A stretch of 64,000 nt of DNA from Herbidospora galbida (GTDB lineage Bacteria; Actinomycetota; Actinomycetes; Streptosporangiales; Streptosporangiaceae), in NCBI RefSeq assembly GCF_005233835.1, contig NZ_SZQA01000019.1:1-64000 (forward strand), given 5' to 3'. Every line of letters begins with the position of its first letter. The stretch's first letter is position 1. This document shows, in pieces, positions 1 to 64,000 of the stretch. The translations under genes and the position numbers were made by a program. A model generated the notes under the pieces. It ran no database searches. It worked only from the letters and a program-made list of their open reading frames with translations, and had not been told where the DNA came from.

Positions 1-1378
1 CGGGCGCGATCTCGGCCCCGGCCAGCCGCAGCAGCCGGGCCAGCACCGGCTGGTCGTCGGCCAGCGCGTCGCCCTGGGCGAGCAGATGGCGGGCCACCGC
101 GACCGTGCTGCGGCCGACCGCGGCGTCGCGGTCGCGGGTGGCCCCGTTGACCAGCAGCGCCAGCGCGCCGGTGGCCCCGAAGCTCAGCACGAGCAGCGCC
201 ACGGCCGCGATCGAGACCAGGCCCCGCACGAACGTGCGCTTGTCGTCCGCCTGCCGGCCCTCGAACTCCTGGGCCGCGCTCGCCTCCAGGAACGCCACCT
301 CGGCCGGGGTCAGCTCCCGCCGGATCCGCCGCACCGCCGCCCGCGCCGCCGCGAGCCGGGTGCCCGTGTAGAGGTGGGGCGCGGCGAACCCGCTGAGCAC
401 CCACCGGTCGGCGTCGGCGGCGAACTCGCGCCGCACCTGACCGGCGGCCCGATCGGCCTCCGTCCAGGCGGTGAAGCGGGGCCAGGCCCGGATCACCGCC
501 TCGTGGGCCAGTTCGGCCGTCTCGCCGTCGGTCCGGACGAGCCCGGCCGCCACGAAGGGTTCGAGCTCGGGCGTCATCGGGCCCGGCCGCAGCGTGCCGT
601 GGGGCCCGGCCAGCGCCGACAACGCCGTCCTGGCGTCGTTGTGTACCAGCGCCCGTTCGGCGCTGCGGGGGATCGCCCCGGTCACCCGGCCGGTGGCCCG
701 GTAGCCCTCGAACGTCAGCGGGCCGCCCCCGCGCCGGTCCCACATCACCCGCAGCGTGTGGGCCAGCAGCGGCAGGTCGCCGTTGTGGTCGGCCAGGATC
801 TCGTCGACCAGGCCCTCTTCGAAGGTCACCCCGTGAGCCAGAGCCGGCTGCTCGACGGCGGTGCGGAGGTCGTACGGAGAAAGGGGTGAGACCAGGAGCG
901 GCCGGGAGAGGGCCGCGACCAGCTCGGGGTAGGCGGCGGCGTCGCCGGTGAAGTCGGCCCGCAGCACGAGCACCACGCGGGCCCGGGTGGCGGCGAGCGC
1001 CCCGACGAAGGTCTGCCGCGCGTCGAGGTCGCGGCAGGCCGCGAAGACCTCCTCGAACCGGTCGACCACGATCAGGCCGGGATCGCCGAACTCGTCGAGG
1101 TGATGGGGCGCGGCGGCCAGCCGTTCGTGGTCCATCGTGGCCCCGTACGCGGCCAGCAGCACGCCGACCGGATCGCCGCCGGGCCGCAGGCGCAGCCCGC
1201 CCAGCCCGACGTCGACGAGCGAGGTCTTCCCCGCCCCCGAAGCGCCCGTGACCACGAGGAGCTGCTCGCTCTCGGTACGCCGCCGCAGGTCGGACAGGAG
1301 GTCGTCACGGCCGAAGAACACGGCGGCGTCCGGCGCCTCGAACGGCGCCAGCCCCGGATAGGGAGGCCTGCTGCTCAC
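1..1378 (-). CDS. nSTAND1-type NTPase, 3' end beyond window
   Basis: The GTG at 1378 opens a frame that stays open to the left edge, so about 459 N-terminal residues are visible. After a short 'YPGLAPFEAPDAAVFFGRD' lead, typical of novel-STAND NTPases, there is a Walker A motif GASGAGKT (residues 45-52) and a Walker B-like LIVVDRFEE (about 102-110). The ATPase and winged-helix region runs to about 350. A single membrane segment lies at about 385-410. In this family the missing C-terminal part usually consists of WD40 repeats, but that cannot be seen here. Such proteins act as signalling or conflict-related switches. It is divergent from the YCII/sigma pair. No clear ribosome binding site precedes the GTG. 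Confidence 0.8.
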   Translation of the reverse strand, partial: MSSRPPYPGLAPFEAPDAAVFFGRDDLLSDLRRRTESEQLLVVTGASGAGKTSLVDVGLGGLRLRPGGDPVGVLLAAYGATMDHERLAAAPHHLDEFGDPGLIVVDRFEEVFAACRDLDARQTFVGALAATRARVVLVLRADFTGDAAAYPELVAALSRPLLVSPLSPYDLRTAVEQPALAHGVTFEEGLVDEILADHNGDLPLLAHTLRVMWDRRGGGPLTFEGYRATGRVTGAIPRSAERALVHNDARTALSALAGPHGTLRPGPMTPELEPFVAAGLVRTDGETAELAHEAVIRAWPRFTAWTEADRAAGQVRREFAADADRWVLSGFAAPHLYTGTRLAAARAAVRRIRRELTPAEVAFLEASAAQEFEGRQADDKRTFVRGLVSIAAVALLVLSFGATGALALLVNGATRDRDAAVGRSTVAVARHLLAQGDALADDQPVLARLLRLAGAEIAP

Positions 1379-1420
1379 CTGACCAGCATGGCCGGAAATC
1401 CGAAAAAAGTAACCGGCGGC

Positions 1421-1447
1421 TGTCGAAACACCGGCCGGCTGTTCGTG
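1421..1447 (+). promoter_or_regulatory. Candidate ECF42-type promoter
   Basis: TGTCGA at 1421-1426 is followed 17 bases later by CGTG at 1444-1447, about 40 bases before the YCII start. From memory, TGTCGA is the proposed -35 element of ECF42 sigma factors, whose -10 element begins CGA or CGT. The position in front of a DGPF gene linked to an ECF42 sigma gene supports autoregulation. The -10 match is only partial. Confidence 0.4.
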
Positions 1448-1488
1448 GAGGGGTCGTAGGTTCGCACGAGAACGAATGGAGAACACCC

Positions 1489-1836
1489 ATGCGCTACCTG
1501 ATCACGCTGACCCGCACCGCCCAGCCCGAGACCCCGCCGCCCGCCGAGCTCATGTCGGCGATCATGCGGCTCGGCCAGGAGGCCACCGAGGCGGGCGTCC
1601 TGGTCGACCAGAGCGGCCTGCGCGGGCTGGCCGCCGAGGTCGAGCTCGTCGGCGGCAAGCTGACCGTCTCCGACGGCCCGTTCGCCGAGGCCAAGGAACT
1701 GATCAGCTACGCGATCTACGAGGTCCGCGACGAGGCCGAGGCGGTCGAGTGGGCCAACCGGTTCATGCGGCTGCACCGCGACATGTGGCCCGGCTGGGAG
1801 GGCGTCTCCCGGGTCTTCCCGCTGATGACATTCTGA
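1489..1836 (+). CDS. YCII-related (DGPF) protein
   Basis: This 115-residue protein is one YCII/DGPF fold. It starts MRYLITL and carries the diagnostic SDGPFAEAKE segment near residues 64-73. Proteins of this type sit next to ECF42 sigma factors across actinobacteria and are thought to work with them; the biochemical role is unknown. The ATG follows GGAGA closely, and the stop is only 4 bases before the sigma-factor start, so the two genes are almost certainly one transcript. Confidence 0.88.
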   Translation: MRYLITLTRTAQPETPPPAELMSAIMRLGQEATEAGVLVDQSGLRGLAAEVELVGGKLTVSDGPFAEAKELISYAIYEVRDEAEAVEWANRFMRLHRDMWPGWEGVSRVFPLMTF

Positions 1837-1840
1837 GGGC

Positions 1841-3037
1841 GTGGGCTCCGTCGATCCGATCCGCACCGTAGAGGCCGTCTGGCGCATCGAGTCGGCCAAG
1901 GTCATCGCGACCGTGGCCCGGATGACCGGTGACCTCGGCCTGGCCGAGGAGTCGGCCCAGGACGCCTTCGTGCTGGCCTTGGAGACCTGGCCGGCCGAGG
2001 GCGTGCCGGCGAACCCAGGCGGCTGGCTGACCACGACGGCCAAGCGGAAGGCGATCGACCAGCTGCGGCGGCAGGGCGTCTACGAGGAGAAACTCCGCGA
2101 ACTCGCCCTGCTGCCGCCCGCCGCGCCCGAGCCGGAACTGCTGACGCTGATCTTCACCGCCTGCCATCCGCAGGTGCCCGTCGAAGGGCGGCTGGCGCTG
2201 ACGCTGCGGCTGCTCGGCGGGCTGACCACGGCCGAGATCGCCCGCGCCTTCCTGGTGCCAGAACCGACCGTGGGGCAGCGGATCTATCGGGCCAAGACGG
2301 CGCTGCGGAAGGTCCCGATCGAGCTGCCGCCCGCCGAGGAGCTGCCCGCCCGCCTGGCCTCGGTCCTCGAAGTGATCTATCTGATCTTCAACGAGGGCTA
2401 TGCGGCGACCTCCGGCGAGTCCTGGATCCGCGACGACCTGTGCTTCGAGGCGCTCCGGCTGTCGCGCGTGCTGGCCGCGCTGATGCCCGGCTCGTCCGAG
2501 GCGTCGGGCCTGCAGGCGCTGCTGGAGATCCAGTCCTCCCGCCTGGCCGCCCGCGTGGGCCCCGGCGGCGAGCCGGTCCTGCTCGCCGACCAGGACCGCT
2601 CACGGTGGGACCGCCTGCTGATCCGCCGGGGTCTCGAAGCGCTGGCCCGCGCCGAGTCGACCGGGGTCCTCGGCCCGTACGGCCTCCAGGCCGCCATCGC
2701 CGCCGTCCACGCCAGGGCCCTGACCTTCGCCGACACCGACTGGGCCCGGATGGCGGCCCTCTACCGCCTCCTCGCCCACGTGGCCCCGTCGCCGATCGTC
2801 GAACTCAACCGCGCCGTGGCGGTGGGCATGGCCGAGGGGCCCGAGGCCGGGCTGGCCGTCCTCGACGGCCTGACCCTCACGGGCAATCCCCACCTCGCGG
2901 CCGTCCGGGGCGATCTCCTCGAACGCAGTGGACGGCCGGAGGAGGCCAGGGCGGCGTTCCGGCAGGCGGCCGACCTCAGCGGGAACGCCCAAGAGAAGGC
3001 CCTCTACGAGCGCAGGGCTAACCCCGGGCCTTCCTGA
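1841..3037 (+). CDS. ECF42-type RNA polymerase sigma factor
   Basis: A 398-residue sigma-70 family protein with a GTG start. Region 2 is at about 10-75 (AEESAQDAFVLALETWPAEG). Region 4 is at about 110-165 (LRLLGGLTTAEIARAFLVPE). A long C-terminal extension of about 220 residues is rich in helical repeat (TPR-like) sequence, ending with LERSGRPEEARAAFRQAADL. This extension and the upstream DGPF gene mark the ECF42 group, which has no anti-sigma factor; the extension is thought to regulate the sigma core. Its last 20 bases overlap the 3' end of the convergent epoxide hydrolase gene. Confidence 0.9.
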   Translation: MGSVDPIRTVEAVWRIESAKVIATVARMTGDLGLAEESAQDAFVLALETWPAEGVPANPGGWLTTTAKRKAIDQLRRQGVYEEKLRELALLPPAAPEPELLTLIFTACHPQVPVEGRLALTLRLLGGLTTAEIARAFLVPEPTVGQRIYRAKTALRKVPIELPPAEELPARLASVLEVIYLIFNEGYAATSGESWIRDDLCFEALRLSRVLAALMPGSSEASGLQALLEIQSSRLAARVGPGGEPVLLADQDRSRWDRLLIRRGLEALARAESTGVLGPYGLQAAIAAVHARALTFADTDWARMAALYRLLAHVAPSPIVELNRAVAVGMAEGPEAGLAVLDGLTLTGNPHLAAVRGDLLERSGRPEEARAAFRQAADLSGNAQEKALYERRANPGPS

Positions 3038-4202
3038 AGGTCCGCCGCAGGTCGTCGACCCATTCGTCCGGGATCTCCCACGGGATGAAGTGGCCGCCCC
3101 GGTCGTGGGCGGTCAGATTCACGTGGTTGTACCAGCCGCCCCGGTCGCTCGCGGCGAAGGCGGCCACGCGCTGGTCGGTGGTGACGCCGGGAGGGTTCTC
3201 GTAGCCGACGAACGTGATGCCCGTGGGGGCCTCGACGGCCGGCACGCGGTCGTGGGAGGGGGTCCACGGGTGCCGGTTGGCGTTGGCGTAGTAGCGCATC
3301 GACGTGCCGATCGAGTTGTTCACCCAGTAGATCATCGTGTGGGTGAGCAGGTCGTCGGGGGTGAAGGCATCGCCGTCGCTCCAGGAGTCCCACCGCTTGA
3401 GCAGCCAGGCCAGCAGGCCCGCCGGGGAGTCGGACAGGGCGTGGGCGAGCGTCGAGGAGTCGAGCACGTGCACGGCCAGGTGCGAGGCGAACCGCCGGTC
3501 GAGCGCGATGATCCGGTCTCTGATCTCCGGCGGCAGGTCGTCGGGGAGCACCTGGCCCTGGGCCAGGTCCCAGCCCCGGTCGCCGTTGAACAGGGTGAGC
3601 TTCTGGCCCGAGCCGATGTGGATGCCGTAGAGGCTGTCGGCGTACTTGTGGCCGAGCTGCCCGCTGATCAGCGCGCCGATGTCGCATCCGGCGGCCGCGT
3701 AGCGCTCGTGGCCGAGCACCTCGGTCATCAGCGTGTGCCAGAGGTCGGCGACCATCCAGAAGTTCAGCTCGGGCCGGTTCCGCAGCGGGCCCGGGAACCC
3801 GAAGCCGGGCAGCGAGGGCACGATGACGTCGAACGCGTCTGCCGGGTCGCCGCCGTGCGCGGCCGGGTCGGCGAGGGCGTCGACCACCTTCGACCAGTGC
3901 CAGAACGTCCAGGGCCAGCCGTGGGTGAGGATCAGCGGCGTCGGGTCGGGGCCGACGCCGGGACGGCGCATGTAGTGGACGGGCACGCCGTCGACCTCGA
4001 CCTGCTCGTGGTCGTAGGCGTTGATGGCCGCCTCGGCCTTGCGCCAGTCGTAGCCGTCGAGCCAGTGGTCGACCAGTGGCCGCAACCTGGCGACGGGCAC
4101 CCCGTAGAACCCGTCGTCGTTGCCCTCGTCGGCGGGCAGCCGGGTCAGTTCGAGCCGCCGGCGCAGGTCGCCGAGCACCTCGTCGGGCACGTAGATCTTC
4201 AT
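3018..4202 (-). CDS. Epoxide hydrolase, EHN plus alpha/beta-hydrolase domains
   Basis: 394 residues. The N-terminal epoxide hydrolase domain (about 1-100, MKIYVPDEVLGDLRRRLELT) precedes an alpha/beta-hydrolase core. The oxyanion-hole motif HGWPWTFWHW, the nucleophile Asp in AAGCDIGALI and the catalytic His in GGHFIPWE are all present, so it should hydrolyse epoxides to diols through an ester intermediate. The frame is open further upstream, but the ATG at 4202 overlaps the stop of the PIG-L gene (ATGA), and homologues start with this kind of sequence. The two genes are translationally coupled. The natural substrate is unknown. Confidence 0.88.
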   Translation of the reverse strand: MKIYVPDEVLGDLRRRLELTRLPADEGNDDGFYGVPVARLRPLVDHWLDGYDWRKAEAAINAYDHEQVEVDGVPVHYMRRPGVGPDPTPLILTHGWPWTFWHWSKVVDALADPAAHGGDPADAFDVIVPSLPGFGFPGPLRNRPELNFWMVADLWHTLMTEVLGHERYAAAGCDIGALISGQLGHKYADSLYGIHIGSGQKLTLFNGDRGWDLAQGQVLPDDLPPEIRDRIIALDRRFASHLAVHVLDSSTLAHALSDSPAGLLAWLLKRWDSWSDGDAFTPDDLLTHTMIYWVNNSIGTSMRYYANANRHPWTPSHDRVPAVEAPTGITFVGYENPPGVTTDQRVAAFAASDRGGWYNHVNLTAHDRGGHFIPWEIPDEWVDDLRRTFRKARG

Positions 4203-5002
4203 CGCAGCCCCGCGAACAGGTCGTCTTCGTGGTCGGGCGCCGGGACCTTGCTGACCACCCGGATGAAGTGCTCGGTCGACATGGCCAGCCGCTGCGTCTC
4301 CGGCGGCATCGAGAGCAGCGAGATGCTGTCGCCCTGGCTGCCGTGCGCCCGCAGCGCGGCCAGCTTCGCGTCGGCCTGCTCGTGGGTGTCGACCACCGTG
4401 GTGATCAGCTCGTCGGGGGTGCCGAAGTCGTCGGGCAGGTCCCATCCCGGGTCCATGCCCTGCTCCTTCATGGCGGCGTACGCCGCCTGGATGACCCGCC
4501 TCGGCACGGCCGTGTAGTAGAGCTTGGCGGGGATCCCGGTCGCCTCGGCCGCCGCCACCGCGACCCGGTGGGCCTGGATGTGGTCGGGATGCCCGTAGTT
4601 GCCGTTCTCGTCGTAGGTCACCACGACCTCCGGCCGGTACTTCTCCATGAGCGCCGCCACTTTGGCCACGGCCTGGTCGAAGTCGGCGTTGGCGAACGCG
4701 TCGGGGCTGTGGTTGCCCGCCCAGCCGTCCATGCCCGAATCGTGGTATCCGAGCAGCTCAAGGTGGGTGATGTTCAGGTGCCCCACCGACTCGGCCAGCT
4801 CGGCCAGCCGCTGCTTGGCCACGTCGTCTTCCGAGTGCCCCGGCTCCCCCGGCTTCACCCCGCCGGGCCCGTCGCCCTGCTCCCCGTTCGTGCAGGTCAC
4901 CAGGACCGTACGCACCCCGTCGGCGGCGTATTTCGCGAAGCTCCCCCCGGTGCCCATGACCTCGTCGTCAGGGTGGGCGTGCACCGCCATCAGCGTCAGC
5001 AT
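4199..5002 (-). CDS. PIG-L family zinc deacetylase (MshB/Mca-like)
   Basis: 267 residues. The zinc-binding motif AHPDDE lies at about 9-14 and the downstream HPDH pair is in ENGNYGHPDHIQAH. These are the hallmarks of PIG-L N-acetylglucosaminyl deacetylases, which in actinobacteria include MshB (mycothiol synthesis) and Mca (mycothiol conjugate amidase). The sequence resembles Mca after the second motif but lacks segments that would settle which paralogue it is. It is coupled to an epoxide hydrolase, a pairing that would fit detoxification of electrophiles with mycothiol; that is inference. Confidence 0.8.
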   Translation of the reverse strand: MLTLMAVHAHPDDEVMGTGGSFAKYAADGVRTVLVTCTNGEQGDGPGGVKPGEPGHSEDDVAKQRLAELAESVGHLNITHLELLGYHDSGMDGWAGNHSPDAFANADFDQAVAKVAALMEKYRPEVVVTYDENGNYGHPDHIQAHRVAVAAAEATGIPAKLYYTAVPRRVIQAAYAAMKEQGMDPGWDLPDDFGTPDELITTVVDTHEQADAKLAALRAHGSQGDSISLLSMPPETQRLAMSTEHFIRVVSKVPAPDHEDDLFAGLR

Positions 5003-5115
5003 GCTCCAACGCTACGGCAGCGCCGGTTCCCCCAGGGAAGCACAGTCGCACCTTCGCGTGACATCTCGAATCACGTACCGGCGCGTCTTCTTTGCGCAGT
5101 CATCGAGGAGGACGC

Positions 5116-5580
5116 ATGAACGGTTCGGGGAACGTCACCACACTCGACTCCATCGACACGACGAGGGTCGCCCGCCTCGCGGGCGGCCGCGACCAGGTCG
5201 TCTCGGCCCGCCGGCTGGTCTCGGCCACGATCGGCCGCGACCACCCGCTGCACGACGACTCCGTGCTGCTCACCAGTGAGATCGCCACGAACGCGGTCGT
5301 CCACTCCAGATCGGGCGACGGCGGCGTGTTCACCGTGACGGTCTGGTTCTCGGCCGACGAGGTGCGGGTGTGCGTCCAGGACGACGGCTCGCCCGAACCC
5401 CCGTGCGCCCGCCACGCGACCTCCACCGCCACGAACGGCCGCGGCCTCCCGCTGCTCGACGCCCTGGCCGACCGCTGGGGCATCGTCAGGGAGGGCGGCC
5501 GCAACAAGGTCTGGTTCGAGATCTCGCTCACCACCGCCCCGCCGTCGGCCCTGGCCCTCCCGCTGCCCCGATCGGCCTGA
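5116..5580 (+). CDS. RsbW-like ATP-binding regulatory protein
   Basis: 154 residues with one GHKL ATPase fold (HATPase_c_2): the N-box is at LLTSEIATNAVVHS, G1 at VQDDGSPEP and G2 at NGRGLPLLDALADRWG. Such single-domain proteins are anti-sigma serine kinases or phospho-signalling partners, very numerous in actinomycetes. The ATG at 5116 is chosen because GAGGAGG lies just upstream; an earlier in-frame start at 5092 has no such site. No sigma factor or anti-anti-sigma gene is adjacent, so the partner is unknown. Confidence 0.85.
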   Translation: MNGSGNVTTLDSIDTTRVARLAGGRDQVVSARRLVSATIGRDHPLHDDSVLLTSEIATNAVVHSRSGDGGVFTVTVWFSADEVRVCVQDDGSPEPPCARHATSTATNGRGLPLLDALADRWGIVREGGRNKVWFEISLTTAPPSALALPLPRSA

Positions 5581-5583
5581 GCC

Positions 5584-7479
5584 TTAGTCGTCGTCGAGGC
5601 CGCCGAGCTCACGGGCCAGGAAGGCGAGCATGTCGGCGGCCAGGCCCGCCGCCCGGTCGGCCGAGCGGCCCGCGTGGCCGACCCCGGTCTCGTGGCGGAA
5701 CAGGATCGGGCGCACGCCCGAGGTCGCGCCCTGCAGGGCCGCGCACATCTTGCGAGCGTGCAGGGGGTCGACGCGGCTGTCGCCGTCGAAGACGGTGAAC
5801 AGCGTCGCGGGGTAGTCGACACCCTCCTTGACGTGGTGATAGGGCGAATAGGCCAGCAGCCAGGCGAACTGCTCGGGGTCGTCGGCCGACCCGTATTCCG
5901 GCACCCACGAGCTCCCGAGCCCCGACTTCTCGAACCTGATCATGTCGAGCACCGGCGCCGAGCACACGGCGGCGGCGACCAGCTCGGGGCGCTGGGTGAC
6001 GAGCGCCCCGACGAGCAGCCCGCCGCCCGACTCTCCGGTGACCCCGAGCAGGCCGGGGGTCGTCCAGCCCGCCGCGATCAGGGTCTCGGCGGCGGCGGCG
6101 AAGTCGTCGAAGGAGTTCTGCTTCCGCCCCCGCATGCCCGCCCGATGCCACGCCTCCCCTTCTTCGCCACCACCCCTGACCTGGGCGAACGCGAAGACGC
6201 CGCCCGCCTCCAGCCAAGGGAGCACATAGGAGGAGTAGGAGGGCGTGAGCGGCACCCCGAACCCGCCGTAGCCGTAGAGGATGCACGGCCGGGGCCCCGG
6301 CAGGCCCTTGCCGAGCACGACCATCCGGACCGGCGTGCCGTCGGCCGACTGGTAGACGACCTGGTGCGACTCGATCTCGGGCAGCTCGGCCCGGCCGGGG
6401 GCCGCCTCCCAGAGCGTGGTCTCGCCGGTGCGGGCGTCGTAGCGGTAGACGCTCTCGGGCGTGACGTAGTCGGAGTAGGTGAACCAGACCTCGTGGTCAC
6501 GGGCGGACATCCGCCCGATGGAGCCGAGACCGGGGAGCGGGACCGCTCCTTGACGCTCCCCGGTCTCGGGATCGTGGACGGAGATCTCCCCGATGGCGTG
6601 ACGCACCCACGCCACCAGGAGGACCCCGTCGAGCAGGGCGAAGTCGGCGATCACGGCCTCCCCGTCTTCGGGGACGAGGTCGCGGAAGTCGCCGGGCGCG
6701 GCCGGATCGGCGACGAGCAGCCGGCCCCGGGGGGCGTCGAGGGTCGTGATCATGTACGCCCTCCCGTCGCCCCCCACCGCCACCGCCGACCGGGCCGGGA
6801 CGTCCTGCTGGACCACCCGCCGGGCCGGGGTCACCAGGTCGCACAGCCACACGTCGTTGCCCGGCCCCCGGTTGACCGAGAGGGTCAGCCAGCGGCCGTC
6901 GGCGCTGAGGGCGATGCCGTCGGCGGCGGCCACGTCGAGGTCGTCGCCGTCGAGGCGGTGGACGCGGGCCCGCCGGTCGCGGACGTAGTAGAAGCCGTCG
7001 CCGCCCGGCAGCCAGGCCACCGGCGAGTGGCGGAGCCCCCCGATCGGGCCGTCGACGAGCGCGCCGGTCTGGGCGTCGAGGACGTAGAGCTCCGAACGCT
7101 CGTCGCCGCCCCGCGACAGCTGGCAGGCGACGAGCTTGCCGTCGGGCGAGGGATGCCAGGCGTCGAGCAGCGTGGTCGCGCCGGGGTCGATCGCCTCGGG
7201 GTCGAGGACGACCCGGTCGTCGGCGTAGAGGACCGGCAGCCGGCGGCCCGGATCGCGGCGGACGCGGAACGCGGTGCCCGCCCGCCAGACCGGGGCGCCC
7301 ACGACGCCGGTGTCGCTCAGTTCGTCGATCCTGACCCGGAACCGGTCGCGGTCGGGGAGGAGCTGGCTGCGCCAGACCACTTCCTGCTGCGCCTGCCAGG
7401 CCCGCGTCTCGTCGGAGGCGGGGTCTTCGAGCCAGCGGTAGGGGTCGGAGACGACGTGCCCGTGAATGATCTCGATCAT
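5584..7479 (-). CDS. Prolyl oligopeptidase, candidate lanthipeptide leader peptidase
   Basis: 631 residues in the S9A layout: a short N-terminal segment (IIHGHVVSDPYRWLEDP), a beta-propeller to about residue 385 and a C-terminal alpha/beta-hydrolase domain. The catalytic triad is visible: Ser in GESGGG (about 484), Asp in FDGDSRVDP (about 571) and His in GVGHAG (about 602). Prolyl oligopeptidases cut after proline in peptides of modest size; FlaP of the flavipeptin locus is a known precedent for one acting in class III lanthipeptide maturation. The ATG at 7479 overlaps the stop of the preceding ABC gene (ATGA), putting it in the lanthipeptide operon. It has no signal peptide. Confidence 0.87.
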   Translation of the reverse strand: MIEIIHGHVVSDPYRWLEDPASDETRAWQAQQEVVWRSQLLPDRDRFRVRIDELSDTGVVGAPVWRAGTAFRVRRDPGRRLPVLYADDRVVLDPEAIDPGATTLLDAWHPSPDGKLVACQLSRGGDERSELYVLDAQTGALVDGPIGGLRHSPVAWLPGGDGFYYVRDRRARVHRLDGDDLDVAAADGIALSADGRWLTLSVNRGPGNDVWLCDLVTPARRVVQQDVPARSAVAVGGDGRAYMITTLDAPRGRLLVADPAAPGDFRDLVPEDGEAVIADFALLDGVLLVAWVRHAIGEISVHDPETGERQGAVPLPGLGSIGRMSARDHEVWFTYSDYVTPESVYRYDARTGETTLWEAAPGRAELPEIESHQVVYQSADGTPVRMVVLGKGLPGPRPCILYGYGGFGVPLTPSYSSYVLPWLEAGGVFAFAQVRGGGEEGEAWHRAGMRGRKQNSFDDFAAAAETLIAAGWTTPGLLGVTGESGGGLLVGALVTQRPELVAAAVCSAPVLDMIRFEKSGLGSSWVPEYGSADDPEQFAWLLAYSPYHHVKEGVDYPATLFTVFDGDSRVDPLHARKMCAALQGATSGVRPILFRHETGVGHAGRSADRAAGLAADMLAFLARELGGLDDD

Positions 7480-9119
7480 GACACCTGCCTGAGTCGGGGG
7501 TCCCAATGCCCGGCCAGATCCGCGTACAGGGGCGAGGCGGCGAGAAGTTCCTGGTGGGTGCCGGCGACGACCCGGGCGCCGTCCATGACCAGCACCTTCC
7601 GGGCCCGCAGTGCCGAGCTGATGCGGTGGGCGACGACGACGAGGGTGCCGCCCCGCTCCGCGAAGGCCTGCTCGACGCGGGCCTCGGCCGCCGGGTCGAG
7701 GCAGGAGGTGGCCTCGTCGAGGATGACCAGCGGCGCGTCGGCGAGATAGGCCCTGGCCAGGGCGACGAACTGCCGGTCGGCCGGGCCGAGCTCGGTGGCC
7801 TGGAGGCTGAGGTGCCCGGCCCCGATGGCGTCGAGCGCCTGCCGCATCTTCTTCTGGTCGTGCCCGCCGAGGTTCTCGGCGACGGTCCCCCGGAAGACGT
7901 ACGCCTCCTGCGGGATCAGCGTCCGCTGCCCCCGGTCGAGCCGGGCGGCCGGCACCCCGCCGACGGTCACCCGCCCCTGACCGGGGACGATCAGCCCGGC
8001 GATCAGCGCCGCGAGGGTGGACTTGCCGATCCCGCTCGGCCCGACCACGGCGAGGTGCTCCCCTTCGGGGATGACCAGGTCGAGGCGGTCGACGACCGGC
8101 AGCGCCCGGGGACCGTAGGCGAAGGTGACCCCCTTCAGCTCGGTGTGCACCCCCTCGGCCCTGCGGGTCTCCTGCGGGGGCGGCGGCAGCGCGGCCCGCA
8201 GCCGGGCCAGCGTGACCCAGAGCCGCACCCCGCTCTCCCCCAGCCCACTGGCCAGGTTGAACAGCGCGGGCGTGAGCGACTGCATCACATAGGCGAGGGT
8301 CCCGAGCACGACCCCCGGGGTGGCCCCCAGCCGGGGCGCGTAGGCGAGCACCAGCAGGATCGGCGCCCAGGCCCCCACGCCCAGCACGACGGTCCGCAGG
8401 GTCGTGACCGTCGCCAGTCTTCCGGCCGCGAGCCGCTGGCCGTCGAAGCGGGCGCCGGCGTAGCGGGCGGCGTGGTCTTCGTCGCCGGACGCGGCGATGT
8501 CGCCGAGCGCGGCGGTGACCTTGACCAGGCTCTCGGCGGTGGCCTCGTCGGCGAGCAGGTAGGCGTGCTGCCTCTTGGCCAGCTCGGGCAGCGAGAAGAG
8601 GAACGCCCCCAGCCCGAGCAGCAGCGGCGGCAGCACCAGCAGGAGCAGCTCGGGCATCAGCGCCGCCACGCCGGCGACGACCCCCAGGAAGGCGAACACG
8701 AACGCCTTCACCGACCCGATCACCCCGGTGAACGCGTCGCGCGCCACCTCGACCTGCAGGTTCGCCCGGGTGACGGCGGCCGGGTCGTCTCTCCCGGCTT
8801 CGAGCGCCCCGCGGATGGTCGCCGTCAGCAGCTCCTCCCTGACAGGCTCCACGATGCCCGCCAGCGTGACGACCACCTGCCGCGCGCCGACGGCGGCGAA
8901 GATCCAGGAGACCCCGAGGAGGAAGGTCCAGGACAGCCCGGCGACGGCCTGGTGCGCGGCGAACGCGTCGACGGCCCGCGCGACGGCCAGCCCGATGACG
9001 AACGCCGGCGCGGCCTCGACCAGCGACCAGAGGACGAACCGCCGCACCTGCCCGGGCTGCGCGTGGAAGGAACGCCAGAGGAACACCCCGACGCGGGTCC
9101 GGTGCCCGAAGGAGATCAC
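7476..9119 (-). CDS. ABC exporter half-subunit, canonical Walker A, degenerate signature
   Basis: 547 residues: an N-terminal six-helix membrane domain (about 1-310) fused to an ATPase domain. Walker A GPSGIGKS (about 360-367), a Q-loop Gln (about 404), Walker B LVILDEA with catalytic Glu (about 469) and an H-loop His in VVVAHRIS are intact. The LSGGQ signature is replaced by LGPADRQ (about 444-450). The GTG at 9119 overlaps the stop of the other half-transporter (GTGA), so synthesis is coupled. It is expected to pair with the product of 9116-10720 and export the lanthipeptide, like RamA/RamB in the SapB locus. Confidence 0.88.
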   Translation of the reverse strand: MISFGHRTRVGVFLWRSFHAQPGQVRRFVLWSLVEAAPAFVIGLAVARAVDAFAAHQAVAGLSWTFLLGVSWIFAAVGARQVVVTLAGIVEPVREELLTATIRGALEAGRDDPAAVTRANLQVEVARDAFTGVIGSVKAFVFAFLGVVAGVAALMPELLLLVLPPLLLGLGAFLFSLPELAKRQHAYLLADEATAESLVKVTAALGDIAASGDEDHAARYAGARFDGQRLAAGRLATVTTLRTVVLGVGAWAPILLVLAYAPRLGATPGVVLGTLAYVMQSLTPALFNLASGLGESGVRLWVTLARLRAALPPPPQETRRAEGVHTELKGVTFAYGPRALPVVDRLDLVIPEGEHLAVVGPSGIGKSTLAALIAGLIVPGQGRVTVGGVPAARLDRGQRTLIPQEAYVFRGTVAENLGGHDQKKMRQALDAIGAGHLSLQATELGPADRQFVALARAYLADAPLVILDEATSCLDPAAEARVEQAFAERGGTLVVVAHRISSALRARKVLVMDGARVVAGTHQELLAASPLYADLAGHWDPRLRQVS

Positions 9120-10720
9120 GATCGCGCCTCCCCGCCCTGGAAGACGGCCCGGTAGGCCGGGTCGTGCCACAGCGCGAGGTGGCGGTCGAAGCCGCGCAGC
9201 CGCCCGTCGTGCAGCCAGATCACCCGGTCGGCCCGCGCGGCGACGGCGGCCCGGTGGGTCACCATGACGCGGGTGCGGGTGTCGGCGGACAGGGCCGTGG
9301 AGACCTGGCGTTCGGTGATGGTGTCGAGGCTGGAGGTGGCGTCGTCGAGCACCAGCAGGCGGTTTCCCTTCGCGAAGGCCCTGGCCAGGCCCAGCCGCTG
9401 GCGTTCGCCGCCCGACATGGGGGCCTCGGACAGAGGGGTGCGGTAGCCGTGGGGCAGGCGGCGGATGAAGTCGTCGGCCCCGGCGGCCACGGCCGCGGGG
9501 CGGGAGCCGCCGGTCGCGTCGGCGACCGTGTCTCCGACCAGGTGGGGCCTGGCGACGGCGTACCCGACGGCGGTGCGGAGCGACTCGCGGGTCAGCGACC
9601 GCAGCGGGACCCCGTCGAGCAGGACCTCACCGGTCTCCGGGTCGTCGAGCCGCGCCGCGAGCCGCGCGAACCGCGACGCCCCCGTGCCGACCACGGCCAC
9701 CGAGGCGCCGCCCTGGATCTCCAGCCCGAGGCCGGGGACGCCGCGAAAGGTCAGTGTTCCGGGGCCGGGGGGCAGCGTCCGCACCCCGTGGACCCTCGGG
9801 CATTCGTCGAGGACGTCGGCCAGCCGGGCGCCGGCCGCGCGGGCGCGGGCAAGCCGGCCCAGCGAACCGATCGCGGGCCCGAGACCCGCTCCGATGACCA
9901 CGTAGCGGGCGGCGGCGTAGAGCTCGCCGACCGACAGCTCACCGGCCGCCAGCCGCCAGCCGCCGACGGCCAGCACCAGCACCTCCAGGAGCGGCACCAC
10001 GATCGCGGCCCGCACTCCGGCGTCGGCGTTGGCCCGCCACAGCGCCATGGCGTGGCCGCGCACCACCGGGAGCGCGGTCAGCACCCGCCGGGTCTCCTGT
10101 TCGGCGGTTCCGGCCGCCGCGATCGTACGGGCGCCGCCGACCGCCTCGACCAGGCGCGCGGCGATGTCGGCCTGCGCCTCCTGGTAGCCGCCGGCGATCA
10201 CCGTGGAGACCTTCAGGAACCGCTTGAGCACGAAGGCGATCGCGACCAGCCCGCCCGCCAGCGTCAGCGCCAGCCACGGATCGATCAGCACGAGCAGGAC
10301 CAGCGCCCCGGCCGACGGCACCACCATCGCCACCGACGCGACGGCGGCGTCGGCCGCGCGCCCGGCCTCTTCGGCGTTGAGGCCGAGCCGGGTCACCAGG
10401 TCGCCCTCGGGGATCCGCCGGGTCACGCCGGGTCCGGCGCCGAGCAGATGGGAGAGCGCCCGGTGGCGCAGCCAGGCCGCCGCCCGCGCGCCACCGGTGG
10501 CGCTCATATGGACACCGAGACCGTCGCAGGCGACGAGGAGCACCACGACGGCCCCGGCGCAGACCACCCACGCCGCGGAGAAGGTGTCGACGGCGCGGCC
10601 GAGCACGAACGGCAGTGCCAGCTCAAGGCCGGCGCCGACCAGCGCGACAGCGGCGAGCACGCCCGCCGCGGGCCCGCTACGCCTGATCGCCTCGGTTGTC
10701 AGCCGGTCGGCCGTCCGCAA
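9116..10720 (-). CDS. ABC exporter half-subunit, degenerate Walker A, canonical signature
   Basis: 534 residues: membrane domain (about 1-300) followed by an ATPase domain. The Walker A position reads VVGTGASRF (about 343-351) and lacks the essential lysine; the Q-loop position reads YAVARP, without glutamine. The signature MSGGERQ (about 435-441) is intact, and Walker B ends LLVLDDA with Asp in place of the catalytic Glu. The H-loop His is present (VTHRA). This is the exact complement of its partner. The start is a TTG at 10720 with AGAGGGA about ten bases upstream; no better start is in frame. Confidence 0.86.
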   Translation of the reverse strand: MRTADRLTTEAIRRSGPAAGVLAAVALVGAGLELALPFVLGRAVDTFSAAWVVCAGAVVVLLVACDGLGVHMSATGGARAAAWLRHRALSHLLGAGPGVTRRIPEGDLVTRLGLNAEEAGRAADAAVASVAMVVPSAGALVLLVLIDPWLALTLAGGLVAIAFVLKRFLKVSTVIAGGYQEAQADIAARLVEAVGGARTIAAAGTAEQETRRVLTALPVVRGHAMALWRANADAGVRAAIVVPLLEVLVLAVGGWRLAAGELSVGELYAAARYVVIGAGLGPAIGSLGRLARARAAGARLADVLDECPRVHGVRTLPPGPGTLTFRGVPGLGLEIQGGASVAVVGTGASRFARLAARLDDPETGEVLLDGVPLRSLTRESLRTAVGYAVARPHLVGDTVADATGGSRPAAVAAGADDFIRRLPHGYRTPLSEAPMSGGERQRLGLARAFAKGNRLLVLDDATSSLDTITERQVSTALSADTRTRVMVTHRAAVAARADRVIWLHDGRLRGFDRHLALWHDPAYRAVFQGGEARS

Positions 10721-10756
10721 CGCCGAGTCCCTCTCTTCACGTGGGCGGAGACTTCG

Positions 10757-10797
10757 AAAAACGGGGAGGGCCCTGGGCTCCCGCGAGCCCAGGGCCC
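10757..10797 (-). terminator. Hairpin and T-run between precursor and ABC genes
   Basis: A perfect 13-bp inverted repeat (arms 10768-10780 and 10785-10797, loop CCGC) lies just downstream of the precursor stop. On the minus strand it is followed after six bases by TTTTT (10761-10757). It would act as an attenuator, giving far more precursor transcript than transporter transcript, and would also protect the 3' end of the short mRNA. This arrangement is common after lanthipeptide structural genes. Confidence 0.7.
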
Positions 10798-10808
10798 CGA
10801 TCGGGTGC

Positions 10809-10958
10809 CTAGTGGCAGAGCAGCAGGCTCAGGTTGCTGGGCGTCTGGGACGCGCAGCCGAGCAGGGTCAGCGTGCTGCCGCCGCCGCCGTGGCCGCCGC
10901 CACCGTGGCCGCTGCCGCCGCCGGGAAGCTCCATCGCCTGAAGGTCGAGAAGAACCAT
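10809..10958 (-). CDS. Class III lanthipeptide precursor, SapB-like
   Basis: A 49-residue peptide. The start MVLLDLQAMELP matches the class III leader signature (LLDLQ; compare LFDLQ in RamS of SapB). It is followed by a glycine/histidine linker at residues 13-28 that contains only Gly, Ser and two His. The C-terminal core holds two ring motifs, STLTLLGC and SNLSLLLC, separated by ASQTP, and ends in His. These S-x-x-S/T-x3-C motifs match the two rings of SapB. AAAGGAG lies about eight bases before the ATG. LanKC is 63 bases upstream and two ABC genes lie downstream, as in ramCSAB. The linker is unusual for the family. Confidence 0.9.
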   Translation of the reverse strand: MVLLDLQAMELPGGGSGHGGGGHGGGGSTLTLLGCASQTPSNLSLLLCH

Positions 10959-11021
10959 GGTGATGCTCCTTTACGAAGTTTCTCTATCGGGAGGAAATTC
11001 GAGATCTTTAGAAAGGTGGAG

Positions 11022-13526
11022 CTAGCTGTTCGGGGCCCCGATCACCTCCTTGGCCGGTGGGCGAAGGGGGACGCCACCAGGCACGGCGTAGGGTTCCGCG
11101 CCAAGTGGATGTGTGAAGGGCAACGGCGTGCCGCTGAGGGCGTAGAGGACGCCGGCGGTGCCGGTCGCGAAGTCCATCGACAGCCGGAGCAGCTGGTCGC
11201 CGGGGAAGGCGATCCCGTCGCGGTAGGGCAGGACATGCCAGTCGAGGCCGGGGATCAGGGTCCGGTCGGCCATCACCATCCCGGCCCGCCCGGCGAACAG
11301 GCCGGGCTGCACGAAGAACCGGCAGCGGCCCACTTTCAGCAGGTCGGGCAGGGCGGCGGCCAGCGATGAACCGGGCCGCTGGCGCAGCAGGTCGGCCAGC
11401 ACGATCGCGATGCCGACCGAGCCCTCGTCGAGGTAGGGAAGGGTCCGCCAGCCTTGGTTGACCTGCAGCGATCCGTCGGACGTGAGGACGCAGCGCTTCA
11501 GGTCGAGGCGCAGCGCCCGTTCGGCCAGATCGAGCAGCGCCGGATCCCGGGTGTGGTCGTAGGCGCGCAGGAACAGCAGGGCGGGGCCGCTCAGGCCGTA
11601 GAGGAGACCGGCTCTGGGGTTCGCGCCGCCCGACGTCTCGGGTACGTCGTCGGGAAGCCGCTCGGCGCAGAGTTCGACCAGCGGGCGGGCGTCGAGCCCC
11701 AGGTGGAGCAGGTTGAGCCCGATGCCGGCCAGCCCCGACCACAGCCCGAGGTCGAGCTCGCGCCACCGGCCCGCCATCGCGCGGTCGACGAGGTCGAGCG
11801 CCCGGTCGACGTGGCCGAACCGGTCGAGGACGTAGGCGACGCCGTGCAGGCCGTCGTAGAAGCCGGGCGGTGACTCCGGCCGCTGCCGGAGCAGCCACTC
11901 TTCGAGGTCGGGGAAGCGCCCGGCCCCGGCCGCGTCGAGCGCGAACAGCACCCCGGCCGCGCCGTGGGCCAGGTTGACGCCGCCGCCGGGCCGGAACTGG
12001 GCGGGGTCGCCGGGGAACAGCCGGTCGGCCCGCTCGGGCGTGGCACTGGCCAGGATCGCCCGCGCCATCGCCGCCATCGGGTCGCCCAGGGTCACGCTGG
12101 CCGTCGGCCCGCCCCCGATGGGCCCGCTGATCGTGTGGACGGCCCGCTTGACGAGCTCGGGCGGCACCGGGAACGTGTCGACGATCAGCCGCCCGAGCTG
12201 GCTCGCCTTGGCCCGCGCCAGCGGCACGGTGATCGTGAGCTGCGGCGCGAACAGGCCCAGCGTCAGACAGGCGAGGGCGTAGTGGTCGACGTCGGCGCCC
12301 CGGCGGTCGGCCGGCGCCTGGAAGGCCGGGTGGGCCAGCACCGACCGCCCGCGGTCTTCGACGAAGGTCGCGACCTCGAAGTCGATGAGGACGAGCCGCC
12401 CTTCGGGCGTGACCAGGATGTTGTTGGGGTGGAGGTCGCAGAAGACGACCCCGCGTTCGTGCAGCGCCTCGATCGCGGCCCGCACCTTGGGCAGCGTGTC
12501 GAGCGCCCAGACGGTGTATTCGGCGATCGACTCGGCGGTCGCGTCGGCCTTGGTCAGCGGGAACGTGCGGACCAGGGTGCGCTGCAGCGGCGTGGCGTCG
12601 ACGAACTCCATCACCAGGAAGTGGTGGTCGCCGAGCACGAAGTAGTCGCGGTAGCCGGGCACGCAGTCGAGCCCGTCGAGCCGCCGCAGCACCTCGCGCT
12701 CGTGCTGGAGCCGCGCCACCGCGTCGCGTTCGGCCGCGTCGAGCCCCGCCATCGGCCTGGCCTCCTTGAGCACGACCCGCTCACCGCTCCGCCTGTCGGT
12801 GGCGAGGTAGACGCCACCGCCGTTGGAGAAGTGCATGACCGACTCGACCGCGTAGGGCAGCTCGGTCGTGGTGACCGCGTTCCTGGCCTCCAGGTGGGGC
12901 GTCAGGAAGCCGGGCAGCTCGACCCAGTCGGGAACCGTGAACGACGGCCCCCGGACGTCGGGCACCAGCTCGCCCCGGTCGTTCTCCATCGCCGGCACGA
13001 GGTCGCCGTTGGCGGCCACGCAGCGCCGGGCCACGAACCCGCCGTAGCGGACGAAGAGGGGCCCGTCTCCGTAGCGGAGATCGCTCAGGATGTAGGGCCC
13101 CCGCACCCCCGCCAGCAGGCCGTCGAGCTCCTTGAGCGTCAGCTCCAGACAGTCTTGCCTCGGGTAGATGGTGACCAGTTTGCCGCTCGCGCCCCGCGCG
13201 GCCCCTTTTGAGTTGAGCATCGTGACGACAGACCGGCTGCGCAGGAATTTGAAGGGGATATCACGTTCGACGCAATAATCCCAGACGATTTCCAGCACCC
13301 GCGCCGCGTCGGCCAGCCCGGCCGACACGTGGATCTTCCAGCCCTGCGGCGGAACATCGTGGCCGGTCGGGGCGTAGTGGAACCAGGTGTCGGACGGCTG
13401 GTGGGACCAGCCACGCGGAACCTCACGTCCTGCCACGGCGAAATCCGGAATTTCGATTCCGCGCCGGTCGGCGGTGTCGTAGAAAAGCCGGTCCGCGAGG
13501 CAATAAAGCTCATACTGGTCATTCAC
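11022..13526 (-). CDS. lanKC: Class III lanthionine synthetase LanKC
   Basis: About 834 residues in three parts: an N-terminal phosphoSer/Thr lyase domain (about 1-220), a Ser/Thr kinase-like domain (about 230-510; Lys in VLKEA near 254, catalytic CDLHPNN near 363-369, DFE near 382-384) and a C-terminal LanC-like cyclase domain (about 515-834) without the zinc-binding Cys and His of class I/II cyclases. It would phosphorylate precursor Ser/Thr, eliminate to dehydroamino acids and close the rings. I chose GTG 13526 (reading NDQYELYCLAD) because GGGAG lies eight bases upstream and homologues begin this way; ATG 13532 leaves no room for that site. Confidence 0.93.
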   Translation of the reverse strand: MNDQYELYCLADRLFYDTADRRGIEIPDFAVAGREVPRGWSHQPSDTWFHYAPTGHDVPPQGWKIHVSAGLADAARVLEIVWDYCVERDIPFKFLRSRSVVTMLNSKGAARGASGKLVTIYPRQDCLELTLKELDGLLAGVRGPYILSDLRYGDGPLFVRYGGFVARRCVAANGDLVPAMENDRGELVPDVRGPSFTVPDWVELPGFLTPHLEARNAVTTTELPYAVESVMHFSNGGGVYLATDRRSGERVVLKEARPMAGLDAAERDAVARLQHEREVLRRLDGLDCVPGYRDYFVLGDHHFLVMEFVDATPLQRTLVRTFPLTKADATAESIAEYTVWALDTLPKVRAAIEALHERGVVFCDLHPNNILVTPEGRLVLIDFEVATFVEDRGRSVLAHPAFQAPADRRGADVDHYALACLTLGLFAPQLTITVPLARAKASQLGRLIVDTFPVPPELVKRAVHTISGPIGGGPTASVTLGDPMAAMARAILASATPERADRLFPGDPAQFRPGGGVNLAHGAAGVLFALDAAGAGRFPDLEEWLLRQRPESPPGFYDGLHGVAYVLDRFGHVDRALDLVDRAMAGRWRELDLGLWSGLAGIGLNLLHLGLDARPLVELCAERLPDDVPETSGGANPRAGLLYGLSGPALLFLRAYDHTRDPALLDLAERALRLDLKRCVLTSDGSLQVNQGWRTLPYLDEGSVGIAIVLADLLRQRPGSSLAAALPDLLKVGRCRFFVQPGLFAGRAGMVMADRTLIPGLDWHVLPYRDGIAFPGDQLLRLSMDFATGTAGVLYALSGTPLPFTHPLGAEPYAVPGGVPLRPPAKEVIGAPNS

Positions 13527-13692
13527 TGCCATCTCCCTGCTTTCTGCTAACAGGAAGAATTCCGGATAACCCCAGGAGCTTCTAGTTACAAGTTCAATCA
13601 ATCCTCCGTGGGCAAACGTCACGGGTGTCGTCGTGAAATGCGGCCTGACCTGTGCCGGAAGAGACCCGGTGATCGGCTTGTTGCACCATGAC

Positions 13693-14106
13693 ATGGGAGA
13701 TCGTTTCGCCGACCTGACGGTCATCAGGCGCCTGCTGAACGACACGACGACCTGGGCCTTCGTCGGCCTTTCCGGCGATCCCGGTCGAACCGTCTTCAAC
13801 CAGGCCCAACTCATGAAGCGGCGCGGCAAGCGGATCATCCCGGTGCATCCGGACGGCAGGCCCGTCCTGGGCGAGACCACCCACCGGACCCTCGCCGAGG
13901 TGCCGGTCCCGATCGACGTGGTGGCCGTCTACCGGCGCACCGCCTTCGCGGGCGGCGTGATCGACGAGGCGATCGCCGTGGGCGCGGGCGCGGTGTGGCT
14001 GCCGCTCGACGTGTACGACGAGGCGGCCGGCGACCGCGCGCTGGCGGCCGGCCTCGACGTCGTCATGAACCGCTGCCCGGCGGTCGAGTGGGCGCTACGC
14101 CGCTGA
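13693..14106 (+). CDS. CoA-binding domain protein (YccU type)
   Basis: 137 residues forming one Rossmann-like CoA-binding domain: WAFVGLSGDPGRTVFNQAQ near the N-terminus, IIPVHPDGRPVLGE in the middle and GAGAVWLPLDVY later. Members bind CoA in vitro; their cellular role is not established. The ATG at 13693 gives the usual family length; a GTG at 13669 with GGAAGAG upstream would add eight residues. It is divergent from lanKC and its 3' end overlaps the convergent membrane-protein gene by 12 bases. No link to the lanthipeptide is implied. Confidence 0.82.
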   Translation: MGDRFADLTVIRRLLNDTTTWAFVGLSGDPGRTVFNQAQLMKRRGKRIIPVHPDGRPVLGETTHRTLAEVPVPIDVVAVYRRTAFAGGVIDEAIAVGAGAVWLPLDVYDEAAGDRALAAGLDVVMNRCPAVEWALRR

Positions 14107-14496
14107 CCGGAGCAGCCGCACGAGGTGGCGGCCGGCCAGCGCGCTCAAGGCCAGGTGCCCCGTGATCAGGGCGATCTGGAACGCGCGCTGGCCGAGGGTG
14201 AGCTCGGCCGCGTAGCCGCCGTCGAAGAAGCCGGAGACGAACGCCAGCGCCCCCGCGACGACCAGGAGCGCGGCGGCCGGGATCGCGACGGCGCGGCGGT
14301 CCCTGGTGACCGCGAAGGCCAAGACCGCCTGGGCGGCCATCATCGGGAGCGGCGCCGAGAGGAGGGCCTGCGGGCCCAGCGCGTCGAGGAACGTGGGGTT
14401 GAGGCCGGTCGACAGCGAGATCGCCGCACCGGCGACGTCCATGACGAGCAGGACGCCGACGGTGCCGGCGACGGGTTTCTTCGTAGGCGGTGACAT
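14095..14496 (-). CDS. Small four-helix membrane protein
   Basis: 133 residues with about four hydrophobic segments (near 12-32, 45-65, 70-92 and 105-128) and a basic C-terminus. The ATG follows GAGGAAA. I do not recognise a named family; topology resembles small actinobacterial integral membrane proteins of unknown function. It stands alone between the CoA-binding protein and the LacI regulator. Confidence 0.7.
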   Translation of the reverse strand: MSPPTKKPVAGTVGVLLVMDVAGAAISLSTGLNPTFLDALGPQALLSAPLPMMAAQAVLAFAVTRDRRAVAIPAAALLVVAGALAFVSGFFDGGYAAELTLGQRAFQIALITGHLALSALAGRHLVRLLRSAA

Positions 14497-14601
14497 GGGG
14501 GTTTTCCTCGTTCAGGGTGACGACCCTCCGAGGATCCACGCCGGAGCGGGCGGGTGTCGTGAGGCGACGGTCCCGACTTCGCCGGGACGTGACGACCCGG
14601 C

Positions 14602-15597
14602 TCAGCCCGACTCGCGGACCACCAGCTCCGTCGGCAGTATCACCGGGTCGGTGCGCCCGTCTTCGAACAGCCCGAGCAGCAGGCTGACCACCGCGAGGGC
14701 CTGGTCGGCCATGGGGCTGCGTACGGTCGTCAGCGGCGGATCGGTGTAGAGCGCGGCCTCTATGTCGTCGAACCCGACCACGGCCACGTCGTCGGGGACC
14801 CGCCGCCCGGCCCGGCGCAGGGCGTGCAGGGCGCCGATCGCCATCAGGTCGTTGGCGGCGAAGACGGCGTCGAGGCCCGGGTCGTCTTCGAGGAGCTGGC
14901 ACATCGCCTGGTCGCCGGAGACCCGGGTGAAGTCGCCGACCGCGATGATCGACCGGCGGCCGGTGTCGCGCAGGGTCTCGCGGTAGCCGGTCAGGCGATC
15001 TTGCGAGGCGATCATGTCGAGCGGGCCCGAGATGGTGGCGATCCGCCGCCGGCCCCGGCTCAGCAGGTGCTCCACCGCCTGCCGCGCTCCCCCGAGGTTG
15101 TCGTTGTCGACGTAGGGGACCGAGGGGGCCGAGACGGGCTTGCCGAAGGACGCCATCGGCAGGCCCATCCGCATCAGGGCCGCCGGCAGCGGGTCGGCCC
15201 CGTAGAACGACACCAGCATCACGCCGTCGACGTGCCCCGCCGCGACGTACTCCTGGACGCGCACCCGGCTCTCGTCGGACCCGGCGAGCATCAGCACGAC
15301 CTGCTTGGACGCCGCCTCAAGGGCCCGCGACGCCGAGCGCACCACGGCCGAGAACATGGGGTCGTCGGAGAACAGCCCGGCGGGCGGGTCGGAGACCACC
15401 AGGGCGATCGAGTTGGTCCGCTGGGTGACCAGGCTGCGGGCGACCGAGTTGGGCACGTAGCCCAGCTCGTTCACCGCCCGCAGCACCAGCTCGCGGAAGT
15501 TCGGCGTCACGGTCGTGTCGCCGTTGACCACCCTTGAGACGGTCGACTTGGACACGCCGGCGCGGGCGGCGACCGCCTCCAAGGTTGGACGTTTCAC
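14602..15597 (-). CDS. LacI-family regulator of the beta-glucoside operon
   Basis: 331 residues. An N-terminal helix-turn-helix (AARAGVSKSTVSRVVNGD) and hinge helix precede a periplasmic-binding-type sensor domain (from about 60, SIALVVSDPP). The GTG at 15597 overlaps the GH1 stop (GTGA), so the regulator is the last gene of the operon it most likely controls. Probable operators are the CG-centred palindromes upstream of the binding-protein gene near 20145-20245. In Streptomyces CebR plays this part and is released by cellobiose; the ligand here is inferred. Confidence 0.9.
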   Translation of the reverse strand: MKRPTLEAVAARAGVSKSTVSRVVNGDTTVTPNFRELVLRAVNELGYVPNSVARSLVTQRTNSIALVVSDPPAGLFSDDPMFSAVVRSASRALEAASKQVVLMLAGSDESRVRVQEYVAAGHVDGVMLVSFYGADPLPAALMRMGLPMASFGKPVSAPSVPYVDNDNLGGARQAVEHLLSRGRRRIATISGPLDMIASQDRLTGYRETLRDTGRRSIIAVGDFTRVSGDQAMCQLLEDDPGLDAVFAANDLMAIGALHALRRAGRRVPDDVAVVGFDDIEAALYTDPPLTTVRSPMADQALAVVSLLLGLFEDGRTDPVILPTELVVRESG

Positions 15598-16967
15598 TCG
15601 ATGCCGTTCCGCTGGATGACATCCCGGTACCACAGAGCGCTGTCTTTGGGCAGACGGCGCTGCGTGGCGTAGTCGATCCGCACGATACCGAACCTCTGGT
15701 GATATCCCTCCGCCCACTCGAAGTTGTCGAAGAGCGACCACACCAGATAGCCGCGCAGGTCGGCCCCCGCCTCGATGGCCTCGTGGCAGGCGCGCAGGTG
15801 ACCGTCCAGGTAGGAGACCCGGTCGGTGTCGGGCACCCGGTCGCCGACGACCTTGTCGTGGAAGGCGGCGCCGTTCTCGGTGACCAGCAGGCCGACGTCC
15901 GGGTAGTCGCGCGACAGCCGGACCAGCAGGCGCGACAGGCCCGAGGGGATGATCGGCCAGCCCATCGCGGTCTGCGGGCCCTCGATGGAGACGAAGTCGA
16001 CGCCGTCGGCGCCGGGCCACGCCAGGGGCGCCACCGCGCCCGCGGACGCCTGGACCACGCACGGGTTGTAGTAGTTGATCCCGAGCAGGTCGATCGGCTG
16101 GCAGATGATCTCCAGGTCGCCGTCGCGGATGTGGTCGAGGCCGCCGTGCCGCTCCACGATCTCCAGGACCTCCCTCGGATAGACGCCCTTCAGCGCCGGG
16201 TCGAGGAACTGGCGGTTCAGCAGCGCGTCCACCAGGCCGACGGCGCCTGCGTCCTCCGCCGACAGGGCGATCCCCGCGTCCAGGATCTGGGCGGGGGTGA
16301 CGACCGGGGCCATGTTCAGCGTCAGCGCCAGGGTGCCCGTGAGGTTCTGGGCGGCCAGGCCGTGGGCGAGCAGCAGGTGGTGGGCGGCCTTGAAGGCGGC
16401 CGAGGCGTCGGTGACGCCGGGGGCGTGCACGCCGCTGCCGTAGCCGAGGAACGCCGAGACCCACGGCTCGTTCAGGGTCGTCCACGTCGAGACCCGGTCG
16501 GAGAGCCGGGCGTGCACGGCCGCCGCATAGTCGGCGAAGTAGTAGGCCGTGTCGCGGGAGGCCCAGCCGCCGCGGTCTTCGAGGTTCTGCGGCAGGTCCC
16601 AGTGGTAGAGGGTCACGTACGGCGTGATCCCGGCGCCCAGCAGTTCGTCGACCAGGCGCTCGTAGAAGTCGAGGCCGCGCGGGTTGGCCGGGCCCGAGCC
16701 GTCGGGGACGACCCGGGGCCAGGCGGTGGAGAAGCGGTAGACGTCCAGGCCGAGATCGGCCATCAGACGCACGTCCTCCGGATAGCGGTGGTAGTGGTCG
16801 CAGGCGACGTCTCCGGTGTGGCCGTCGGCCACCTTGCCGGGGGTGCGCGCGAAGGTGTCCCAGATCGAGACGCCGCGCCCGTCTTCCCGAGCGGCCCCCT
16901 CCACCTGGTACGACGCCGTCGCGGCGCCCCAGATGAACCCCTCGGGAAACTCGATGTCCGGCGTCAT
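15594..16967 (-). CDS. GH1 beta-glucosidase
   Basis: 457 residues, full length for glycoside hydrolase family 1. The acid/base Glu is in TTLNEPW (about 167) and the nucleophile Glu in LVTENGA (about 364). The N-terminal signature FIWGAATASYQVEG is present. There is no signal peptide, so it acts in the cytoplasm on imported beta-glucosides such as cellobiose. The ATG at 16967 overlaps the permease stop (ATGA) and its own stop overlaps the LacI start. Confidence 0.93.
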   Translation of the reverse strand: MTPDIEFPEGFIWGAATASYQVEGAAREDGRGVSIWDTFARTPGKVADGHTGDVACDHYHRYPEDVRLMADLGLDVYRFSTAWPRVVPDGSGPANPRGLDFYERLVDELLGAGITPYVTLYHWDLPQNLEDRGGWASRDTAYYFADYAAAVHARLSDRVSTWTTLNEPWVSAFLGYGSGVHAPGVTDASAAFKAAHHLLLAHGLAAQNLTGTLALTLNMAPVVTPAQILDAGIALSAEDAGAVGLVDALLNRQFLDPALKGVYPREVLEIVERHGGLDHIRDGDLEIICQPIDLLGINYYNPCVVQASAGAVAPLAWPGADGVDFVSIEGPQTAMGWPIIPSGLSRLLVRLSRDYPDVGLLVTENGAAFHDKVVGDRVPDTDRVSYLDGHLRACHEAIEAGADLRGYLVWSLFDNFEWAEGYHQRFGIVRIDYATQRRLPKDSALWYRDVIQRNGIE

Positions 16968-17788
16968 CCCTTGACCGCCCCCTGCATGATTCCTCCGATG
17001 ATGTGCTTGCCGAGAAAGGCGAACACGATGACCAGCGGCAGTGTGCCGAGGGCGGTCCCCGCGAGGCCCATCACGTAGTCGTTGACGTAACCGGCGGCCA
17101 GGGTCGACAGCGCCACCTGGACCGTCGGGTTCTCCGGGGTCAGCACCATGAGCGGCCACATGTAGTCGTTCCAGGCCGTCATGAAGGTCAGCATGCCGAG
17201 TACGGCCGCCGCCGGGCGGGCCGCCGGGAAGACGACGTGCCACACCAGGCCCCAGGTGGTGCAGCCGTCGACGCGGCCGGCCTCCAGGAGTTCGGTGGGC
17301 AGCGCCCGGGACAGGTACTGCGTCATGAAGAACACGCCGAACGCGTTGACCAGGGCGGGCACGACGACGGCGTACAGGGAACCGACCCACTCCAGCTTCA
17401 CCATGAGGATGTAGAGCGGGATGATCCCGGCCAGGGTCGGCACCATCATCGTGCCGACGGTCATGAGCAGCAGGATGTTGCGGCCGCGGAAGCGCAGTTT
17501 GGCGAAGGCGAAGCCGGCCAGGGTCGAGAAGAACATGACCGAGATCGAGATCGAGCCCGCCACGAAGACCGAGTTGAGCATGGCCAGGCCGAACGGCACG
17601 GTGTCGAAGACGCGGCTGACGTTCTCGAAGAAGTTGCCGCCGGGAAAGAGCGGCGGCGGCACCGACGCCAGCGACGCGTTGTCGCGCGAGGCCACCACGA
17701 TCGAGTAGTAGAGCGGGATCGTGAAGAAGAACGCGACCGCGGTCAGGGTGAGGTAGGTCAGCCGGTTGTTGACCCGACGGCCGGTCAT
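16964..17788 (-). CDS. Sugar ABC transporter permease (MalG/CebG type)
   Basis: 274 residues with six predicted membrane segments. The cytoplasmic EAA loop reads ELLEAGRVDGCTTWGLVWHV. It would form the channel with the preceding permease. The start at 17788 overlaps the upstream permease stop (ATGA). No ATPase gene is in the operon, as in the ceb/mal systems of actinomycetes that share the MsiK ATPase encoded elsewhere. Confidence 0.9.
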   Translation of the reverse strand: MTGRRVNNRLTYLTLTAVAFFFTIPLYYSIVVASRDNASLASVPPPLFPGGNFFENVSRVFDTVPFGLAMLNSVFVAGSISISVMFFSTLAGFAFAKLRFRGRNILLLMTVGTMMVPTLAGIIPLYILMVKLEWVGSLYAVVVPALVNAFGVFFMTQYLSRALPTELLEAGRVDGCTTWGLVWHVVFPAARPAAAVLGMLTFMTAWNDYMWPLMVLTPENPTVQVALSTLAAGYVNDYVMGLAGTALGTLPLVIVFAFLGKHIIGGIMQGAVKG

Positions 17789-18750
17789 CGGATGCTTCCC
17801 TTCATCCTGTTGGTGAGCAGGTAGTTGATCCCTGCGATGATCAGGATGAAGACGAAGATCATCCAGGAGATGGCCGAGGAGAAGCCGAAGTCGAGGCGCA
17901 TGTAGTTCTCGTAGAAGAACAGCGAGAGCGTCTGGTACTGCCGGTCCTGTCCACCGGTGAGGGTGTAGGCGCCGAACAGCAGCGGCTCGGCGAAGATCTG
18001 CATCGAGCCGATGGTCGAGGTGATCACCACGAAGGCGATGGTGGGCCGGATCATGGGCACCGTGACCTTGCGGAGCTGGGTGAAGCTCGACGCGCCGTCG
18101 ATGGTGGCGGCCTCGTACAGCTCTCTCGGTACGGCCTGCATCGCGGCCAGCAGGATGAGCGCGTTGTAGCCCGTCCACCGCCACATGATCATCGTCGAGA
18201 TGGCCACATGGGAGCTCAGGGTGCCGTCACGCCAGGCGACGCCCTCGAAGCCGAAGCTGGTGATGACCCAGTTGATCAGGCCGAAGTCGCGGCCGAAGAT
18301 CTGCGAGAAGATCACCACGACCGCCACGACGCTGGTGACGTTGGGCAGCAGCAGGGTGATGCGGAAGAAGTTCTGGGCCCGCAGCGGCCGGTTCAGCAGG
18401 TGGGCCAGCCACAGCGCCAGCAGCAGCTGCGGCAGCATCGACAGCAGGCCGATCGACAGCGTGTTGAACGTGGCGTTCCAGAAGTACGAGTCCGCCAGCA
18501 GGACCCTGAAGTTCTCCAGGCCCACGAAGGTGTGCTCGTCGTCCAGCAGCGTCCACTCGTGCAGGCTCACCCAGAGCGTGTAGCCGATGGGGAACAGCCC
18601 GAAGGCGCAGAACAGCAGGAAGAACGGTGCGACGTACGCGTACGGCGAGGCTTTGACGTCGACCATGTGCCGCCAGTGGCGGCCGGTCAGCCGGCGCTTG
18701 CCTCCCGGTCGCCGTGGCGGCGCTGCGCGTTCCGGGGCACGCGTGGCCAT
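17785..18750 (-). CDS. Sugar ABC transporter permease (MalF/CebF type)
   Basis: 321 residues, with a basic N-terminus then six membrane segments. The EAA loop is ELYEAATIDGASSFTQLRKV. AAAGGAG lies just before the ATG at 18750; an earlier in-frame start at 18792 lacks this. It follows the binding-protein gene by 56 bases and is coupled to the next permease. Confidence 0.9.
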   Translation of the reverse strand: MATRAPERAAPPRRPGGKRRLTGRHWRHMVDVKASPYAYVAPFFLLFCAFGLFPIGYTLWVSLHEWTLLDDEHTFVGLENFRVLLADSYFWNATFNTLSIGLLSMLPQLLLALWLAHLLNRPLRAQNFFRITLLLPNVTSVVAVVVIFSQIFGRDFGLINWVITSFGFEGVAWRDGTLSSHVAISTMIMWRWTGYNALILLAAMQAVPRELYEAATIDGASSFTQLRKVTVPMIRPTIAFVVITSTIGSMQIFAEPLLFGAYTLTGGQDRQYQTLSLFFYENYMRLDFGFSSAISWMIFVFILIIAGINYLLTNRMKGSIR

Positions 18751-18806
18751 GGCGCTCCTTTCGAGGGAAAGCGGGGTGGCCGGACCGGCCACCCCGCGGC
18801 GTACGG

Positions 18807-20114
18807 CTACTTGATCTTCTCGGAGTCCGCGACGGCCTGCTTCCAGGCCTCTTCGGGGTCCTGGCCCTGGAGTTCGATGCGGCCGAGGCCGTTGCCCATG
18901 GCGACGTTCACGTCACCGGACTTGGGGCCGGTGTACTGCGGCTTTAGCGCCTTGGCGGCGTCGGTGAAGATCTTGCCGATCGGGGCGTCGCCGAAGTAGG
19001 GGTTCACGAACTCGGCGACGGCCGGGTCGGTGTACAGGGCGGGCAGCGACGGCAGGGCCGAGGCGTCCTTCCACAGGGTGAGCTGGCTCTCCTTGCTGGT
19101 CAGGAAGTTGATCAGCTCGGCGGCCTCCTTGGGGTGCTTGCCCTGCTTGGGGGCGAGCAGGTGGGTGCCGCCCTGGTTGCCGCCGCCGCCGGGCACGGCC
19201 GCGATGTCCCAGGTGCCCTCGCCGGGCTTCTGGTCCTTGATCACGCCGGTCTTCCAGGCGGGGCAGACCATCGTGGCGAAGGTGCCCTTGGCGATGCCGG
19301 TGGTCCACTCGGGGGTGAACGCGACGAGCTTGCCCGACAGCTTGTTCTGGATCATGGAGACCGAGATGTCCCAGGCCTTGCGCACGTCGGGGTTGCTGCC
19401 GACGACGACCTTGTCGCTGGTGTCGTAGAAGCCGACGGGGGCCTGCTCGACCATCGCGCGGAAGTGCTCACCGGGGCCGTCGGTGAAGGCGGCCTTGCCG
19501 CCCGCGGCGACGAACTTCTTGCCGGTCTCGACGTACTGCTCCCAGGTCGGCCACAGGGCGCTGACCTCGTCGCGGTTCGTGGGCAGGCCGGCCTCCTTGA
19601 AGAGGTCGGGCCGGTAGCACATGGCCAGGCCGCCGACGTCGGTGCCGAGGCCGATGAGCTGGGAGCCGTCCTTCGACAGGCCGAGCTGCCACTTCCAGTC
19701 GAGGTACTCGGACTGGCGCGAGCTCAGGCCGTAGTCGCCCAGGTTGTGGAACTTGTCGGCGACCTCGCGGAAGGTGGCGATGAAGCCGCCCTCGACGGCG
19801 ACGACGTCGGCGGCGCCCGCCCCGGTGGCGACCTGGGTGACCAGGTTGTTGTGGTGGTCGTTGAACTGCGCCCGGCGCTCGGTGATCTCGACGTTCGGGT
19901 GGGTCTTCTTGAACTCCTCGTACAGCGGCCCGTAGTGGAAGTCGCTGAAGAGGGCGACGGTCAGCTTGACCGGTTCGGCGGGGGCGGAGGCGCCGCCGCT
20001 GGCGGCTCCGGGGGCCGGCGTGCTCTCCCCGCCACCACAGGCGGCGGCCAGGAGGGAAGCGGCGATCAGGGGCACCAGCAGCCGCGCGGCACGGCGGCGA
20101 GGGGGGTGAGACAT
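18807..20114 (-). CDS. Extracellular sugar-binding lipoprotein
   Basis: 435 residues with a basic N-terminus, a hydrophobic signal and the lipobox LLAAAC (Cys at about 26), followed by a low-complexity Gly/Ala/Pro linker and a family 1 solute-binding domain. It is the first gene of the operon and would deliver the sugar, probably cellobiose or another beta-glucoside, to the two permeases. The promoter region holds CG-centred palindromes fitting LacI control. Confidence 0.9.
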   Translation of the reverse strand: MSHPPRRRAARLLVPLIAASLLAAACGGGESTPAPGAASGGASAPAEPVKLTVALFSDFHYGPLYEEFKKTHPNVEITERRAQFNDHHNNLVTQVATGAGAADVVAVEGGFIATFREVADKFHNLGDYGLSSRQSEYLDWKWQLGLSKDGSQLIGLGTDVGGLAMCYRPDLFKEAGLPTNRDEVSALWPTWEQYVETGKKFVAAGGKAAFTDGPGEHFRAMVEQAPVGFYDTSDKVVVGSNPDVRKAWDISVSMIQNKLSGKLVAFTPEWTTGIAKGTFATMVCPAWKTGVIKDQKPGEGTWDIAAVPGGGGNQGGTHLLAPKQGKHPKEAAELINFLTSKESQLTLWKDASALPSLPALYTDPAVAEFVNPYFGDAPIGKIFTDAAKALKPQYTGPKSGDVNVAMGNGLGRIELQGQDPEEAWKQAVADSEKIK

Positions 20115-20144
20115 GCCGATGGAACCTTCCTATTTTTGATCATG

Positions 20145-20163
20145 AAGAGAACGTTCCCTGGAG
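20145..20163. promoter_or_regulatory. Partial LacI-type operator, proximal
   Basis: GAACGTTC core with a good right arm (TTCCCTGGAG) and a degenerate left arm, about 30 bases upstream of the binding-protein start. Its centre is 82 bases from that of the perfect palindrome at 20224-20245, a spacing suited to looping by a LacI-family protein. Confidence 0.55.
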
Positions 20164-20223
20164 TGAGGGTCGAGCTGGGCCCGTGGGGTTGTCAATGGGC
20201 TGAGAGATAACGATCGTCGTGAC

Positions 20224-20245
20224 CTCCAGGGAACGTTCCCTGGAG
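20224..20245. promoter_or_regulatory. Perfect 22-bp LacI-type palindrome
   Basis: A perfect 22-base palindrome with core GGGAACGTTCCC centred on CG (20234/20235), about 110 bases upstream of the binding-protein start. A central CG pair is typical of LacI-family operators. It is the best candidate site for the regulator at 14602-15597. Confidence 0.75.
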
Positions 20246-20694
20246 TTTTCACACGTTTCAGCAGCTCACAGACTTGATCCGGGGATCTCCTGAATCAGGT
20301 AGAGCGCTTTCTCAAAAGTCTCGCTAGTTTCCTGCAAGTTAAACCTAGTCTTGACAAAAGTCCAGAAGTCGCAGGACGATCCGATCGCGAGAGCGCTTTC
20401 TGTTCTCTCGGGTACGGCTCGACGCCGTCTTCCGCCGAGGAGGTTCCACGTGGGGATCGACCCAGGTGAGCGGGCGTGCGCCGGCCGGGAACAGAGCTTT
20501 CGACAGGGCCTAGGGCAGGGCCCGAGGCGGGAGGCCCCTCTGGGCGCCCGCCGGGTACGTGGCAAGAAGGTGCAGGCCGTCGGTGCCGGAAGGGTCGCGC
20601 CGGACCCGACCGGCGCCGACGACCGCCGGGTTCGCCCGATTGGCGAACCCGGGCGGCCGCCCGCGGAGCCGACCTCGGATCCGGGCGGCGGGCG
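20246..20694. other. Gene-poor stretch with two AGCGCT boxes and an orphan promoter-like site
   Basis: I see no convincing gene here. AGAGCGCTTTCT occurs twice (20301-20312 and 20390-20401), another LacI-type core but different from the GGGAACGTTCCC palindrome. Between them is TTGACA (20351-20356), a -35 candidate reading right. GAGGAGG then precedes a GTG at 20450, but the frame after it is Arg/Pro/Gly-rich and does not look like a protein. It may be the remains of another sugar-regulated gene. A hairpin at 20626-20652 ends the stretch. Confidence 0.45.
20626..20652 (-). terminator. Strong hairpin after the coiled-coil gene
   Basis: An 11-bp perfect inverted repeat (20626-20636 and 20642-20652, loop CGATT) lies 42 bases past the stop of the minus-strand gene 20695-20898. 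No T-run follows in either direction, so it may be a weak terminator or mRNA 3' stabiliser. Confidence 0.5.
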
Positions 20695-20898
20695 TCAGCC
20701 CCGGGCCTTCAGGGCCTCGCGCCGGCCTTCCAGTTCCTCCGCGAGGGTGTCGAGCTGATCGGCGTTGGCGATGAGGGTGGCCAGCTCCGCCGAGTCGGCC
20801 GGGCCGTCACCCGCCCGGTCACCGATCTGCTCCCGCAGGGAACGGGCCTCCGCGCGGATGCGGGCGATCTCCTCTTCCACCTGCTGCAGCTCACTCAT
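20695..20898 (-). CDS. Small coiled-coil protein
   Basis: 67 residues starting MSELQQVEEEIARIRAEARS, strongly charged and helical throughout, with heptad-like spacing of Leu/Ile, so probably a short coiled coil. The frame is open further upstream, but the ATG at 20898 begins the helical part. No family recognised and no strong ribosome binding site seen. It is divergent from the membrane protein at 21035. Confidence 0.6.
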   Translation of the reverse strand: MSELQQVEEEIARIRAEARSLREQIGDRAGDGPADSAELATLIANADQLDTLAEELEGRREALKARG

Positions 20899-21034
20899 AA
20901 CGGCCCCATACCCAAGCAATTGGAGATCATGGACGACCGCATGTAAAACTCCGAAACGCGCCAGGGCGACATGAAGGGCCGAATCCGGGGCAGACAAGTG
21001 GGCCACGCCACATCTGCATTCGAGGTGAGAACAC

Positions 21035-21463
21035 ATGGTTCTTCTGGGCCTTCTCCTGATCGTGGTCGCGGGTGCAGTCTTGATCGAAATCTCCATTCAG
21101 GACACGACCGCGACGGCCACCACCCCCATCACCGTGCTCGACTGGAACTTCACGCTGACCTCCTTCGAGATGTTCCTGCTCGGCGCGGCCACCGCCGCGG
21201 GAGTCCTCATCGGCCTGGCGATGGTCAGCGGCGGCATGCGCCGCGGCGTCGCCAAGCGCCGCAAGATGCGTGAGGAGCGGCTGGCCGAGCGCGACCGGGT
21301 CTCCCGGCTGGAGAGCGAGAAGCGGGATCTGGAGCAGCAGCTCGTCGACCGGAACCACAACGGCGTCGACGACCGCGACGAGACCCCGCCCGCCGACCGG
21401 GTGGAGGACGGCGACCGGCTCGTGGCCGGTGGACGCCACTCGCGCCGCGAGGACGGCTTCTGA
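21035..21463 (+). CDS. Two-helix membrane protein with coiled-coil tail (LapA-like layout)
   Basis: 142 residues. Hydrophobic segments at about 2-20 and 43-65 are followed by a basic, then heptad-rich region (RLAERDRVSRLESEKRDLEQ) and an acidic tail. This layout is that of LapA-domain proteins, though sequence identity cannot be judged by eye. GAGGTGAG precedes the ATG. A strong terminator follows, so it is a single-gene transcript. Confidence 0.7.
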   Translation: MVLLGLLLIVVAGAVLIEISIQDTTATATTPITVLDWNFTLTSFEMFLLGAATAAGVLIGLAMVSGGMRRGVAKRRKMREERLAERDRVSRLESEKRDLEQQLVDRNHNGVDDRDETPPADRVEDGDRLVAGGRHSRREDGF

Positions 21464-21474
21464 CCGGCGGCACA

Positions 21475-21520
21475 CCGATCGGCCCCTGCCTGAACACAAG
21501 GCGGGGGCCGATCGGCTTTT
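21475..21520 (+). terminator. Intrinsic terminator
   Basis: A 17-bp stem with one G-T pair (arms 21475-21491 and 21499-21515, seven-base loop) is followed by CTTTT. It lies 12 bases past the stop of the LapA-like gene. Confidence 0.88.
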
Positions 21521-21575
21521 CCCCATTGGAACGGTTCTGCCATGCTTCTCCCGATCAGCTGCGGAGAAGAGTGCG

Positions 21576-22451
21576 ATGACCGATCTGTTCACGCTCGGCG
21601 AGGTGCTGGGCGTCGTGACCGCCGACCGAATCCGGCACGACATGTCCGCCCGGCTCGACCTGGAGGGCCCGGAACTGACCGTGGCGGTCGGCCTGGCCCG
21701 GCTCGGGCACTCGGTGGCCTACGTCGGCCGGGTCAGCGACGACGAGATCGGCGTCCGCACCACCACGGTGCTGCGTGGCGAGGGCGTGGACGTCTCCCAC
21801 ATGCGGGTCGACGAGACCGCCGCCAGCGGCCTGGCGCTGCGTCAGCGCCGGATCGGCCGGGTCGCGCACGCCGTCTTCTACCGGGGCGGCTCGGCCGGGT
21901 CGCGGGTGTCGACGGGCGACGTGCCGACGGAGGTCCAGGACGCCCGCATCCTGCACGTCACCGGCATCACCCCCGCGCTGAGCGGGTTCGCGTGGAGCGC
22001 GGTGCACCACGCGGTGAAGCTGGCCAAGGACGCCGGGGTGCTCGTCTCGGTCGACGTGAACCACCGGCCGAACCTGTGGGAGAGCGTCGAGGAGGCCCGC
22101 GAGGGGCTGCGGGAGCTGTCGGCGTCGGCCGACGTCCTGTTCGCCAACCAGGACGAACTCAGCCTGGTCGAGCCCGCCCTCTCCCGGGTGCCCGAACTCG
22201 TCGTGATGCGCGGCTCCAAGGGCGCCAGCGCCACGGTCGAGGGCTTCCGGTACGACACCCAGGCCGCCCCCGTGACCGTCGTCGACGCCACCGAGGTCGG
22301 CGGCGCGTTCGTGGCCGGATACCTGAGCGCGCTGCTCGACGGGGTGCACCCCTCCGACCGGCTCAAGCGGGGGATCTCGGTGGCGGCGTTCGCGGTGGCC
22401 GCCCACTCGACCTGGCAGGGCCTGCCGACCAGGTCAGAGCTTCCCCCGTGA
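21576..22451 (+). CDS. PfkB-family protein lacking the catalytic aspartate
   Basis: 291 residues with the ribokinase/PfkB fold: TVAVGLARLGHSVAYVGRV near the N-terminus and VVDATEVGGAFVAGYLSALL near 235-252. The usual catalytic signature D-T-x-G-A-G-D is here D-A-T-E-V-G-G: the anion-hole Gly is Glu240 and the base Asp is Gly243. The N-terminal substrate motif GGxxxN reads GPELT. Closest in look to 2-keto-3-deoxygluconate kinases. It is probably not an active kinase; a regulatory or binding role is possible. The ATG at 21576 follows GGAGAAGA. Its 3' end overlaps the convergent oxidoreductase gene by 18 bases. Confidence 0.8.
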   Translation: MTDLFTLGEVLGVVTADRIRHDMSARLDLEGPELTVAVGLARLGHSVAYVGRVSDDEIGVRTTTVLRGEGVDVSHMRVDETAASGLALRQRRIGRVAHAVFYRGGSAGSRVSTGDVPTEVQDARILHVTGITPALSGFAWSAVHHAVKLAKDAGVLVSVDVNHRPNLWESVEEAREGLRELSASADVLFANQDELSLVEPALSRVPELVVMRGSKGASATVEGFRYDTQAAPVTVVDATEVGGAFVAGYLSALLDGVHPSDRLKRGISVAAFAVAAHSTWQGLPTRSELPP

Positions 22452-24773
22452 CCTGACCCGCAGGTTCTGCGGGTCGTAGACCGGGCCCTTGACGACGTCG
22501 GCGCCGACCCAGCCGCCGTTCACGCCGACCTCCGCCCTGGCGGTGCCCTTGGGCAGGTAGGCGTAGGCGATCGACCGGTCGACCCGGTGGCCGTAGCCGC
22601 CCGAGGTGACCCGCGACGTGGGGACGCCGTCGACCCGTACGGGTTCGCCGCCGAGGCAGACCTCGGCGGGGTCGTCGACGACGAGGCAGGCGAGTTCCAC
22701 TTCCGATTCGGTGCGCGGCACCGACTTCCGGACCGCGAAGCCCAGGCCGGCCTCGAACGGGGTCGTCTCGGGGGTGATGTCGGCCCCCCAGACCCGGTAG
22801 CCCTTCTCCAGGCGCATCGAGTCGATCGCCTTGTAGCCGCCGGGCCGCACGCCGGTCTCCGCCAGCAGGTCCCACAGGGTCAGCCCGAACTCGACCGGCG
22901 TGTAGAGCTCCCACCCGTACTCGCCGACGAAGGTGACCCGCTGGGCCCGCACCGGCACGGAGCCGACGCTGATCTCCCGCGAGCGCATGTAGCCGAAGCT
23001 CAGGTCGTCGTCGGTCAGGCTGCTCAGGATGTCGTGGGAGTCCGGTCCCCACAGGCAGTAGCAGGCGTAGGCCGAGGTCACGTCGGTGACGTCGACGCCG
23101 TGCCGGCGCAGCAGCGCGGCGTCGTGGCCGCCGAAGGCGGTGCCGGTGACCAGCCGGAACCGGTCGTCGCCGAGGCGGGTGACCGTGACGTCGGCCTCGA
23201 TGCCGCCGCGCGCGTTGAGGAGCTGGGTGTAGACGACCGTGCCGACCGGGCGGTCGAGGTCGGCCCCGGCCAGGGCCTGGAGCCGCTCGAAGCCGCGCAG
23301 GTCGAACTTGGCGAAGGAGGTCTGGTCGAACAGCCCGGCCGAATCGCGCGTGGCCAGGCACTCCTCGCGGACGGCGGGCGACCAGATCCGCCCGGCCCAG
23401 CCCTTGGGGCGCGGCGCGTCGTCGCCGGTGGGCGCGTACCAGTTGACCCGCTCCCACCCGGCCTTCTCCCCGAACTCGGCGCCCCGTTCGGCGTGCCGGG
23501 CGTAGGCGGGCGACCTGCGCAGCGGCCGGGCCGCGGTGCGCTCCTGACCGGGGTAGACGATGTCGTAGTAGGCGCTGTACGCGTCCAGCACCTTCGCCCG
23601 CGCCCAGGAGGCCGACCGGGCGTGCGGCCCGAAGCGGGCGACGTCCATGGCGAACATGTCGTATTCGGGGGCGCCGTCGACGATCCACTCGGCCGTCACC
23701 TTGCCCACGCCCCCGGCGGCGGCCAGGCCGTGCACGCAGAACCCGGCGGCGACCCAGAGGCCGCGTACCGACGTCTCCCCCAGCAGGAACTCCCCGTCGG
23801 GGGTGAACGCCTCGGGCCCGTGGACGACCTTGACGATCTCCCCGCGGTCGCGCAGGTGCGGCAGGCGGTGGACGGCGGACGTCCACGACTCCTCGAACTT
23901 CGGCATGTCGGGTTCGAACAGGTGGCGCGGCGTGGCCAGCGGGTTCGGCTCGTCCCAGACCTGCGGCGTGCGGACGTAGCCGCCGACGAGGATGCCGCCG
24001 CCCTCCTCGCGGAAGTAGACGATGTTGTCGGGGTCGCGGACCGTGGGCGTGTCGACCGAAACACCGGTCGATTCGGTCACGACGTATTGGTGCTTGATCG
24101 GGACGACCGGCAGGTCGACGCCGGCCATCCGCCCGATCACCCCGGACGCCGCCCCTGCCGCGTTGACGACCGTCTCGGTCCTGATCACGTGGTCGCCGAA
24201 CCGGACGCCGGTGATCGCGCCGTTCGCGGTCTCCAGCCCGGTCACGGCGACGCCGGTGAAGATCCGCACGCCGAGTTTCCGGGCGCCCTCGGCCAGCGCC
24301 TCCGCCAGCCGCGCCGGGTCGAGCCAGCCGTCGCCGGGCAGCCAGAGCGACGAGACGACGTCGCCGGTCTCCAGCAGCGGCAGACGCTCTCTGGTCTGGT
24401 CGCCGGTCAGAAGTTCCAGGTCAAGGCCGTAGGTCTCGGCCGCGCCGGCCTGCCGGACCAGCTCCTCGTGACGTTCGGGCGTGGTGGCCAGCCGGAGCCC
24501 GCCGACGCCGTGCCAGCCGGGGTCGAGGCCGGTGAGGTCGCGGAGTTCGGGGTACAAACCGGCCGAGTACATGATCATGCGGGTCTGGGTGACCGTCGAG
24601 CGCAGCTGCCCGACGAAGCCCGCCGAGTGCCAGGTCGTGCCCTCGGTCAGGTCGTGCCGTTCGACGAGGACGACGTCCTGCCAGCCGAGCCGCGCCAGGT
24701 GGTAGGCGACCGAACACCCGGCCACCCCGCCCCCGATGACGACCGCTCGGGCGTCTGCGGGAAGTTGCACCAT
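22434..24773 (-). CDS. FAD-dependent dimethylglycine/sarcosine-type oxidoreductase fused to GcvT
   Basis: 779 residues. The FAD-binding motif VVIGGGVAGCSVAYHLARLG (11-30) opens a DAO domain to about 370, then FAO_M and a GcvT aminomethyltransferase domain (about 425-779). TTWHSAG at 46-52 holds His49, which aligns with the histidine that binds FAD covalently in dimethylglycine and sarcosine oxidases. The GcvT part would pass the released one-carbon unit to tetrahydrofolate. The ATG at 24773 is preceded by GGACGG. It is divergent from a choline-kinase-like gene and a permease, which suggests uptake and breakdown of a methylated amine; the exact substrate is not known. Confidence 0.86.
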   Translation of the reverse strand: MVQLPADARAVVIGGGVAGCSVAYHLARLGWQDVVLVERHDLTEGTTWHSAGFVGQLRSTVTQTRMIMYSAGLYPELRDLTGLDPGWHGVGGLRLATTPERHEELVRQAGAAETYGLDLELLTGDQTRERLPLLETGDVVSSLWLPGDGWLDPARLAEALAEGARKLGVRIFTGVAVTGLETANGAITGVRFGDHVIRTETVVNAAGAASGVIGRMAGVDLPVVPIKHQYVVTESTGVSVDTPTVRDPDNIVYFREEGGGILVGGYVRTPQVWDEPNPLATPRHLFEPDMPKFEESWTSAVHRLPHLRDRGEIVKVVHGPEAFTPDGEFLLGETSVRGLWVAAGFCVHGLAAAGGVGKVTAEWIVDGAPEYDMFAMDVARFGPHARSASWARAKVLDAYSAYYDIVYPGQERTAARPLRRSPAYARHAERGAEFGEKAGWERVNWYAPTGDDAPRPKGWAGRIWSPAVREECLATRDSAGLFDQTSFAKFDLRGFERLQALAGADLDRPVGTVVYTQLLNARGGIEADVTVTRLGDDRFRLVTGTAFGGHDAALLRRHGVDVTDVTSAYACYCLWGPDSHDILSSLTDDDLSFGYMRSREISVGSVPVRAQRVTFVGEYGWELYTPVEFGLTLWDLLAETGVRPGGYKAIDSMRLEKGYRVWGADITPETTPFEAGLGFAVRKSVPRTESEVELACLVVDDPAEVCLGGEPVRVDGVPTSRVTSGGYGHRVDRSIAYAYLPKGTARAEVGVNGGWVGADVVKGPVYDPQNLRVRSRGKL

Positions 24774-24814
24774 CGGTACCGTCCTGTAACAACTGACGCC
24801 CAAAATGCGATCAA

Positions 24815-24832
24815 TGGTCTAAACGTAGACCA
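24815..24832. promoter_or_regulatory. Palindrome in the divergent methylamine-locus promoter
   Basis: TGGTCTA-AACG-TAGACCA is a perfect inverted repeat midway between the oxidoreductase start (24773) and the phosphotransferase start (24846). TGGT...ACCA arms resemble GntR/FadR-type operators. No regulator gene is adjacent. One protein bound here could control both directions. Confidence 0.65.
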
Positions 24833-24845
24833 AAAGGAGCAGCGC

Positions 24846-25751
24846 ATGCCAGATCCCGTCGCGTCCGCGCTGGGTCTGGTCGCGTCCTGGGCGGGCCGTC
24901 CGGTCACCCACACGAGGATCAAGGGCGGGCTGAGCCACTACATCGCCCGCGTGGAGACCGACGACGGCGACCGCTGGCTGCTGCGGGTGCTCGACCCGAA
25001 GATCGCCGCGACCGGCCTGGGCCTCCCTCTCAACCAGGAGATCGCCAACACCGTGGTCGCCGCCGGGACCGGTGTGGGCGCCCGGGTGCTGCACGAGCTG
25101 CCGGGCGCGCTGATCCTCGAGTACATCGACGGCCTCACCCTCGACGCGCCGGCCGTCCGGGCCCGGATCCCCCAGGTCGCGCAGGCCGCCCGCGCCCTGC
25201 ACGCGGGCCCGCGCTTCGCCAACGACTTCTCGATCTTCCGCAAGTACGACGGCTTCGTCGCCCTCTGCCGGGAGCACGACCTGCCGATGCCCGACGGCTT
25301 CACCGACTGGACGGGCGCCGTCCGGGCCATCAAAGAAACCCTGGCGAAACGTCACATAACGGACGTACCCTGCCACAACGACCTGCTCCCCGAGAACTTC
25401 ATCGAGGCGCAGGACCGGGTCAGAATCGTCGACTACCAGCTTTCCGGCAACAACGACCCCTGCTTCGAACTGGGCGACATCGCCGCCGAGGCCTCCTTCG
25501 ACCCCGACGACGTCGAACGGCTCACGCGAGCCTATTTCGGCACCCATGACGAGGCGCTGATCGCCCGCGTACGACTGAACGTGATCATGTCCAACCTGAC
25601 CTGGACGCTCTGGTTCGTCGTACACCACGGCCTGGTGGCCCAGCAGCGCGACTTCGACTACAACGCCGAAGCCGCCACGAAGTACGCCAAGGCGACGGGC
25701 GATCTCACGGACCCCGGCTTCGGATCCCTCATGGACGCCGCTGGCCGGTAA
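24846..25751 (+). CDS. Choline/ethanolamine-kinase-like phosphotransferase
   Basis: 301 residues of the APH/choline kinase fold. The catalytic loop is VPCHNDLLPENFI and the metal-binding Asp is in RIVDYQLSGNNDPCFELGDI, the pattern of choline kinases. AAAAGGAG lies just before the ATG at 24846; the frame is open far upstream, but that region is antisense to the oxidoreductase. It shares a divergent promoter with that gene and is followed after 30 bases by an amino acid permease, which fits import and phosphorylation of choline, ethanolamine or a related amine. Confidence 0.83.
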   Translation: MPDPVASALGLVASWAGRPVTHTRIKGGLSHYIARVETDDGDRWLLRVLDPKIAATGLGLPLNQEIANTVVAAGTGVGARVLHELPGALILEYIDGLTLDAPAVRARIPQVAQAARALHAGPRFANDFSIFRKYDGFVALCREHDLPMPDGFTDWTGAVRAIKETLAKRHITDVPCHNDLLPENFIEAQDRVRIVDYQLSGNNDPCFELGDIAAEASFDPDDVERLTRAYFGTHDEALIARVRLNVIMSNLTWTLWFVVHHGLVAQQRDFDYNAEAATKYAKATGDLTDPGFGSLMDAAGR

Positions 25752-25781
25752 CCCCCCACTGCACGGCATGAGGAGGCCTCG

Positions 25782-27305
25782 ATGGCGCAATCCCTCGACG
25801 ACGACGCCAAGCGCCTGGCGGAACTCGGTTACAAACAGGAGCTGTCCCGAACCTGGAGCGGCTTCTCCAACTTCGCGATCTCCTTCTCCATCATCTCGAT
25901 CCTGGCCGGCTGCTTCACCACGTTCGGCCAGGCCTGGAACAACGGCGGCCCCATCGCGATCTCGTGGGGCTGGCCGATCATCTCGATCTTCATCCTGATC
26001 ATCGGCCTGTGCATGTCGGAGCTGGTGTCGGCCTATCCCACGGCGGGCGGCATCTACTGGTGGGCCGCCAAGATGGGCAAGCCGATCCACGGCTGGTTCA
26101 CCGGCTGGTTCAACCTGATCGGCCTGGTGGCGGTGACCGCGTCGGTCGACTACGGCTGCGCGACCTTCATGAACATCACCCTCGACCGGTTCTTCGGCTA
26201 CGAGGTGTCACTCACCAACACCTTCATCCTGTTCGCGATCATCCTGGCGCTGCACGCGCTGATCAACATCTACAGCCACCGGCTGATCTCCCTGCTGCAG
26301 AACGTCTCGGTGTGGTGGCATGTCTTCGGCGCGGCGGTGGTCGTGCTGATCCTCATCTTCGGGCCCGACTCGCACCAGTCGATGTCGTTCGTCTTCACCG
26401 AGACGATCAACAACTCGGGCTTCAGCGACAACAGCTTCTGGTTCTTCGTGCTGCCGCTGGGCTTCCTGCTCACCCAGTACACGATCACCGGCTTCGACGC
26501 CTGCGCCCACGTGTCGGAGGAGACCCAGGGCGCGTCAACCGCGGCGGCGCGCGGCCTGTGGCAGTCGATCTTCTACTCGGCGATCGGCGGCTGGGTCCTG
26601 CTCCTGGCGTTCCTGTTCGCGGCCACCGACGTCAACGAGATCAACAACCAGTTCGGCTTCGTCGGAGCCATCTTCGACACGGCCGTGCCCGGGAACCTGG
26701 CCAACGCGATCTTCGCGATCTCCACGATCGGCCAGTTCTTCTGCGGCATGAGCTGCGTGACCTCGATGTCGCGGATGACCTACGCGTTCTCCCGGGACGG
26801 CGCCGTCCCCGGGTGGCGGCTCTGGTCCAAGGTGGACCGGAACCGGACACCGGTGAACGCGATCATCCTGGGCTGCGTCGCCGCCCTGGTGCTGACCCTG
26901 CCGGCGCTGTGGGAGGCCCCGACGGGCACCCCGCTCGCGTTCTACGCGGTCGTCTCGGTCGCGGTCATCGGCCTCTACATCGCCTTCGCGATCCCCATCT
27001 ACCTGCGGCTGCGCATGGGCGACCGGTTCCAGCCCGGACCGTGGACGCTCGGGCGCAAGTACAAGGTGATGGGCTGGATCGCGATCATCGAGATCGTCGT
27101 CGTGTCGATCTACTTCATCATGCCGCTGGCCCCCGCCGGGGTGCCGTTCACCGCCGACTTCACCTGGACGGCCGTGAACTACGCGCCGATCGTGGTGGGC
27201 CTGATGGTGCTCGGCGTCGGGCTGTGGTGGGCGCTGTCGGCCCGCCACTGGTTCAGCGGCCCGCGCCGGACCGTCGACGAGCCGGAGCCCTTCGTCAAGC
27301 CGTAG
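25782..27305 (+). CDS. APC-family amino acid/amine permease
   Basis: 507 residues with about 12 membrane segments. The N-terminal TWSGFSNFAISFSIISILAG and the central FDACAHVSEETQGAS are typical of the amino acid/choline (BAT1-like) branch of the APC superfamily. AGGAGG precedes the ATG at 25782. It is the last gene of the phosphotransferase operon and its likely substrate is the amine used by that locus. Confidence 0.88.
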   Translation: MAQSLDDDAKRLAELGYKQELSRTWSGFSNFAISFSIISILAGCFTTFGQAWNNGGPIAISWGWPIISIFILIIGLCMSELVSAYPTAGGIYWWAAKMGKPIHGWFTGWFNLIGLVAVTASVDYGCATFMNITLDRFFGYEVSLTNTFILFAIILALHALINIYSHRLISLLQNVSVWWHVFGAAVVVLILIFGPDSHQSMSFVFTETINNSGFSDNSFWFFVLPLGFLLTQYTITGFDACAHVSEETQGASTAAARGLWQSIFYSAIGGWVLLLAFLFAATDVNEINNQFGFVGAIFDTAVPGNLANAIFAISTIGQFFCGMSCVTSMSRMTYAFSRDGAVPGWRLWSKVDRNRTPVNAIILGCVAALVLTLPALWEAPTGTPLAFYAVVSVAVIGLYIAFAIPIYLRLRMGDRFQPGPWTLGRKYKVMGWIAIIEIVVVSIYFIMPLAPAGVPFTADFTWTAVNYAPIVVGLMVLGVGLWWALSARHWFSGPRRTVDEPEPFVKP

Positions 27306-27309
27306 AAAC

Positions 27310-27945
27310 CTATTGGGCCTCGAAGGCCGCCGCCACGGCGGCGGCCACCGAGGTCATGTCGCCGGAGTGGGTCTCGCGGGACACCGAGGTCATGTCGACG
27401 TCGGGCATCCCGCAGGGCACCGCCAGGTCCCACGGGGTGAGGTCGCCGTCGACGTTGATGGCGAACCCGTGGCTGGTCACGCCCTTGGAGGCGCGCATGC
27501 CGATCGAGACGATCTTCCGGCCGGTGTCGCGGGTCCAGACCCCGGTGAGCAGTTCGGAACCGGGCGGCGTGTCCCGCCGCTCGGCCGCGACGCCCACCGC
27601 GGCGAGGGCCTCGACCAGCCGGAGTTCCACCTCGCGGATGTAGTCGACGACCCCCTCGCCGGTGCGCAGCTTGACGATCAGATAGCCGACCAGCTGCCCG
27701 GGGCCGTGATAGGTGAGCTGCCCGCCCCGGGTGGTCGTCACCACGGGGATCCCGTGGGAGGGGTCGGGCAGGTGTTCCGTGAGCGTCCGCCGGCCGACCG
27801 TGAACACCTTCGGGTGGCTGAGCAGCCACAGGGTGTCGGGGCGGCGATCCTCCTGCCGGTCGGCGATGAGTTCGTCCATGGTGACCATGGCCTTCTCATA
27901 GTCGACCAGCTCGTCGTGGATCAAGGTCAGCGGCCGTGCGTCCAT
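27310..27945 (-). CDS. lipB: Octanoyltransferase LipB
   Basis: 211 residues. The signature RGGQLTYHGPGQLVGY, the lysine segment GRKIVSIGMR and the catalytic Cys in VPCGMPDV are all present. LipB moves octanoate from acyl carrier protein to the lipoyl domains of dehydrogenase complexes and of GcvH. It is convergent with the permease gene (4-base gap). No lipA lies in the window. Confidence 0.95.
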   Translation of the reverse strand: MDARPLTLIHDELVDYEKAMVTMDELIADRQEDRRPDTLWLLSHPKVFTVGRRTLTEHLPDPSHGIPVVTTTRGGQLTYHGPGQLVGYLIVKLRTGEGVVDYIREVELRLVEALAAVGVAAERRDTPPGSELLTGVWTRDTGRKIVSIGMRASKGVTSHGFAINVDGDLTPWDLAVPCGMPDVDMTSVSRETHSGDMTSVAAAVAAAFEAQ

Positions 27946-27960
27946 GAAACCGAGGATAGG

Positions 27961-28155
27961 TCAGTGGTGGGCGTAGTTCCGCGCCGGTGCCTTGGGAAAG
28001 ACCACCCACATGATCAGGTACGCGATGAACTGCGGACCAGGGAGGATGCAGGAGGCGAGGAACAGGAGCCGGACGACCGTCGGGGACATGTTGAACCGCT
28101 CGGCGATACCGCCGCAGACCCCGGCGATCATCTTGTGCTGACGGGATCGGTGCAT
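27961..28155 (-). CDS. PspC-domain membrane protein
   Basis: 64 residues: KMIAGVCGGIAERFNMSPTVVRLLF is the PspC signature, followed by one hydrophobic segment (IAYLIMWVVF). The ATG at 28155 is preferred because GGAGGAA, which contains the upstream in-frame ATG at 28170, is its ribosome binding site. PspC proteins take part in membrane-stress responses; no partner is adjacent. Confidence 0.85.
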   Translation of the reverse strand: MHRSRQHKMIAGVCGGIAERFNMSPTVVRLLFLASCILPGPQFIAYLIMWVVFPKAPARNYAHH

Positions 28156-28241
28156 CAGGAGTTCCTCCATCGTGTGGATCGGTTACCGGTTCAACGAACC
28201 GGTGACTAACCCCCGTTCCACCACGAACCCTGAGAAAACCC

Positions 28242-28655
28242 CTAGGTGATGAGCAGGGCCATCGCCGCCGGATCCTGGTACTCCCGCCAGAGGGTGATCC
28301 GCCCGTCCTCCACGCGCACGACCACCGCGAACGGCGCGGCCGCCCGCAGGCCGTCGGCCGTGCGCACCCCCTCGATCTCGTATTCGACGACGGCGACCCG
28401 AGGGTCGGCGGTCTCGTGCACGACCACGTCACGGACCTCGGTGAAGGTGACGCGGGACCGCAGCGCCTCCCGCTGCGGCACGGCCCTGGCCGCGAACGCC
28501 GCCCGGCCCTCGATGCGCCGGGGTGCGCCCGGCGGGGCGAACGGGCTCTCCACCACCCCGTCGTCGGCCAGGAACTCTTCCAGGCCGGCGGACGTGCCGG
28601 TCAGGAGGTGGTCGCGGAAACGCTCGAAGGCATCCAGCGGTCCGGTCAGCAACAC
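28242..28655 (-). CDS. SnoaL/NTF2-like protein
   Basis: 137 residues with the cone-shaped NTF2-like pattern: a helical N-terminus (PLDAFERFRDHLLTG), VESPFAPPG and the final strand region DGRITLWREYQDP. These proteins range from isomerases to binding proteins; the function here is unknown. The start is a GTG. It is divergent from a TetR gene, and the shared promoter holds two matching inverted repeats, so the TetR protein probably represses it. Confidence 0.8.
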   Translation of the reverse strand: MLLTGPLDAFERFRDHLLTGTSAGLEEFLADDGVVESPFAPPGAPRRIEGRAAFAARAVPQREALRSRVTFTEVRDVVVHETADPRVAVVEYEIEGVRTADGLRAAAPFAVVVRVEDGRITLWREYQDPAAMALLIT

Positions 28656-28670
28656 GGCGCACCCCTAACA

Positions 28671-28718
28671 TGAGTGGCGACTCACTATGTCCCGGCTAAA
28701 TTATGAGTCATCACTCAT
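28671..28718. promoter_or_regulatory. Two TetR operators between SnoaL and TetR genes
   Basis: Two related inverted repeats: TGAGT-N4-ACTCA at 28671-28684 and ATGAGT-N4-ACTCAT at 28703-28718, centres 33 bases apart (about three helical turns). They fill the short divergent promoter between 28655 and 28736, the expected place for the sites of the adjacent TetR. Confidence 0.8.
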
Positions 28719-28735
28719 CTTGTCAACGGAGCGCC

Positions 28736-29278
28736 GTGTCCGATCCGCCCCTGCGTGCCGACGCCCGCCGCAACCGGGCCCGCATCCTGGCCGCCGCCGC
28801 CGAGGTCTTCGACGCCCACGGCACGTCCGCGTCGACCGAGGAGGTGGCGCGTACGGCGGGGGTCGCGATCGGCACGGTCTTCCGGCACTTCCCGACCAAG
28901 GCCGATCTGCTCACCGCGCTCATGAAGGACCTGCAAGAACGGCTGGCCGGCCGGGCGGCCGCCCTCGCCGAGGAGGGCGACGGGACGGCGCTGTTCACCT
29001 TCTTCGCCGAGGTCGTCGAGTACGCCGCCGGCGCCCGCACGGTGGTCCACCTGCTGGCCGTGGACGTCGGGGTGGACCGCCAGGTGGCGGCCCTCGGCGC
29101 GGCCGTCGAGGTCCTGCTCGCGCGGGCCGGGGAGGCGGGCACGGTCAGGGCCGGCGTGCGGGCCGACGAGGTCACCGCGCTGCTCGCCGCCGCCTGTCAC
29201 GGCGCGCTGGCCGCCGGGTGGACGCCCGACCTGCGGCATCGCGCCGTGGCCCGGCTGCTCGACGGCCTGCGCCCCTAA
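28736..29278 (+). CDS. TetR-family repressor
   Basis: 180 residues. The helix-turn-helix is STEEVARTAGVAIGTVFRHFPTK in pieces around residues 30-52, and the C-terminal half is a helical ligand-binding domain. The GTG at 28736 is chosen because GGAG precedes it and because the operator at 28703-28718 would otherwise lie inside the gene. It probably controls itself and the divergent SnoaL-like gene. Its stop overlaps the convergent flippase-like gene by four bases. Confidence 0.87.
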   Translation: MSDPPLRADARRNRARILAAAAEVFDAHGTSASTEEVARTAGVAIGTVFRHFPTKADLLTALMKDLQERLAGRAAALAEEGDGTALFTFFAEVVEYAAGARTVVHLLAVDVGVDRQVAALGAAVEVLLARAGEAGTVRAGVRADEVTALLAAACHGALAAGWTPDLRHRAVARLLDGLRP

Positions 29279-30252
29279 GGGGCTGGGTGCCGGTCGTACA
29301 CGAAAGGACTGAGCGAGGCCCCCAGGCGGCTGAGCGCCCCGATCGTCGCCCGGCGGAAGGGCTCTTGCAGCAGCAGCCACGCGAACCATCCGAGGACCAG
29401 GTTCATCCAGTACGACACCAGCCGGTAGAGCAGCACGACCGCCGCCGCCTGCTCCGCCGACATCCCGGCCGCGATGTACGTCGCCGCCATCCCGACCTCG
29501 GCCACCCCGAGCCCGCCGGGCACCACCGCCAGCGCGGCGGCCGTCTTGGCCGCGACGAAGCCGAGCAGCACGGTGTGGGGGGTGGCGGTCGCCTCGATCG
29601 CGCAGCAGACCGCGCCCAGGCTGATCACGTCGAGCACCCAGTTGAGCAGCGCCAGGTTGGCCAGCCGCAGATGGTCGCGGCGGGTGCCGCCGACCGTGTT
29701 GAAGGTGGCCTTCAGCTGCCCCGACACCTTGGGCAGCCGGTCGAGCAGGTGACCGGCCCTGAAGAGCAGGACGCCCGCCACGACCAGGCAGCCGAGCGCG
29801 ACCAGCGTCACCAGCCGGGTCTCCGGCGAGATGACCAGCGCCACCAGCGCCAGCACCCCGAACGTGCCGCCCGAGTAGGCCGCCGCCAGCACCAGCACCG
29901 CCGCGATCAGCCGCTTCCCGGCCCCGAGCTTGGTGAAGACCTGCGTCGTGTACGCCACCGACACCACCGGCCCGGCCGGCAGCGACCCCGCCACGGCGTT
30001 GCGGGCGAAGGTCACCGCCAGGATGCGGGGCCGGGAGACCCGGACCCCGCCCAGGGCCAGCAATCGGCGGAGGAACCGGGCGAACACCATCATCGCGAGG
30101 ATCTGGAACCCGGCCGCGACCAGCAGCCAGTCGACGTCGGCGGCGGTGATCACATCCCACACCTCGGACGGTGCGGGGAGCGCGTTCCTCAAGGTGAGGT
30201 ACGCCAGCACGGCCAGTCCCGCCATGGCCGGCCACTTCAACCGGCGAATCAT
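29275..30252 (-). CDS. LPG synthase/flippase-type multi-pass membrane protein
   Basis: 325 residues with about eight membrane segments. The segment AGSLPAGPVVSVAYTTQVF and VVPGGLGVAEVGMAATYIAA match the lysylphosphatidylglycerol synthase/flippase transmembrane family (also called UPF0104). The ATG at 30252 lies two bases after the stop of the preceding membrane protein, so they form an operon. It may translocate a lipid; no catalytic domain for lysine transfer is attached. Confidence 0.8.
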   Translation of the reverse strand: MIRRLKWPAMAGLAVLAYLTLRNALPAPSEVWDVITAADVDWLLVAAGFQILAMMVFARFLRRLLALGGVRVSRPRILAVTFARNAVAGSLPAGPVVSVAYTTQVFTKLGAGKRLIAAVLVLAAAYSGGTFGVLALVALVISPETRLVTLVALGCLVVAGVLLFRAGHLLDRLPKVSGQLKATFNTVGGTRRDHLRLANLALLNWVLDVISLGAVCCAIEATATPHTVLLGFVAAKTAAALAVVPGGLGVAEVGMAATYIAAGMSAEQAAAVVLLYRLVSYWMNLVLGWFAWLLLQEPFRRATIGALSRLGASLSPFVYDRHPAP

Positions 30253-30254
30253 CC

Positions 30255-31163
30255 TCACTCCGCAAATGATGCACGTTTGACCTGAGACGCCGCTGAGAGG
30301 GTCAGGGTCAAACCCACGACCGCCCACCCGGCGAGGACCAGCAGGGGGAGCCCGAGCGCGGCCCCGTCGAAGAAGACGACGTTCCTGATGGCGGCCGACC
30401 CCTGCCCGACCGGGAGCACGTGGCCGACGGCCGCGTACCACTCCGGAATGAACCGCGCCCCGAGCGGCCCGCCGCTGGCCGGCACCCCGATCAGCACGAA
30501 GAGCAGACCGGCCAGCCCCGCGCCGGGCGTGCCGATGAGCCGCACCAGCCCCGCGACGACCAGCCCGAGCGTGATCACGATGGCCGCCGAGACGCCCGCG
30601 AGCCCGAGGAACGCACCGGGCAGCGCCCCGAACACGACGTCGCCGAGCCAGGCGTTGGCCAGCCCGATGGTGACGCCCGCGAGCACCACAGCCCCGATGC
30701 CGGCGAGCGGCCTCTCCTTCGCGGCCGCGACCCCGATGGCGATGCCGGGGATGACCAGCCCGAGCACGAAGAACATGCCGGCGATGCCGCCCTGGTCGCC
30801 GGGCGGCAGCGGGTGCGCGTCCTCCACCGTCAGCGGCGCGGCGTGGGTGAACACCGAGGTGATGACCGTGGACGCCGCCCGCCCGGCGGCGCTGGCCACG
30901 ACCAGCTTCTGCTGCTGCGGCAGCACGACCGCCTCGACCTCGCGGTCGGCCAGCGCCGCGCGCGCCGCGGCCTCGTCGGCGTAGGCCGTGATCTCGAACT
31001 TGCCCGCCAGCTTCCCGCCCATCTGCGCGGCGGCCTGCGGGGGCCCGACGACCGCGACCGGCACGTCGTGCGGCTCGGGCGAGTGCAGGGCGCCGACGAA
31101 CGAGCCGACGAAGAACATCCCGATGAGGGTGGCCAGGACCACCGCCGGGATCAGCCTCTTCAT
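30255..31163 (-). CDS. ABC-2/DUF3533-like membrane protein
   Basis: 302 residues: one N-terminal membrane helix, an extracytoplasmic domain of about 100 residues (PEPHDVPVAVVGPPQAAAQ) and five further helices at the C-terminus, the layout of ABC-2 type permeases of the YhgE/DUF3533 kind. AAGGAGAG precedes the ATG at 31163. There is no ATPase partner. The gene is divergent from a TetR regulator with two clear operators between them, so it is probably induced by a toxic compound. Confidence 0.75.
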   Translation of the reverse strand: MKRLIPAVVLATLIGMFFVGSFVGALHSPEPHDVPVAVVGPPQAAAQMGGKLAGKFEITAYADEAAARAALADREVEAVVLPQQQKLVVASAAGRAASTVITSVFTHAAPLTVEDAHPLPPGDQGGIAGMFFVLGLVIPGIAIGVAAAKERPLAGIGAVVLAGVTIGLANAWLGDVVFGALPGAFLGLAGVSAAIVITLGLVVAGLVRLIGTPGAGLAGLLFVLIGVPASGGPLGARFIPEWYAAVGHVLPVGQGSAAIRNVVFFDGAALGLPLLVLAGWAVVGLTLTLSAASQVKRASFAE

Positions 31164-31182
31164 GATTTCTCTCCTTGATGAC

Positions 31183-31227
31183 TTCAACGCTGTTGAGTTC
31201 AACATAGATGAATTCAACGTGGTTGAA
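31183..31227. promoter_or_regulatory. Repeated TTCAAC/GTTGAA operator
   Basis: TTCAAC-N3-GTTGAA is perfect at 31213-31227, and a near-perfect copy is at 31183-31197, followed directly by another TTCAAC half-site (31198-31203). Centres are 30 bases apart. They lie between the divergent membrane-protein and TetR starts and are the likely binding sites of that TetR. Confidence 0.82.
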
Positions 31228-31235
31228 TAGCCCCC

Positions 31236-31826
31236 ATGGAAAGCAGCAAGACGGGCCGCCGGCCGGGCACCCCGCAGACGAAAGAGGCGATCCTCGACGC
31301 CGCCATCGCGTCGTTCGTCGAATCGGGCTACGCCGCCACGACCATCCGCGGCGTAGCCCGCGCCGCCGACGTCGACCCGGCCCTGGTCATGCACTTCTTC
31401 GGCTCGAAAGACGGCCTCTTCGACGCCGCCCTGCGCGGCGCCATGCCCGTCCGGGAACTCGCGGTCGCACTGTCGGGCGACGTCTCCTCTCTGGGCGCCC
31501 GCCTGACCCGCCGCTACCTGGAGGTCTGGGAGAGCCCGGAGACCGGCCCGAGGATCCGCGCCATCGTCGGCTCCATCGCCTCGACGCCGGCCGCCGCCCA
31601 GATCATGCGCGACTTCATGAGCGGCGAACTGGCCACCCCGCTGGCCAAGAGCCTGCCCGGAGACCAGCCCGAGCGCCGCGCGATCCTGGCCGCGGCCCAG
31701 CTCATGGGCATGGCCTTCGCCCGCTACCTGCTCGCCGTCGAGCCCATGGCCTCGATGACGACCGACGAACTGGTGATCTCCGTAGGCCCGTCCGTCCAGC
31801 GCTATCTGACAGGGGATCTTGGGTAA
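31236..31826 (+). CDS. TetR-family repressor
   Basis: 196 residues. The DNA-binding part contains AAIASFVESGYAATTIRGVA and MHFFGSKDGLFDAAL; the rest is a TetR_C-type helical domain. The start lies eight bases after the perfect operator. It probably represses itself and the divergent membrane-protein operon (31163 to 29275). The downstream LURP-one gene begins 34 bases later. Confidence 0.88.
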   Translation: MESSKTGRRPGTPQTKEAILDAAIASFVESGYAATTIRGVARAADVDPALVMHFFGSKDGLFDAALRGAMPVRELAVALSGDVSSLGARLTRRYLEVWESPETGPRIRAIVGSIASTPAAAQIMRDFMSGELATPLAKSLPGDQPERRAILAAAQLMGMAFARYLLAVEPMASMTTDELVISVGPSVQRYLTGDLG

Positions 31827-31860
31827 TAGGGTGGGAAAGGCCCTGAAAACGGAGGTTCTT

Positions 31861-32439
31861 GTGGACGCGGCGGCCCTCCAGACCCAGTCGAAGCTGATCC
31901 TTCGTCAGAAGATCACCCCGATGGTCAACCGCTATGTGGTGAGCGCTGCCTCACCCGACGGCTCCGAGGGCCCGGTGGTCGCGTTCGCCGAACAGAAACG
32001 CCTGGCCCTGAAGGAACAGGTGACGTTCTACACCGACGAGAGCCGCGCCGAGGCCCTGGCCGCCTTCAAGGCCCGCAAGATCATCGACCTCGCGAGCGGC
32101 TACGACGTGGTCGACGCGTCGGGCACCTCGATCGGCATGTTCCGCAAGGACTTCGGGAAGTCGCTGCTGCGCTCGACCTGGCACGTGCAGCAGCCGGGCC
32201 TGCCGACGTACACGGGCACGGAACGGCGGCTGTCAGTGGCCTTGTTAAGGCGTTTCTCCGACTCGCTGGAGTGGCTGCCCTACCACTTCGACTTCAGCGT
32301 GGGGGCGTCGATCGCCTTCTCTGTCGACCGCAAGTGGGGCCTGCGCGACAGGTACGCGATCGAGATCAACGACCCGAGACTCGACCGGCGCCTGGTGATC
32401 GCGATGGCGGTGGCGCTCGACGCGCTGCAGTCGAGATAA
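31861..32439 (+). CDS. LURP-one-related/scramblase-like protein
   Basis: 192 residues of the tubby-like LURP-one/scramblase fold: KLILRQKITPMVNRYVV at the start and DVVDASGTSIGMFRKDFGKS in the middle. The GTG at 31861 is chosen because GGAGG lies five bases upstream. The function of bacterial members is unsettled, with possible lipid or membrane association. A TTA leucine codon, rare in such genomes, occurs at 32245-32247. Confidence 0.75.
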   Translation: MDAAALQTQSKLILRQKITPMVNRYVVSAASPDGSEGPVVAFAEQKRLALKEQVTFYTDESRAEALAAFKARKIIDLASGYDVVDASGTSIGMFRKDFGKSLLRSTWHVQQPGLPTYTGTERRLSVALLRRFSDSLEWLPYHFDFSVGASIAFSVDRKWGLRDRYAIEINDPRLDRRLVIAMAVALDALQSR

Positions 32440-32504
32440 GGCGCCGCCGAGACAGGGTGCGTCACACACTCCCTTGGCCGAAAAACAGAACATAACGTCC
32501 AAAT

Positions 32505-33875
32505 GTGGACAATGTTCTGAGAAGGTTCTCCCGGGCGGGCCCGTTCCCGAACTCCATCAGGGCCCGTCGGTCACTGCAGTTCTGCGTGGTCTCGGCCCTG
32601 GTCTTCATCGGCGCAAGTGTGCTCTTCCTCATGTTCACCGGCCACAAGGACGCCGAGGCCGCCCGGGCCCGCGTCACCCATGCGGTGGAGGGCCTGCTGC
32701 CCCTCATCAGAGAGGGGGAAATCCCCGCCGTGCTGCCGGGCGGAGACGACCTGGCGATACAGGTCCTCGACCCCCGCGGCCGGACCGTCGGGGCCTCCCC
32801 GCGGCTCCTCGGCCACCCGCCGATAGCCGCCTTCCCCGCGACCGGCCACCCCGTACACGCCGAACAGGTGCTGTGTCCTCCGGCCGGGCTCAGGGGCTGC
32901 ATGATCGCCGACTCGTACAAGGTCGACCGGCCGGACGGGGTCTGGCTGCTGCACGTGGCCGTCCCCCAGAGCTCCTGGTACGGCAGCACCACCGTGCTGG
33001 CCTTCGTGACCGGCGCGTCCCTGCTGCTGACGGCGACAGTGGCGGCGGGCACGTTTTACGTGGTCAACAGGGACGTGACCGCGATCGACGCGATCCGCGC
33101 GGAGCTGGCGGAGATCAACGCGACGGCCCTCGACCGCCGGGTCCCCCTCGCCGCCCCGAACCAGGAGGAGATCAACCTGCTGGCCGTGACGGTCAACGAC
33201 ACCCTCGACCGCCTGGAGCAGGCCTACAACCAGTTGCGGCGCTTCACCGCGGACGCCTCCCACGACCTGCGAAGCCCTCTCACCGCCGTGCGGACCCGCC
33301 TCGAGGACGCGCTCGCGTATCCGCAGGACACCGACTGGCCGGAAATGACGGCGGCGGTGCTGGCCGGGGTGGACCGGCTGCAGGCGATCGTGACCGACCT
33401 GCTCACCCTGGCCCGGCTGGACGCCCGTGCCCCCCTCGCCCCCGAGCGGACCGACCTGACCCGGCTCGTCGACACCGAACTCGACCGGCGCCTCCGCCGG
33501 GTGGCCGTCGTCAAGGACCTTCAGCCGGACGTCGTCGCCGACTGCGACCCGCTGCGCATCGCGCGCCTGCTGATCAACCTGGTCGACAACGCCGAACGCC
33601 ACGCCACCTCGCGGATCACCGTCAGCGTGCGGGCCGATGAGTCGGCCGTGACGCTGGAGGTGCTCGACGACGGCACCGGGATCGCCGCCGAGGACCGGGA
33701 GGTGGTCTTCACCCGCTTCGCCCGGCTGGACGCCGCGCGCAACCGGGACGCCGGCGGAACCGGCCTGGGTCTGGCGATCGCCCGGGAGATCGCCGAAGCC
33801 CACCGGGGCACCCTCACCATCCGCGACAGCGACCGCGGGGCCCGCTTCGTCCTGCGCCTGCCCGTCGACCGCTAG
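32505..33875 (+). CDS. Orphan membrane sensor histidine kinase
   Basis: 456 residues: membrane helix about 24-45, extracytoplasmic sensor about 46-161 with two Cys (124 and 132), membrane helix about 162-186, HAMP, HisKA with phospho-acceptor SHDLRSPL (His253), and an ATPase domain (NLVDNAERHA, LDDGTGIA, GGTGLGLAI). The GTG start has no ribosome binding site and may be leaderless. No response regulator gene is next to it, so its partner is encoded elsewhere. Confidence 0.88.
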   Translation: MDNVLRRFSRAGPFPNSIRARRSLQFCVVSALVFIGASVLFLMFTGHKDAEAARARVTHAVEGLLPLIREGEIPAVLPGGDDLAIQVLDPRGRTVGASPRLLGHPPIAAFPATGHPVHAEQVLCPPAGLRGCMIADSYKVDRPDGVWLLHVAVPQSSWYGSTTVLAFVTGASLLLTATVAAGTFYVVNRDVTAIDAIRAELAEINATALDRRVPLAAPNQEEINLLAVTVNDTLDRLEQAYNQLRRFTADASHDLRSPLTAVRTRLEDALAYPQDTDWPEMTAAVLAGVDRLQAIVTDLLTLARLDARAPLAPERTDLTRLVDTELDRRLRRVAVVKDLQPDVVADCDPLRIARLLINLVDNAERHATSRITVSVRADESAVTLEVLDDGTGIAAEDREVVFTRFARLDAARNRDAGGTGLGLAIAREIAEAHRGTLTIRDSDRGARFVLRLPVDR

Positions 33876-33892
33876 CCTCATTAGGCCGTTCA

Positions 33893-33922
33893 CCTGCGGT
33901 TTCTTACCCTGCGGTTTCTTAC
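33893..33922 (+). repeat. Perfect tandem 15-bp repeat at the XRE gene start
   Basis: CCTGCGGTTTCTTAC occurs twice head to tail (33893-33907 and 33908-33922), ending one base before the ATG at 33924. The next gene is a DNA-binding regulator, so these may be direct-repeat operator sites for autoregulation. Confidence 0.7.
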
Positions 33923-33923
33923 G

Positions 33924-34757
33924 ATGTCACGTATGCGTACCCCACTCGGTGACTTCCTTCGCGCCCGGCGGCAGATCGTGTCACCCGGCCAGGTGGGCCT
34001 GCCGAGCGGTGCCCACCGCCGCACACCCGGACTGCGCCGGGAGGAGGTGGCGTTCCTGGCCAAGGTCAGCACCGACTACTACACGAAACTGGAGCAGGGC
34101 ATCGAACGCCGTCCGTCCGACCAGGTGCTCGACGCCCTGGCGCGGGTGCTCCGGCTCGACGGTGACGCCACCGGCCACCTTCGAGCGCTCGCCCATCCCC
34201 CGCAGAGCCGATCCGAGGCCGCCGACCCGGACCACGACGTCAACCCCCAGGTGCTGCGGCTGATGGACCAGTGGCACGACGTGGCGGCCGCGGTGGTGAA
34301 CCACCGGACCGACGTGCTGGCCTGCAACGCGCTCTGGGACGCCATCACCGGCGACTTCGGGCGCACCGGCAACCTCCTGCGCATCCTCTTCCTCGATCCC
34401 CGGGCACGTGAGCGCTGGGTGGAGTGGGACACGGAGGCGGGGGCCATGGTGGCCCACCTTCGCGCCAGCCTGGGGGCGAACCACGACGACCCCTCCCTGA
34501 ACGCGCTGGTCGCGGAGCTCTCGGAGGCGAGCGAGGACTTCCGGCGGATGTGGGGGCGCCACGACGTGCGGCTCAAGCGCCGCGACCCGGTCCTCCTGCG
34601 CCATCACCTGGTCGGCGACCTCACCCTCTGGCACGAGTCGTTCCCCATCGACAGCGCCCCGGGCCAGCGCCTCTGGACCGCACAGGCGGAGCCCGGCAGC
34701 CCCACCGAGGTGGCGCTGGGCGTCCTGCGTACGCTCGCCCACGCGAAAGCCGGCTGA
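33924..34757 (+). CDS. XRE regulator with MmyB-like ligand domain
   Basis: 277 residues. The N-terminal helix-turn-helix carries the characteristic RRTPGLRREEVAFLAKVSTD segment, with YYTKLEQG after it. From about 105 onward is the MmyB-like domain (QVLRLMDQWHDVAAAVVNHR and RDPVLLRHHLVGDLTLWHES), which in relatives binds a fatty-acid-like ligand. There is no evident ribosome binding site; M4 (ATG 33933) is an alternative start. It stands alone. Confidence 0.87.
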   Translation: MSRMRTPLGDFLRARRQIVSPGQVGLPSGAHRRTPGLRREEVAFLAKVSTDYYTKLEQGIERRPSDQVLDALARVLRLDGDATGHLRALAHPPQSRSEAADPDHDVNPQVLRLMDQWHDVAAAVVNHRTDVLACNALWDAITGDFGRTGNLLRILFLDPRARERWVEWDTEAGAMVAHLRASLGANHDDPSLNALVAELSEASEDFRRMWGRHDVRLKRRDPVLLRHHLVGDLTLWHESFPIDSAPGQRLWTAQAEPGSPTEVALGVLRTLAHAKAG

Positions 34758-34920
34758 TCGGGGGAACATCGGCGGCGCTCCCCGTGTTACCGTGTTATCG
34801 GGATTGCGTGTTTCTGGCCCCTTCTCGGGCACACGCTCCCCACACTTCACTCTCTGATTCACCGAAGGCGTCCACTGGGCCTTCCGTGGCCTGCCTTCCC
34901 GTGCTCCCAAGGAGCCCACC
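34758..34920 (+). promoter_or_regulatory. Pyrimidine-rich leader of the compact rho gene
   Basis: This 163-base stretch holds no gene. From about 34805 the plus strand is C/T-rich and poor in G until the AAGGAG before the ATG, the kind of unstructured RNA that Rho binds (rut-like). The rho gene of E. coli is autoregulated in its leader, so this may be a self-control site. Confidence 0.4.
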
Positions 34921-35982
34921 ATGGCAACCCCCCTCGTTCGCCGTGCCCGGAACGTGCGCGGCATCCTCGACGGTCGTCACCTGCGGGTCGACGGCTATCT
35001 CACATCACCCAACGACGTCGTCGTCCCGCCTGAGCTGCTGAAAGGGCTCCGGCAGGGCGACGTCGTCCACGGCACGGCCCAGGGCGGCAGGCTCGTGTCC
35101 GTCGACTCCGCGCCGCCCGGCCACCGGCCGCACTTCGCCGATCTCACGCCCGTCCACCCGGAGGAACGGCTCCGGCTGGAGACCAGCAAGGGCGTGCTGT
35201 CCACCAGGGTCATCGACCTGCTGACGCCCATCGGCAAGGGGCAGCGGGGGCTCATCGTCGCGCCGCCCAAGGCGGGGAAGACGCTGATCCTCAAGGCCAT
35301 CGCCGACGCGGTGAGCGCCAACCATCCCGACGTCCACCTCATGGTCGTGCTCGTCGACGAGCGGCCCGAGGAGGTCACCGACATGCGGGCGTCGGTGAAG
35401 GGCGAGGTCATCGCCTCGACCTTCGACCGGCCGCCGGCCGATCACATCGCCGTCGTCGAGCTCGCGGTCGAGCGGGCCAAGCGGCTCGTCGAGCTCGGGC
35501 AGGACGTCGTGCTGCTCATCGACTCGATCACCCGGGTCGGAAGGGCGTACAACATGACCCTGCCCGGCGGCGGGAAGACGCTCAGCGGCGGGATCGACGT
35601 GCGGGCCGTGCATCCGCCGAAGCGGATCCTCGGCGCGGCGCGCAAGCTGCGTGAGGGCGGATCCCTCACGATCATCGCGACGGCCCTGGTCGAGACCGGG
35701 TCGAAGATGGACGACAACCTCTTCGAGGAGTTCAAGAGCACCGGCAACATGGAGCTGCGGCTCAGCCGCGCCCTGTCGGAGCGGCGGGTGTTCCCGGCCG
35801 TCGACGTCACCGGGTCGAGCACCCGCCGCGAGGAGCTCCTCCTCGATCCCGCCGAGCTGCCGCTGGTCTGGCAGCTCCGCAAGGCTCTACGCGCGGACGA
35901 GAGCTTCGAGCCGTTCCTGTCCAAGCTGAAGGACACCGGCTCCAACGCCGAGCTTCTCCTCGGTCTCACCCGGGCCGCCTAA
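34921..35982 (+). CDS. Compact Rho-type transcription termination factor
   Basis: 353 residues, far shorter than the usual actinobacterial Rho (about 600-700 with a long N-terminal insert). A reduced OB-fold region (about 12-52) lacks the aromatic GFGFLR RNA-contact motif. The ring ATPase core is complete: P-loop APPKAGKT (114-121), VLVDERPEEVTDM, DSITRVGRAYN, a Q-loop GGGKTLSGGID (217-226) and the region FKSTGNMELRLSRALSERRV with the arginine finger. It should therefore be an active RNA-dependent translocase with altered primary RNA binding. AAGGAG precedes the ATG. The HrpB helicase gene follows after 10 bases. Confidence 0.88.
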   Translation: MATPLVRRARNVRGILDGRHLRVDGYLTSPNDVVVPPELLKGLRQGDVVHGTAQGGRLVSVDSAPPGHRPHFADLTPVHPEERLRLETSKGVLSTRVIDLLTPIGKGQRGLIVAPPKAGKTLILKAIADAVSANHPDVHLMVVLVDERPEEVTDMRASVKGEVIASTFDRPPADHIAVVELAVERAKRLVELGQDVVLLIDSITRVGRAYNMTLPGGGKTLSGGIDVRAVHPPKRILGAARKLREGGSLTIIATALVETGSKMDDNLFEEFKSTGNMELRLSRALSERRVFPAVDVTGSSTRREELLLDPAELPLVWQLRKALRADESFEPFLSKLKDTGSNAELLLGLTRAA

Positions 35983-35992
35983 GCTGACGGGC

Positions 35993-38338
35993 GTGCTCCC
36001 GGTCACCCACGCCCTGCCGCGGCTGCTGGCCGCCCTCGACGACGCCGGCGCGGCCGTGCTGACCTCGCCCCCGGGCAGTGGCAAGACCACGCTCGTGCCG
36101 CTCGCGCTGGCCCCACGCAAGGTCGTGGTGGCCGAGCCCCGGCGGATCGCCGTGCGGGCCGCCGCGCGACGCATGGCCTGGTCACTGGGCGAGAAGACGG
36201 GCGAACGGGTCGGCTACACGATCCGCGGCGAACGCCGGGTCTCCGCGCGGACCCAGATCGAGGTCGTGACGACCGGCGTCCTTCTCCAGCGGCTCCAGCG
36301 TGACCCCGAACTCACCGGGGTCGACGTGGTCATCGTCGACGAGTGCCACGAGCGCCATCTCGACGCCGACACCACCCTGGCCTTTCTTCTCGACGTACGC
36401 GCCGCGCTCCGCCCCGACCTGCGCATCCTGGCCATGTCGGCCACCGCCGACGCGCCCCGGTGGGCGTCCCTGATCGAGGGGCCCGTGGTCGAGGCCCAGG
36501 GCGCGGTGCATCCCGTCGACGTCGTGTGGGCGCCGCCGCCCCGGCCCGCCGTGATCTGGCCCCGGGTCGACGCGGCCTTCCTCTCCCACGTCGCCGCCAC
36601 GGTCCGCCGCGCCTGGCGGGAGCGCGAGGGCGACGTGCTCTGCTTCCTCCCCGGCGTGGCCGAACTCGGGGCGGTCGGCCGCCGGCTGGGTGATCTCGAC
36701 GTGCTGCAGGTGCACGGCGGGTCGCCCTCCCACGTCCAGGACGCGGTGCTCTCCCCCAGTGAGGAGAGGCGCGTCATCCTGGCCACGTCGGTGGCCGAGT
36801 CGAGCCTGACCGTGCCCGGGGTGCGGATCGTGGTCGACTCCGGGCTGGCCCGGGAACCCCGGATGGACCACGCCCGGGGCCTGGGGTCCCTGGTGACGGT
36901 TCCGGCGTCGAGGGCGGCGGCCACCCAGCGGGCCGGGCGGGCGGGCCGTGAGGCGCCGGGAGCCGTCTATCGGTGCTGGCCGGAGGCCGAGCGGCGGGCC
37001 GACCACCCGCAGCCGGAGATCGCGCTGGCCGACCTCACGTCCTTCGCCCTTCAGGCCGCCTGCTGGGGCTCCGACCAGTTGTCTCTGCTCGACCAGCCGC
37101 CGGCCGGGCCGTTGAAGGCGGCCCGCGAGACGCTCACGCTGCTGGGCGCCCTCGACGACGGCAGGGTGACCGCGAAAGGCCGCCGGATCGCGGGCGTCGG
37201 CGTCCATCCCCGGCTGGCGCGGGCGCTGCTCGACGCGGCGCCGCTGACCGGGGTCCGGCAGGCGGCCGAGGTGGTGGCGCTGCTGGGCGGGCAGCTCCCC
37301 CGCGACGCCTCCGACGATCTCGTCGCGGCCTGGCGGGCCGGCCGCACCCCCGAGTTGCGGCGCGAGGCCGACCGGCTCGCCCGCGAAGCACCGTCGCAGG
37401 CGGAGGGGCGCGGCCTCTCCGACGACCAGGCCGCCGGGATCGTCGTCGCGCTGGCCTATCCCGAGAGGGTGGCGCGGCGGCGGGCCGGGTCGGGGTTCGT
37501 CATGGCGTCCGGGACGGGGGCCGAGGTCGGGCAGGGGTCGCGGCTGGCCGAGGCCGAGTGGCTGGCCGTGGCGGTCGCCGACCGGGCCACCGGCCGGGCC
37601 GCCGCGCGGGTTCGCCAGGCCGCCGTCATCGACGAGGGCGTCGCCCTCATGTCGGGCCCCGTCGTGGAGGACGACGAGATCGCCTGGCGCGACGGCGACG
37701 TCGTGGCCCGGCGCGTTCGGAGGCTGGGGGCGATCGAGTTGTCGTCCAGGGCCCTGAAGACCGATGTCTCGGCGGCCGTCAAGGAAGGGCTGCGGCAGGA
37801 GGGGGTGGGACTGCTCACCTGGACGCCGGCCGCCCGCGCGCTCAGGGAGCGGATGGAGTTCGCCCGCCGGGCGCTCGGCGATCCGTGGCCCGACGTGGAG
37901 AAGGCGCTGGTCGAGGGGCTCGATCTGTCCAGGGTCCGCCGGCGGGCCGATCTGGCCGCGCTCGACGTGGCCGCCGCGCTCCGGGGGCTGGTGCCGTGGC
38001 AGGTGCGGCTCGACGAGGTCGTGCCCGAACGGCTGGAGATCCCCAGCGGTTCGCAGGCCCGCCTCGACTACAGCGGCGAGCGCCCGGTGCTGGCGGCCAA
38101 GGTGCAGGAGCTCTTCGGGTGGACGGCCACCCCGGTCGTCGCGGGCGTTCCGGTCACCATCCACCTGCTCTCGCCGGCGGGGCGGCCGGTCGCGGTCACC
38201 GGGGATCTGGCGTCGTTCTGGCGGGAAGGCTATCGGCAGGTCCGGGCCGAGCTGCGGGGGCGTTATCCGAAACATCCCTGGCCGGAGGATCCGCTCGCCG
38301 CGGCGCCGACGTCCCGGACCAATCCCCGGCGTCGCTAG
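35993..38338 (+). CDS. hrpB: ATP-dependent RNA helicase HrpB
   Basis: 781 residues. DEAH-type helicase motifs are in order: Walker A SPPGSGKTT (about 25-33), VVVAEPRRIAVRAAA, VIVDECHERHLD, MSATAD, ILATSVAESSLT and QRAGRAGR, followed by the HA2 and HrpB C-terminal regions. HrpB is an RNA helicase related to RNA processing or ribosome work; its role in actinobacteria is unclear. The start is a GTG ten bases after the compact rho, so the two RNA translocases are probably one transcript. Confidence 0.9.
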   Translation: MLPVTHALPRLLAALDDAGAAVLTSPPGSGKTTLVPLALAPRKVVVAEPRRIAVRAAARRMAWSLGEKTGERVGYTIRGERRVSARTQIEVVTTGVLLQRLQRDPELTGVDVVIVDECHERHLDADTTLAFLLDVRAALRPDLRILAMSATADAPRWASLIEGPVVEAQGAVHPVDVVWAPPPRPAVIWPRVDAAFLSHVAATVRRAWREREGDVLCFLPGVAELGAVGRRLGDLDVLQVHGGSPSHVQDAVLSPSEERRVILATSVAESSLTVPGVRIVVDSGLAREPRMDHARGLGSLVTVPASRAAATQRAGRAGREAPGAVYRCWPEAERRADHPQPEIALADLTSFALQAACWGSDQLSLLDQPPAGPLKAARETLTLLGALDDGRVTAKGRRIAGVGVHPRLARALLDAAPLTGVRQAAEVVALLGGQLPRDASDDLVAAWRAGRTPELRREADRLAREAPSQAEGRGLSDDQAAGIVVALAYPERVARRRAGSGFVMASGTGAEVGQGSRLAEAEWLAVAVADRATGRAAARVRQAAVIDEGVALMSGPVVEDDEIAWRDGDVVARRVRRLGAIELSSRALKTDVSAAVKEGLRQEGVGLLTWTPAARALRERMEFARRALGDPWPDVEKALVEGLDLSRVRRRADLAALDVAAALRGLVPWQVRLDEVVPERLEIPSGSQARLDYSGERPVLAAKVQELFGWTATPVVAGVPVTIHLLSPAGRPVAVTGDLASFWREGYRQVRAELRGRYPKHPWPEDPLAAAPTSRTNPRRR

Positions 38339-38474
38339 ACGATCAGTCAAGATCATGTCCATTTCGGTCAAGCGATCATCCGCGTTATTCCCCAAAAGGA
38401 CATACCTCTACTTTTCGCCCCATTTGTCCACTTACGGTGCTTGAGACAGCACAAATCGCATACCAGGGGGACAA

Positions 38475-39386
38475 ATGCGACACGCTCGTCTTCGGCTCGC
38501 CGCTCTCGGCACGGCCTCGGCAGTGGTGACCGCCGCCGCCTGGGCCGGGACGACGGCGGCATGGGCAACACCCGTCCCGGACGTCCCCTCATCCGCACCC
38601 GCGGGGAGTCCTGAGCCGACCCAGAGCCCAACAGGCTCGGAGAGTCCGTCCGCCAGCCCCACGACGACCGCCGAACCGGCGACGGCCCTGCAGGACGCTC
38701 TCACGAAGAGCGCCGAGGCCAACACGGCGTCGGGCACGATGCACTTCAGCAGTCAAGGCAAGATCGACGCGCGCGGCACCTGGGCGCGCCAGAACAAACC
38801 CAACCTCCTGACCGCGAAGGTCAACCAGCTCACGCTCGACGGCAAGGCCAACTCCGCCAAGCCGCAGATCATCGTCAACGGCGAGACCGCCTTCGTGAAC
38901 GGCGACGGCCTGATCCCGAACCAGGGCAACACGTGGTGGAAGGTACCGCTGAACAACCTGCCCGGCGAGCGCGGGAAGATGATCTCCGATCTGCTCACCA
39001 GCGGCCGCCTCCAGGACCCCGCGACGATCAAGCAGATCGCGGGCGCGCACAAGGACGTCGAGAACGAGGGCGAGGAGGAGGTCGGCGGCCAGACCGTCAC
39101 CCACTACAGCTCCACCCTCGACACGCAGGAGGCGGCGGAGGCCGCCGGTCTGCCCGCGCCGACGCCGTCGCCCACCAACTGGCCCAAGACCCTGCGGGTG
39201 GACACCTGGGTCGACTCCTCGGGCATGGTCAAGCGACAGCAGTTCCGCAACGAGGAAGGCGGCCGGCCGTTCAACCTGAACCTGACGGTCAAGGAGTACG
39301 ACAAGCCGGTCACCGTGCAGACGCCGCCGGCCGGCCAGGTCAAGGAGGTCGACCAGCAGACCCTGAAGAACCTCCTGGGCGAGTAG
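38475..39386 (+). CDS. Secreted LppX/LprG-like protein
   Basis: 303 residues. A signal peptide (about 1-32), then a Ser/Thr/Pro-rich linker (about 35-68), then a domain of about 230 residues with the alternating pattern of LppX/LprAFG lipid carriers (ASGTMHFSSQGKIDARGTWA, DTWVDSSGMVKRQQF). There is no lipobox Cys, so it is probably exported free rather than as a lipoprotein. AGGGGGA precedes the ATG. A terminator follows. Confidence 0.75.
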   Translation: MRHARLRLAALGTASAVVTAAAWAGTTAAWATPVPDVPSSAPAGSPEPTQSPTGSESPSASPTTTAEPATALQDALTKSAEANTASGTMHFSSQGKIDARGTWARQNKPNLLTAKVNQLTLDGKANSAKPQIIVNGETAFVNGDGLIPNQGNTWWKVPLNNLPGERGKMISDLLTSGRLQDPATIKQIAGAHKDVENEGEEEVGGQTVTHYSSTLDTQEAAEAAGLPAPTPSPTNWPKTLRVDTWVDSSGMVKRQQFRNEEGGRPFNLNLTVKEYDKPVTVQTPPAGQVKEVDQQTLKNLLGE

Positions 39387-39404
39387 CCCGGCAACCCGGC
39401 CTAG

Positions 39405-39435
39405 ACGCGTCCTCCCTACGGGGAGGGCGCGTTTT
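39405..39435 (+). terminator. Intrinsic terminator
   Basis: A 12-bp stem with one G-T pair (39405-39416 and 39421-39432), TACG tetraloop and TTTT at the end, 19 bases past the stop of the LppX-like gene. Confidence 0.85.
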
Positions 39436-39451
39436 GGCATGATCACCGGTC

Positions 39452-39745
39452 ATGAGCCAGTGGAGAGTCCTCATCGAGGAGAACGTCGGCAGCGCCAACG
39501 GCAAGGAGTGGCGGGTCTCCGACATCTACGAGGTCAAGGGTGAGCGGGCGGAGGCGCGGTCGATCGCGTACGAGCTCGCCGTGCGGCACCAGCCGCAGCA
39601 CCCGATGAACCAGGGAACCCGCAGTGTCTACCGCATCAGCGACGACGAGTACCTGACCACCATCAAAGGGGCGACCGCGAAATATCACTACAGAGTCGTC
39701 GTGGCCGAGCTCTTGACGCTGGATGCTAGCGAGGAGCTATCTTAG
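39452..39745 (+). CDS. Conserved-looking hypothetical protein
   Basis: 97 residues, soluble, mixed alpha/beta by composition (WRVLIEENVGSANGKEWRVS at the start, YRISDDEYLTTIKGATAKYH in the middle). I do not recognise the family. The reading frame has normal third-position GC and no membrane segment. No clear ribosome binding site. It overlaps the first bases of the palindrome in front of the SPFH gene. Confidence 0.6.
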   Translation: MSQWRVLIEENVGSANGKEWRVSDIYEVKGERAEARSIAYELAVRHQPQHPMNQGTRSVYRISDDEYLTTIKGATAKYHYRVVVAELLTLDASEELS

Positions 39746-39755
39746 TGATATCACT
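39744..39755. promoter_or_regulatory. Palindrome in front of the SPFH-RHH operon
   Basis: AGTGATATCACT is a perfect 12-base palindrome 22 bases upstream of the SPFH start, within TATCTTAGTGATATCACTTC. The small ribbon-helix-helix protein encoded at the end of this operon is the natural candidate to bind it. Confidence 0.6.
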
Positions 39756-39776
39756 TCGATAGTCAGGAGGAAGGGC

Positions 39777-40628
39777 ATGGAGCGAGAGGCCTTCCGGATG
39801 AACGGATTCGTCATCCTGGTCGCGCTGCTCGTCGTGGCGGCCGCGCTGGTGCTGTTCGGCATGACCCAGGACGAGGCGTTCTTCATCGTGTGCGTGGTCG
39901 TGGCGGCGGTGATCGTGTTCCTGCCGGCGTCCGGCTTCGCCGTGGTCAACCCCAACGAGGCCAAGGTCGTGCAGTTCTTCGGCCGCTACATCGGCACCAT
40001 CAAGACCGCCGGGTTCACCTGGACGGTCCCGTTCACCGACAAGAACCGCATCAGCCTCCGGGTGCGCAACTTCGAGACCACCAAGCTCAAGGTCAACGAC
40101 GCCGACGGCAACCCCGTCGAGATCGCGGCCGTCGTGGTCTACCGGGTCGTCGACACCGCCAAGGCGTCCTTCTCCGTCGACGACTACGAGAACTTCGTCG
40201 CCATCCAGTCGGAGGCCGCCGTGCGGCACCTGGCGACCTCCCACCCCTACGACAGCCACATCGAAGACCGCACCAGCCTCCGCGACGGCGCGACGGTCGC
40301 TGAGGAGCTCACCACCGAGCTCCGCGAGCGCACCGACCTGGCCGGCATCGAGCTGCTGGAGGCCCGCATCACCCATCTGGCCTACGCCCCCGAGATCGCC
40401 CAGGCCATGCTGGTCCGCCAGCAGGCCGCCCAGGTCGTCGCCGCCCGGCGGCAGATCGTCGAGGGCGCGGTCGGCATGGTCCAGCTCGCCCTCGACCGGC
40501 TGAGCGCCGAGCACGTCGTCGAACTCGACGAGGAGCGCCGCGCCGCGATGGTCTCCAACCTCCTGGTCGTCCTGTGCGGCGACCGGGCGACCCAGCCGGT
40601 GGTCAACACCGGCAGTCTGTATGCCTGA
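39777..40628 (+). CDS. SPFH (band 7) membrane protein
   Basis: 283 residues. Two hydrophobic segments near the N-terminus (about 10-50) are followed by the SPFH domain ([20 protein letters not shown], then [20 protein letters not shown]) and a helical tail ([20 protein letters not shown]). Such proteins assemble membrane-bound scaffolds. AGGAGGA precedes the ATG at 39777. Its stop overlaps the next gene by eight bases. Confidence 0.88.
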
Positions 40629-40803
40629 CGAACGTCCCGCCAAGAAGGAGCCCAAGAAGCTCCTGCTGCGGCTCGACCCGGCCGTCCACGAGGCGATAGC
40701 CAAGTGGGCGGCCGACGACCTCCGCAGCGTCAACGCGCAGATCGAATACGCGCTCCGCATGGCGCTGACTCAGGCGGGACGGGCGCCGAAAAGGTCCGAC
40801 TAG
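40621..40803 (+). CDS. Arc-type ribbon-helix-helix protein
   Basis: 60 residues. [20 protein letters not shown] then [15 protein letters not shown] is the ribbon-helix-helix pattern of Arc/MetJ-type DNA-binding proteins. Translation is coupled to the SPFH gene by an eight-base overlap. It may be the autoregulator of this operon, acting at the palindrome at 39744-39755. It could also serve as a regulator without any toxin; no toxin gene is adjacent. Confidence 0.82.
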
Positions 40804-40860
40804 GCATCGTCTTGGTTACGAGCCTTCTAATGGCAGGTACGTCCGGTCCACACTCTGGAC

Positions 40861-42171
40861 ATGTCGTGGGCCGGACGAACCGCCGTGGAGATAGCCGACG
40901 CCGTGCGCGCCGGCGAGGCGACCGCGGAACAGGTCGTGGCCGACCACCTGGAGGCCGTCGCCGCACGTGACGGCGCGATCGGCGCCTTCCGCGCCGTCCT
41001 GGCCGAGTCGGCGATGGCCGACGCGAAGGCCCTGGGGCACCGCCCCGACCTGCCCCTGGCGGGCGTACCGGTCGCGATCAAGGACAACGTCGCCGTGGCC
41101 GGCCAGATCACCACCAACGGCACCCGCGCCGCCTCGCCCGAGCCGGCGCCCGAAGACCACCCCGTGGTCGCCCGCCTGCGCGCGGCGGGCGCGATCGTGC
41201 TCGGCCTGACGAAGTGCCCCGAACTCTGCCTGTACGCCACCAGCGACACCCGCAACCCCTGGGATCCCCAGCGAACCGCCGGCGGATCGTCAGGCGGAAG
41301 CGCCGCGGCCGTGGCCGCCGGAATGGTCCCCCTGGCCCTGGGAAACGACGGCCTGGGCTCGTTACGCATCCCCGGCGCGGCGTGCGGCGTGGTCGCCCTC
41401 AAACCCGGCCACGGCCTCCTGGAGCCCCCGCCGCACGACTGGTTCGCGATGTCCGAGAACGGCCCGCTGACGACGACCGTGAACGACACGATCCTGGCCC
41501 TGACGGTGATGACCGGCACCCCGATCCTCCCCGAGGCCGAAGACCTCCGCATCGCCGTCGCCACCAACCCCCTCCCGCCCGGCTTCTCGGTCGACGCGGA
41601 GTTCCAGGAAGCGGCGAGAGCCGCCGGCGCGACCTTGCGCGAAGCCGGCCACACCGTGGTCGACCACGGCCGCCGCTTCCCGATGTCGTTGGGCTGGTCG
41701 ACGATCGCCGCCTGGTACTCCTGCGCCGCCGCCGACTCCCACGACCTCGACGAGAGCAAGCTCGAACCCCGCACCCGCTCGATGGCCCGCCTGGGCCGCT
41801 TCCTGCAACGAACCCGACGGGACGGCTCCCGCAGACGCGACGACTGGCGCGCCTACGGCGCCGACCAGTGGTTCGGCGACATCGACGTCCTGATCACCCC
41901 GACCATCGCCCACCTGCCGCCTTCGGCCGAGGGGTGGGCGTCGAAGGGGATGGCCCGGAACGCTTATGCCGACATCACGTTCGCGCCGCTGACGGGGGCG
42001 TGGAACATGGCGGGCTGGCCGGCGATGACGCTGCCGTTCGGAAGGCACAGCTCGGGGCTGCCGATGGGGGTGCAGCTGATCGCACCGCCGGACGGGGAGG
42101 GGCTGCTGCTGAGTTTGGCGGGCTATCTGGAACGCGCGCAGCCCTGGTCGAGGCACGCACCCGGCCACTGA
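40861..42171 (+). CDS. Amidase (amidase signature family)
   Basis: 436 residues. The Ser-cisSer-Lys triad is present: Lys in VPVAIKDNVAVAG, cis-Ser in TAGGSSGGSAAAVAAG and nucleophile Ser in NDGLGSLRIPGAACG. The last motif has Leu where most members have Gly. Substrate unknown. A rare TTA leucine codon sits inside the nucleophile motif (41362-41364). No ribosome binding site is obvious, and neighbours give no clue to its role. Confidence 0.85.
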   Translation: MSWAGRTAVEIADAVRAGEATAEQVVADHLEAVAARDGAIGAFRAVLAESAMADAKALGHRPDLPLAGVPVAIKDNVAVAGQITTNGTRAASPEPAPEDHPVVARLRAAGAIVLGLTKCPELCLYATSDTRNPWDPQRTAGGSSGGSAAAVAAGMVPLALGNDGLGSLRIPGAACGVVALKPGHGLLEPPPHDWFAMSENGPLTTTVNDTILALTVMTGTPILPEAEDLRIAVATNPLPPGFSVDAEFQEAARAAGATLREAGHTVVDHGRRFPMSLGWSTIAAWYSCAAADSHDLDESKLEPRTRSMARLGRFLQRTRRDGSRRRDDWRAYGADQWFGDIDVLITPTIAHLPPSAEGWASKGMARNAYADITFAPLTGAWNMAGWPAMTLPFGRHSSGLPMGVQLIAPPDGEGLLLSLAGYLERAQPWSRHAPGH

Positions 42172-42233
42172 CCGACCTCAAGAGGCCGAGCGACACGACA
42201 GGCCGCCCGACCTCAGGAATCTGGACTGCCCGG

Positions 42234-43097
42234 CTAGATCCCGATCGGGTGCCAGACCGTCTTCGTCTCCAGGAACGCCGTCATCCGGCCCGTCCCCGGA
42301 TCAGCCGCCCAGTCGGTCTTCCCGTTGGGCCGCAGCACCCGCTTGAGGTTCTCCGCCGCCAGTTCCTCGCACTTCTGCGCCAGCTCCGCGTCCGCCCCCG
42401 TCAGGTCGATCCCGTTCACGTCCATGTGACCGGCCAGCCACGGCGCCATCTCCGCGGACGACCCGGTGAGGATGTTCACCACCCCACCGGGCAGGTCGGA
42501 GGTCGCCAGCACCTCAGCCAGCGTGATCGACGGCAGCGGCGCCCGCTCCGAGGCGATCACGACGCACGTGTTCCCCGTCACGATCACCGGCGCGATCACC
42601 GAGACGAGCCCGAACAGCGGGCCCATCGGAGGAGCCACGATCCCGACCACCCCGGTCGGCTCCGGCGTCGACAGGTTGAAGTAGGGCCCGGCGACCGGGT
42701 TCGACGACCCGCGGAGCGAGGAGATCTTGTCGGACCACCCCGCGTACCAGACCAGCCGGTCGACGGCCGCGTCGACGAGTTCGCCGGCCTTCTTGCCCGA
42801 CACCCCGTCGGCCTCGGCGACCTCCGAGACGAACTGGGAGCGGCGGCCTTCGAGCATCTCGGCGATCCGGTAGAGGATCTGGCCCCGGTTGTAGGCGGTG
42901 GCGGCCGACCAGCCCGGGAAGGCCTTGCGCGCCGCCGTGACGGCGTCGCGGACGTCCTTGCGGGATGCCTTGGACGCGTTGGCGAGGAACTCGCCCTTGG
43001 CGCCGGTCACGACGTATGACCTCCCGCTCTCCGACCGTGGGAACGCACCGCCGATGTACAGCTTGTACGTCTTCCGTACCGACAGCCGCTCGCTCAC
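42234..43097 (-). CDS. Truncated aldehyde dehydrogenase, catalytic half missing
   Basis: 287 residues that match the N-terminal NAD-binding part of aldehyde dehydrogenases (GWSAATAYNRGQILYRIAEM, TPEPTGVVGIVAPPMGPLF, LPGGVVNILTG) and then stop after a divergent tail. The ELGGK and catalytic-Cys segments are absent, so it cannot be an active enzyme alone. The GTG at 43097 overlaps the stop of the full-length ALDH gene (GTGA), so it may be a partner subunit of that enzyme. The frame is clean, which argues against recent decay. Confidence 0.78.
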   Translation of the reverse strand: MSERLSVRKTYKLYIGGAFPRSESGRSYVVTGAKGEFLANASKASRKDVRDAVTAARKAFPGWSAATAYNRGQILYRIAEMLEGRRSQFVSEVAEADGVSGKKAGELVDAAVDRLVWYAGWSDKISSLRGSSNPVAGPYFNLSTPEPTGVVGIVAPPMGPLFGLVSVIAPVIVTGNTCVVIASERAPLPSITLAEVLATSDLPGGVVNILTGSSAEMAPWLAGHMDVNGIDLTGADAELAQKCEELAAENLKRVLRPNGKTDWAADPGTGRMTAFLETKTVWHPIGI

Positions 43098-44521
43098 GAG
43101 ATCTCCTTCAGGTACGCCTCGAGACCGTGGCGACCGCCCTCACGCCCGTAGCCGGACTCCTTGTAACCGCCGAACGGCGAGGTGGGGTCGAACTTGTTGA
43201 AGGTGTTCGACCACACGACCCCGGCCCGCAGCTTGGACGCCGTCCACAGCATCCGCGACGCCTTCTCCGTCCAGACGCCGGCCGACAGGCCGTAGGGCGT
43301 GTTGTTCGCCTTCTCCACGGCCTCGGCGGGGGTGCGGAAGGTGAGGACCGACAGGACCGGGCCGAAGATCTCCTCGCGGGCGATCCGGTGGGACTGGGAG
43401 ACGCCGGTGAACACGGTCGGCGGGAACCAGAACCCCTTGTCGGGCAGGGAGCAGGCCGGTGACCACCGGTCAGCGCCCTCGGCCTCGCCCGTGTCCGACA
43501 GTTCGCGGATCTTGGCGAGCTGGGCGGCCGAGTTGATGGCGCCGATGTCGGTGTTCTTGTCGAGCGGGTCGCCGAGCCGCAAGGTGGACAGCCGCCGCTT
43601 CAGCGACGACAGCAGCTCCTCGGCGACCGACTCCTGCACCAGCAGGCGCGACCCGGCGCAGCAGACGTGCCCCTGGTTGAAGAAGATGCCGGTGACGATG
43701 CCCTCGACGGCCTGGTCGATGGCGGCGTCGTCGAACACGATGTTGGCGGCCTTGCCGCCGAGTTCGAGGGTCACCTTCTTGTTGGTGCCGGCGACCGACT
43801 TCGCGATCAGCCGGCCGACCTCGGTGGAGCCGGTGAAGGCGACCTTGTCGACGTCGGGGTGGCCGACGACGGCGGCGCCGGTCTCGCCCGCGCCGGTCAC
43901 GATGTTGACCACGCCCGGGGGCAGGTCGGCCTGCTGGCAGATCTCGGCGAACAGCAGCGCGGTCAGCGGCGTGGTCTCGGCGGGCTTCAGCACGACGGTG
44001 TTGCCGCAGGCCAGCGCGGGCGCGATCTTCCAGGCCAGCATCAGCAGCGGGAAGTTCCACGGGATGACCTGCCCGGCGACGCCGAGCGGGGTGGTGCCGT
44101 AGCCGGCGTATGCGAGCTTGTCGGCCCAGCCGGCGTAGTAGAAGAAGTGGGCGGCGACCAGGGGGAGGTCGACGTCGCGCGACTCCTTGATCGGCTTGCC
44201 GTTGTCGAGCGACTCCAGGACGGCCAGCTCGCGGGCGCGCTCCTGGATGATCCGGGCGATCCGGAACAGGTACTTGGCCCGCTCGGAGCCGGGCAGCGCC
44301 GACCAGACGCCGAACGCCTTGCGGGCGGCCTGCACGGCCCGGTCGACGTCGGCCTCGGTGGCCGAGGCGACCTCGGCCAGGGTCTCCTCGGAGGCGGGGT
44401 TGACGGTCTTGAAGGGGGTTCCCGACCCGTCCACGAACTCGCCGTTGATGAACAGCCCGTACGACGGTCTGATGTCGACGACATCGCGCGACTCGGGCGC
44501 CGGTGCGTACTCGAAGATCAT
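43094..44521 (-). CDS. Aldehyde dehydrogenase
   Basis: 475 residues, full length. GQVIPWNFPLLMLAWKIAPA, VTLELGGKAANIVFDD (general-base Glu) and FFNQGHVCCAGSRL (catalytic Cys) are present. It starts one base after the deoC stop region and is coupled to the truncated ALDH. Next to deoxyribose-phosphate aldolase, it could oxidise the acetaldehyde that DeoC releases; that is inference from context. Confidence 0.9.
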   Translation of the reverse strand: MIFEYAPAPESRDVVDIRPSYGLFINGEFVDGSGTPFKTVNPASEETLAEVASATEADVDRAVQAARKAFGVWSALPGSERAKYLFRIARIIQERARELAVLESLDNGKPIKESRDVDLPLVAAHFFYYAGWADKLAYAGYGTTPLGVAGQVIPWNFPLLMLAWKIAPALACGNTVVLKPAETTPLTALLFAEICQQADLPPGVVNIVTGAGETGAAVVGHPDVDKVAFTGSTEVGRLIAKSVAGTNKKVTLELGGKAANIVFDDAAIDQAVEGIVTGIFFNQGHVCCAGSRLLVQESVAEELLSSLKRRLSTLRLGDPLDKNTDIGAINSAAQLAKIRELSDTGEAEGADRWSPACSLPDKGFWFPPTVFTGVSQSHRIAREEIFGPVLSVLTFRTPAEAVEKANNTPYGLSAGVWTEKASRMLWTASKLRAGVVWSNTFNKFDPTSPFGGYKESGYGREGGRHGLEAYLKEIS

Positions 44522-44522
44522 C

Positions 44523-45452
44523 TCAGTCCAGGGTGAAGTAGTCGGGGCCGGCGTAACGGCCGGTGGTGAGCTTCTGGCGCTGCATCAGCAGGTCGTTGAG
44601 GACCGACGACGCGCCCAGCCGGAACCAGTCGGGGTCGAGCCAGTCGGGCCCGGCGGTCTCGTTGACCAGCACGAGCATCTTGATCGCGTCTTTGGTCGTA
44701 CGAATCCCGCCGGCTGGCTTCACCCCCACCATGCGGCCCTCACGGTCGCGGAAGTCGCGGACCGCCTCCAGCATGACCAGGGTCACCGGCAGCGTGGCGG
44801 CGGGCTGGACCTTGCCGGTGGATGTCTTGATGAAGTCTCCCCCGGCCATCATGGCCAGCCACGAGGCCCGGCGCACGTTGTCGTAGGTGGCCAGTTCGCC
44901 GGTCTCCAGGATGACCTTCAGGTGGGCCTCGCCGCAGGCCTCCTTGATCGCCTGGATCTCCTCGAAGACCTTCAGGTAGTCGCCCGACAGGAACGCGCCC
45001 CGGTCGATGACCATGTCGATCTCGTCGGCCCCGGCGGCGACCGCCATGGCGGTGTCGGCGACCTTCACCTCAAGAGAGGAGCGCCCGCTGGGGAACGCGG
45101 TGGCGACGGAGGCCACCTTCACCCCCGACGAGCCGACGACGTCACGGGCCTCGGCCACCAGGTCGGGGTAGACGCAGACCGCCGCGACCCTCGGCACCGT
45201 GGGGTCGGTCGGGTCGGGGTGGACGGCTTTGGCGCACATCGCCCGGACCTTGCCCCGGGTGTCGGCCCCCTCCAGGGTCGTGAGGTCGACCATGGAGATG
45301 GCCATGTCGATGGCCTGGCGTTTCGCGGTGGTCTTGATCGATCGGGTGCCCAGCCCGGCGGCCCTGGCGTCGGCGCCGACCCGGTCGACACCGGGCAGTC
45401 CGTGCAGGGACGCCCGGAGCGAGGCGTTGGACGAGGCAGTCGGAATTGACAC
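44523..45452 (-). CDS. deoC: Deoxyribose-phosphate aldolase
   Basis: About 309 residues. The Schiff-base lysine lies in GGDFIKTSTGKVQPAAT and the second active-site lysine in VGVKPAGGIRTTKDA, both diagnostic of DeoC. It splits 2-deoxyribose 5-phosphate into glyceraldehyde 3-phosphate and acetaldehyde. The start is uncertain: GTG 45452 (reading SIPTASSNASLR) fits homologues, GTG 45455 and TTG 45488 are in frame. The two ALDH genes follow directly. Confidence 0.92.
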   Translation of the reverse strand: MSIPTASSNASLRASLHGLPGVDRVGADARAAGLGTRSIKTTAKRQAIDMAISMVDLTTLEGADTRGKVRAMCAKAVHPDPTDPTVPRVAAVCVYPDLVAEARDVVGSSGVKVASVATAFPSGRSSLEVKVADTAMAVAAGADEIDMVIDRGAFLSGDYLKVFEEIQAIKEACGEAHLKVILETGELATYDNVRRASWLAMMAGGDFIKTSTGKVQPAATLPVTLVMLEAVRDFRDREGRMVGVKPAGGIRTTKDAIKMLVLVNETAGPDWLDPDWFRLGASSVLNDLLMQRQKLTTGRYAGPDYFTLD

Positions 45453-45539
45453 CACCCCAGCATCGCCGACCTGGCCGAACGATGCCAAACCGGGTGCTCA
45501 CCACACTGCGGGTCCGTTTTTGGCACATCTCACAACCGG

Positions 45540-45629
45540 CCTAAGAAGGGTCTTAGGTACGAATCCACACCCCACCCACGGGAGATAAGGCATCCGCCCG
45601 ATGTGACGGAGGGGGTCTTAGGACGAATC
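45540..45629. promoter_or_regulatory. CCTAAGA/TCTTAGG inverted repeat and repeated half-site
   Basis: CCTAAGA-AGGG-TCTTAGG (45540-45557) is a perfect inverted repeat. Its right part with flank, GGGTCTTAGGTACGAATC (45548-45565), recurs nearly unchanged at 45613-45629 as GGGTCTTAGGACGAATC. They lie between deoC and the small gene at 45672, so a shared regulator may bind both sites. Confidence 0.55.
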
Positions 45630-45671
45630 TTGAGTGTGTAAGCAAGACGTACAAGAACAAGGAGAAGCCAG

Positions 45672-45830
45672 ATGGCTCCCGAGCTGCACTACCAGATCAT
45701 CATCAACCGGGTCGCCGAGCTCCAGAACGAGGCGACCACCTACCGCCGCGTCCGTGAGGCGGAGAAGGCGCGCGAGCGGGGCGGGCATCACCGGCTCCGG
45801 GCGAGCCTCGGCAAGTTCCGTTCCCAGTGA
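45672..45830 (+). CDS. Small basic actinobacterial protein
   Basis: 52 residues starting MAPELHYQIIINRVAELQNE, helical and very rich in Arg in its second half. It has AAGGAGAAG just before the ATG, a promoter region with repeated boxes and a perfect hairpin after the stop, so it looks like a complete single-gene unit. Short Arg/Glu-rich proteins of this kind are common in actinomycetes with no known role. Confidence 0.72.
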   Translation: MAPELHYQIIINRVAELQNEATTYRRVREAEKARERGGHHRLRASLGKFRSQ

Positions 45831-45839
45831 CGCGCGTCA

Positions 45840-45877
45840 AGATGCCAGGCCGGAACCTCCCTCCCGGCCTGGCATCT
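45840..45877 (+). terminator. Hairpin terminator after the small basic protein
   Basis: A perfect 14-bp inverted repeat (45840-45853 and 45864-45877, ten-base loop) begins nine bases past the stop. No T-run follows, which is common for actinobacterial terminators. Confidence 0.75.
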
Positions 45878-45920
45878 CAACCCCCGTAAATAGGCGCGAA
45901 TCCCACCGAGTAGGCGTGAC

Positions 45921-48779
45921 ATGCTGGACGACATGATGGGTCGGGCCGTGAGCCCCGTCTTCGTCGGACGGGAGACCGAGCTGAAGTCGCTCGGCGAGAT
46001 CTTCGACCAGGCCCGTGAGCAGGCCGCCGCCGCCGTCCTCGTGGGCGGCGAGGCGGGGGTCGGCAAGACCCGGCTGGTCACGCGGTTCGCCGAGCAGGCC
46101 GCCGCCGTGGGAGCGCAGGTCTTCGTCGGCGGCTGTGTCGAGCTGTCAACAGAGGGTCTCGCGTACGCGCCGTTCACGGCGGTGCTGCGCCAGCTCGTCC
46201 GCGACATGGGGGCCGCGGACGTCGCGGCGCTGCTGCCCGAGGGCGCGGCCCGAGACCTGGCCCGGCTGCTGCCGGAGTTCGGTGAGCCGAGCGGCGACGT
46301 CGAGACCGACACGGCCAGGGCCCGCCTGTTCGAACAGATACTGACGTTGCTGGAACGGCTCGCCGAGCGCCGCCCGATGGTCCTGGTCATCGAGGACATC
46401 CATTGGGCCGACCGGTCGAGCCGTGACCTCATCGCCTTCCTGAGCCGGAACGTCTCGGCGATTCCGATGCTCATGGTGCTGACGTACCGGTCGGACGAAC
46501 TTCACCGCACCCATCCGCTCCGGCCGGTGCTCGCCGAGCTCAACCGGGTCGGCGGGATCGCCAAGATCGAGGTGCCCCGCTTCACCGAAGACGAGGTGGC
46601 CCGCCAGATGGCCGGCATCCTCGGCACCACGCCCGCCTACAGCCGGGTCTCGACGGTCTTCGACCGCAGCGCGGGGATCCCGCTGTTCGTGGAGGCGCTG
46701 CTCGACTGCATCGGCGGCGAGACCCTCCCCGAGTCGCTGCACGACCTGATCATCGGCCAGGTGGAGCGGCTGCCCGAGGAGACCCAGCGGGTGCTGCGGA
46801 TCGCCGCCGCCGGGGGCAACCGGGTCGGCCACGACCTGCTCTGCGCGGTCAGCGGCCTGCCTGCGGCCGATCTGGAGGACGCGATCAGGCCCGCCGTGGC
46901 GGGCAACGTCATCCAGATCAGCGACGGCCGCGCCTACACCTTCCGGCACGCGCTGATCCGCGAGGCCGTCCACGACGAACTGCTGCCCGGGGAGCACACC
47001 CGGCTCCACTCCCGCTTCGCCGAGGAGATCGACCGCGACCGCACCCTGGTCCCGCAGGGACGGGCGGCCATCGAGATCGCCCACCACTGGCACTCGGCCA
47101 GGAACGACCTGTGGGCCCTCATCTCGGCCTGGGACGCCTCGGCGAAGGCGCACATGGCGTTCGCGTACACCGAGAAGGTGCAGCTCCTCGAACGGGTGCT
47201 CATGCTCTGGGACAAGGTCCCCGACGCCGCGCAGCGTATCGGGGCCGACCACGCCGCCGTGCTGGAGCGGGCCTCCGAGGGCGCCTACGCGGCCGGCGAG
47301 ATCGACCGCGCGCGCAAGTACGCGAAGGCCGCGCTGGCCGAACTCGACGACCACACCGCGCCCGAACGGGTCGCCGGGCTGCTGGTCCGGATGGCCAACT
47401 GCAAGAAGCACCGGGGCCGCCCCGGCGCGATCGAAGACCTGCGCCGGGCCGAACGACTGGTCCCGTTGCCCAGCGAGACCCGGACGCTGGTCCTGACCCG
47501 GCTCGGCACGCTGCTGATCATGGCCGACGAGATCGTCGAGGGCACCGCGCTGACCCAGGAGGCGCTCAGGAACGCCCGCGAGATGGGTGACGAGTGCCGC
47601 GAGGCCGACCTCCTGATGAACCTCGCGCTCGGCCACTCCATCAGCGACGACCTGGAGGCGGCGATCGCCACCAACTCCCGCGCCCAGGCCATCGGCACCC
47701 GGATGAAGTCGGGCCAGGTGGTGCTGCGGGCCCTGGCCAACAACGTCGACGCGCTCGAGAACCTGGGTCGCTCCGAAGAGGCCGTCGCACTGGCCGTCGA
47801 GGGCGAGAAACTGGCCAGGAAGTACGGCCGCTACCGCAACCAGGGCGTCTTCATCGCCAACAACCGGGCGGAGGCGCTCGAATCGCTGGGCCGCTGGGAC
47901 GAGGCCCTCGACGTCATCACCCGGTCACTGATCTTCGACCCGTCCCCGCTCAACCGCTGGCACCTGCTGCGGGTCCGCTCCCAGATCGGCATGGCCCGGG
48001 GCAAGATGGAACAGACCCTCGCCGACCTGACCGAGGTGGGGGCGCTGACCGGCCGTCCCGAAGACTGGACGCAGGAGCGCACCCTCAACACCCGGCTGGC
48101 CCTGCAGTGGCACCTGCTGACGGGCGACCCGGAGGCGGCCCTGACCAGGGCCGAGATCGCCCTCGGCGCGATCCCGCTGTCGCGCAAGCCGATGCTGGGC
48201 TGGCGCCTGCTGGCGATGATCTACCGGGTGAGCGACGCCGCGCTGCCCGTCAGCCCCAACCGGGCCAGGGCCCTGCGCGAGCGGGCCGGGGAGTTCCGTA
48301 CCGCCATGATCGCCAAGGGCCCGGTCAGCGAGGCCTACGAGCGGGAGTGCCGGCAGGACTTCGACGGCGCGGCGGCCTGCTGGGCCGTACTGAAACGCCC
48401 CTACCAGCGGGCCCGCAACCTGATCATGGCCGCCGCCGGCCCCGGCCGCGACGGCGTCGCCCTGCGGCTGCGGGAGGCCCACGCCATCGCGACCGACCTG
48501 GGCGCCGCCCCGATGAGAGAGCAGATCGAGGCGCTGGCCCGCCGGTCGGGCATCGCCCTGACCGACACCCCCGCCGAGACGGCCGCCCTGCTGACCCCGC
48601 GCGAGGTCGAGGTGCTGCGGCTGCTCACCGAGGGCCGGTCGAACCGCGACATCGCCCAGACGCTGACGATCTCGGCGAAGACCGCCAGCGTCCACGTCTC
48701 GAACATCCTGGCCAAACTCAGCGTCTCGACCCGGGGCGAGGCCGCCGCGGCGGCCCACCGGATGTCGCTGCTCAACTAG
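45921..48779 (+). CDS. LAL-type LuxR regulator with ATPase domain
   Basis: 952 residues. An N-terminal AAA ATPase (Walker A GGEAGVGKTRLV near 42-53, Walker B MVLVIEDIHWAD near 153-164), a long helical repeat region and a C-terminal LuxR helix-turn-helix (LTPREVEVLRLLTEGRSNRD then SAKTASVHVSNILAKL). This is the LAL (MalT-like) architecture of large ATP-dependent activators. Target genes are not evident from neighbours. Several ATGs are clustered at the start (45921, 45933, 45936). Its end overlaps the convergent transporter gene by eight bases. Confidence 0.9.
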   Translation: MLDDMMGRAVSPVFVGRETELKSLGEIFDQAREQAAAAVLVGGEAGVGKTRLVTRFAEQAAAVGAQVFVGGCVELSTEGLAYAPFTAVLRQLVRDMGAADVAALLPEGAARDLARLLPEFGEPSGDVETDTARARLFEQILTLLERLAERRPMVLVIEDIHWADRSSRDLIAFLSRNVSAIPMLMVLTYRSDELHRTHPLRPVLAELNRVGGIAKIEVPRFTEDEVARQMAGILGTTPAYSRVSTVFDRSAGIPLFVEALLDCIGGETLPESLHDLIIGQVERLPEETQRVLRIAAAGGNRVGHDLLCAVSGLPAADLEDAIRPAVAGNVIQISDGRAYTFRHALIREAVHDELLPGEHTRLHSRFAEEIDRDRTLVPQGRAAIEIAHHWHSARNDLWALISAWDASAKAHMAFAYTEKVQLLERVLMLWDKVPDAAQRIGADHAAVLERASEGAYAAGEIDRARKYAKAALAELDDHTAPERVAGLLVRMANCKKHRGRPGAIEDLRRAERLVPLPSETRTLVLTRLGTLLIMADEIVEGTALTQEALRNAREMGDECREADLLMNLALGHSISDDLEAAIATNSRAQAIGTRMKSGQVVLRALANNVDALENLGRSEEAVALAVEGEKLARKYGRYRNQGVFIANNRAEALESLGRWDEALDVITRSLIFDPSPLNRWHLLRVRSQIGMARGKMEQTLADLTEVGALTGRPEDWTQERTLNTRLALQWHLLTGDPEAALTRAEIALGAIPLSRKPMLGWRLLAMIYRVSDAALPVSPNRARALRERAGEFRTAMIAKGPVSEAYERECRQDFDGAAACWAVLKRPYQRARNLIMAAAGPGRDGVALRLREAHAIATDLGAAPMREQIEALARRSGIALTDTPAETAALLTPREVEVLRLLTEGRSNRDIAQTLTISAKTASVHVSNILAKLSVSTRGEAAAAAHRMSLLN

Positions 48780-49344
48780 CCCACAGCGGCTCCAGCAGCA
48801 GGAGCACCCCGAAGACCGCGAACGCGCCGGCGGCGCCGTACTTGATCCACTTCTCCGGCAGGTGCTTGCCGAGCAGCCCGCCGACCACGATGGCCAGGGC
48901 GTCGGCGGCCACCATGCCGACCGTGGAGCCGATCCAGGTGCCGACCCAGCCGTACTGGGTGGCCAGGGTGATCGTGGCGAGCATGGTCTTGTCGCCGAGC
49001 TCGCTCAGGAAGAACGCGACCGTCACGGCCAGCAGCACCGACTTGGTGGCCCGCTTGGCCTTCTCGGCCTCCTCGTCGGTCAGGGAGTCGCCGCGCAGCG
49101 TCCAGGCCGCGAAGCCGAGGAACGCGATGCCGGCCACGATGGAGATCGCGGTGGTCGGGAGGTGGTCGCCGATGAGACCGCCGAGTGCGACGGAGAACAG
49201 GTGGACGACGGTCGTCGCGATCGTGATGCCGGCCAGGACCGGAAGGGGCCGGAACCTGGTGGCGAAGGTCATGGCCATGAGCTGGCTCTTGTCGCCCAGC
49301 TCCGCCACGAAGATCACGGCGAGGGAGATCCAGAACGCTTCCAC
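48772..49344 (-). CDS. TMEM165/GDT1 family cation transporter
   Basis: 190 residues with six membrane segments and two family signatures, FVAELGDKSQLMAM and FFLSELGDKTMLAT, related by internal duplication. Family members move Mn2+ or Ca2+ in exchange for protons; bacterial ones often act as Mn exporters. The start is a GTG. A 200-base leader with strong hairpins precedes it and may carry metal-responsive control. Confidence 0.9.
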   Translation of the reverse strand: MEAFWISLAVIFVAELGDKSQLMAMTFATRFRPLPVLAGITIATTVVHLFSVALGGLIGDHLPTTAISIVAGIAFLGFAAWTLRGDSLTDEEAEKAKRATKSVLLAVTVAFFLSELGDKTMLATITLATQYGWVGTWIGSTVGMVAADALAIVVGGLLGKHLPEKWIKYGAAGAFAVFGVLLLLEPLWAS

Positions 49345-49544
49345 TCGGGGTCGCCTTTCGCATCAGCGCGACCGGGCCGAGTTCTGCCGGGGAGCATCGC
49401 TTCGGCCCGGCAGCGTTGGAACACTGTCGGGCCGAAGGTCTCGTCCGCCACACGGGCCTCCGCGGCCGGACGCACGCTTTTCATCGAACGCGTGCGTCAG
49501 TGTGTCGACCGGCGGTGTTGTGGACTACTCCCCTTCGGGCTGTC
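49345..49544 (-). promoter_or_regulatory. Structured leader of the GDT1-type gene
   Basis: This 200-base stretch between murB and the transporter start holds no gene but two hairpins. One has arms 49469-49477 and 49490-49498 (9 bp, perfect) and may terminate murB. The second, 49401-49436, has a 9-bp outer stem plus an inner AGTG/CGCT stem. On the minus strand the second is flanked by GAGACC before and GATGCTCCCC after. Mn riboswitches of the yybP-ykoY class precede many genes of this family, but I cannot match its conserved loops here. Confidence 0.45.
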
Positions 49545-50573
49545 TCACAGACTAACGCCTATCATCACGGGTTCATTCACCAGGGTCACCCCGAACTTCG
49601 CTTTGACCCCATCTCGGACTTCTCGGGCAAGCTCCAGTAGTTCCTCGGCCGTGGCCTCACCGGTGGGGTTGGTGAGGGCGAGGGTGTGCTTGGTCGACAC
49701 CCTGACCGGGCCCTTCGCGTAGCCCTTGTGGAACCCGGCGTTCTCGATCAGCCACGCCGCCGGGACCTTCACGGCGTCGTCGCCGGCGGGCCAGCGCGGA
49801 TAGCCGGGGGCCAGCTTCTCGAGCTCGTCGGCCTGCGCCCGGCCCAGGATCGGGTTGGTGAAGAACGACCCGGCGCTGACGGTGTCGGGGTCGGCGGGGT
49901 CGAGCACCATGCCCTTGCCCCGGCGCAGCTCCAGCACCCGCGCGCGGGCCTGGGCCAGCGGCACCCGCTCGCCGGGCGCGACGCCCAGGCTCTTGGCCAG
50001 CTCGGCGTACGCCAGCGGTTGCGAGAGCTCGTCGTTCTCGAGGTTGTACGTCACCGACAGCACCACGAACCGGTCGAGGGCGCCCTTGAAGGCGCTGTCG
50101 CGGTAGGCGAACCCGCACTCCGCGGCCTCCAGGTCGAGGATCTCCCGGCGGCGGCGGTCGAAGACGCGTACGGCCACGATGGTCTGGGAGACGTCCTGGC
50201 CGTAGGCGCCGACGTTCTGGATCGGGGTCGACCCGACCAGGCCGGGGATCCCCGACAGGCACTCGACGCCCGACAGCCCCTCGGCCACGCAGCGCTCGAC
50301 GAGCGGATCCCAGTCTTCCCCGGCGGCGGCCGTCACCAGGCCGCCGTAGGTCACGATCCCGCGTGTGCCGACCTTGACCACCAGGCCGTCGAACCCGGCG
50401 TCGGAGAGCACCAGATTGCTCCCCCCGCCCAGGATCAGCACCGGCTCGCCCCGCCGGTCGGCCTCGGAGACCAGCTCGACGAGCCGCTCCTCGGTCTCGG
50501 CGATGACAAAGGCCCGCGCGTTCCCGCCCAGCCGCAACGTCGTGTACGGCGCCAGCCGTACCCCCTCTTCCAT
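49545..50573 (-). CDS. murB: UDP-N-acetylenolpyruvoylglucosamine reductase MurB
   Basis: 342 residues. The FAD-binding start TTLRLGGNARAFVIAETEE, LILGGGSNLVLSD, the CLSGIPGLVGSTPIQNVGAY segment and the catalytic SAGSFFTNPI (proton-donor Ser) and late Glu (VNEPVMIG) are present. It reduces the enolpyruvyl group to make UDP-MurNAc for peptidoglycan. The ATG at 50573 starts the family-typical MEEGVRLAPY; the upstream open frame is shadow. The glycosyltransferase-like gene lies 10 bases upstream. Confidence 0.93.
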   Translation of the reverse strand: MEEGVRLAPYTTLRLGGNARAFVIAETEERLVELVSEADRRGEPVLILGGGSNLVLSDAGFDGLVVKVGTRGIVTYGGLVTAAAGEDWDPLVERCVAEGLSGVECLSGIPGLVGSTPIQNVGAYGQDVSQTIVAVRVFDRRRREILDLEAAECGFAYRDSAFKGALDRFVVLSVTYNLENDELSQPLAYAELAKSLGVAPGERVPLAQARARVLELRRGKGMVLDPADPDTVSAGSFFTNPILGRAQADELEKLAPGYPRWPAGDDAVKVPAAWLIENAGFHKGYAKGPVRVSTKHTLALTNPTGEATAEELLELAREVRDGVKAKFGVTLVNEPVMIGVSL

Positions 50574-50583
50574 GGCCGCCAGC

Positions 50584-51654
50584 CTAACGGCGCAGCAGGG
50601 CGAGCACTCTGTCGTAGGTCCGCTTCGACTCCTCGTCGCGGTATCCGGCCTCGGTGTCGAAATAGCCCCGGTGCCGGGCCTGACGCACCGGCAGGTCCTT
50701 CTCCGGTACGACCAGACGCCCCGGCAGCATGAGGGAGAACTCCAGGTCGGCGTTGCGGTAGAAGCGGGCGTGCTCCGGGAATCCGCCGATCCGCAGGGCC
50801 TTGGCCCGGTTGACGGCGAACAGGTAGCCGAGCAGCGCCGGGACCTCGCCGGCCCCCGCGTCGCGCCACTCGGTGCCGCCCGGCTCGGGTTCGACGCCCT
50901 TCCACCCGGCCCCGACCACGTCGGGCACCTCCAGCGCCCGCAGCAGCGGCCTGATGGCGTCGCCTTCGAGGATCGTCGAGGAGTCCATGACCACGTGGAC
51001 GTCGGCGGTGTCGAGCTGGAGCAGCTTGGTCCGCGCCGGGCCCCACTCGGCGGTGCCGCCACGCCAGTGGGGCTTCTCGGCGACGTGCCAGACCCTGATC
51101 CGGTCGGGGTTGGCCTCGGCCAGTTCGTGCAGGACGTCGCCGGCGCCCTCGACGTTGCCCAGGTCGAGCGCGATGATCCCGGCGTCGCTGTGCGCGAGCA
51201 CCGCCGAGACGCAGGCCCGCACGTCGTCGGGCCACCCGTCGACCAGCAGCGCCACCGACGCGGTCAGCTTCGGGATGTCGATCTGCCGGTCGACCCGGGA
51301 GGTGGCCAGCGCGCCGTCCCAGAGGGCCTGCGAGGCGGCCATCGACGGGGTGCCCGCGTCGTTGAGCGCGGTCTCGGTGATCGAGCCCGGGTAGGGCACG
51401 GTCGACTTCACGTCGGGCTCGCCGGGCGGGCGGCCCTCGACGATCGACGACACCGGGATCGACCGGACGCTCGGCCAGATCTCGTAGCGGGGGCGTTCGG
51501 TCAGCTCGAAGCCGCCGGCGGGCGTGTCGTAGACGTCCCAGCCCTCTTCGACGAGCTCGTGGCGCAGCCGGTCGGCCGCCTCGAAGTCGTTGTCGGCTCG
51601 GGCGGCGGCACGGCGTTCGGCGATTTCGACGACATTCGGCGGTGGTTTGCTCAC
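50584..51654 (-). CDS. Glycosyltransferase-like protein with CysRS-tail-like N-terminus
   Basis: 356 residues. Residues about 11-50 (RRAAARADNDFEAADRLRHE and then GWDVYDTPAGG) closely resemble the C-terminal helical segment of cysteinyl-tRNA synthetase. From about 128 the sequence follows a GT-A/family 2 glycosyltransferase pattern (TASVALLVDGWPDDVRACVS, HVVMDSSTILEGD). The catalytic status is uncertain because a clear DXD is missing. It sits between hadB and murB and is probably co-transcribed with them. Confidence 0.7.
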   Translation of the reverse strand: MSKPPPNVVEIAERRAAARADNDFEAADRLRHELVEEGWDVYDTPAGGFELTERPRYEIWPSVRSIPVSSIVEGRPPGEPDVKSTVPYPGSITETALNDAGTPSMAASQALWDGALATSRVDRQIDIPKLTASVALLVDGWPDDVRACVSAVLAHSDAGIIALDLGNVEGAGDVLHELAEANPDRIRVWHVAEKPHWRGGTAEWGPARTKLLQLDTADVHVVMDSSTILEGDAIRPLLRALEVPDVVGAGWKGVEPEPGGTEWRDAGAGEVPALLGYLFAVNRAKALRIGGFPEHARFYRNADLEFSLMLPGRLVVPEKDLPVRQARHRGYFDTEAGYRDEESKRTYDRVLALLRR

Positions 51655-51674
51655 CTAGGGAGCGCTACCCAGGC

Positions 51675-52103
51675 TCAGGCGAGCTGAACTACGGCCCTGG
51701 CCTTGGAGAGCACGCGCGCGTCGCCCGACTTGGCGGTCAGCACGACGATCACCCGCTTGTCGGGCAGCTTCTCCTCGATGGTCCCGGAGATGCTGATCGT
51801 GGCGCCGTTGTCGTCGTCGGGCACGACCACCATCGACGAGAACCGCACGCCGTAGTCGACGACGGCGGCCGGGTCGCCGGCCCAGTCGGTGACGTAACGG
51901 CCGCCCTGGGCCATCGTGTACATGCCGTGGGCGATCACGTCGGGCAGGCCGACGGACTTGGCGAGCCGCTCGTTCCAGTGGATGGGGTTGAAGTCGCCGG
52001 AGGCGCCGGCGTACATGACCAGGTTGACGCGGTGGACCTGGTATTCGGCGGCGGGCAGTTCCTGGCCCTGCTCGACCTCGTCCCACTTGATGGTTGCGCC
52101 CAT
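51675..52103 (-). CDS. hadB: HadB-type (R)-hydroxyacyl-ACP dehydratase subunit
   Basis: 142 residues with the hot-dog fold hydratase motif YAGASGDFNPIHWNE, holding the catalytic Asp and His. ATG 52103 lies two bases past the hadA stop. In mycobacteria HadB is the catalytic subunit paired with HadA in the FAS-II dehydratase. In organisms without mycolates the substrate is less certain. The symbol is by synteny and motif. Confidence 0.85.
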   Translation of the reverse strand: MGATIKWDEVEQGQELPAAEYQVHRVNLVMYAGASGDFNPIHWNERLAKSVGLPDVIAHGMYTMAQGGRYVTDWAGDPAAVVDYGVRFSSMVVVPDDDNGATISISGTIEEKLPDKRVIVVLTAKSGDARVLSKARAVVQLA

Positions 52104-52105
52104 GG

Positions 52106-52555
52106 TTACTTCGCCCCTCCGCGCTCGACGAGCATGTTGAAGCTGGTGCAGACGGGCTCGCCGTCGACCGTGGTCACGTCGCCCCGCACGGTGATGAACT
52201 CGTTGCGGCCGACCGAGCGGATCTCGGAGATAGTCGAGGTGCACAGGAGCCGGTCGCCGGCGTAGATCGGCCGGTCGTAGGTGAACCGCTGCTCGCCGTG
52301 GACGACCATCGACCAGTCGAGCCCGAACTCGGGGTCGTTGAGGCCCTCGCCGGCGCCGGCCAGGGCGAAGACGATCGGGAAGGTGGGCGGGGCGACCACG
52401 TCGGGGTGCCCGGCGGCCTTGGCGGCCTCGGCGTCACGGTAGATCGGGTTCGCGTCGCCGATCGCGGCGGCGAACTCTTTGATCTTCAGGCGGCTGACCT
52501 CGTAGGGCGCCGGCGACGAGTACGCCCGCCCAATGAAGTCGCGATTCAACGCCAT
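52106..52555 (-). CDS. hadA: HadA-type dehydratase subunit, non-catalytic
   Basis: 149 residues with the N-terminal MaoC-like fold (FAAAIGDANPIYRD, where the catalytic His position is Tyr). That substitution and the adjacent HadB match the mycobacterial HadAB heterodimer, in which HadA binds the acyl chain. It follows rpmG as in mycobacteria (rpmG2-hadA-hadB), but a 59-bp repeat array separates them here. Confidence 0.85.
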   Translation of the reverse strand: MALNRDFIGRAYSSPAPYEVSRLKIKEFAAAIGDANPIYRDAEAAKAAGHPDVVAPPTFPIVFALAGAGEGLNDPEFGLDWSMVVHGEQRFTYDRPIYAGDRLLCTSTISEIRSVGRNEFITVRGDVTTVDGEPVCTSFNMLVERGGAK

Positions 52556-52701
52556 CGGGGCGCTCCTCGTCGTTGATCAGTGCTGCTGGACGACCAGTTC
52601 TACCGTACGGCGGAACGGGCCGATAACCGAGGAGGTGTCGCCGATGGAAACGCGACTAACCGGCGGCCCTGAGTGGCGTCGCCGGTTTTCGCGTGAGAAG
52701 C

Positions 52702-52937
52702 GAGACGCGAACGGCCGAAGGCCGGTCGTGGCTCGCGCTTTGAACTTGCCCAACAGACAGGAGACGCGAACGGCCGAAGGCCGGTCGTGGCTCGCGCTTT
52801 GAACTTGCCCAACAGACAGGAGACGCGAACGGCCGAAGGCCGGTCGTGGCTCGCGCTTTGAACTTGCCTCACAGACAAGAGACGCGAACGGCCGAAGGCC
52901 GAACGTCGCTCGCGCTGTACATCTGCCTCAAGCACGT
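52702..52937. repeat. 59-bp tandem repeat array, four copies
   Basis: A unit starting GAGACGCGAACGGCCGAAGG repeats with an exact 59-base period at 52702, 52761, 52820 and 52879; the first three are almost identical and the fourth has diverged. Each unit contains an imperfect palindrome around GGCCGAAGGCC with outer GCGAG/CTCGC arms, so it can form a strong hairpin. It lies between rpmG and hadA. A single inverted copy is at 54339-54395. The short open frames across it (peptide RTAEGRSWLAL) are repeat artefacts. Confidence 0.9.
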
Positions 52938-52973
52938 CGCGCCCGCGGCTGGGGGGCCGCCGGGCATCGTGAA

Positions 52974-53138
52974 CTAGCGGGTCTCGCGGTGAGCCTGGTG
53001 AGTCTTGCAGTTCGGGCAGTACTTCTTCAGCTCAAGCCGATCCGGGTCGTTGCGCCGGTTCTTCCGCGTGATGTAGTTGCGGTGCTTGCACTCCTGGCAG
53101 GCCAGCGTGATCTTCGGCCTAACGTCGGTGGCAGCCAC
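52974..53138 (-). CDS. rpmG: 50S ribosomal protein L33
   Basis: 54 residues from a GTG at 53138: [20 protein letters not shown], then [20 protein letters not shown]. Two CxxC pairs make this the zinc-binding form of L33, suggesting it is the zinc-replete paralogue. The longer open frame upstream is not coding. It lies downstream of tRNA-Met. Confidence 0.95.
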
Positions 53139-53213
53139 GTGGGAGTGCCTTTCTACGTCTGGGACTACTGGACAACCCGAACCGGTCCCTGTGAAGGGTG
53201 CCCGGAAGGGTAG

Positions 53214-53287
53214 TAGCGGAGGCCGGACTTGAACCGGCGACACAACGATTATGAGCCGTTTGCTCTGCCTGACTGAGCTACTCCGCC
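53214..53287 (-). tRNA. tRNA-Met (CAT)
   Basis: A 74-base cloverleaf on the minus strand: acceptor GGCGGAG, D-loop AGCTCAGTCAGGCAGAGC, anticodon loop CTCATAA (anticodon CAT), T-arm GCCGGTTCAAGTCCGGC. The first acceptor pair is G-T, and the D-arm fits an elongator Met tRNA rather than the initiator. CCA is not encoded. Confidence 0.93.
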
Positions 53288-53372
53288 TGGAGGCCGACCA
53301 AAACTGACCGGCCACGCAAGGATACCCGACCCATGCGAGTGCCACACACGCGGTATTTCGCCGGGGAACGGG

Positions 53373-53400
53373 TTTGAGAATTCACGGGTGAATCCTCAAA
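53373..53400. repeat. Inverted repeat between the two tRNA genes
   Basis: TTTGAGAATTCAC and GTGAATCCTCAAA form a 13-base inverted repeat with one mismatch and a two-base loop. It lies between tRNA-Thr (upstream) and tRNA-Met. It could be a processing or termination signal, or an operator. Confidence 0.5.
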
Positions 53401-53481
53401 TCACTTTCGCGGGGATTGGTTTTTCACCCGCCAAGCCAAAAGCCCCACCCGAATTCATCGGATAGGACCTGTTGGCTTTGG

Positions 53482-53554
53482 AGCCCCCAAACGGAATCGA
53501 ACCGTTGACCTTCTCCTTACCATGGAGACGCTCTGCCGACTGAGCTATAGGGGC
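53482..53554 (-). tRNA. tRNA-Thr (GGT)
   Basis: A 73-base cloverleaf on the minus strand: acceptor GCCCCTA, D-arm AGCTCAGTCGGCAGAGC, anticodon loop ATGGTAA (anticodon GGT), T-arm ACGGTTCGATTCCGT. CCA is not encoded. It is upstream of tRNA-Met and rpmG, all on the same strand. Confidence 0.93.
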
Positions 53555-53635
53555 GGGCCCGGTGTTCGCTCTCGCGCTCCCGGACAGGTAAACCATACAC
53601 GTCCCCCGCAGTGGATGCGAAATCCAATCGGACGG

Positions 53636-54073
53636 CTATGGGGTCTGGAGTGTCCCGACGAGGTCGGCGCCCTGTTCCTGGGCCGACTGCACGTCGTCGG
53701 GCTCGATGGAGTAGCTGGTGAAGTAGGTGCGGCCGGCCTTGCCGACGGGCGTCGTGAGGGTGATCTTCGCCTCGTAGGGCCGCTCCAGGCAGTCGGGCAG
53801 GCACCAGCTCCCGGTCAGCTTGCCCCGGCCCACCGCGGTGTCTGGACCCCACTTGTCCCACAGGAGCTTGTTCATGGTGGAGAACTCGGAGATGACCAGG
53901 TCAGCAGGCTTCTGGGCGGGTGAGCCCTGTTCGTCGCCGAAGAAGTTCAGCACGTAGACGTCCTGAGCCGACGATGTGGACGCGGGAGGCGGCGTCGGGC
54001 TCGGGATGCCGTCGGGCGCGGAGCCGCAGGCGACGAGCGCGACGCAGAAGGCGAGCACAGTGACCAGGCGCAT
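53636..54073 (-). CDS. Small lipoprotein of unknown function
   Basis: 145 residues. A signal peptide with the lipobox LVAC (Cys at about 16), a Pro/Ser/Thr-rich spacer, then a domain with one Cys pair in TGSWCLPDCLERPYEAKITL, likely a disulfide. It would sit on the outer face of the membrane. I do not recognise the family. Confidence 0.78.
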   Translation of the reverse strand: MRLVTVLAFCVALVACGSAPDGIPSPTPPPASTSSAQDVYVLNFFGDEQGSPAQKPADLVISEFSTMNKLLWDKWGPDTAVGRGKLTGSWCLPDCLERPYEAKITLTTPVGKAGRTYFTSYSIEPDDVQSAQEQGADLVGTLQTP

Positions 54074-54126
54074 GTCTCGACGGTAAACGGCCGGGTCGGG
54101 AAATCACCGTTACCTGGGGGTGTTTG

Positions 54127-54306
54127 TTATGGCCGCAGCGAGACGACTTCGCAGAGGTCGGCCAGGTCGACGAAGCGGGCGACCTCGTCGACGGAGAAGC
54201 AGTCGGCGAGGTGGCGGCCATGCCGTTCGACGCGGAGCACTTGACGGTCACCGAACAACCCGGGCACGATCGCGTAGCCGTCGGGCCCCACCCATCGACT
54301 CCTCAT
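54127..54306 (-). CDS. Small hypothetical protein
   Basis: 59 residues from ATG 54306 (MRSRWVGPDGYAIVPGLFGD at the start, DEVARFVDLADLCEVVSLRP at the end). The ending resembles that of short actinobacterial proteins with a 'DEVARHVDLADL' type tail, otherwise unidentified. It lies just upstream of the lipoprotein gene on the same strand. No strong ribosome binding site was seen. Confidence 0.6.
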   Translation of the reverse strand: MRSRWVGPDGYAIVPGLFGDRQVLRVERHGRHLADCFSVDEVARFVDLADLCEVVSLRP

Positions 54307-54338
54307 AGCCCGACAAACTAGCGCCCCACACCGTCACT

Positions 54339-54395
54339 TTGGGCAGATTCGCAACGCGAGCCACGACCGGCCTTCGGCCGTCCGCGTCTCGCTTT
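54339..54395 (-). repeat. Dispersed inverted copy of the 59-bp repeat
   Basis: Read on the minus strand this matches the 52702-52937 unit over about 54 bases, including AAGCGAGACGCG, GGCCGAAGGCCGGTCGTGGC and TGCCCAA. It shows the element is dispersed rather than just locally duplicated, like a bacterial interspersed (REP-type) hairpin. Confidence 0.85.
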
Positions 54396-54462
54396 TCGCC
54401 CCACCGGCCACACCAAGTCGACCCCAGGTCTCCGCTAAGTACCGGGGCGCATCGTCGGAGGC

Positions 54463-55080
54463 ATGACGACCCCCGATCTGACCGGCATCCGGATCATCCA
54501 CCGGGCCATGCGCGGCGACCTGCACCGTCTGGTCGCCCTCACCGAGCACCTCGCCGCCACCACGCCCACGCGGGCGAAGGCGATCGCCCACTTCGTGGGC
54601 CGGATCACCCACACCATCCACCAGCACCACACGCGCGAGGACGAGATCGTGTGGCCGCTGATCGAGCGGTCGGCGGGCGCCGCGGCCGACCTGTCCGACC
54701 TGACCGAGGACCATTCGCTGCTCGACCCGCTGCTGAACGAGGCCGACGCCGCCGCGAACGCCTTCGCCGCCGGCGGCGACGCCAAACCCCTCCACCTGGC
54801 CCTGAAGCGCCTCTCGGAGCTCCTCGACGAGCACATCGAGGAGGAGGAGCGGCGGATCTTCCCGGTCGTCCTCCAGTACGTCACCGAGAAGGACTGGGCC
54901 GACGCCGAGACGAAGATCCGCAAGGGCGGCGACATCCGCTTCGACCTGTGCTGGATCGGCCAGTACGCCACCCCCGAGGAGATGGCGCGCATCAGGAAGA
55001 TGGGCGGCCCCGTGGTCGCCCTGATGCTGGCCCTGCTGCGCCCCGGTCACCGGCGGCGGCAGCGGCTCATCTTCGGGTGA
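54463..55080 (+). CDS. Hemerythrin HHE-domain protein
   Basis: 205 residues. The HHE pattern is HRAMRGDLHRL, HTIHQHHTREDEIVWPLIE, LTEDHSLLDPL and ELLDEHIEEEERRIFP, providing the His/Glu/Asp ligands for a di-iron centre. These proteins bind oxygen, NO or metals. The start is an ATG with no strong ribosome binding site. Its 3' end overlaps the convergent SARP gene by 14 bases. Confidence 0.87.
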   Translation: MTTPDLTGIRIIHRAMRGDLHRLVALTEHLAATTPTRAKAIAHFVGRITHTIHQHHTREDEIVWPLIERSAGAAADLSDLTEDHSLLDPLLNEADAAANAFAAGGDAKPLHLALKRLSELLDEHIEEEERRIFPVVLQYVTEKDWADAETKIRKGGDIRFDLCWIGQYATPEEMARIRKMGGPVVALMLALLRPGHRRRQRLIFG

Positions 55081-58000
55081 GCGCCTCCCGTGCCTTGTCC
55101 GCCCAGAACGCCGACCCGACCCTCTCGGCGACCTCGACGGCGGCCGCGTAGTGGCTCCGCGCGGCCGTCTCGTCGCCCAGGTAGCGGGCCAGCTCGCCGA
55201 GGAAGTGGTCGACCGGCCCGTGGGTGATCGAGCCGCTGGCCAGCCCCGCCATCTCACCGGCCAGCGGCGTCAGCTGCGCGTACGTCTGCCGGACGCCCTC
55301 GCTGTGGTCGAGGGCCATGGCGGTCTGCGCCCGCATCGTCAGCACGAGCGACTGGTAGACGCCCGGGAAGGGCAGCTCGTCGGGCCGCCAGCGGGCCCGG
55401 GCCTCCTCGATCCGCCCGGCTGCCACCAGCGCCCGCGAGTAGATCTCGTGGACGGTGTCCAGGTCCTTCCAGACGGCCTCGTACTCGTCCATGAGCGTGC
55501 CGATGTCGCCGCGGGTGATCCCGATGGCCAGCCGGGCCATCAGGCCGTAGGCGAGCGCGTTGCCGTCGCCGATGGCGGCGAGCTGCGCGGCCAGCGCGGC
55601 GGCGGCCTGTTCTGCCTCGTCGAAGCGGCCCTCGATGTAGAGGTCGATCGAGTCGAGCAGGGCGAAGACGCCCAGCAGGTGGGTGAACTGGCCGCTGGTC
55701 GAGCTGCCGGTGGCCAGCGCGGCGTAGTGGCGGGCCTCGGCCCGGTCGCCCCGGGAGAGCGCCACCATGATCTTCATGTAACGGGCCAGCGTGAGGTATC
55801 CCTGCAGCCCATGGGCCTCGGCCACCTCGATCACGTCGTCGGCCAGCCGGTCGAGCCGCGCGCTCTTGCCCGCGTGGACGCAGGCCCAGTAGCGCGCGTT
55901 GTAGGCCATGCACAGCAGCAGCGGATCGCCGAGCCCCTTGGCGATCTCGATCGCCTCCGTGCTGTCACGCTCGAGCCGCTCGCCGCCGTAGGGCTCGGTC
56001 TCGTTGCACAGGGCCACGAGCAGGCGGCACCGCGTCTCGCCCTCCGAGCCGGGTAGCACGTCGTGGATGGCCTCGACCATGTCGTGGTCGAGGACGTGCT
56101 CGGTGACGATGCTCCAGATCAGCGGCACGTCGATCGCGGTGATCAGGCGGATCGTGGCGGCCCGGTCGCCGAGGCGGCGGGCCAGCGGCAGGGCCTCGCT
56201 CCGCAGCCTCTTGGCGGCGTTGACGTCGCCTGCGTGCGCGAGGGCGGAGACCAGGCGGCACTGGAGGTCGAGCCGGCGTTCGTCTTCGGGGGCGATCTCG
56301 ACGGCGCCGCTGAGGAGGGTGACGGCCTCGCGGTGGGCGTACAGGGAAGTGGCCTTCTCCGCGGCCTTGGCCGCGTAGGAGACGGCGCGGGCGGCGGTCG
56401 CGGCGGTCGCGGCGGCCAGCGCGTGGTGGGCCAGCGCGCCCGTGTCGCCCGGCCGGGTCGCCTCCAGCGCCTCGACGACCTTGCCGTGCAGCCGGGTGCG
56501 GCGCAACCGGGGGATGTCCTCGTAGAGGGTCTCCCTGACCAGCACGTGGGCGAACCTGACCTGGCCCGGGTGCGGCTCGGTGAGCAGCCCCGACAGCACC
56601 CCGGCCTCCAGCCCGTCGAGCACGGTGTCCTCGTCGGCGTCCCGCATCGCGATCAGCACGTCGGCGTCGGCGTCGCGGCCGACGACGGCGGCGTCCCGAA
56701 GCGTGGTCTGCGCGGTGGCGGGCAGGCGGGCGATGCGCCGCCGGATGACGTCACGCACGCCCGGAGGCAGCCGGTAGACGGCCGTCATGCCTTCGGCGGC
56801 GAGCAGCCGCGCGGTCTCGGAGACGAACAGCGGGTTCCCGCCGGTCCGCTCGCTGAGCACGGCCAGCGTGGCCGGGCCGATGGAGACGCCCGAACGGTCG
56901 AGGACCAACCGGGCGACGTCGTCGGGCCCCAGCCCTTCGAGGGTGAGGTGCTCGGCGGTCTGCGCGGCCAGCGCGGCGCCGGTGGCCATCAGGTCGGTGG
57001 TCGTCTCGTCGGACCGGTGGGTGAGCAGCACCATGACCGGCGTGCCGGCCAGCCGGGTGGCCAGATGGCGCAGCAGATGCAGGGTCTCGTCGTCGGCCCG
57101 GTGCACGTCCTCCAGCACGACCAGCAGCGGCGCGGTCAGCTCGGCCAGGTAGTCGCCGACCGCGCGGGCCAGCCAGAACTGCCCGACCGGCTCGGCGTCG
57201 TCGGCCAGCAACGGCGCGAGCTTGGGCAGCAGGGCGGGCGCCGGCGGCCGGGCCGGCACGAGGCTCCGCAGCACCTCCGACCATGCCCAGGCGGGCGGCA
57301 CGCCGCCGACGGTCTCCGGGCAGCGGCCCGCCGCGGTCGCCCAGCCGCGCGCCTGGAGCGCCTTGGCGAGGGCGGCGGCCACGGTCGACTTCCCCGACCC
57401 GGCGTCTCCCCCGAGCCACGCCACCCGGAACCCGGTCATGGCCTGCTCGGCGGCCCGGGTGAGCCGGTCGAGCTCGGCCTGCCGGCCGATGATCTCCTTC
57501 TCGGCCTCCCGCGCCGGGGTGACCCTGATCGGCTCGGGCGGCGGCGTGAACTGCAGGGTCTCGGTCTGGTGGAGGATGTCGGACTCGAGCGTCCGCAGCG
57601 CGGGCCCGGGATCGACGCCGAGTTCCTCGGCGAGGGTCTCGCGGGTACGCCGGATCACCGCCAGCGCCTCGGGCTGCCGTCCGGCCCGGTAGTAGGCCAG
57701 CGCGAGCAGCCGGACGGCGTTCTCCCTGAGCGGGTGGGCCGTGACGTGCCGGTCGAGCTCGGCCACGATCTCGGCGTGCCGCCCCAGCGCGATGGCCGCC
57801 TCGACGCGGTATTCGACCGCGACCAGCCGGAGCTCGTCGAGCTGCGCCGCCTCGGCGACCGCCCACTCCTCGTCGGCGAACTCGGCGAAGGCCGGGCCGG
57901 TCCAGAGGGCCAGGGCGTCGTCGAGCAGCCTGATGCGCTCGTTCGGGTCGTTCTTGGCGACCGCCTCGTCGACCAGCCTGGGAAACCACCAGGCGTCGAC

Positions 58001-58306
58001 GGCCTCTGGCTTCAGCTGGAGCCGATAGCCCGGCGGCGCCGAGACGATGACCGTGGCCGGGGTGCGGGGCGCCCGGCCGGGTTCGAGGATCCTGCGCAGG
58101 TTCGAGATGTAGACCTGCAACGCGCCGAGCGCCTTCGGCGGCGGCTGCTCCCGCCACAGGTCTTCGATGAACCGATCGGCCGACACGATGTGCCCGCCCT
58201 CGGCGACCAGCCGGGCCACCACCGCCCGCTGAAGGAACGTTCCCAGCTCAACCGAGGCGTCTCCGACGGAAGCCGTCAGCTGCCCCAAAACCCGCAATCG
58301 CACCAT
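55067..58306 (-). CDS. AfsR/SARP-type regulator with ATPase and TPR domains
   Basis: 1079 residues. An OmpR-like DNA-binding domain (about 1-95, MVRLRVLGQLTASVGDASVE), a bacterial transcriptional activation domain (about 98-245), an AAA ATPase (Walker A LGGDAGSGKSTVAAAL, Walker B LLVVLEDVHRADDE), and a long helical repeat tail. This is the AfsR-like layout of activators of specialised metabolism. The ATG at 58306 starts the conserved domain. Seven bases separate it from the small gene at 58314. Its target is unknown; no biosynthetic cluster is adjacent. Confidence 0.9.
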   Translation of the reverse strand: MVRLRVLGQLTASVGDASVELGTFLQRAVVARLVAEGGHIVSADRFIEDLWREQPPPKALGALQVYISNLRRILEPGRAPRTPATVIVSAPPGYRLQLKPEAVDAWWFPRLVDEAVAKNDPNERIRLLDDALALWTGPAFAEFADEEWAVAEAAQLDELRLVAVEYRVEAAIALGRHAEIVAELDRHVTAHPLRENAVRLLALAYYRAGRQPEALAVIRRTRETLAEELGVDPGPALRTLESDILHQTETLQFTPPPEPIRVTPAREAEKEIIGRQAELDRLTRAAEQAMTGFRVAWLGGDAGSGKSTVAAALAKALQARGWATAAGRCPETVGGVPPAWAWSEVLRSLVPARPPAPALLPKLAPLLADDAEPVGQFWLARAVGDYLAELTAPLLVVLEDVHRADDETLHLLRHLATRLAGTPVMVLLTHRSDETTTDLMATGAALAAQTAEHLTLEGLGPDDVARLVLDRSGVSIGPATLAVLSERTGGNPLFVSETARLLAAEGMTAVYRLPPGVRDVIRRRIARLPATAQTTLRDAAVVGRDADADVLIAMRDADEDTVLDGLEAGVLSGLLTEPHPGQVRFAHVLVRETLYEDIPRLRRTRLHGKVVEALEATRPGDTGALAHHALAAATAATAARAVSYAAKAAEKATSLYAHREAVTLLSGAVEIAPEDERRLDLQCRLVSALAHAGDVNAAKRLRSEALPLARRLGDRAATIRLITAIDVPLIWSIVTEHVLDHDMVEAIHDVLPGSEGETRCRLLVALCNETEPYGGERLERDSTEAIEIAKGLGDPLLLCMAYNARYWACVHAGKSARLDRLADDVIEVAEAHGLQGYLTLARYMKIMVALSRGDRAEARHYAALATGSSTSGQFTHLLGVFALLDSIDLYIEGRFDEAEQAAAALAAQLAAIGDGNALAYGLMARLAIGITRGDIGTLMDEYEAVWKDLDTVHEIYSRALVAAGRIEEARARWRPDELPFPGVYQSLVLTMRAQTAMALDHSEGVRQTYAQLTPLAGEMAGLASGSITHGPVDHFLGELARYLGDETAARSHYAAAVEVAERVGSAFWADKAREALTRR

Positions 58307-58313
58307 GATGCCG

Positions 58314-58499
58314 TCATTGTCGCGGGATCCACTCGACGGATACACCCCTGCTGCGGCGCGCTTTTTCGAGCACTTCGTCGGCCGGGCGCCCTTGGGCCCA
58401 GCGACGGGCGTAAGGGGCCGCCTCGACGACCACGCCGTCACTGACGACCAGCCCGAACGTCGCCTTCGCTGTCGACCACCAGATGAGCCCGTCGCGCAT
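58314..58499 (-). CDS. Small conserved-type hypothetical protein
   Basis: 61 residues: MRDGLIWWSTAKATFGLVVS, then DGVVVEAAPYARRWAQGR, ending SVEWIPRQ. The WWST-x-FGL plus 'APYARRWAQGR' pattern recurs in short actinobacterial proteins of unknown function. Its stop is seven bases upstream of the SARP start, so it is probably cotranscribed with the regulator. Confidence 0.65.
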   Translation of the reverse strand: MRDGLIWWSTAKATFGLVVSDGVVVEAAPYARRWAQGRPADEVLEKARRSRGVSVEWIPRQ

Positions 58500-58536
58500 A
58501 CGTGGACCCTAGGAGCCGCCACCGACAGAAAGGCCC

Positions 58537-58868
58537 ATGGCTCGCAGGAGCCCCGCGCGTGTCCGTCTTTTCGACGAGCCCACGCCCCACCTGCCCGGCC
58601 TGACGCACCGTGGCCGCATCGCCCTCGCCCTGCTGGAGCGCGACCGGTTCCATCCGGGAGCGGTCTCCGACGCCTACCAGGGGTGGCAGAACCTCATCCA
58701 CGACCTTTACCGACGCCTGTTCGACCCCGCCTTCGGCTGCGGCTACATCATCTGCTGTCCGGACATGTCGGAAGTGAACGCCATCCTCCACGCGGCCCTG
58801 GCCGTCCTGCCGCCACCGACGCCAAGCGGCTGCGAAAACGGCTCAGGGAGTTCGCCGAGTCGTGGTGA
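58537..58868 (+). pseudogene. Hypothetical protein, frameshifted near the C-terminus
   Basis: The frame from ATG 58537 (MARRSPARVRLFDEPTPHLP) is coherent for about 92 residues, to LHAALAVLP, then turns into low-grade sequence. The continuation in another frame, ATDAKRLRKRLREFAESW and a stop at 58868, looks like the natural ending. A one-base deletion in the C-rich stretch near 58810 would explain it. It may be a true mutation or a sequencing error. Function unknown; the Cys pair in CGYIICCPD might bind metal. The intact part would be about 110 residues. Confidence 0.6.
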
Positions 58869-58870
58869 GG

Positions 58871-60091
58871 CTACGGGAGGGCGAAGCCCAGGCCGTGGGC
58901 GCCGGACGTGCTCAGTCTGAGCCGCTGGAGGCCGGTGTAGTTCCCGTTCGGGAGCACGTGGACCTGACCGACCGCGTAGACGCCCGGAACCCCGGCGACC
59001 AGGTCGGGCTTCCTGTCGCCGACGACGTCGGCGACGGTCAGCGCCGCGCCGAACCCGGTCTCATAGTTCTCCTTCTGCAGAGTCCGGGCGGGCTTGGTCG
59101 TGACTCCCCCGGCGCTCCCCTTGTAGACCTCGACCCAGTCGTGGTTGTCGGCCGCGACGTGGACGGCCAGATCGGCGCGGCCGTCTCCGACCAGGTCACC
59201 GATGGCGAGGTTGCCCGGAAAATTGGAGAAGGACAGTGTCTGGGGCGCCCTCACGCCGCTTCCCAGACTCCGGTGGACGAGCACCTGTTCGCCGGTCGCC
59301 AGCACGACGTCGGCCTTGCCGTCGCCGGTCAGCTCACCCGCGGCGATGTCGAAGACGTCGCGCCGGGCCGGTTCGAACGACCAGGCCCGCGCTGTCGACA
59401 GACCGCTCGCCGACCCCGGGATCACGGTGATCCGCTGCGGACCGGTCGGCTCCGGGTAGGCGGGCCGGAAGTTCGCGGCCACCAGATCGGGCCGCCTGTC
59501 ACCGGTGACGTCGCCGACCGCCAGCACCGCGCCGAACATCGCCGCGCCGTTCTTGAGCGTGCCGGATTTCGTCAGCCCCTTGCCGCCGCCCTTGAAGACG
59601 ACGATTTCCCTGTTTCCCTGGACGACGGCGTCACCATAGCCGTCGCCGTTGAAATCGGCGGCCTTCATGGCTGCGCCGGTGATCGGCCAGACGAACGACT
59701 TGCTGAATTTCAGGCCGGTGGACGATCCCCGGAAGACGACGACTTTCTTCCGGGCCGACGCGATGACGTCGGAATAGCCGTCACGGTCGAAATCGGCGGT
59801 CGCGAGGACCCGGCCGAGATTCTCCTTCGCGACCGGCTTGGACGAAGTGGCGATCCGGGCCTTGGCCGACACCTTGGCGCCGCCGAACCAGACGACGACG
59901 GCGCCGGCGTCGGACTTGCCGCCGGCTCTGAGCAGGTGAGCGCCCGCGATGACGTCGGCCCGGCCGTCGCCGTCGACGTCACCGGGAAGCGCGGGGCGCT
60001 TCTTGGGGGCGGCGTCGGCCGGGGCTGCGACCAGAGTGACCCCGGCCGCGAGGGCGACACCGGCGGCCAGGCCTTTTCTCCACAACGTCAT
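58871..60091 (-). CDS. Secreted FG-GAP/VCBS repeat protein
   Basis: 406 residues. A signal peptide (MTLWRKGLAAGVALAAGVTL, cleaved near ADAAP) and about seven calcium-type repeats (for example DVDGDGRADVI, DFDRDGYSDVI, DFNGDGYGDA, ELTGDGKADV, DLVGDGRADL). These build a beta-propeller like that of integrin alpha chains. The ATG at 60091 starts the signal peptide. Extracellular; ligand unknown. Confidence 0.85.
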   Translation of the reverse strand: MTLWRKGLAAGVALAAGVTLVAAPADAAPKKRPALPGDVDGDGRADVIAGAHLLRAGGKSDAGAVVVWFGGAKVSAKARIATSSKPVAKENLGRVLATADFDRDGYSDVIASARKKVVVFRGSSTGLKFSKSFVWPITGAAMKAADFNGDGYGDAVVQGNREIVVFKGGGKGLTKSGTLKNGAAMFGAVLAVGDVTGDRRPDLVAANFRPAYPEPTGPQRITVIPGSASGLSTARAWSFEPARRDVFDIAAGELTGDGKADVVLATGEQVLVHRSLGSGVRAPQTLSFSNFPGNLAIGDLVGDGRADLAVHVAADNHDWVEVYKGSAGGVTTKPARTLQKENYETGFGAALTVADVVGDRKPDLVAGVPGVYAVGQVHVLPNGNYTGLQRLRLSTSGAHGLGFALP

Positions 60092-60182
60092 ATATACAAA
60101 GACGTCTGATTCGAAAAAATGGTTGGCGGCAGGACCCACTCGATTTCGATCGAACGCCATTTGCGCACACTTGGCGCCATTT

Positions 60183-62540
<2,358 letters not shown>

Positions 62541-62595
62541 GGTGTCTCCCTGGCTCTCGACCGCTTCGAGGGTACGTGCCGCGACCGACGTTTTC

Positions 62596-62934
62596 TCACC
62601 GGTCCTGGATGAGACCGAGGACGTTCCCGTGGGGGTCGACGACGGTGGCGACGAGACGGCCGCCGCCGACGTCCTTGGGCGAGGACTTGAGGGTGGCCCC
62701 GGCGGCGGTGACCTCGGCGATCTTGGCCTCGATGTCCGGGACGTGCCAGTGGGCGAGCGGCGAGGTCATGTCGCTGTTGGGGACCAGGCCGATCTGCTGG
62801 CCCTCGCTCTCGTAACCGACGTAGTAGGGCGAGTCGGCCGTCGGCTCGACGCCGAGGAGGGCGGTGTAGACGGCCTTGGCGGCGGTGAGGTCGGTGACGG
62901 GGTGCAGAACGGTCTTGATGCCCTGGACGGTCAT
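62596..62934 (-). CDS. VOC (glyoxalase-fold) protein
   Basis: 112 residues with one VOC fold: MTVQGIKTVLHPVTDLTAAK, then YYVGYESEGQQIGLVPNSD and VVDPHGNVLGLIQDR. This superfamily contains glyoxalases, dioxygenases and antibiotic-binding resistance proteins. It begins 55 bases upstream of the UvrA-like gene on the same strand; the pair could form a small resistance operon. AAAGGAT lies before the ATG. Confidence 0.85.
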   Translation of the reverse strand: MTVQGIKTVLHPVTDLTAAKAVYTALLGVEPTADSPYYVGYESEGQQIGLVPNSDMTSPLAHWHVPDIEAKIAEVTAAGATLKSSPKDVGGGRLVATVVDPHGNVLGLIQDR

Positions 62935-63067
62935 GGCCGGATCCTTTTCGGTGGGGATGTTTACGCAGCTCACGCTATCGGCGGCCACGATGATCCCGCT
63001 TCTCCGATCCTGACCGGTTCGGGACTGCCCGCACAGAGCCCGGCGTTCCACCTGAAAGGGGGTAGAC

Positions 63068-63607
63068 ATGACCATCCAACAGGACCGCGTGATCGAGGTC
63101 GTGTACGAGGCCCACCGGCTGACCGTCGACACCGGCGTCGCGTTCGACGAGTTCCGGTGGCGCTACGAGGACGCCGTCCCGGCTCTCGACCGCGCCGTTT
63201 TCGACCGGCTCATCCAGGAGTCGGCCGACTGGGCGACCGTGCTCGGGGCCGCCGACCGCAACGCCCCGCACGGCTTCGTCATCTTCTGGTCGCTGGACAA
63301 CACCGAGATCATGGGCCTCTCGGGCGACTCGTGGCGGAGCGTCCAATATCTGATGGGCAACCACACGATCGCCCAGCGCATGTTCCACCACGACCCGGCC
63401 GTCATGGAGTACGCGCCGCTCCGCACGACCATCTACGAGGACGAGGCCGGGAACGCCCGCTTCGCCATCGACCAGCCCAGCCGGCAGTTCGCCGCGTTCG
63501 GCAACCCCGCCATCGCCGAGGTCGGGGTCGAACTCGACCGCAAGGTGGCCTCGCTGCTGGGGTTCCTGGAGGTGCCCGTACCGGCTCAGCTGCTCGACAG
63601 CGTGTGA
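63068..63607 (+). CDS. DUF302-family protein
   Basis: 179 residues with the DUF302 pattern in the C-terminal half: LMGNHTIAQRMFHHDPAVME, then APLRTTIYEDEAGNARFAID and QPSRQFAAFGNP. Function unknown. AAAGGGGGT precedes the ATG. Short distance (four bases) to the convergent purC stop. Confidence 0.8.
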   Translation: MTIQQDRVIEVVYEAHRLTVDTGVAFDEFRWRYEDAVPALDRAVFDRLIQESADWATVLGAADRNAPHGFVIFWSLDNTEIMGLSGDSWRSVQYLMGNHTIAQRMFHHDPAVMEYAPLRTTIYEDEAGNARFAIDQPSRQFAAFGNPAIAEVGVELDRKVASLLGFLEVPVPAQLLDSV

Positions 63608-63611
63608 CGGC

Positions 63612-64000
63612 CTACCAGCTGCGGCCGGTGATCTTCTCGTACGCCTCGATGTAGCGCGCCCGGGTCACGTCGACGACGTGCTGCGGCACCTCCGGCGCCG
63701 GGGCCTTCTTGTCCCATCCCGTCCCGGCCGCCCAGTCGCGGACGAACTGCTTGTCGAACGCGAACTGCGTCCGGCCCGGCTGCCATTCGTCGAGCGGCCA
63801 GAACCGCGAGGAGTCGGAGGTCAGCACCTCGTCGCCGAGGGTGAGCACCCCCTCCGCGTCCCAGCCGAACTCGAGCTTGGTGTCGGCGATGACCACGCCA
63901 CGCGCGCGGGCGATCTCGGCGCCCCTCTTGTAGACGTCCAGAGTGATCTTCTTGAGATCCTCGGCGACGCCCTCGCCCTCCTGCTTCACCACGTCGGCGA
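63612..64000 (-). CDS. purC: SAICAR synthetase PurC, C-terminal part
   Basis: About 129 C-terminal residues of phosphoribosylaminoimidazole-succinocarboxamide synthase, reading into the right edge. IADTKLEFGWDAEGV, DEVLTSDSSRFWPLDEWQPG, FDKQFVRDWAAGTGWDKKAP and RARYIEAYEKITGRSW are diagnostic. It catalyses an ATP-dependent step of purine synthesis. The 5' end lies beyond the window. Confidence 0.93.
   Translation of the reverse strand, partial: ADVVKQEGEGVAEDLKKITLDVYKRGAEIARARGVVIADTKLEFGWDAEGVLTLGDEVLTSDSSRFWPLDEWQPGRTQFAFDKQFVRDWAAGTGWDKKAPAPEVPQHVVDVTRARYIEAYEKITGRSW

Follow-up and report, generated by a model that had tools for sequence, protein, structure and literature searches.

A class III lanthipeptide precursor encoded in the window, by which we mean the whole 64,000-nucleotide stretch of DNA analysed here, from the soil actinomycete Herbidospora, carries a single proline and then a glycine-rich run with two histidines ahead of its core peptide. 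This raises the question of where the leader is cut and whether the Gly/His run stays on the product. An initial annotation had raised the possibility that the prolyl oligopeptidase (POP) of the same operon cuts after Pro12, in which case the product would keep the run as a tail, with trimming to near the core as the alternative.

The precursor gene and its parts

The precursor open reading frame starts with ATG, encodes 49 residues (MVLLDLQAMELPGGGSGHGGGGHGGGGSTLTLLGCASQTPSNLSLLLCH) and stops with TAG. It is a real gene, as it matches both the RamS family of Pfam (PF19402, E 2.4e-14) and the NCBIfam model SapB_AmfS_lanti (NF033212, E 2.9e-14, 52.9 bits against a cut-off of 25), and as one such precursor per genome is present in 7/7 Herbidospora genomes (the window's own included). 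Written in parts, it reads MVLLDLQAMELP-GGGSGHGGGGHGGGG-STLTLLGCASQTPSNLSLLLCH on the minus strand (10809-10958), with the following features:

10809..10958, minus strand: lanA, class III lanthipeptide precursor, 49 aa (PF19402 and NF033212 matches)
10966..10970, minus strand: AGGAG ribosome-binding site of the precursor, 7 bases before the ATG
10923..10925, minus strand: codon of Pro12, putative POP cut site (after Pro12), kept in 93/93 precursors of POP-bearing loci and matching in position Pro(-12) of the presumed FlaA
10878..10922, minus strand: Gly/His spacer, residues 13-27, GGGSGHGGGGHGGGG (read from the sequence, with relatives compared)
10812..10877, minus strand: core peptide, residues 28-49, STLTLLGCASQTPSNLSLLLCH, 21/22 identical to the core of Kribbella sp. 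VKM Ac-2569
10854..10877, minus strand: first ring motif, S28-x2-T31-x3-C35 (compare the class III core motif S-x2-S-x2-5-C; PMC8960859, excerpt)
10839..10841, minus strand: codon of Pro40, between the ring motifs, presumably uncut (an equivalent proline is present in Kribbella cores)
10815..10838, minus strand: second ring motif, S41-x2-S44-x3-C48 (from the sequence)
10767..10798, minus strand: strong hairpin with a 14 bp stem just 3' of the precursor stop (-34.9 kcal/mol, z -3.29), a candidate transcription attenuator or RNA-processing element

The LLDLQ leader and the S-x2-S/T-x3-C core motifs are features of class III, for which S-x2-S-x2-5-C is given as the core motif (PMC8960859, excerpt), and lanthionine or labionin rings are predicted by analogy for the core, S28-H49. 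Residues 13-28 (GGGSGHGGGGHGGGGS) had been annotated as a 16-residue Gly/Ser/His linker. The composition was read exactly, with His18 and His23 spaced five apart, but the extent needs correction, since Ser28 is the first residue of S28-x2-T31-x3-C35 and the spacer proper is therefore residues 13-27 (15 residues). The description of Pro12 as the sole proline before the rings, with Pro40 between the ring motifs, agrees with the sequence. The hairpin behind the precursor recurs at the six Herbidospora loci from named genomes, and it may control how much precursor mRNA there is relative to downstream mRNA. A stable hairpin also follows the precursor of Kribbella sp. VKM Ac-2569 (L062).

The surrounding operon

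The operon, from the genus Herbidospora, contains LanKC, the precursor, two ABC half-transporters and the POP:

11022..13532, minus strand: LanKC, class III lanthionine synthetase, probable start codon at 13532 (NF038151, E 4.2e-302; match 11136-13514)
9116..10720, minus strand: ABC half-transporter, membrane part and ATPase (PF00664, PF00005)
7476..9170, minus strand: second ABC half-transporter, with the ATPase part alone matched in Pfam (PF00005)
5584..7479, minus strand: POP (S9), FlaP-type (PF02897, PF00326; nearest PDB entry 2bkl; in a clade with Kribbella cluster POPs)

LanKC lies upstream of the precursor on the same strand and scores 1004.6 bits against NF038151 (cut-off 575). The two ABC half-transporter genes overlap and lie downstream of the precursor, as does the POP. 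The best PDB match of the POP is the prolyl endopeptidase 2bkl (E 4.3e-117), and the alignment keeps the nucleophile region GESGGG, one Asp and one His, which in our own reading would form the catalytic triad. This match places the POP near genuine prolyl endopeptidases; no signal peptide was seen in it by eye. Elsewhere, the window's genome holds three other S9_N proteins and four M1 matches, the latter all on other contigs. Scanning genes of the operon turned up no aminopeptidase; M1 peptidase genes can sit outside the cluster (PMC10885120, excerpt). The genome also has a second LanKC (L002) with four candidate precursors that have YVLNLQ leaders and no Gly/His spacer; this system was set aside as a different precursor type.

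Comparison with flavipeptin and other class III systems

The closest known counterpart is flavipeptin, made from FlaA with the protease FlaP. According to a review, FlaP cuts efficiently solely after Pro(-12) and solely with the rings in place, and later work points to metalloproteases for the removal of residues -11 to -1 left by FlaP (PMC10885120, excerpt). A correlation between FlaP-like proteases and homologues of FlaA is reported not only for Kribbella and Streptomyces but also for Amycolatopsis and Jiangella (PMC8960859, excerpt). We compared the window with two Kribbella precursors. That of Kribbella sp. VKM Ac-2569 (L062) reads MALLDLQGLETP-GYGHGGHHHGG-STLTVLGCASQTPSNLSLLLCH and lies directly before a POP; the window's core is identical to its core at 21/22 residues. 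The second precursor of the genome that we take to be Kribbella flavida (G350), ...LETP-GYGHGGHHHGG-STLTVLGCGSQRPSNLSLLLCH, has 11 residues between the proline and the core Ser, which makes this Pro(-12), and we infer that it is FlaA; its core is 19/22 identical to the window's. This genome carries two flavipeptin-like precursors (L271 and L324), one having a Thr-plus-all-Gly spacer with its proline at -11, the other a His-rich spacer with its proline at -12.

The window's operon resembles that of flavipeptin in keeping LanKC, precursor and POP together, in the LLDLQ leader followed by one proline before a Gly/His spacer, and in the 22-residue core with two S-x2-S/T-x3-C motifs and a PSNLSLLLCH end. 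Its POP also falls in one clade with the Kribbella cluster POPs. It differs in the length of the spacer (15 versus 11 residues), in having fewer His, in 3/22 core residues relative to the presumed K. flavida core, and in that two ABC genes part the POP from the precursor, whereas the POP of Kribbella sp. L062 is directly behind it. The window's Pro12 is at -16 counted from Ser28, not at -12.

A precursor was present in 37/38 genomes taken as the genus Kribbella, and 30 of the 51 listed matches were read as loci. All 30 keep the proline and have LanKC and POP matches beside the precursor. The 11-residue spacer with Pro(-12) occurs in 23/30 (and GYGHGGHHHGG itself in 17/30); because 7/30 lack it, we did not take the exact place of the proline as defining the flavipeptin type. 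On these sequence comparisons, the window's operon belongs to the established flavipeptin type of class III lanthipeptide operons, and its precursor has a longer spacer.

Other class III systems are more distant. SapB/RamS and AmfS, class III morphogenetic peptides associated with aerial hyphae, share with the window the Pfam and NCBIfam family of the precursor and the use of LanKC. The SapB system also has two ABC half-transporters, as does the window's operon. However, the SapB-like members of our sample (g34 and g35, 13 loci counted) show neither a proline at the corresponding position nor a neighbouring POP. NAI-112 and the AplP-processed peptides are likewise of the LanKC class, and their leaders are removed in two steps, by an endopeptidase and then an aminopeptidase (PMC10885120, excerpt). 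There, the endopeptidase is a Zn-dependent M1 enzyme, whereas the window's operon has a serine POP and its precursor lacks the AplP motif: the leader residues E10-L11-P12 do not fit E-(I/L)-(L/Q) (PMC10885120, excerpt), which fits the POP as endopeptidase.

Sampling of loci across the family

For the family survey, 341 genomes of the window's family were searched, of which 193 had a match. From these we took 140 regions (listed matches plus 58 picked by hand), so the loci are not a random sample, and with six named Herbidospora loci and the window this gave 147 loci. A precursor was found by pattern in 146/147. The exception, L146, was dropped; its LFDLQ leader is missed by the pattern, and it has neither Pro12 nor a POP match. 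The pattern misses other precursor types too. A locus was scored as having no POP if there was no match over 200 bits within a region of at most 20 kb, and 14 of the 87 loci so scored had regions that ended early at contig ends, including those of all three PSNLS-core precursors without a POP. Spacers were called Gly/His at 75% Gly plus His; as this rule favours His, composition counts were repeated on spacers chosen by their Gly content only (at least 60%). Within the literature searched, we found no paper for the core or leader strings or for glycine-rich lanthipeptides.

In the sampled loci, the proline is kept wherever the POP is present

Of the 146 family loci, 59 (in 14 genera) had a POP, never farther than 4.7 kb from the precursor, and all of them kept the proline (59/59 loci, 93/93 precursors). 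Of the 87 loci without a POP, the proline occurs in all precursors at 40 and is missing from one or more precursors at 47 (71/127 precursors have it). Counted two by two, POP against proline gives a Fisher p of 3.8e-14, which overstates the number of independent cases, since the POP-bearing loci are essentially one clade.

In a POP tree with 68 rows, 45 POPs from clusters group in a single clade (100/99) that contains those of Kribbella and the window; another POP of the window's genome, L321, and the other family POPs included lie outside it. The label "cluster" needs three changes on this tree, since L054, so labelled although no LanKC match was found there, falls among the other POPs, and the POP of Streptomyces curacoi (L058) falls outside the main clade. 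L320 is on a very long branch, L323 was too short and was left out, and the row from the presumed K. flavida genome (L300) belongs to the other precursor, at 2580420, rather than to the presumed FlaA locus. Spacer type changes at least twice on the tree while the proline is kept in all loci scored, which indicates that proline and POP stay together as the spacer is exchanged. The 93 POP-associated precursors include 71 with a Gly/His spacer by our rule and 22 without (e.g. AASDVASGG).

Outside the main clade, Streptomyces curacoi (L058) has a locus with LanKC, a POP and three unusual precursors with VLDLQTL... leaders and short cores. In each of the three, a proline stands two or three positions ahead of the first Ser in the probable core, and two have further prolines upstream. 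These prolines are a weak independent sign that POP and proline are paired.

The proposal that the cluster POP cuts after Pro12 is most likely right, given the published arrangement of FlaP and FlaA (PMC10885120, excerpt) and the proline in 59/59 POP-bearing loci and 30/30 Kribbella loci. Yet the proline also persists in 40/87 loci without a POP and is thus not exclusively a mark of this enzyme. It could instead end a LanKC-binding helix, with another protease, AplP-like M1 or other, cutting in or before the spacer. This would suit the TPHENSSLS-core precursors, 55/55 of which keep the proline (29 loci, six genera) with no POP nearby, many of them with P-G-G-H spacers. Ten ORFs scanned at two such loci (six at L140 and four at L158) included two ABC genes, one regulator of the LuxR type and a single FAD-binding domain, and none was a peptidase, though a POP elsewhere in these genomes is likely, as 332/341 family genomes contain a close POP match somewhere. 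The four M1 matches in the window's genome also speak for another protease. We nevertheless consider this explanation unlikely: the corresponding proline is the reported FlaP site (PMC10885120, excerpt), the proline is kept wherever the POP is present even when the spacer has been replaced, and the window's leader does not carry the AplP motif. A cut by the POP after Pro12 is, by analogy with FlaP, well supported.

The spacer is variable in sequence and rich in histidine

A POP search of the named genomes found six Herbidospora species at 93-97% identity. The seven Herbidospora precursors have identical leaders from LLDLQ onward and identical cores, and differ in the spacer, which is GGGSGHGGGGHGGGG in three genomes, GGGYPGGGGHGGGG in two, GGGHPGGGGHGGGG in one and GGGGGHGGGGGGGGG in one. 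It varies within the genus in length, His number and His position (Herbidospora mongoliensis has one His). In two spacer forms, found in 3/7 genomes, residue 17 is a further proline, and the precise cut may therefore vary from species to species.

The linker had been described as a type unfamiliar in SapB-like peptides. This does not hold for the sampled loci, where 125/220 precursors have a Gly/His spacer behind the proline, nor for the presumed K. flavida precursor with its GYGHGGHHHGG, and we dropped the idea of an unusual or unique linker in view of how widespread such spacers are in the family and Kribbella. A strict pairing of POP with Gly/His spacer was also rejected, as 22/93 POP-associated precursors lack the spacer and 54 precursors without a nearby POP have it. 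Nor is the five-residue His spacing a motif: it occurs once among 18 neighbouring pairs in 74 distinct spacers.

Alternatively, the spacer could be low-complexity sequence under no selection, lengthened and shortened by slippage at GGN repeats, with only its length mattering. The spread in length, from 7 to 15 residues across the distinct spacers, and the Gly codons of the Herbidospora spacers, mostly GGC, would fit. The composition of the spacers argues otherwise. A His codon is two base changes away from the Gly codons GGC and GGT. The 40 distinct POP-associated Gly/His spacers contain 409 residues (343 Gly, 44 His, 9 Thr, 4 Tyr, 3 Asn, 2 Asp, 2 Ser and 2 Pro); amino acids one step, a single base change, away from GGC/GGT (Ala, Arg, Asp, Cys, Ser and Val) total 4 against 44 His. 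Under the Gly-only rule, there are 44 His against 6 one-step residues in 41 spacers with a POP, and 40 against 8 in those without. The 30 Kribbella-genus spacers together hold 103 His. In addition, pN/pS of the spacer is below 1 in two Kribbella sets: 0.36 among 14 distinct sequences of one length (core 0.30, leader 0.03), and 0.66 among 4 distinct sequences of another (core 0.37, leader 0.06). The corresponding Herbidospora values are rough, coming from small sets that treat alternative starts of a single gene as different sequences, and we gave them no weight. A neutral run is thus very unlikely, and this clear over-representation of His suggests that selection probably maintains the Gly/His composition, though more loosely than it does the leader.

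In a rival reading, the POP would cut after Pro12, no further trimming would follow, and the secreted product would keep a 15-residue tail that binds metal or gives pH-dependent surface behaviour. Such a tail would account for the His excess over chance mutation of Gly codons (44 versus 4, or 44 versus 6 by the Gly-only rule), for the presence of at least one His in 36/40 distinct POP-associated spacers, and for a Kribbella spacer almost as constrained as the core in one length class (0.36 versus 0.30), with 17/30 spacers the same. Set against this are the number and position of His, which vary (none in 4/40, the first anywhere from P+3 to P+10), the single His of H. mongoliensis and the internal proline in two Herbidospora forms, and the spacer pN/pS of 0.66 in the smaller Kribbella set (4 sequences). 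The 22/93 POP-associated precursors without a Gly/His spacer imply that the tail is not needed for the system, and in the published scheme metalloproteases are suggested to remove what FlaP leaves (PMC10885120, excerpt). The earlier suggestion that the final product keeps the Gly/His tail therefore fared poorly, with a variable spacer and a second proline in 3/7 Herbidospora; retention is unlikely, and the full version given above, with metal binding or pH-dependent behaviour, has only a slim chance of being correct.

The copper/nickel site known as ATCUN has His as the third residue of a free N-terminus. After a cut at Pro12, the window's first His would be at P+6, so no N-terminal Xxx-Xxx-His would result, and we rejected an ATCUN site directly after this cut. 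The first His is at P+3 in 2/40 distinct POP-associated spacers. In loci without a POP, the spacer most often begins P-G-G-H, and the first His is at P+3 in 19/34 distinct Gly/His spacers, against about 12% expected by uniform placement with shared descent ignored. Since His number and place differ, and one POP group has no Gly/His spacer, a spacer that is flexible and unreactive, and to which His brings some benefit, fits better than a defined metal site. The overhang could conceivably be a selected functional element that outlasts the POP cut for long enough to bind metal, or to respond to pH like a switch, while the peptide is exported or once it is on the cell surface, a view that we regard as decidedly improbable.

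Proposed maturation and its meaning

We favour a flavipeptin-type pathway as the likely route. LanKC would bind LLDLQ of the leader and form two rings in S28-H49, as expected from its family, with the 15-residue spacer allowing the core to reach the active sites of the synthetase and keeping the protease site away from the rings. The cluster POP would then cut after Pro12, probably preferring the ring-bearing precursor as FlaP does, a step supported by the co-conservation of POP and proline. Pro40 should be spared, given the equivalent proline in Kribbella cores and the report that FlaP cuts at Pro(-12) (PMC10885120, excerpt). General aminopeptidases of the cell would trim the Gly/His overhang stepwise toward the core, and the two ABC half-transporters would presumably export the product.

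These comparisons place the window's peptide beside flavipeptin, with a spacer between proline and core that is free to change. His is in excess in the spacers of loci with and without a POP alike. If the overhang were functional, flavipeptin-type products or secreted intermediates would be metal-responsive surface peptides. The P-G-G-H spacers of loci without a POP point in that direction too, as they would present a classical copper/nickel-binding Gly-Gly-His end if cut after the proline. For this enzyme group, the pairing of POP and proline across the sampled family loci and Kribbella offers a simple rule by which to predict the cut site.
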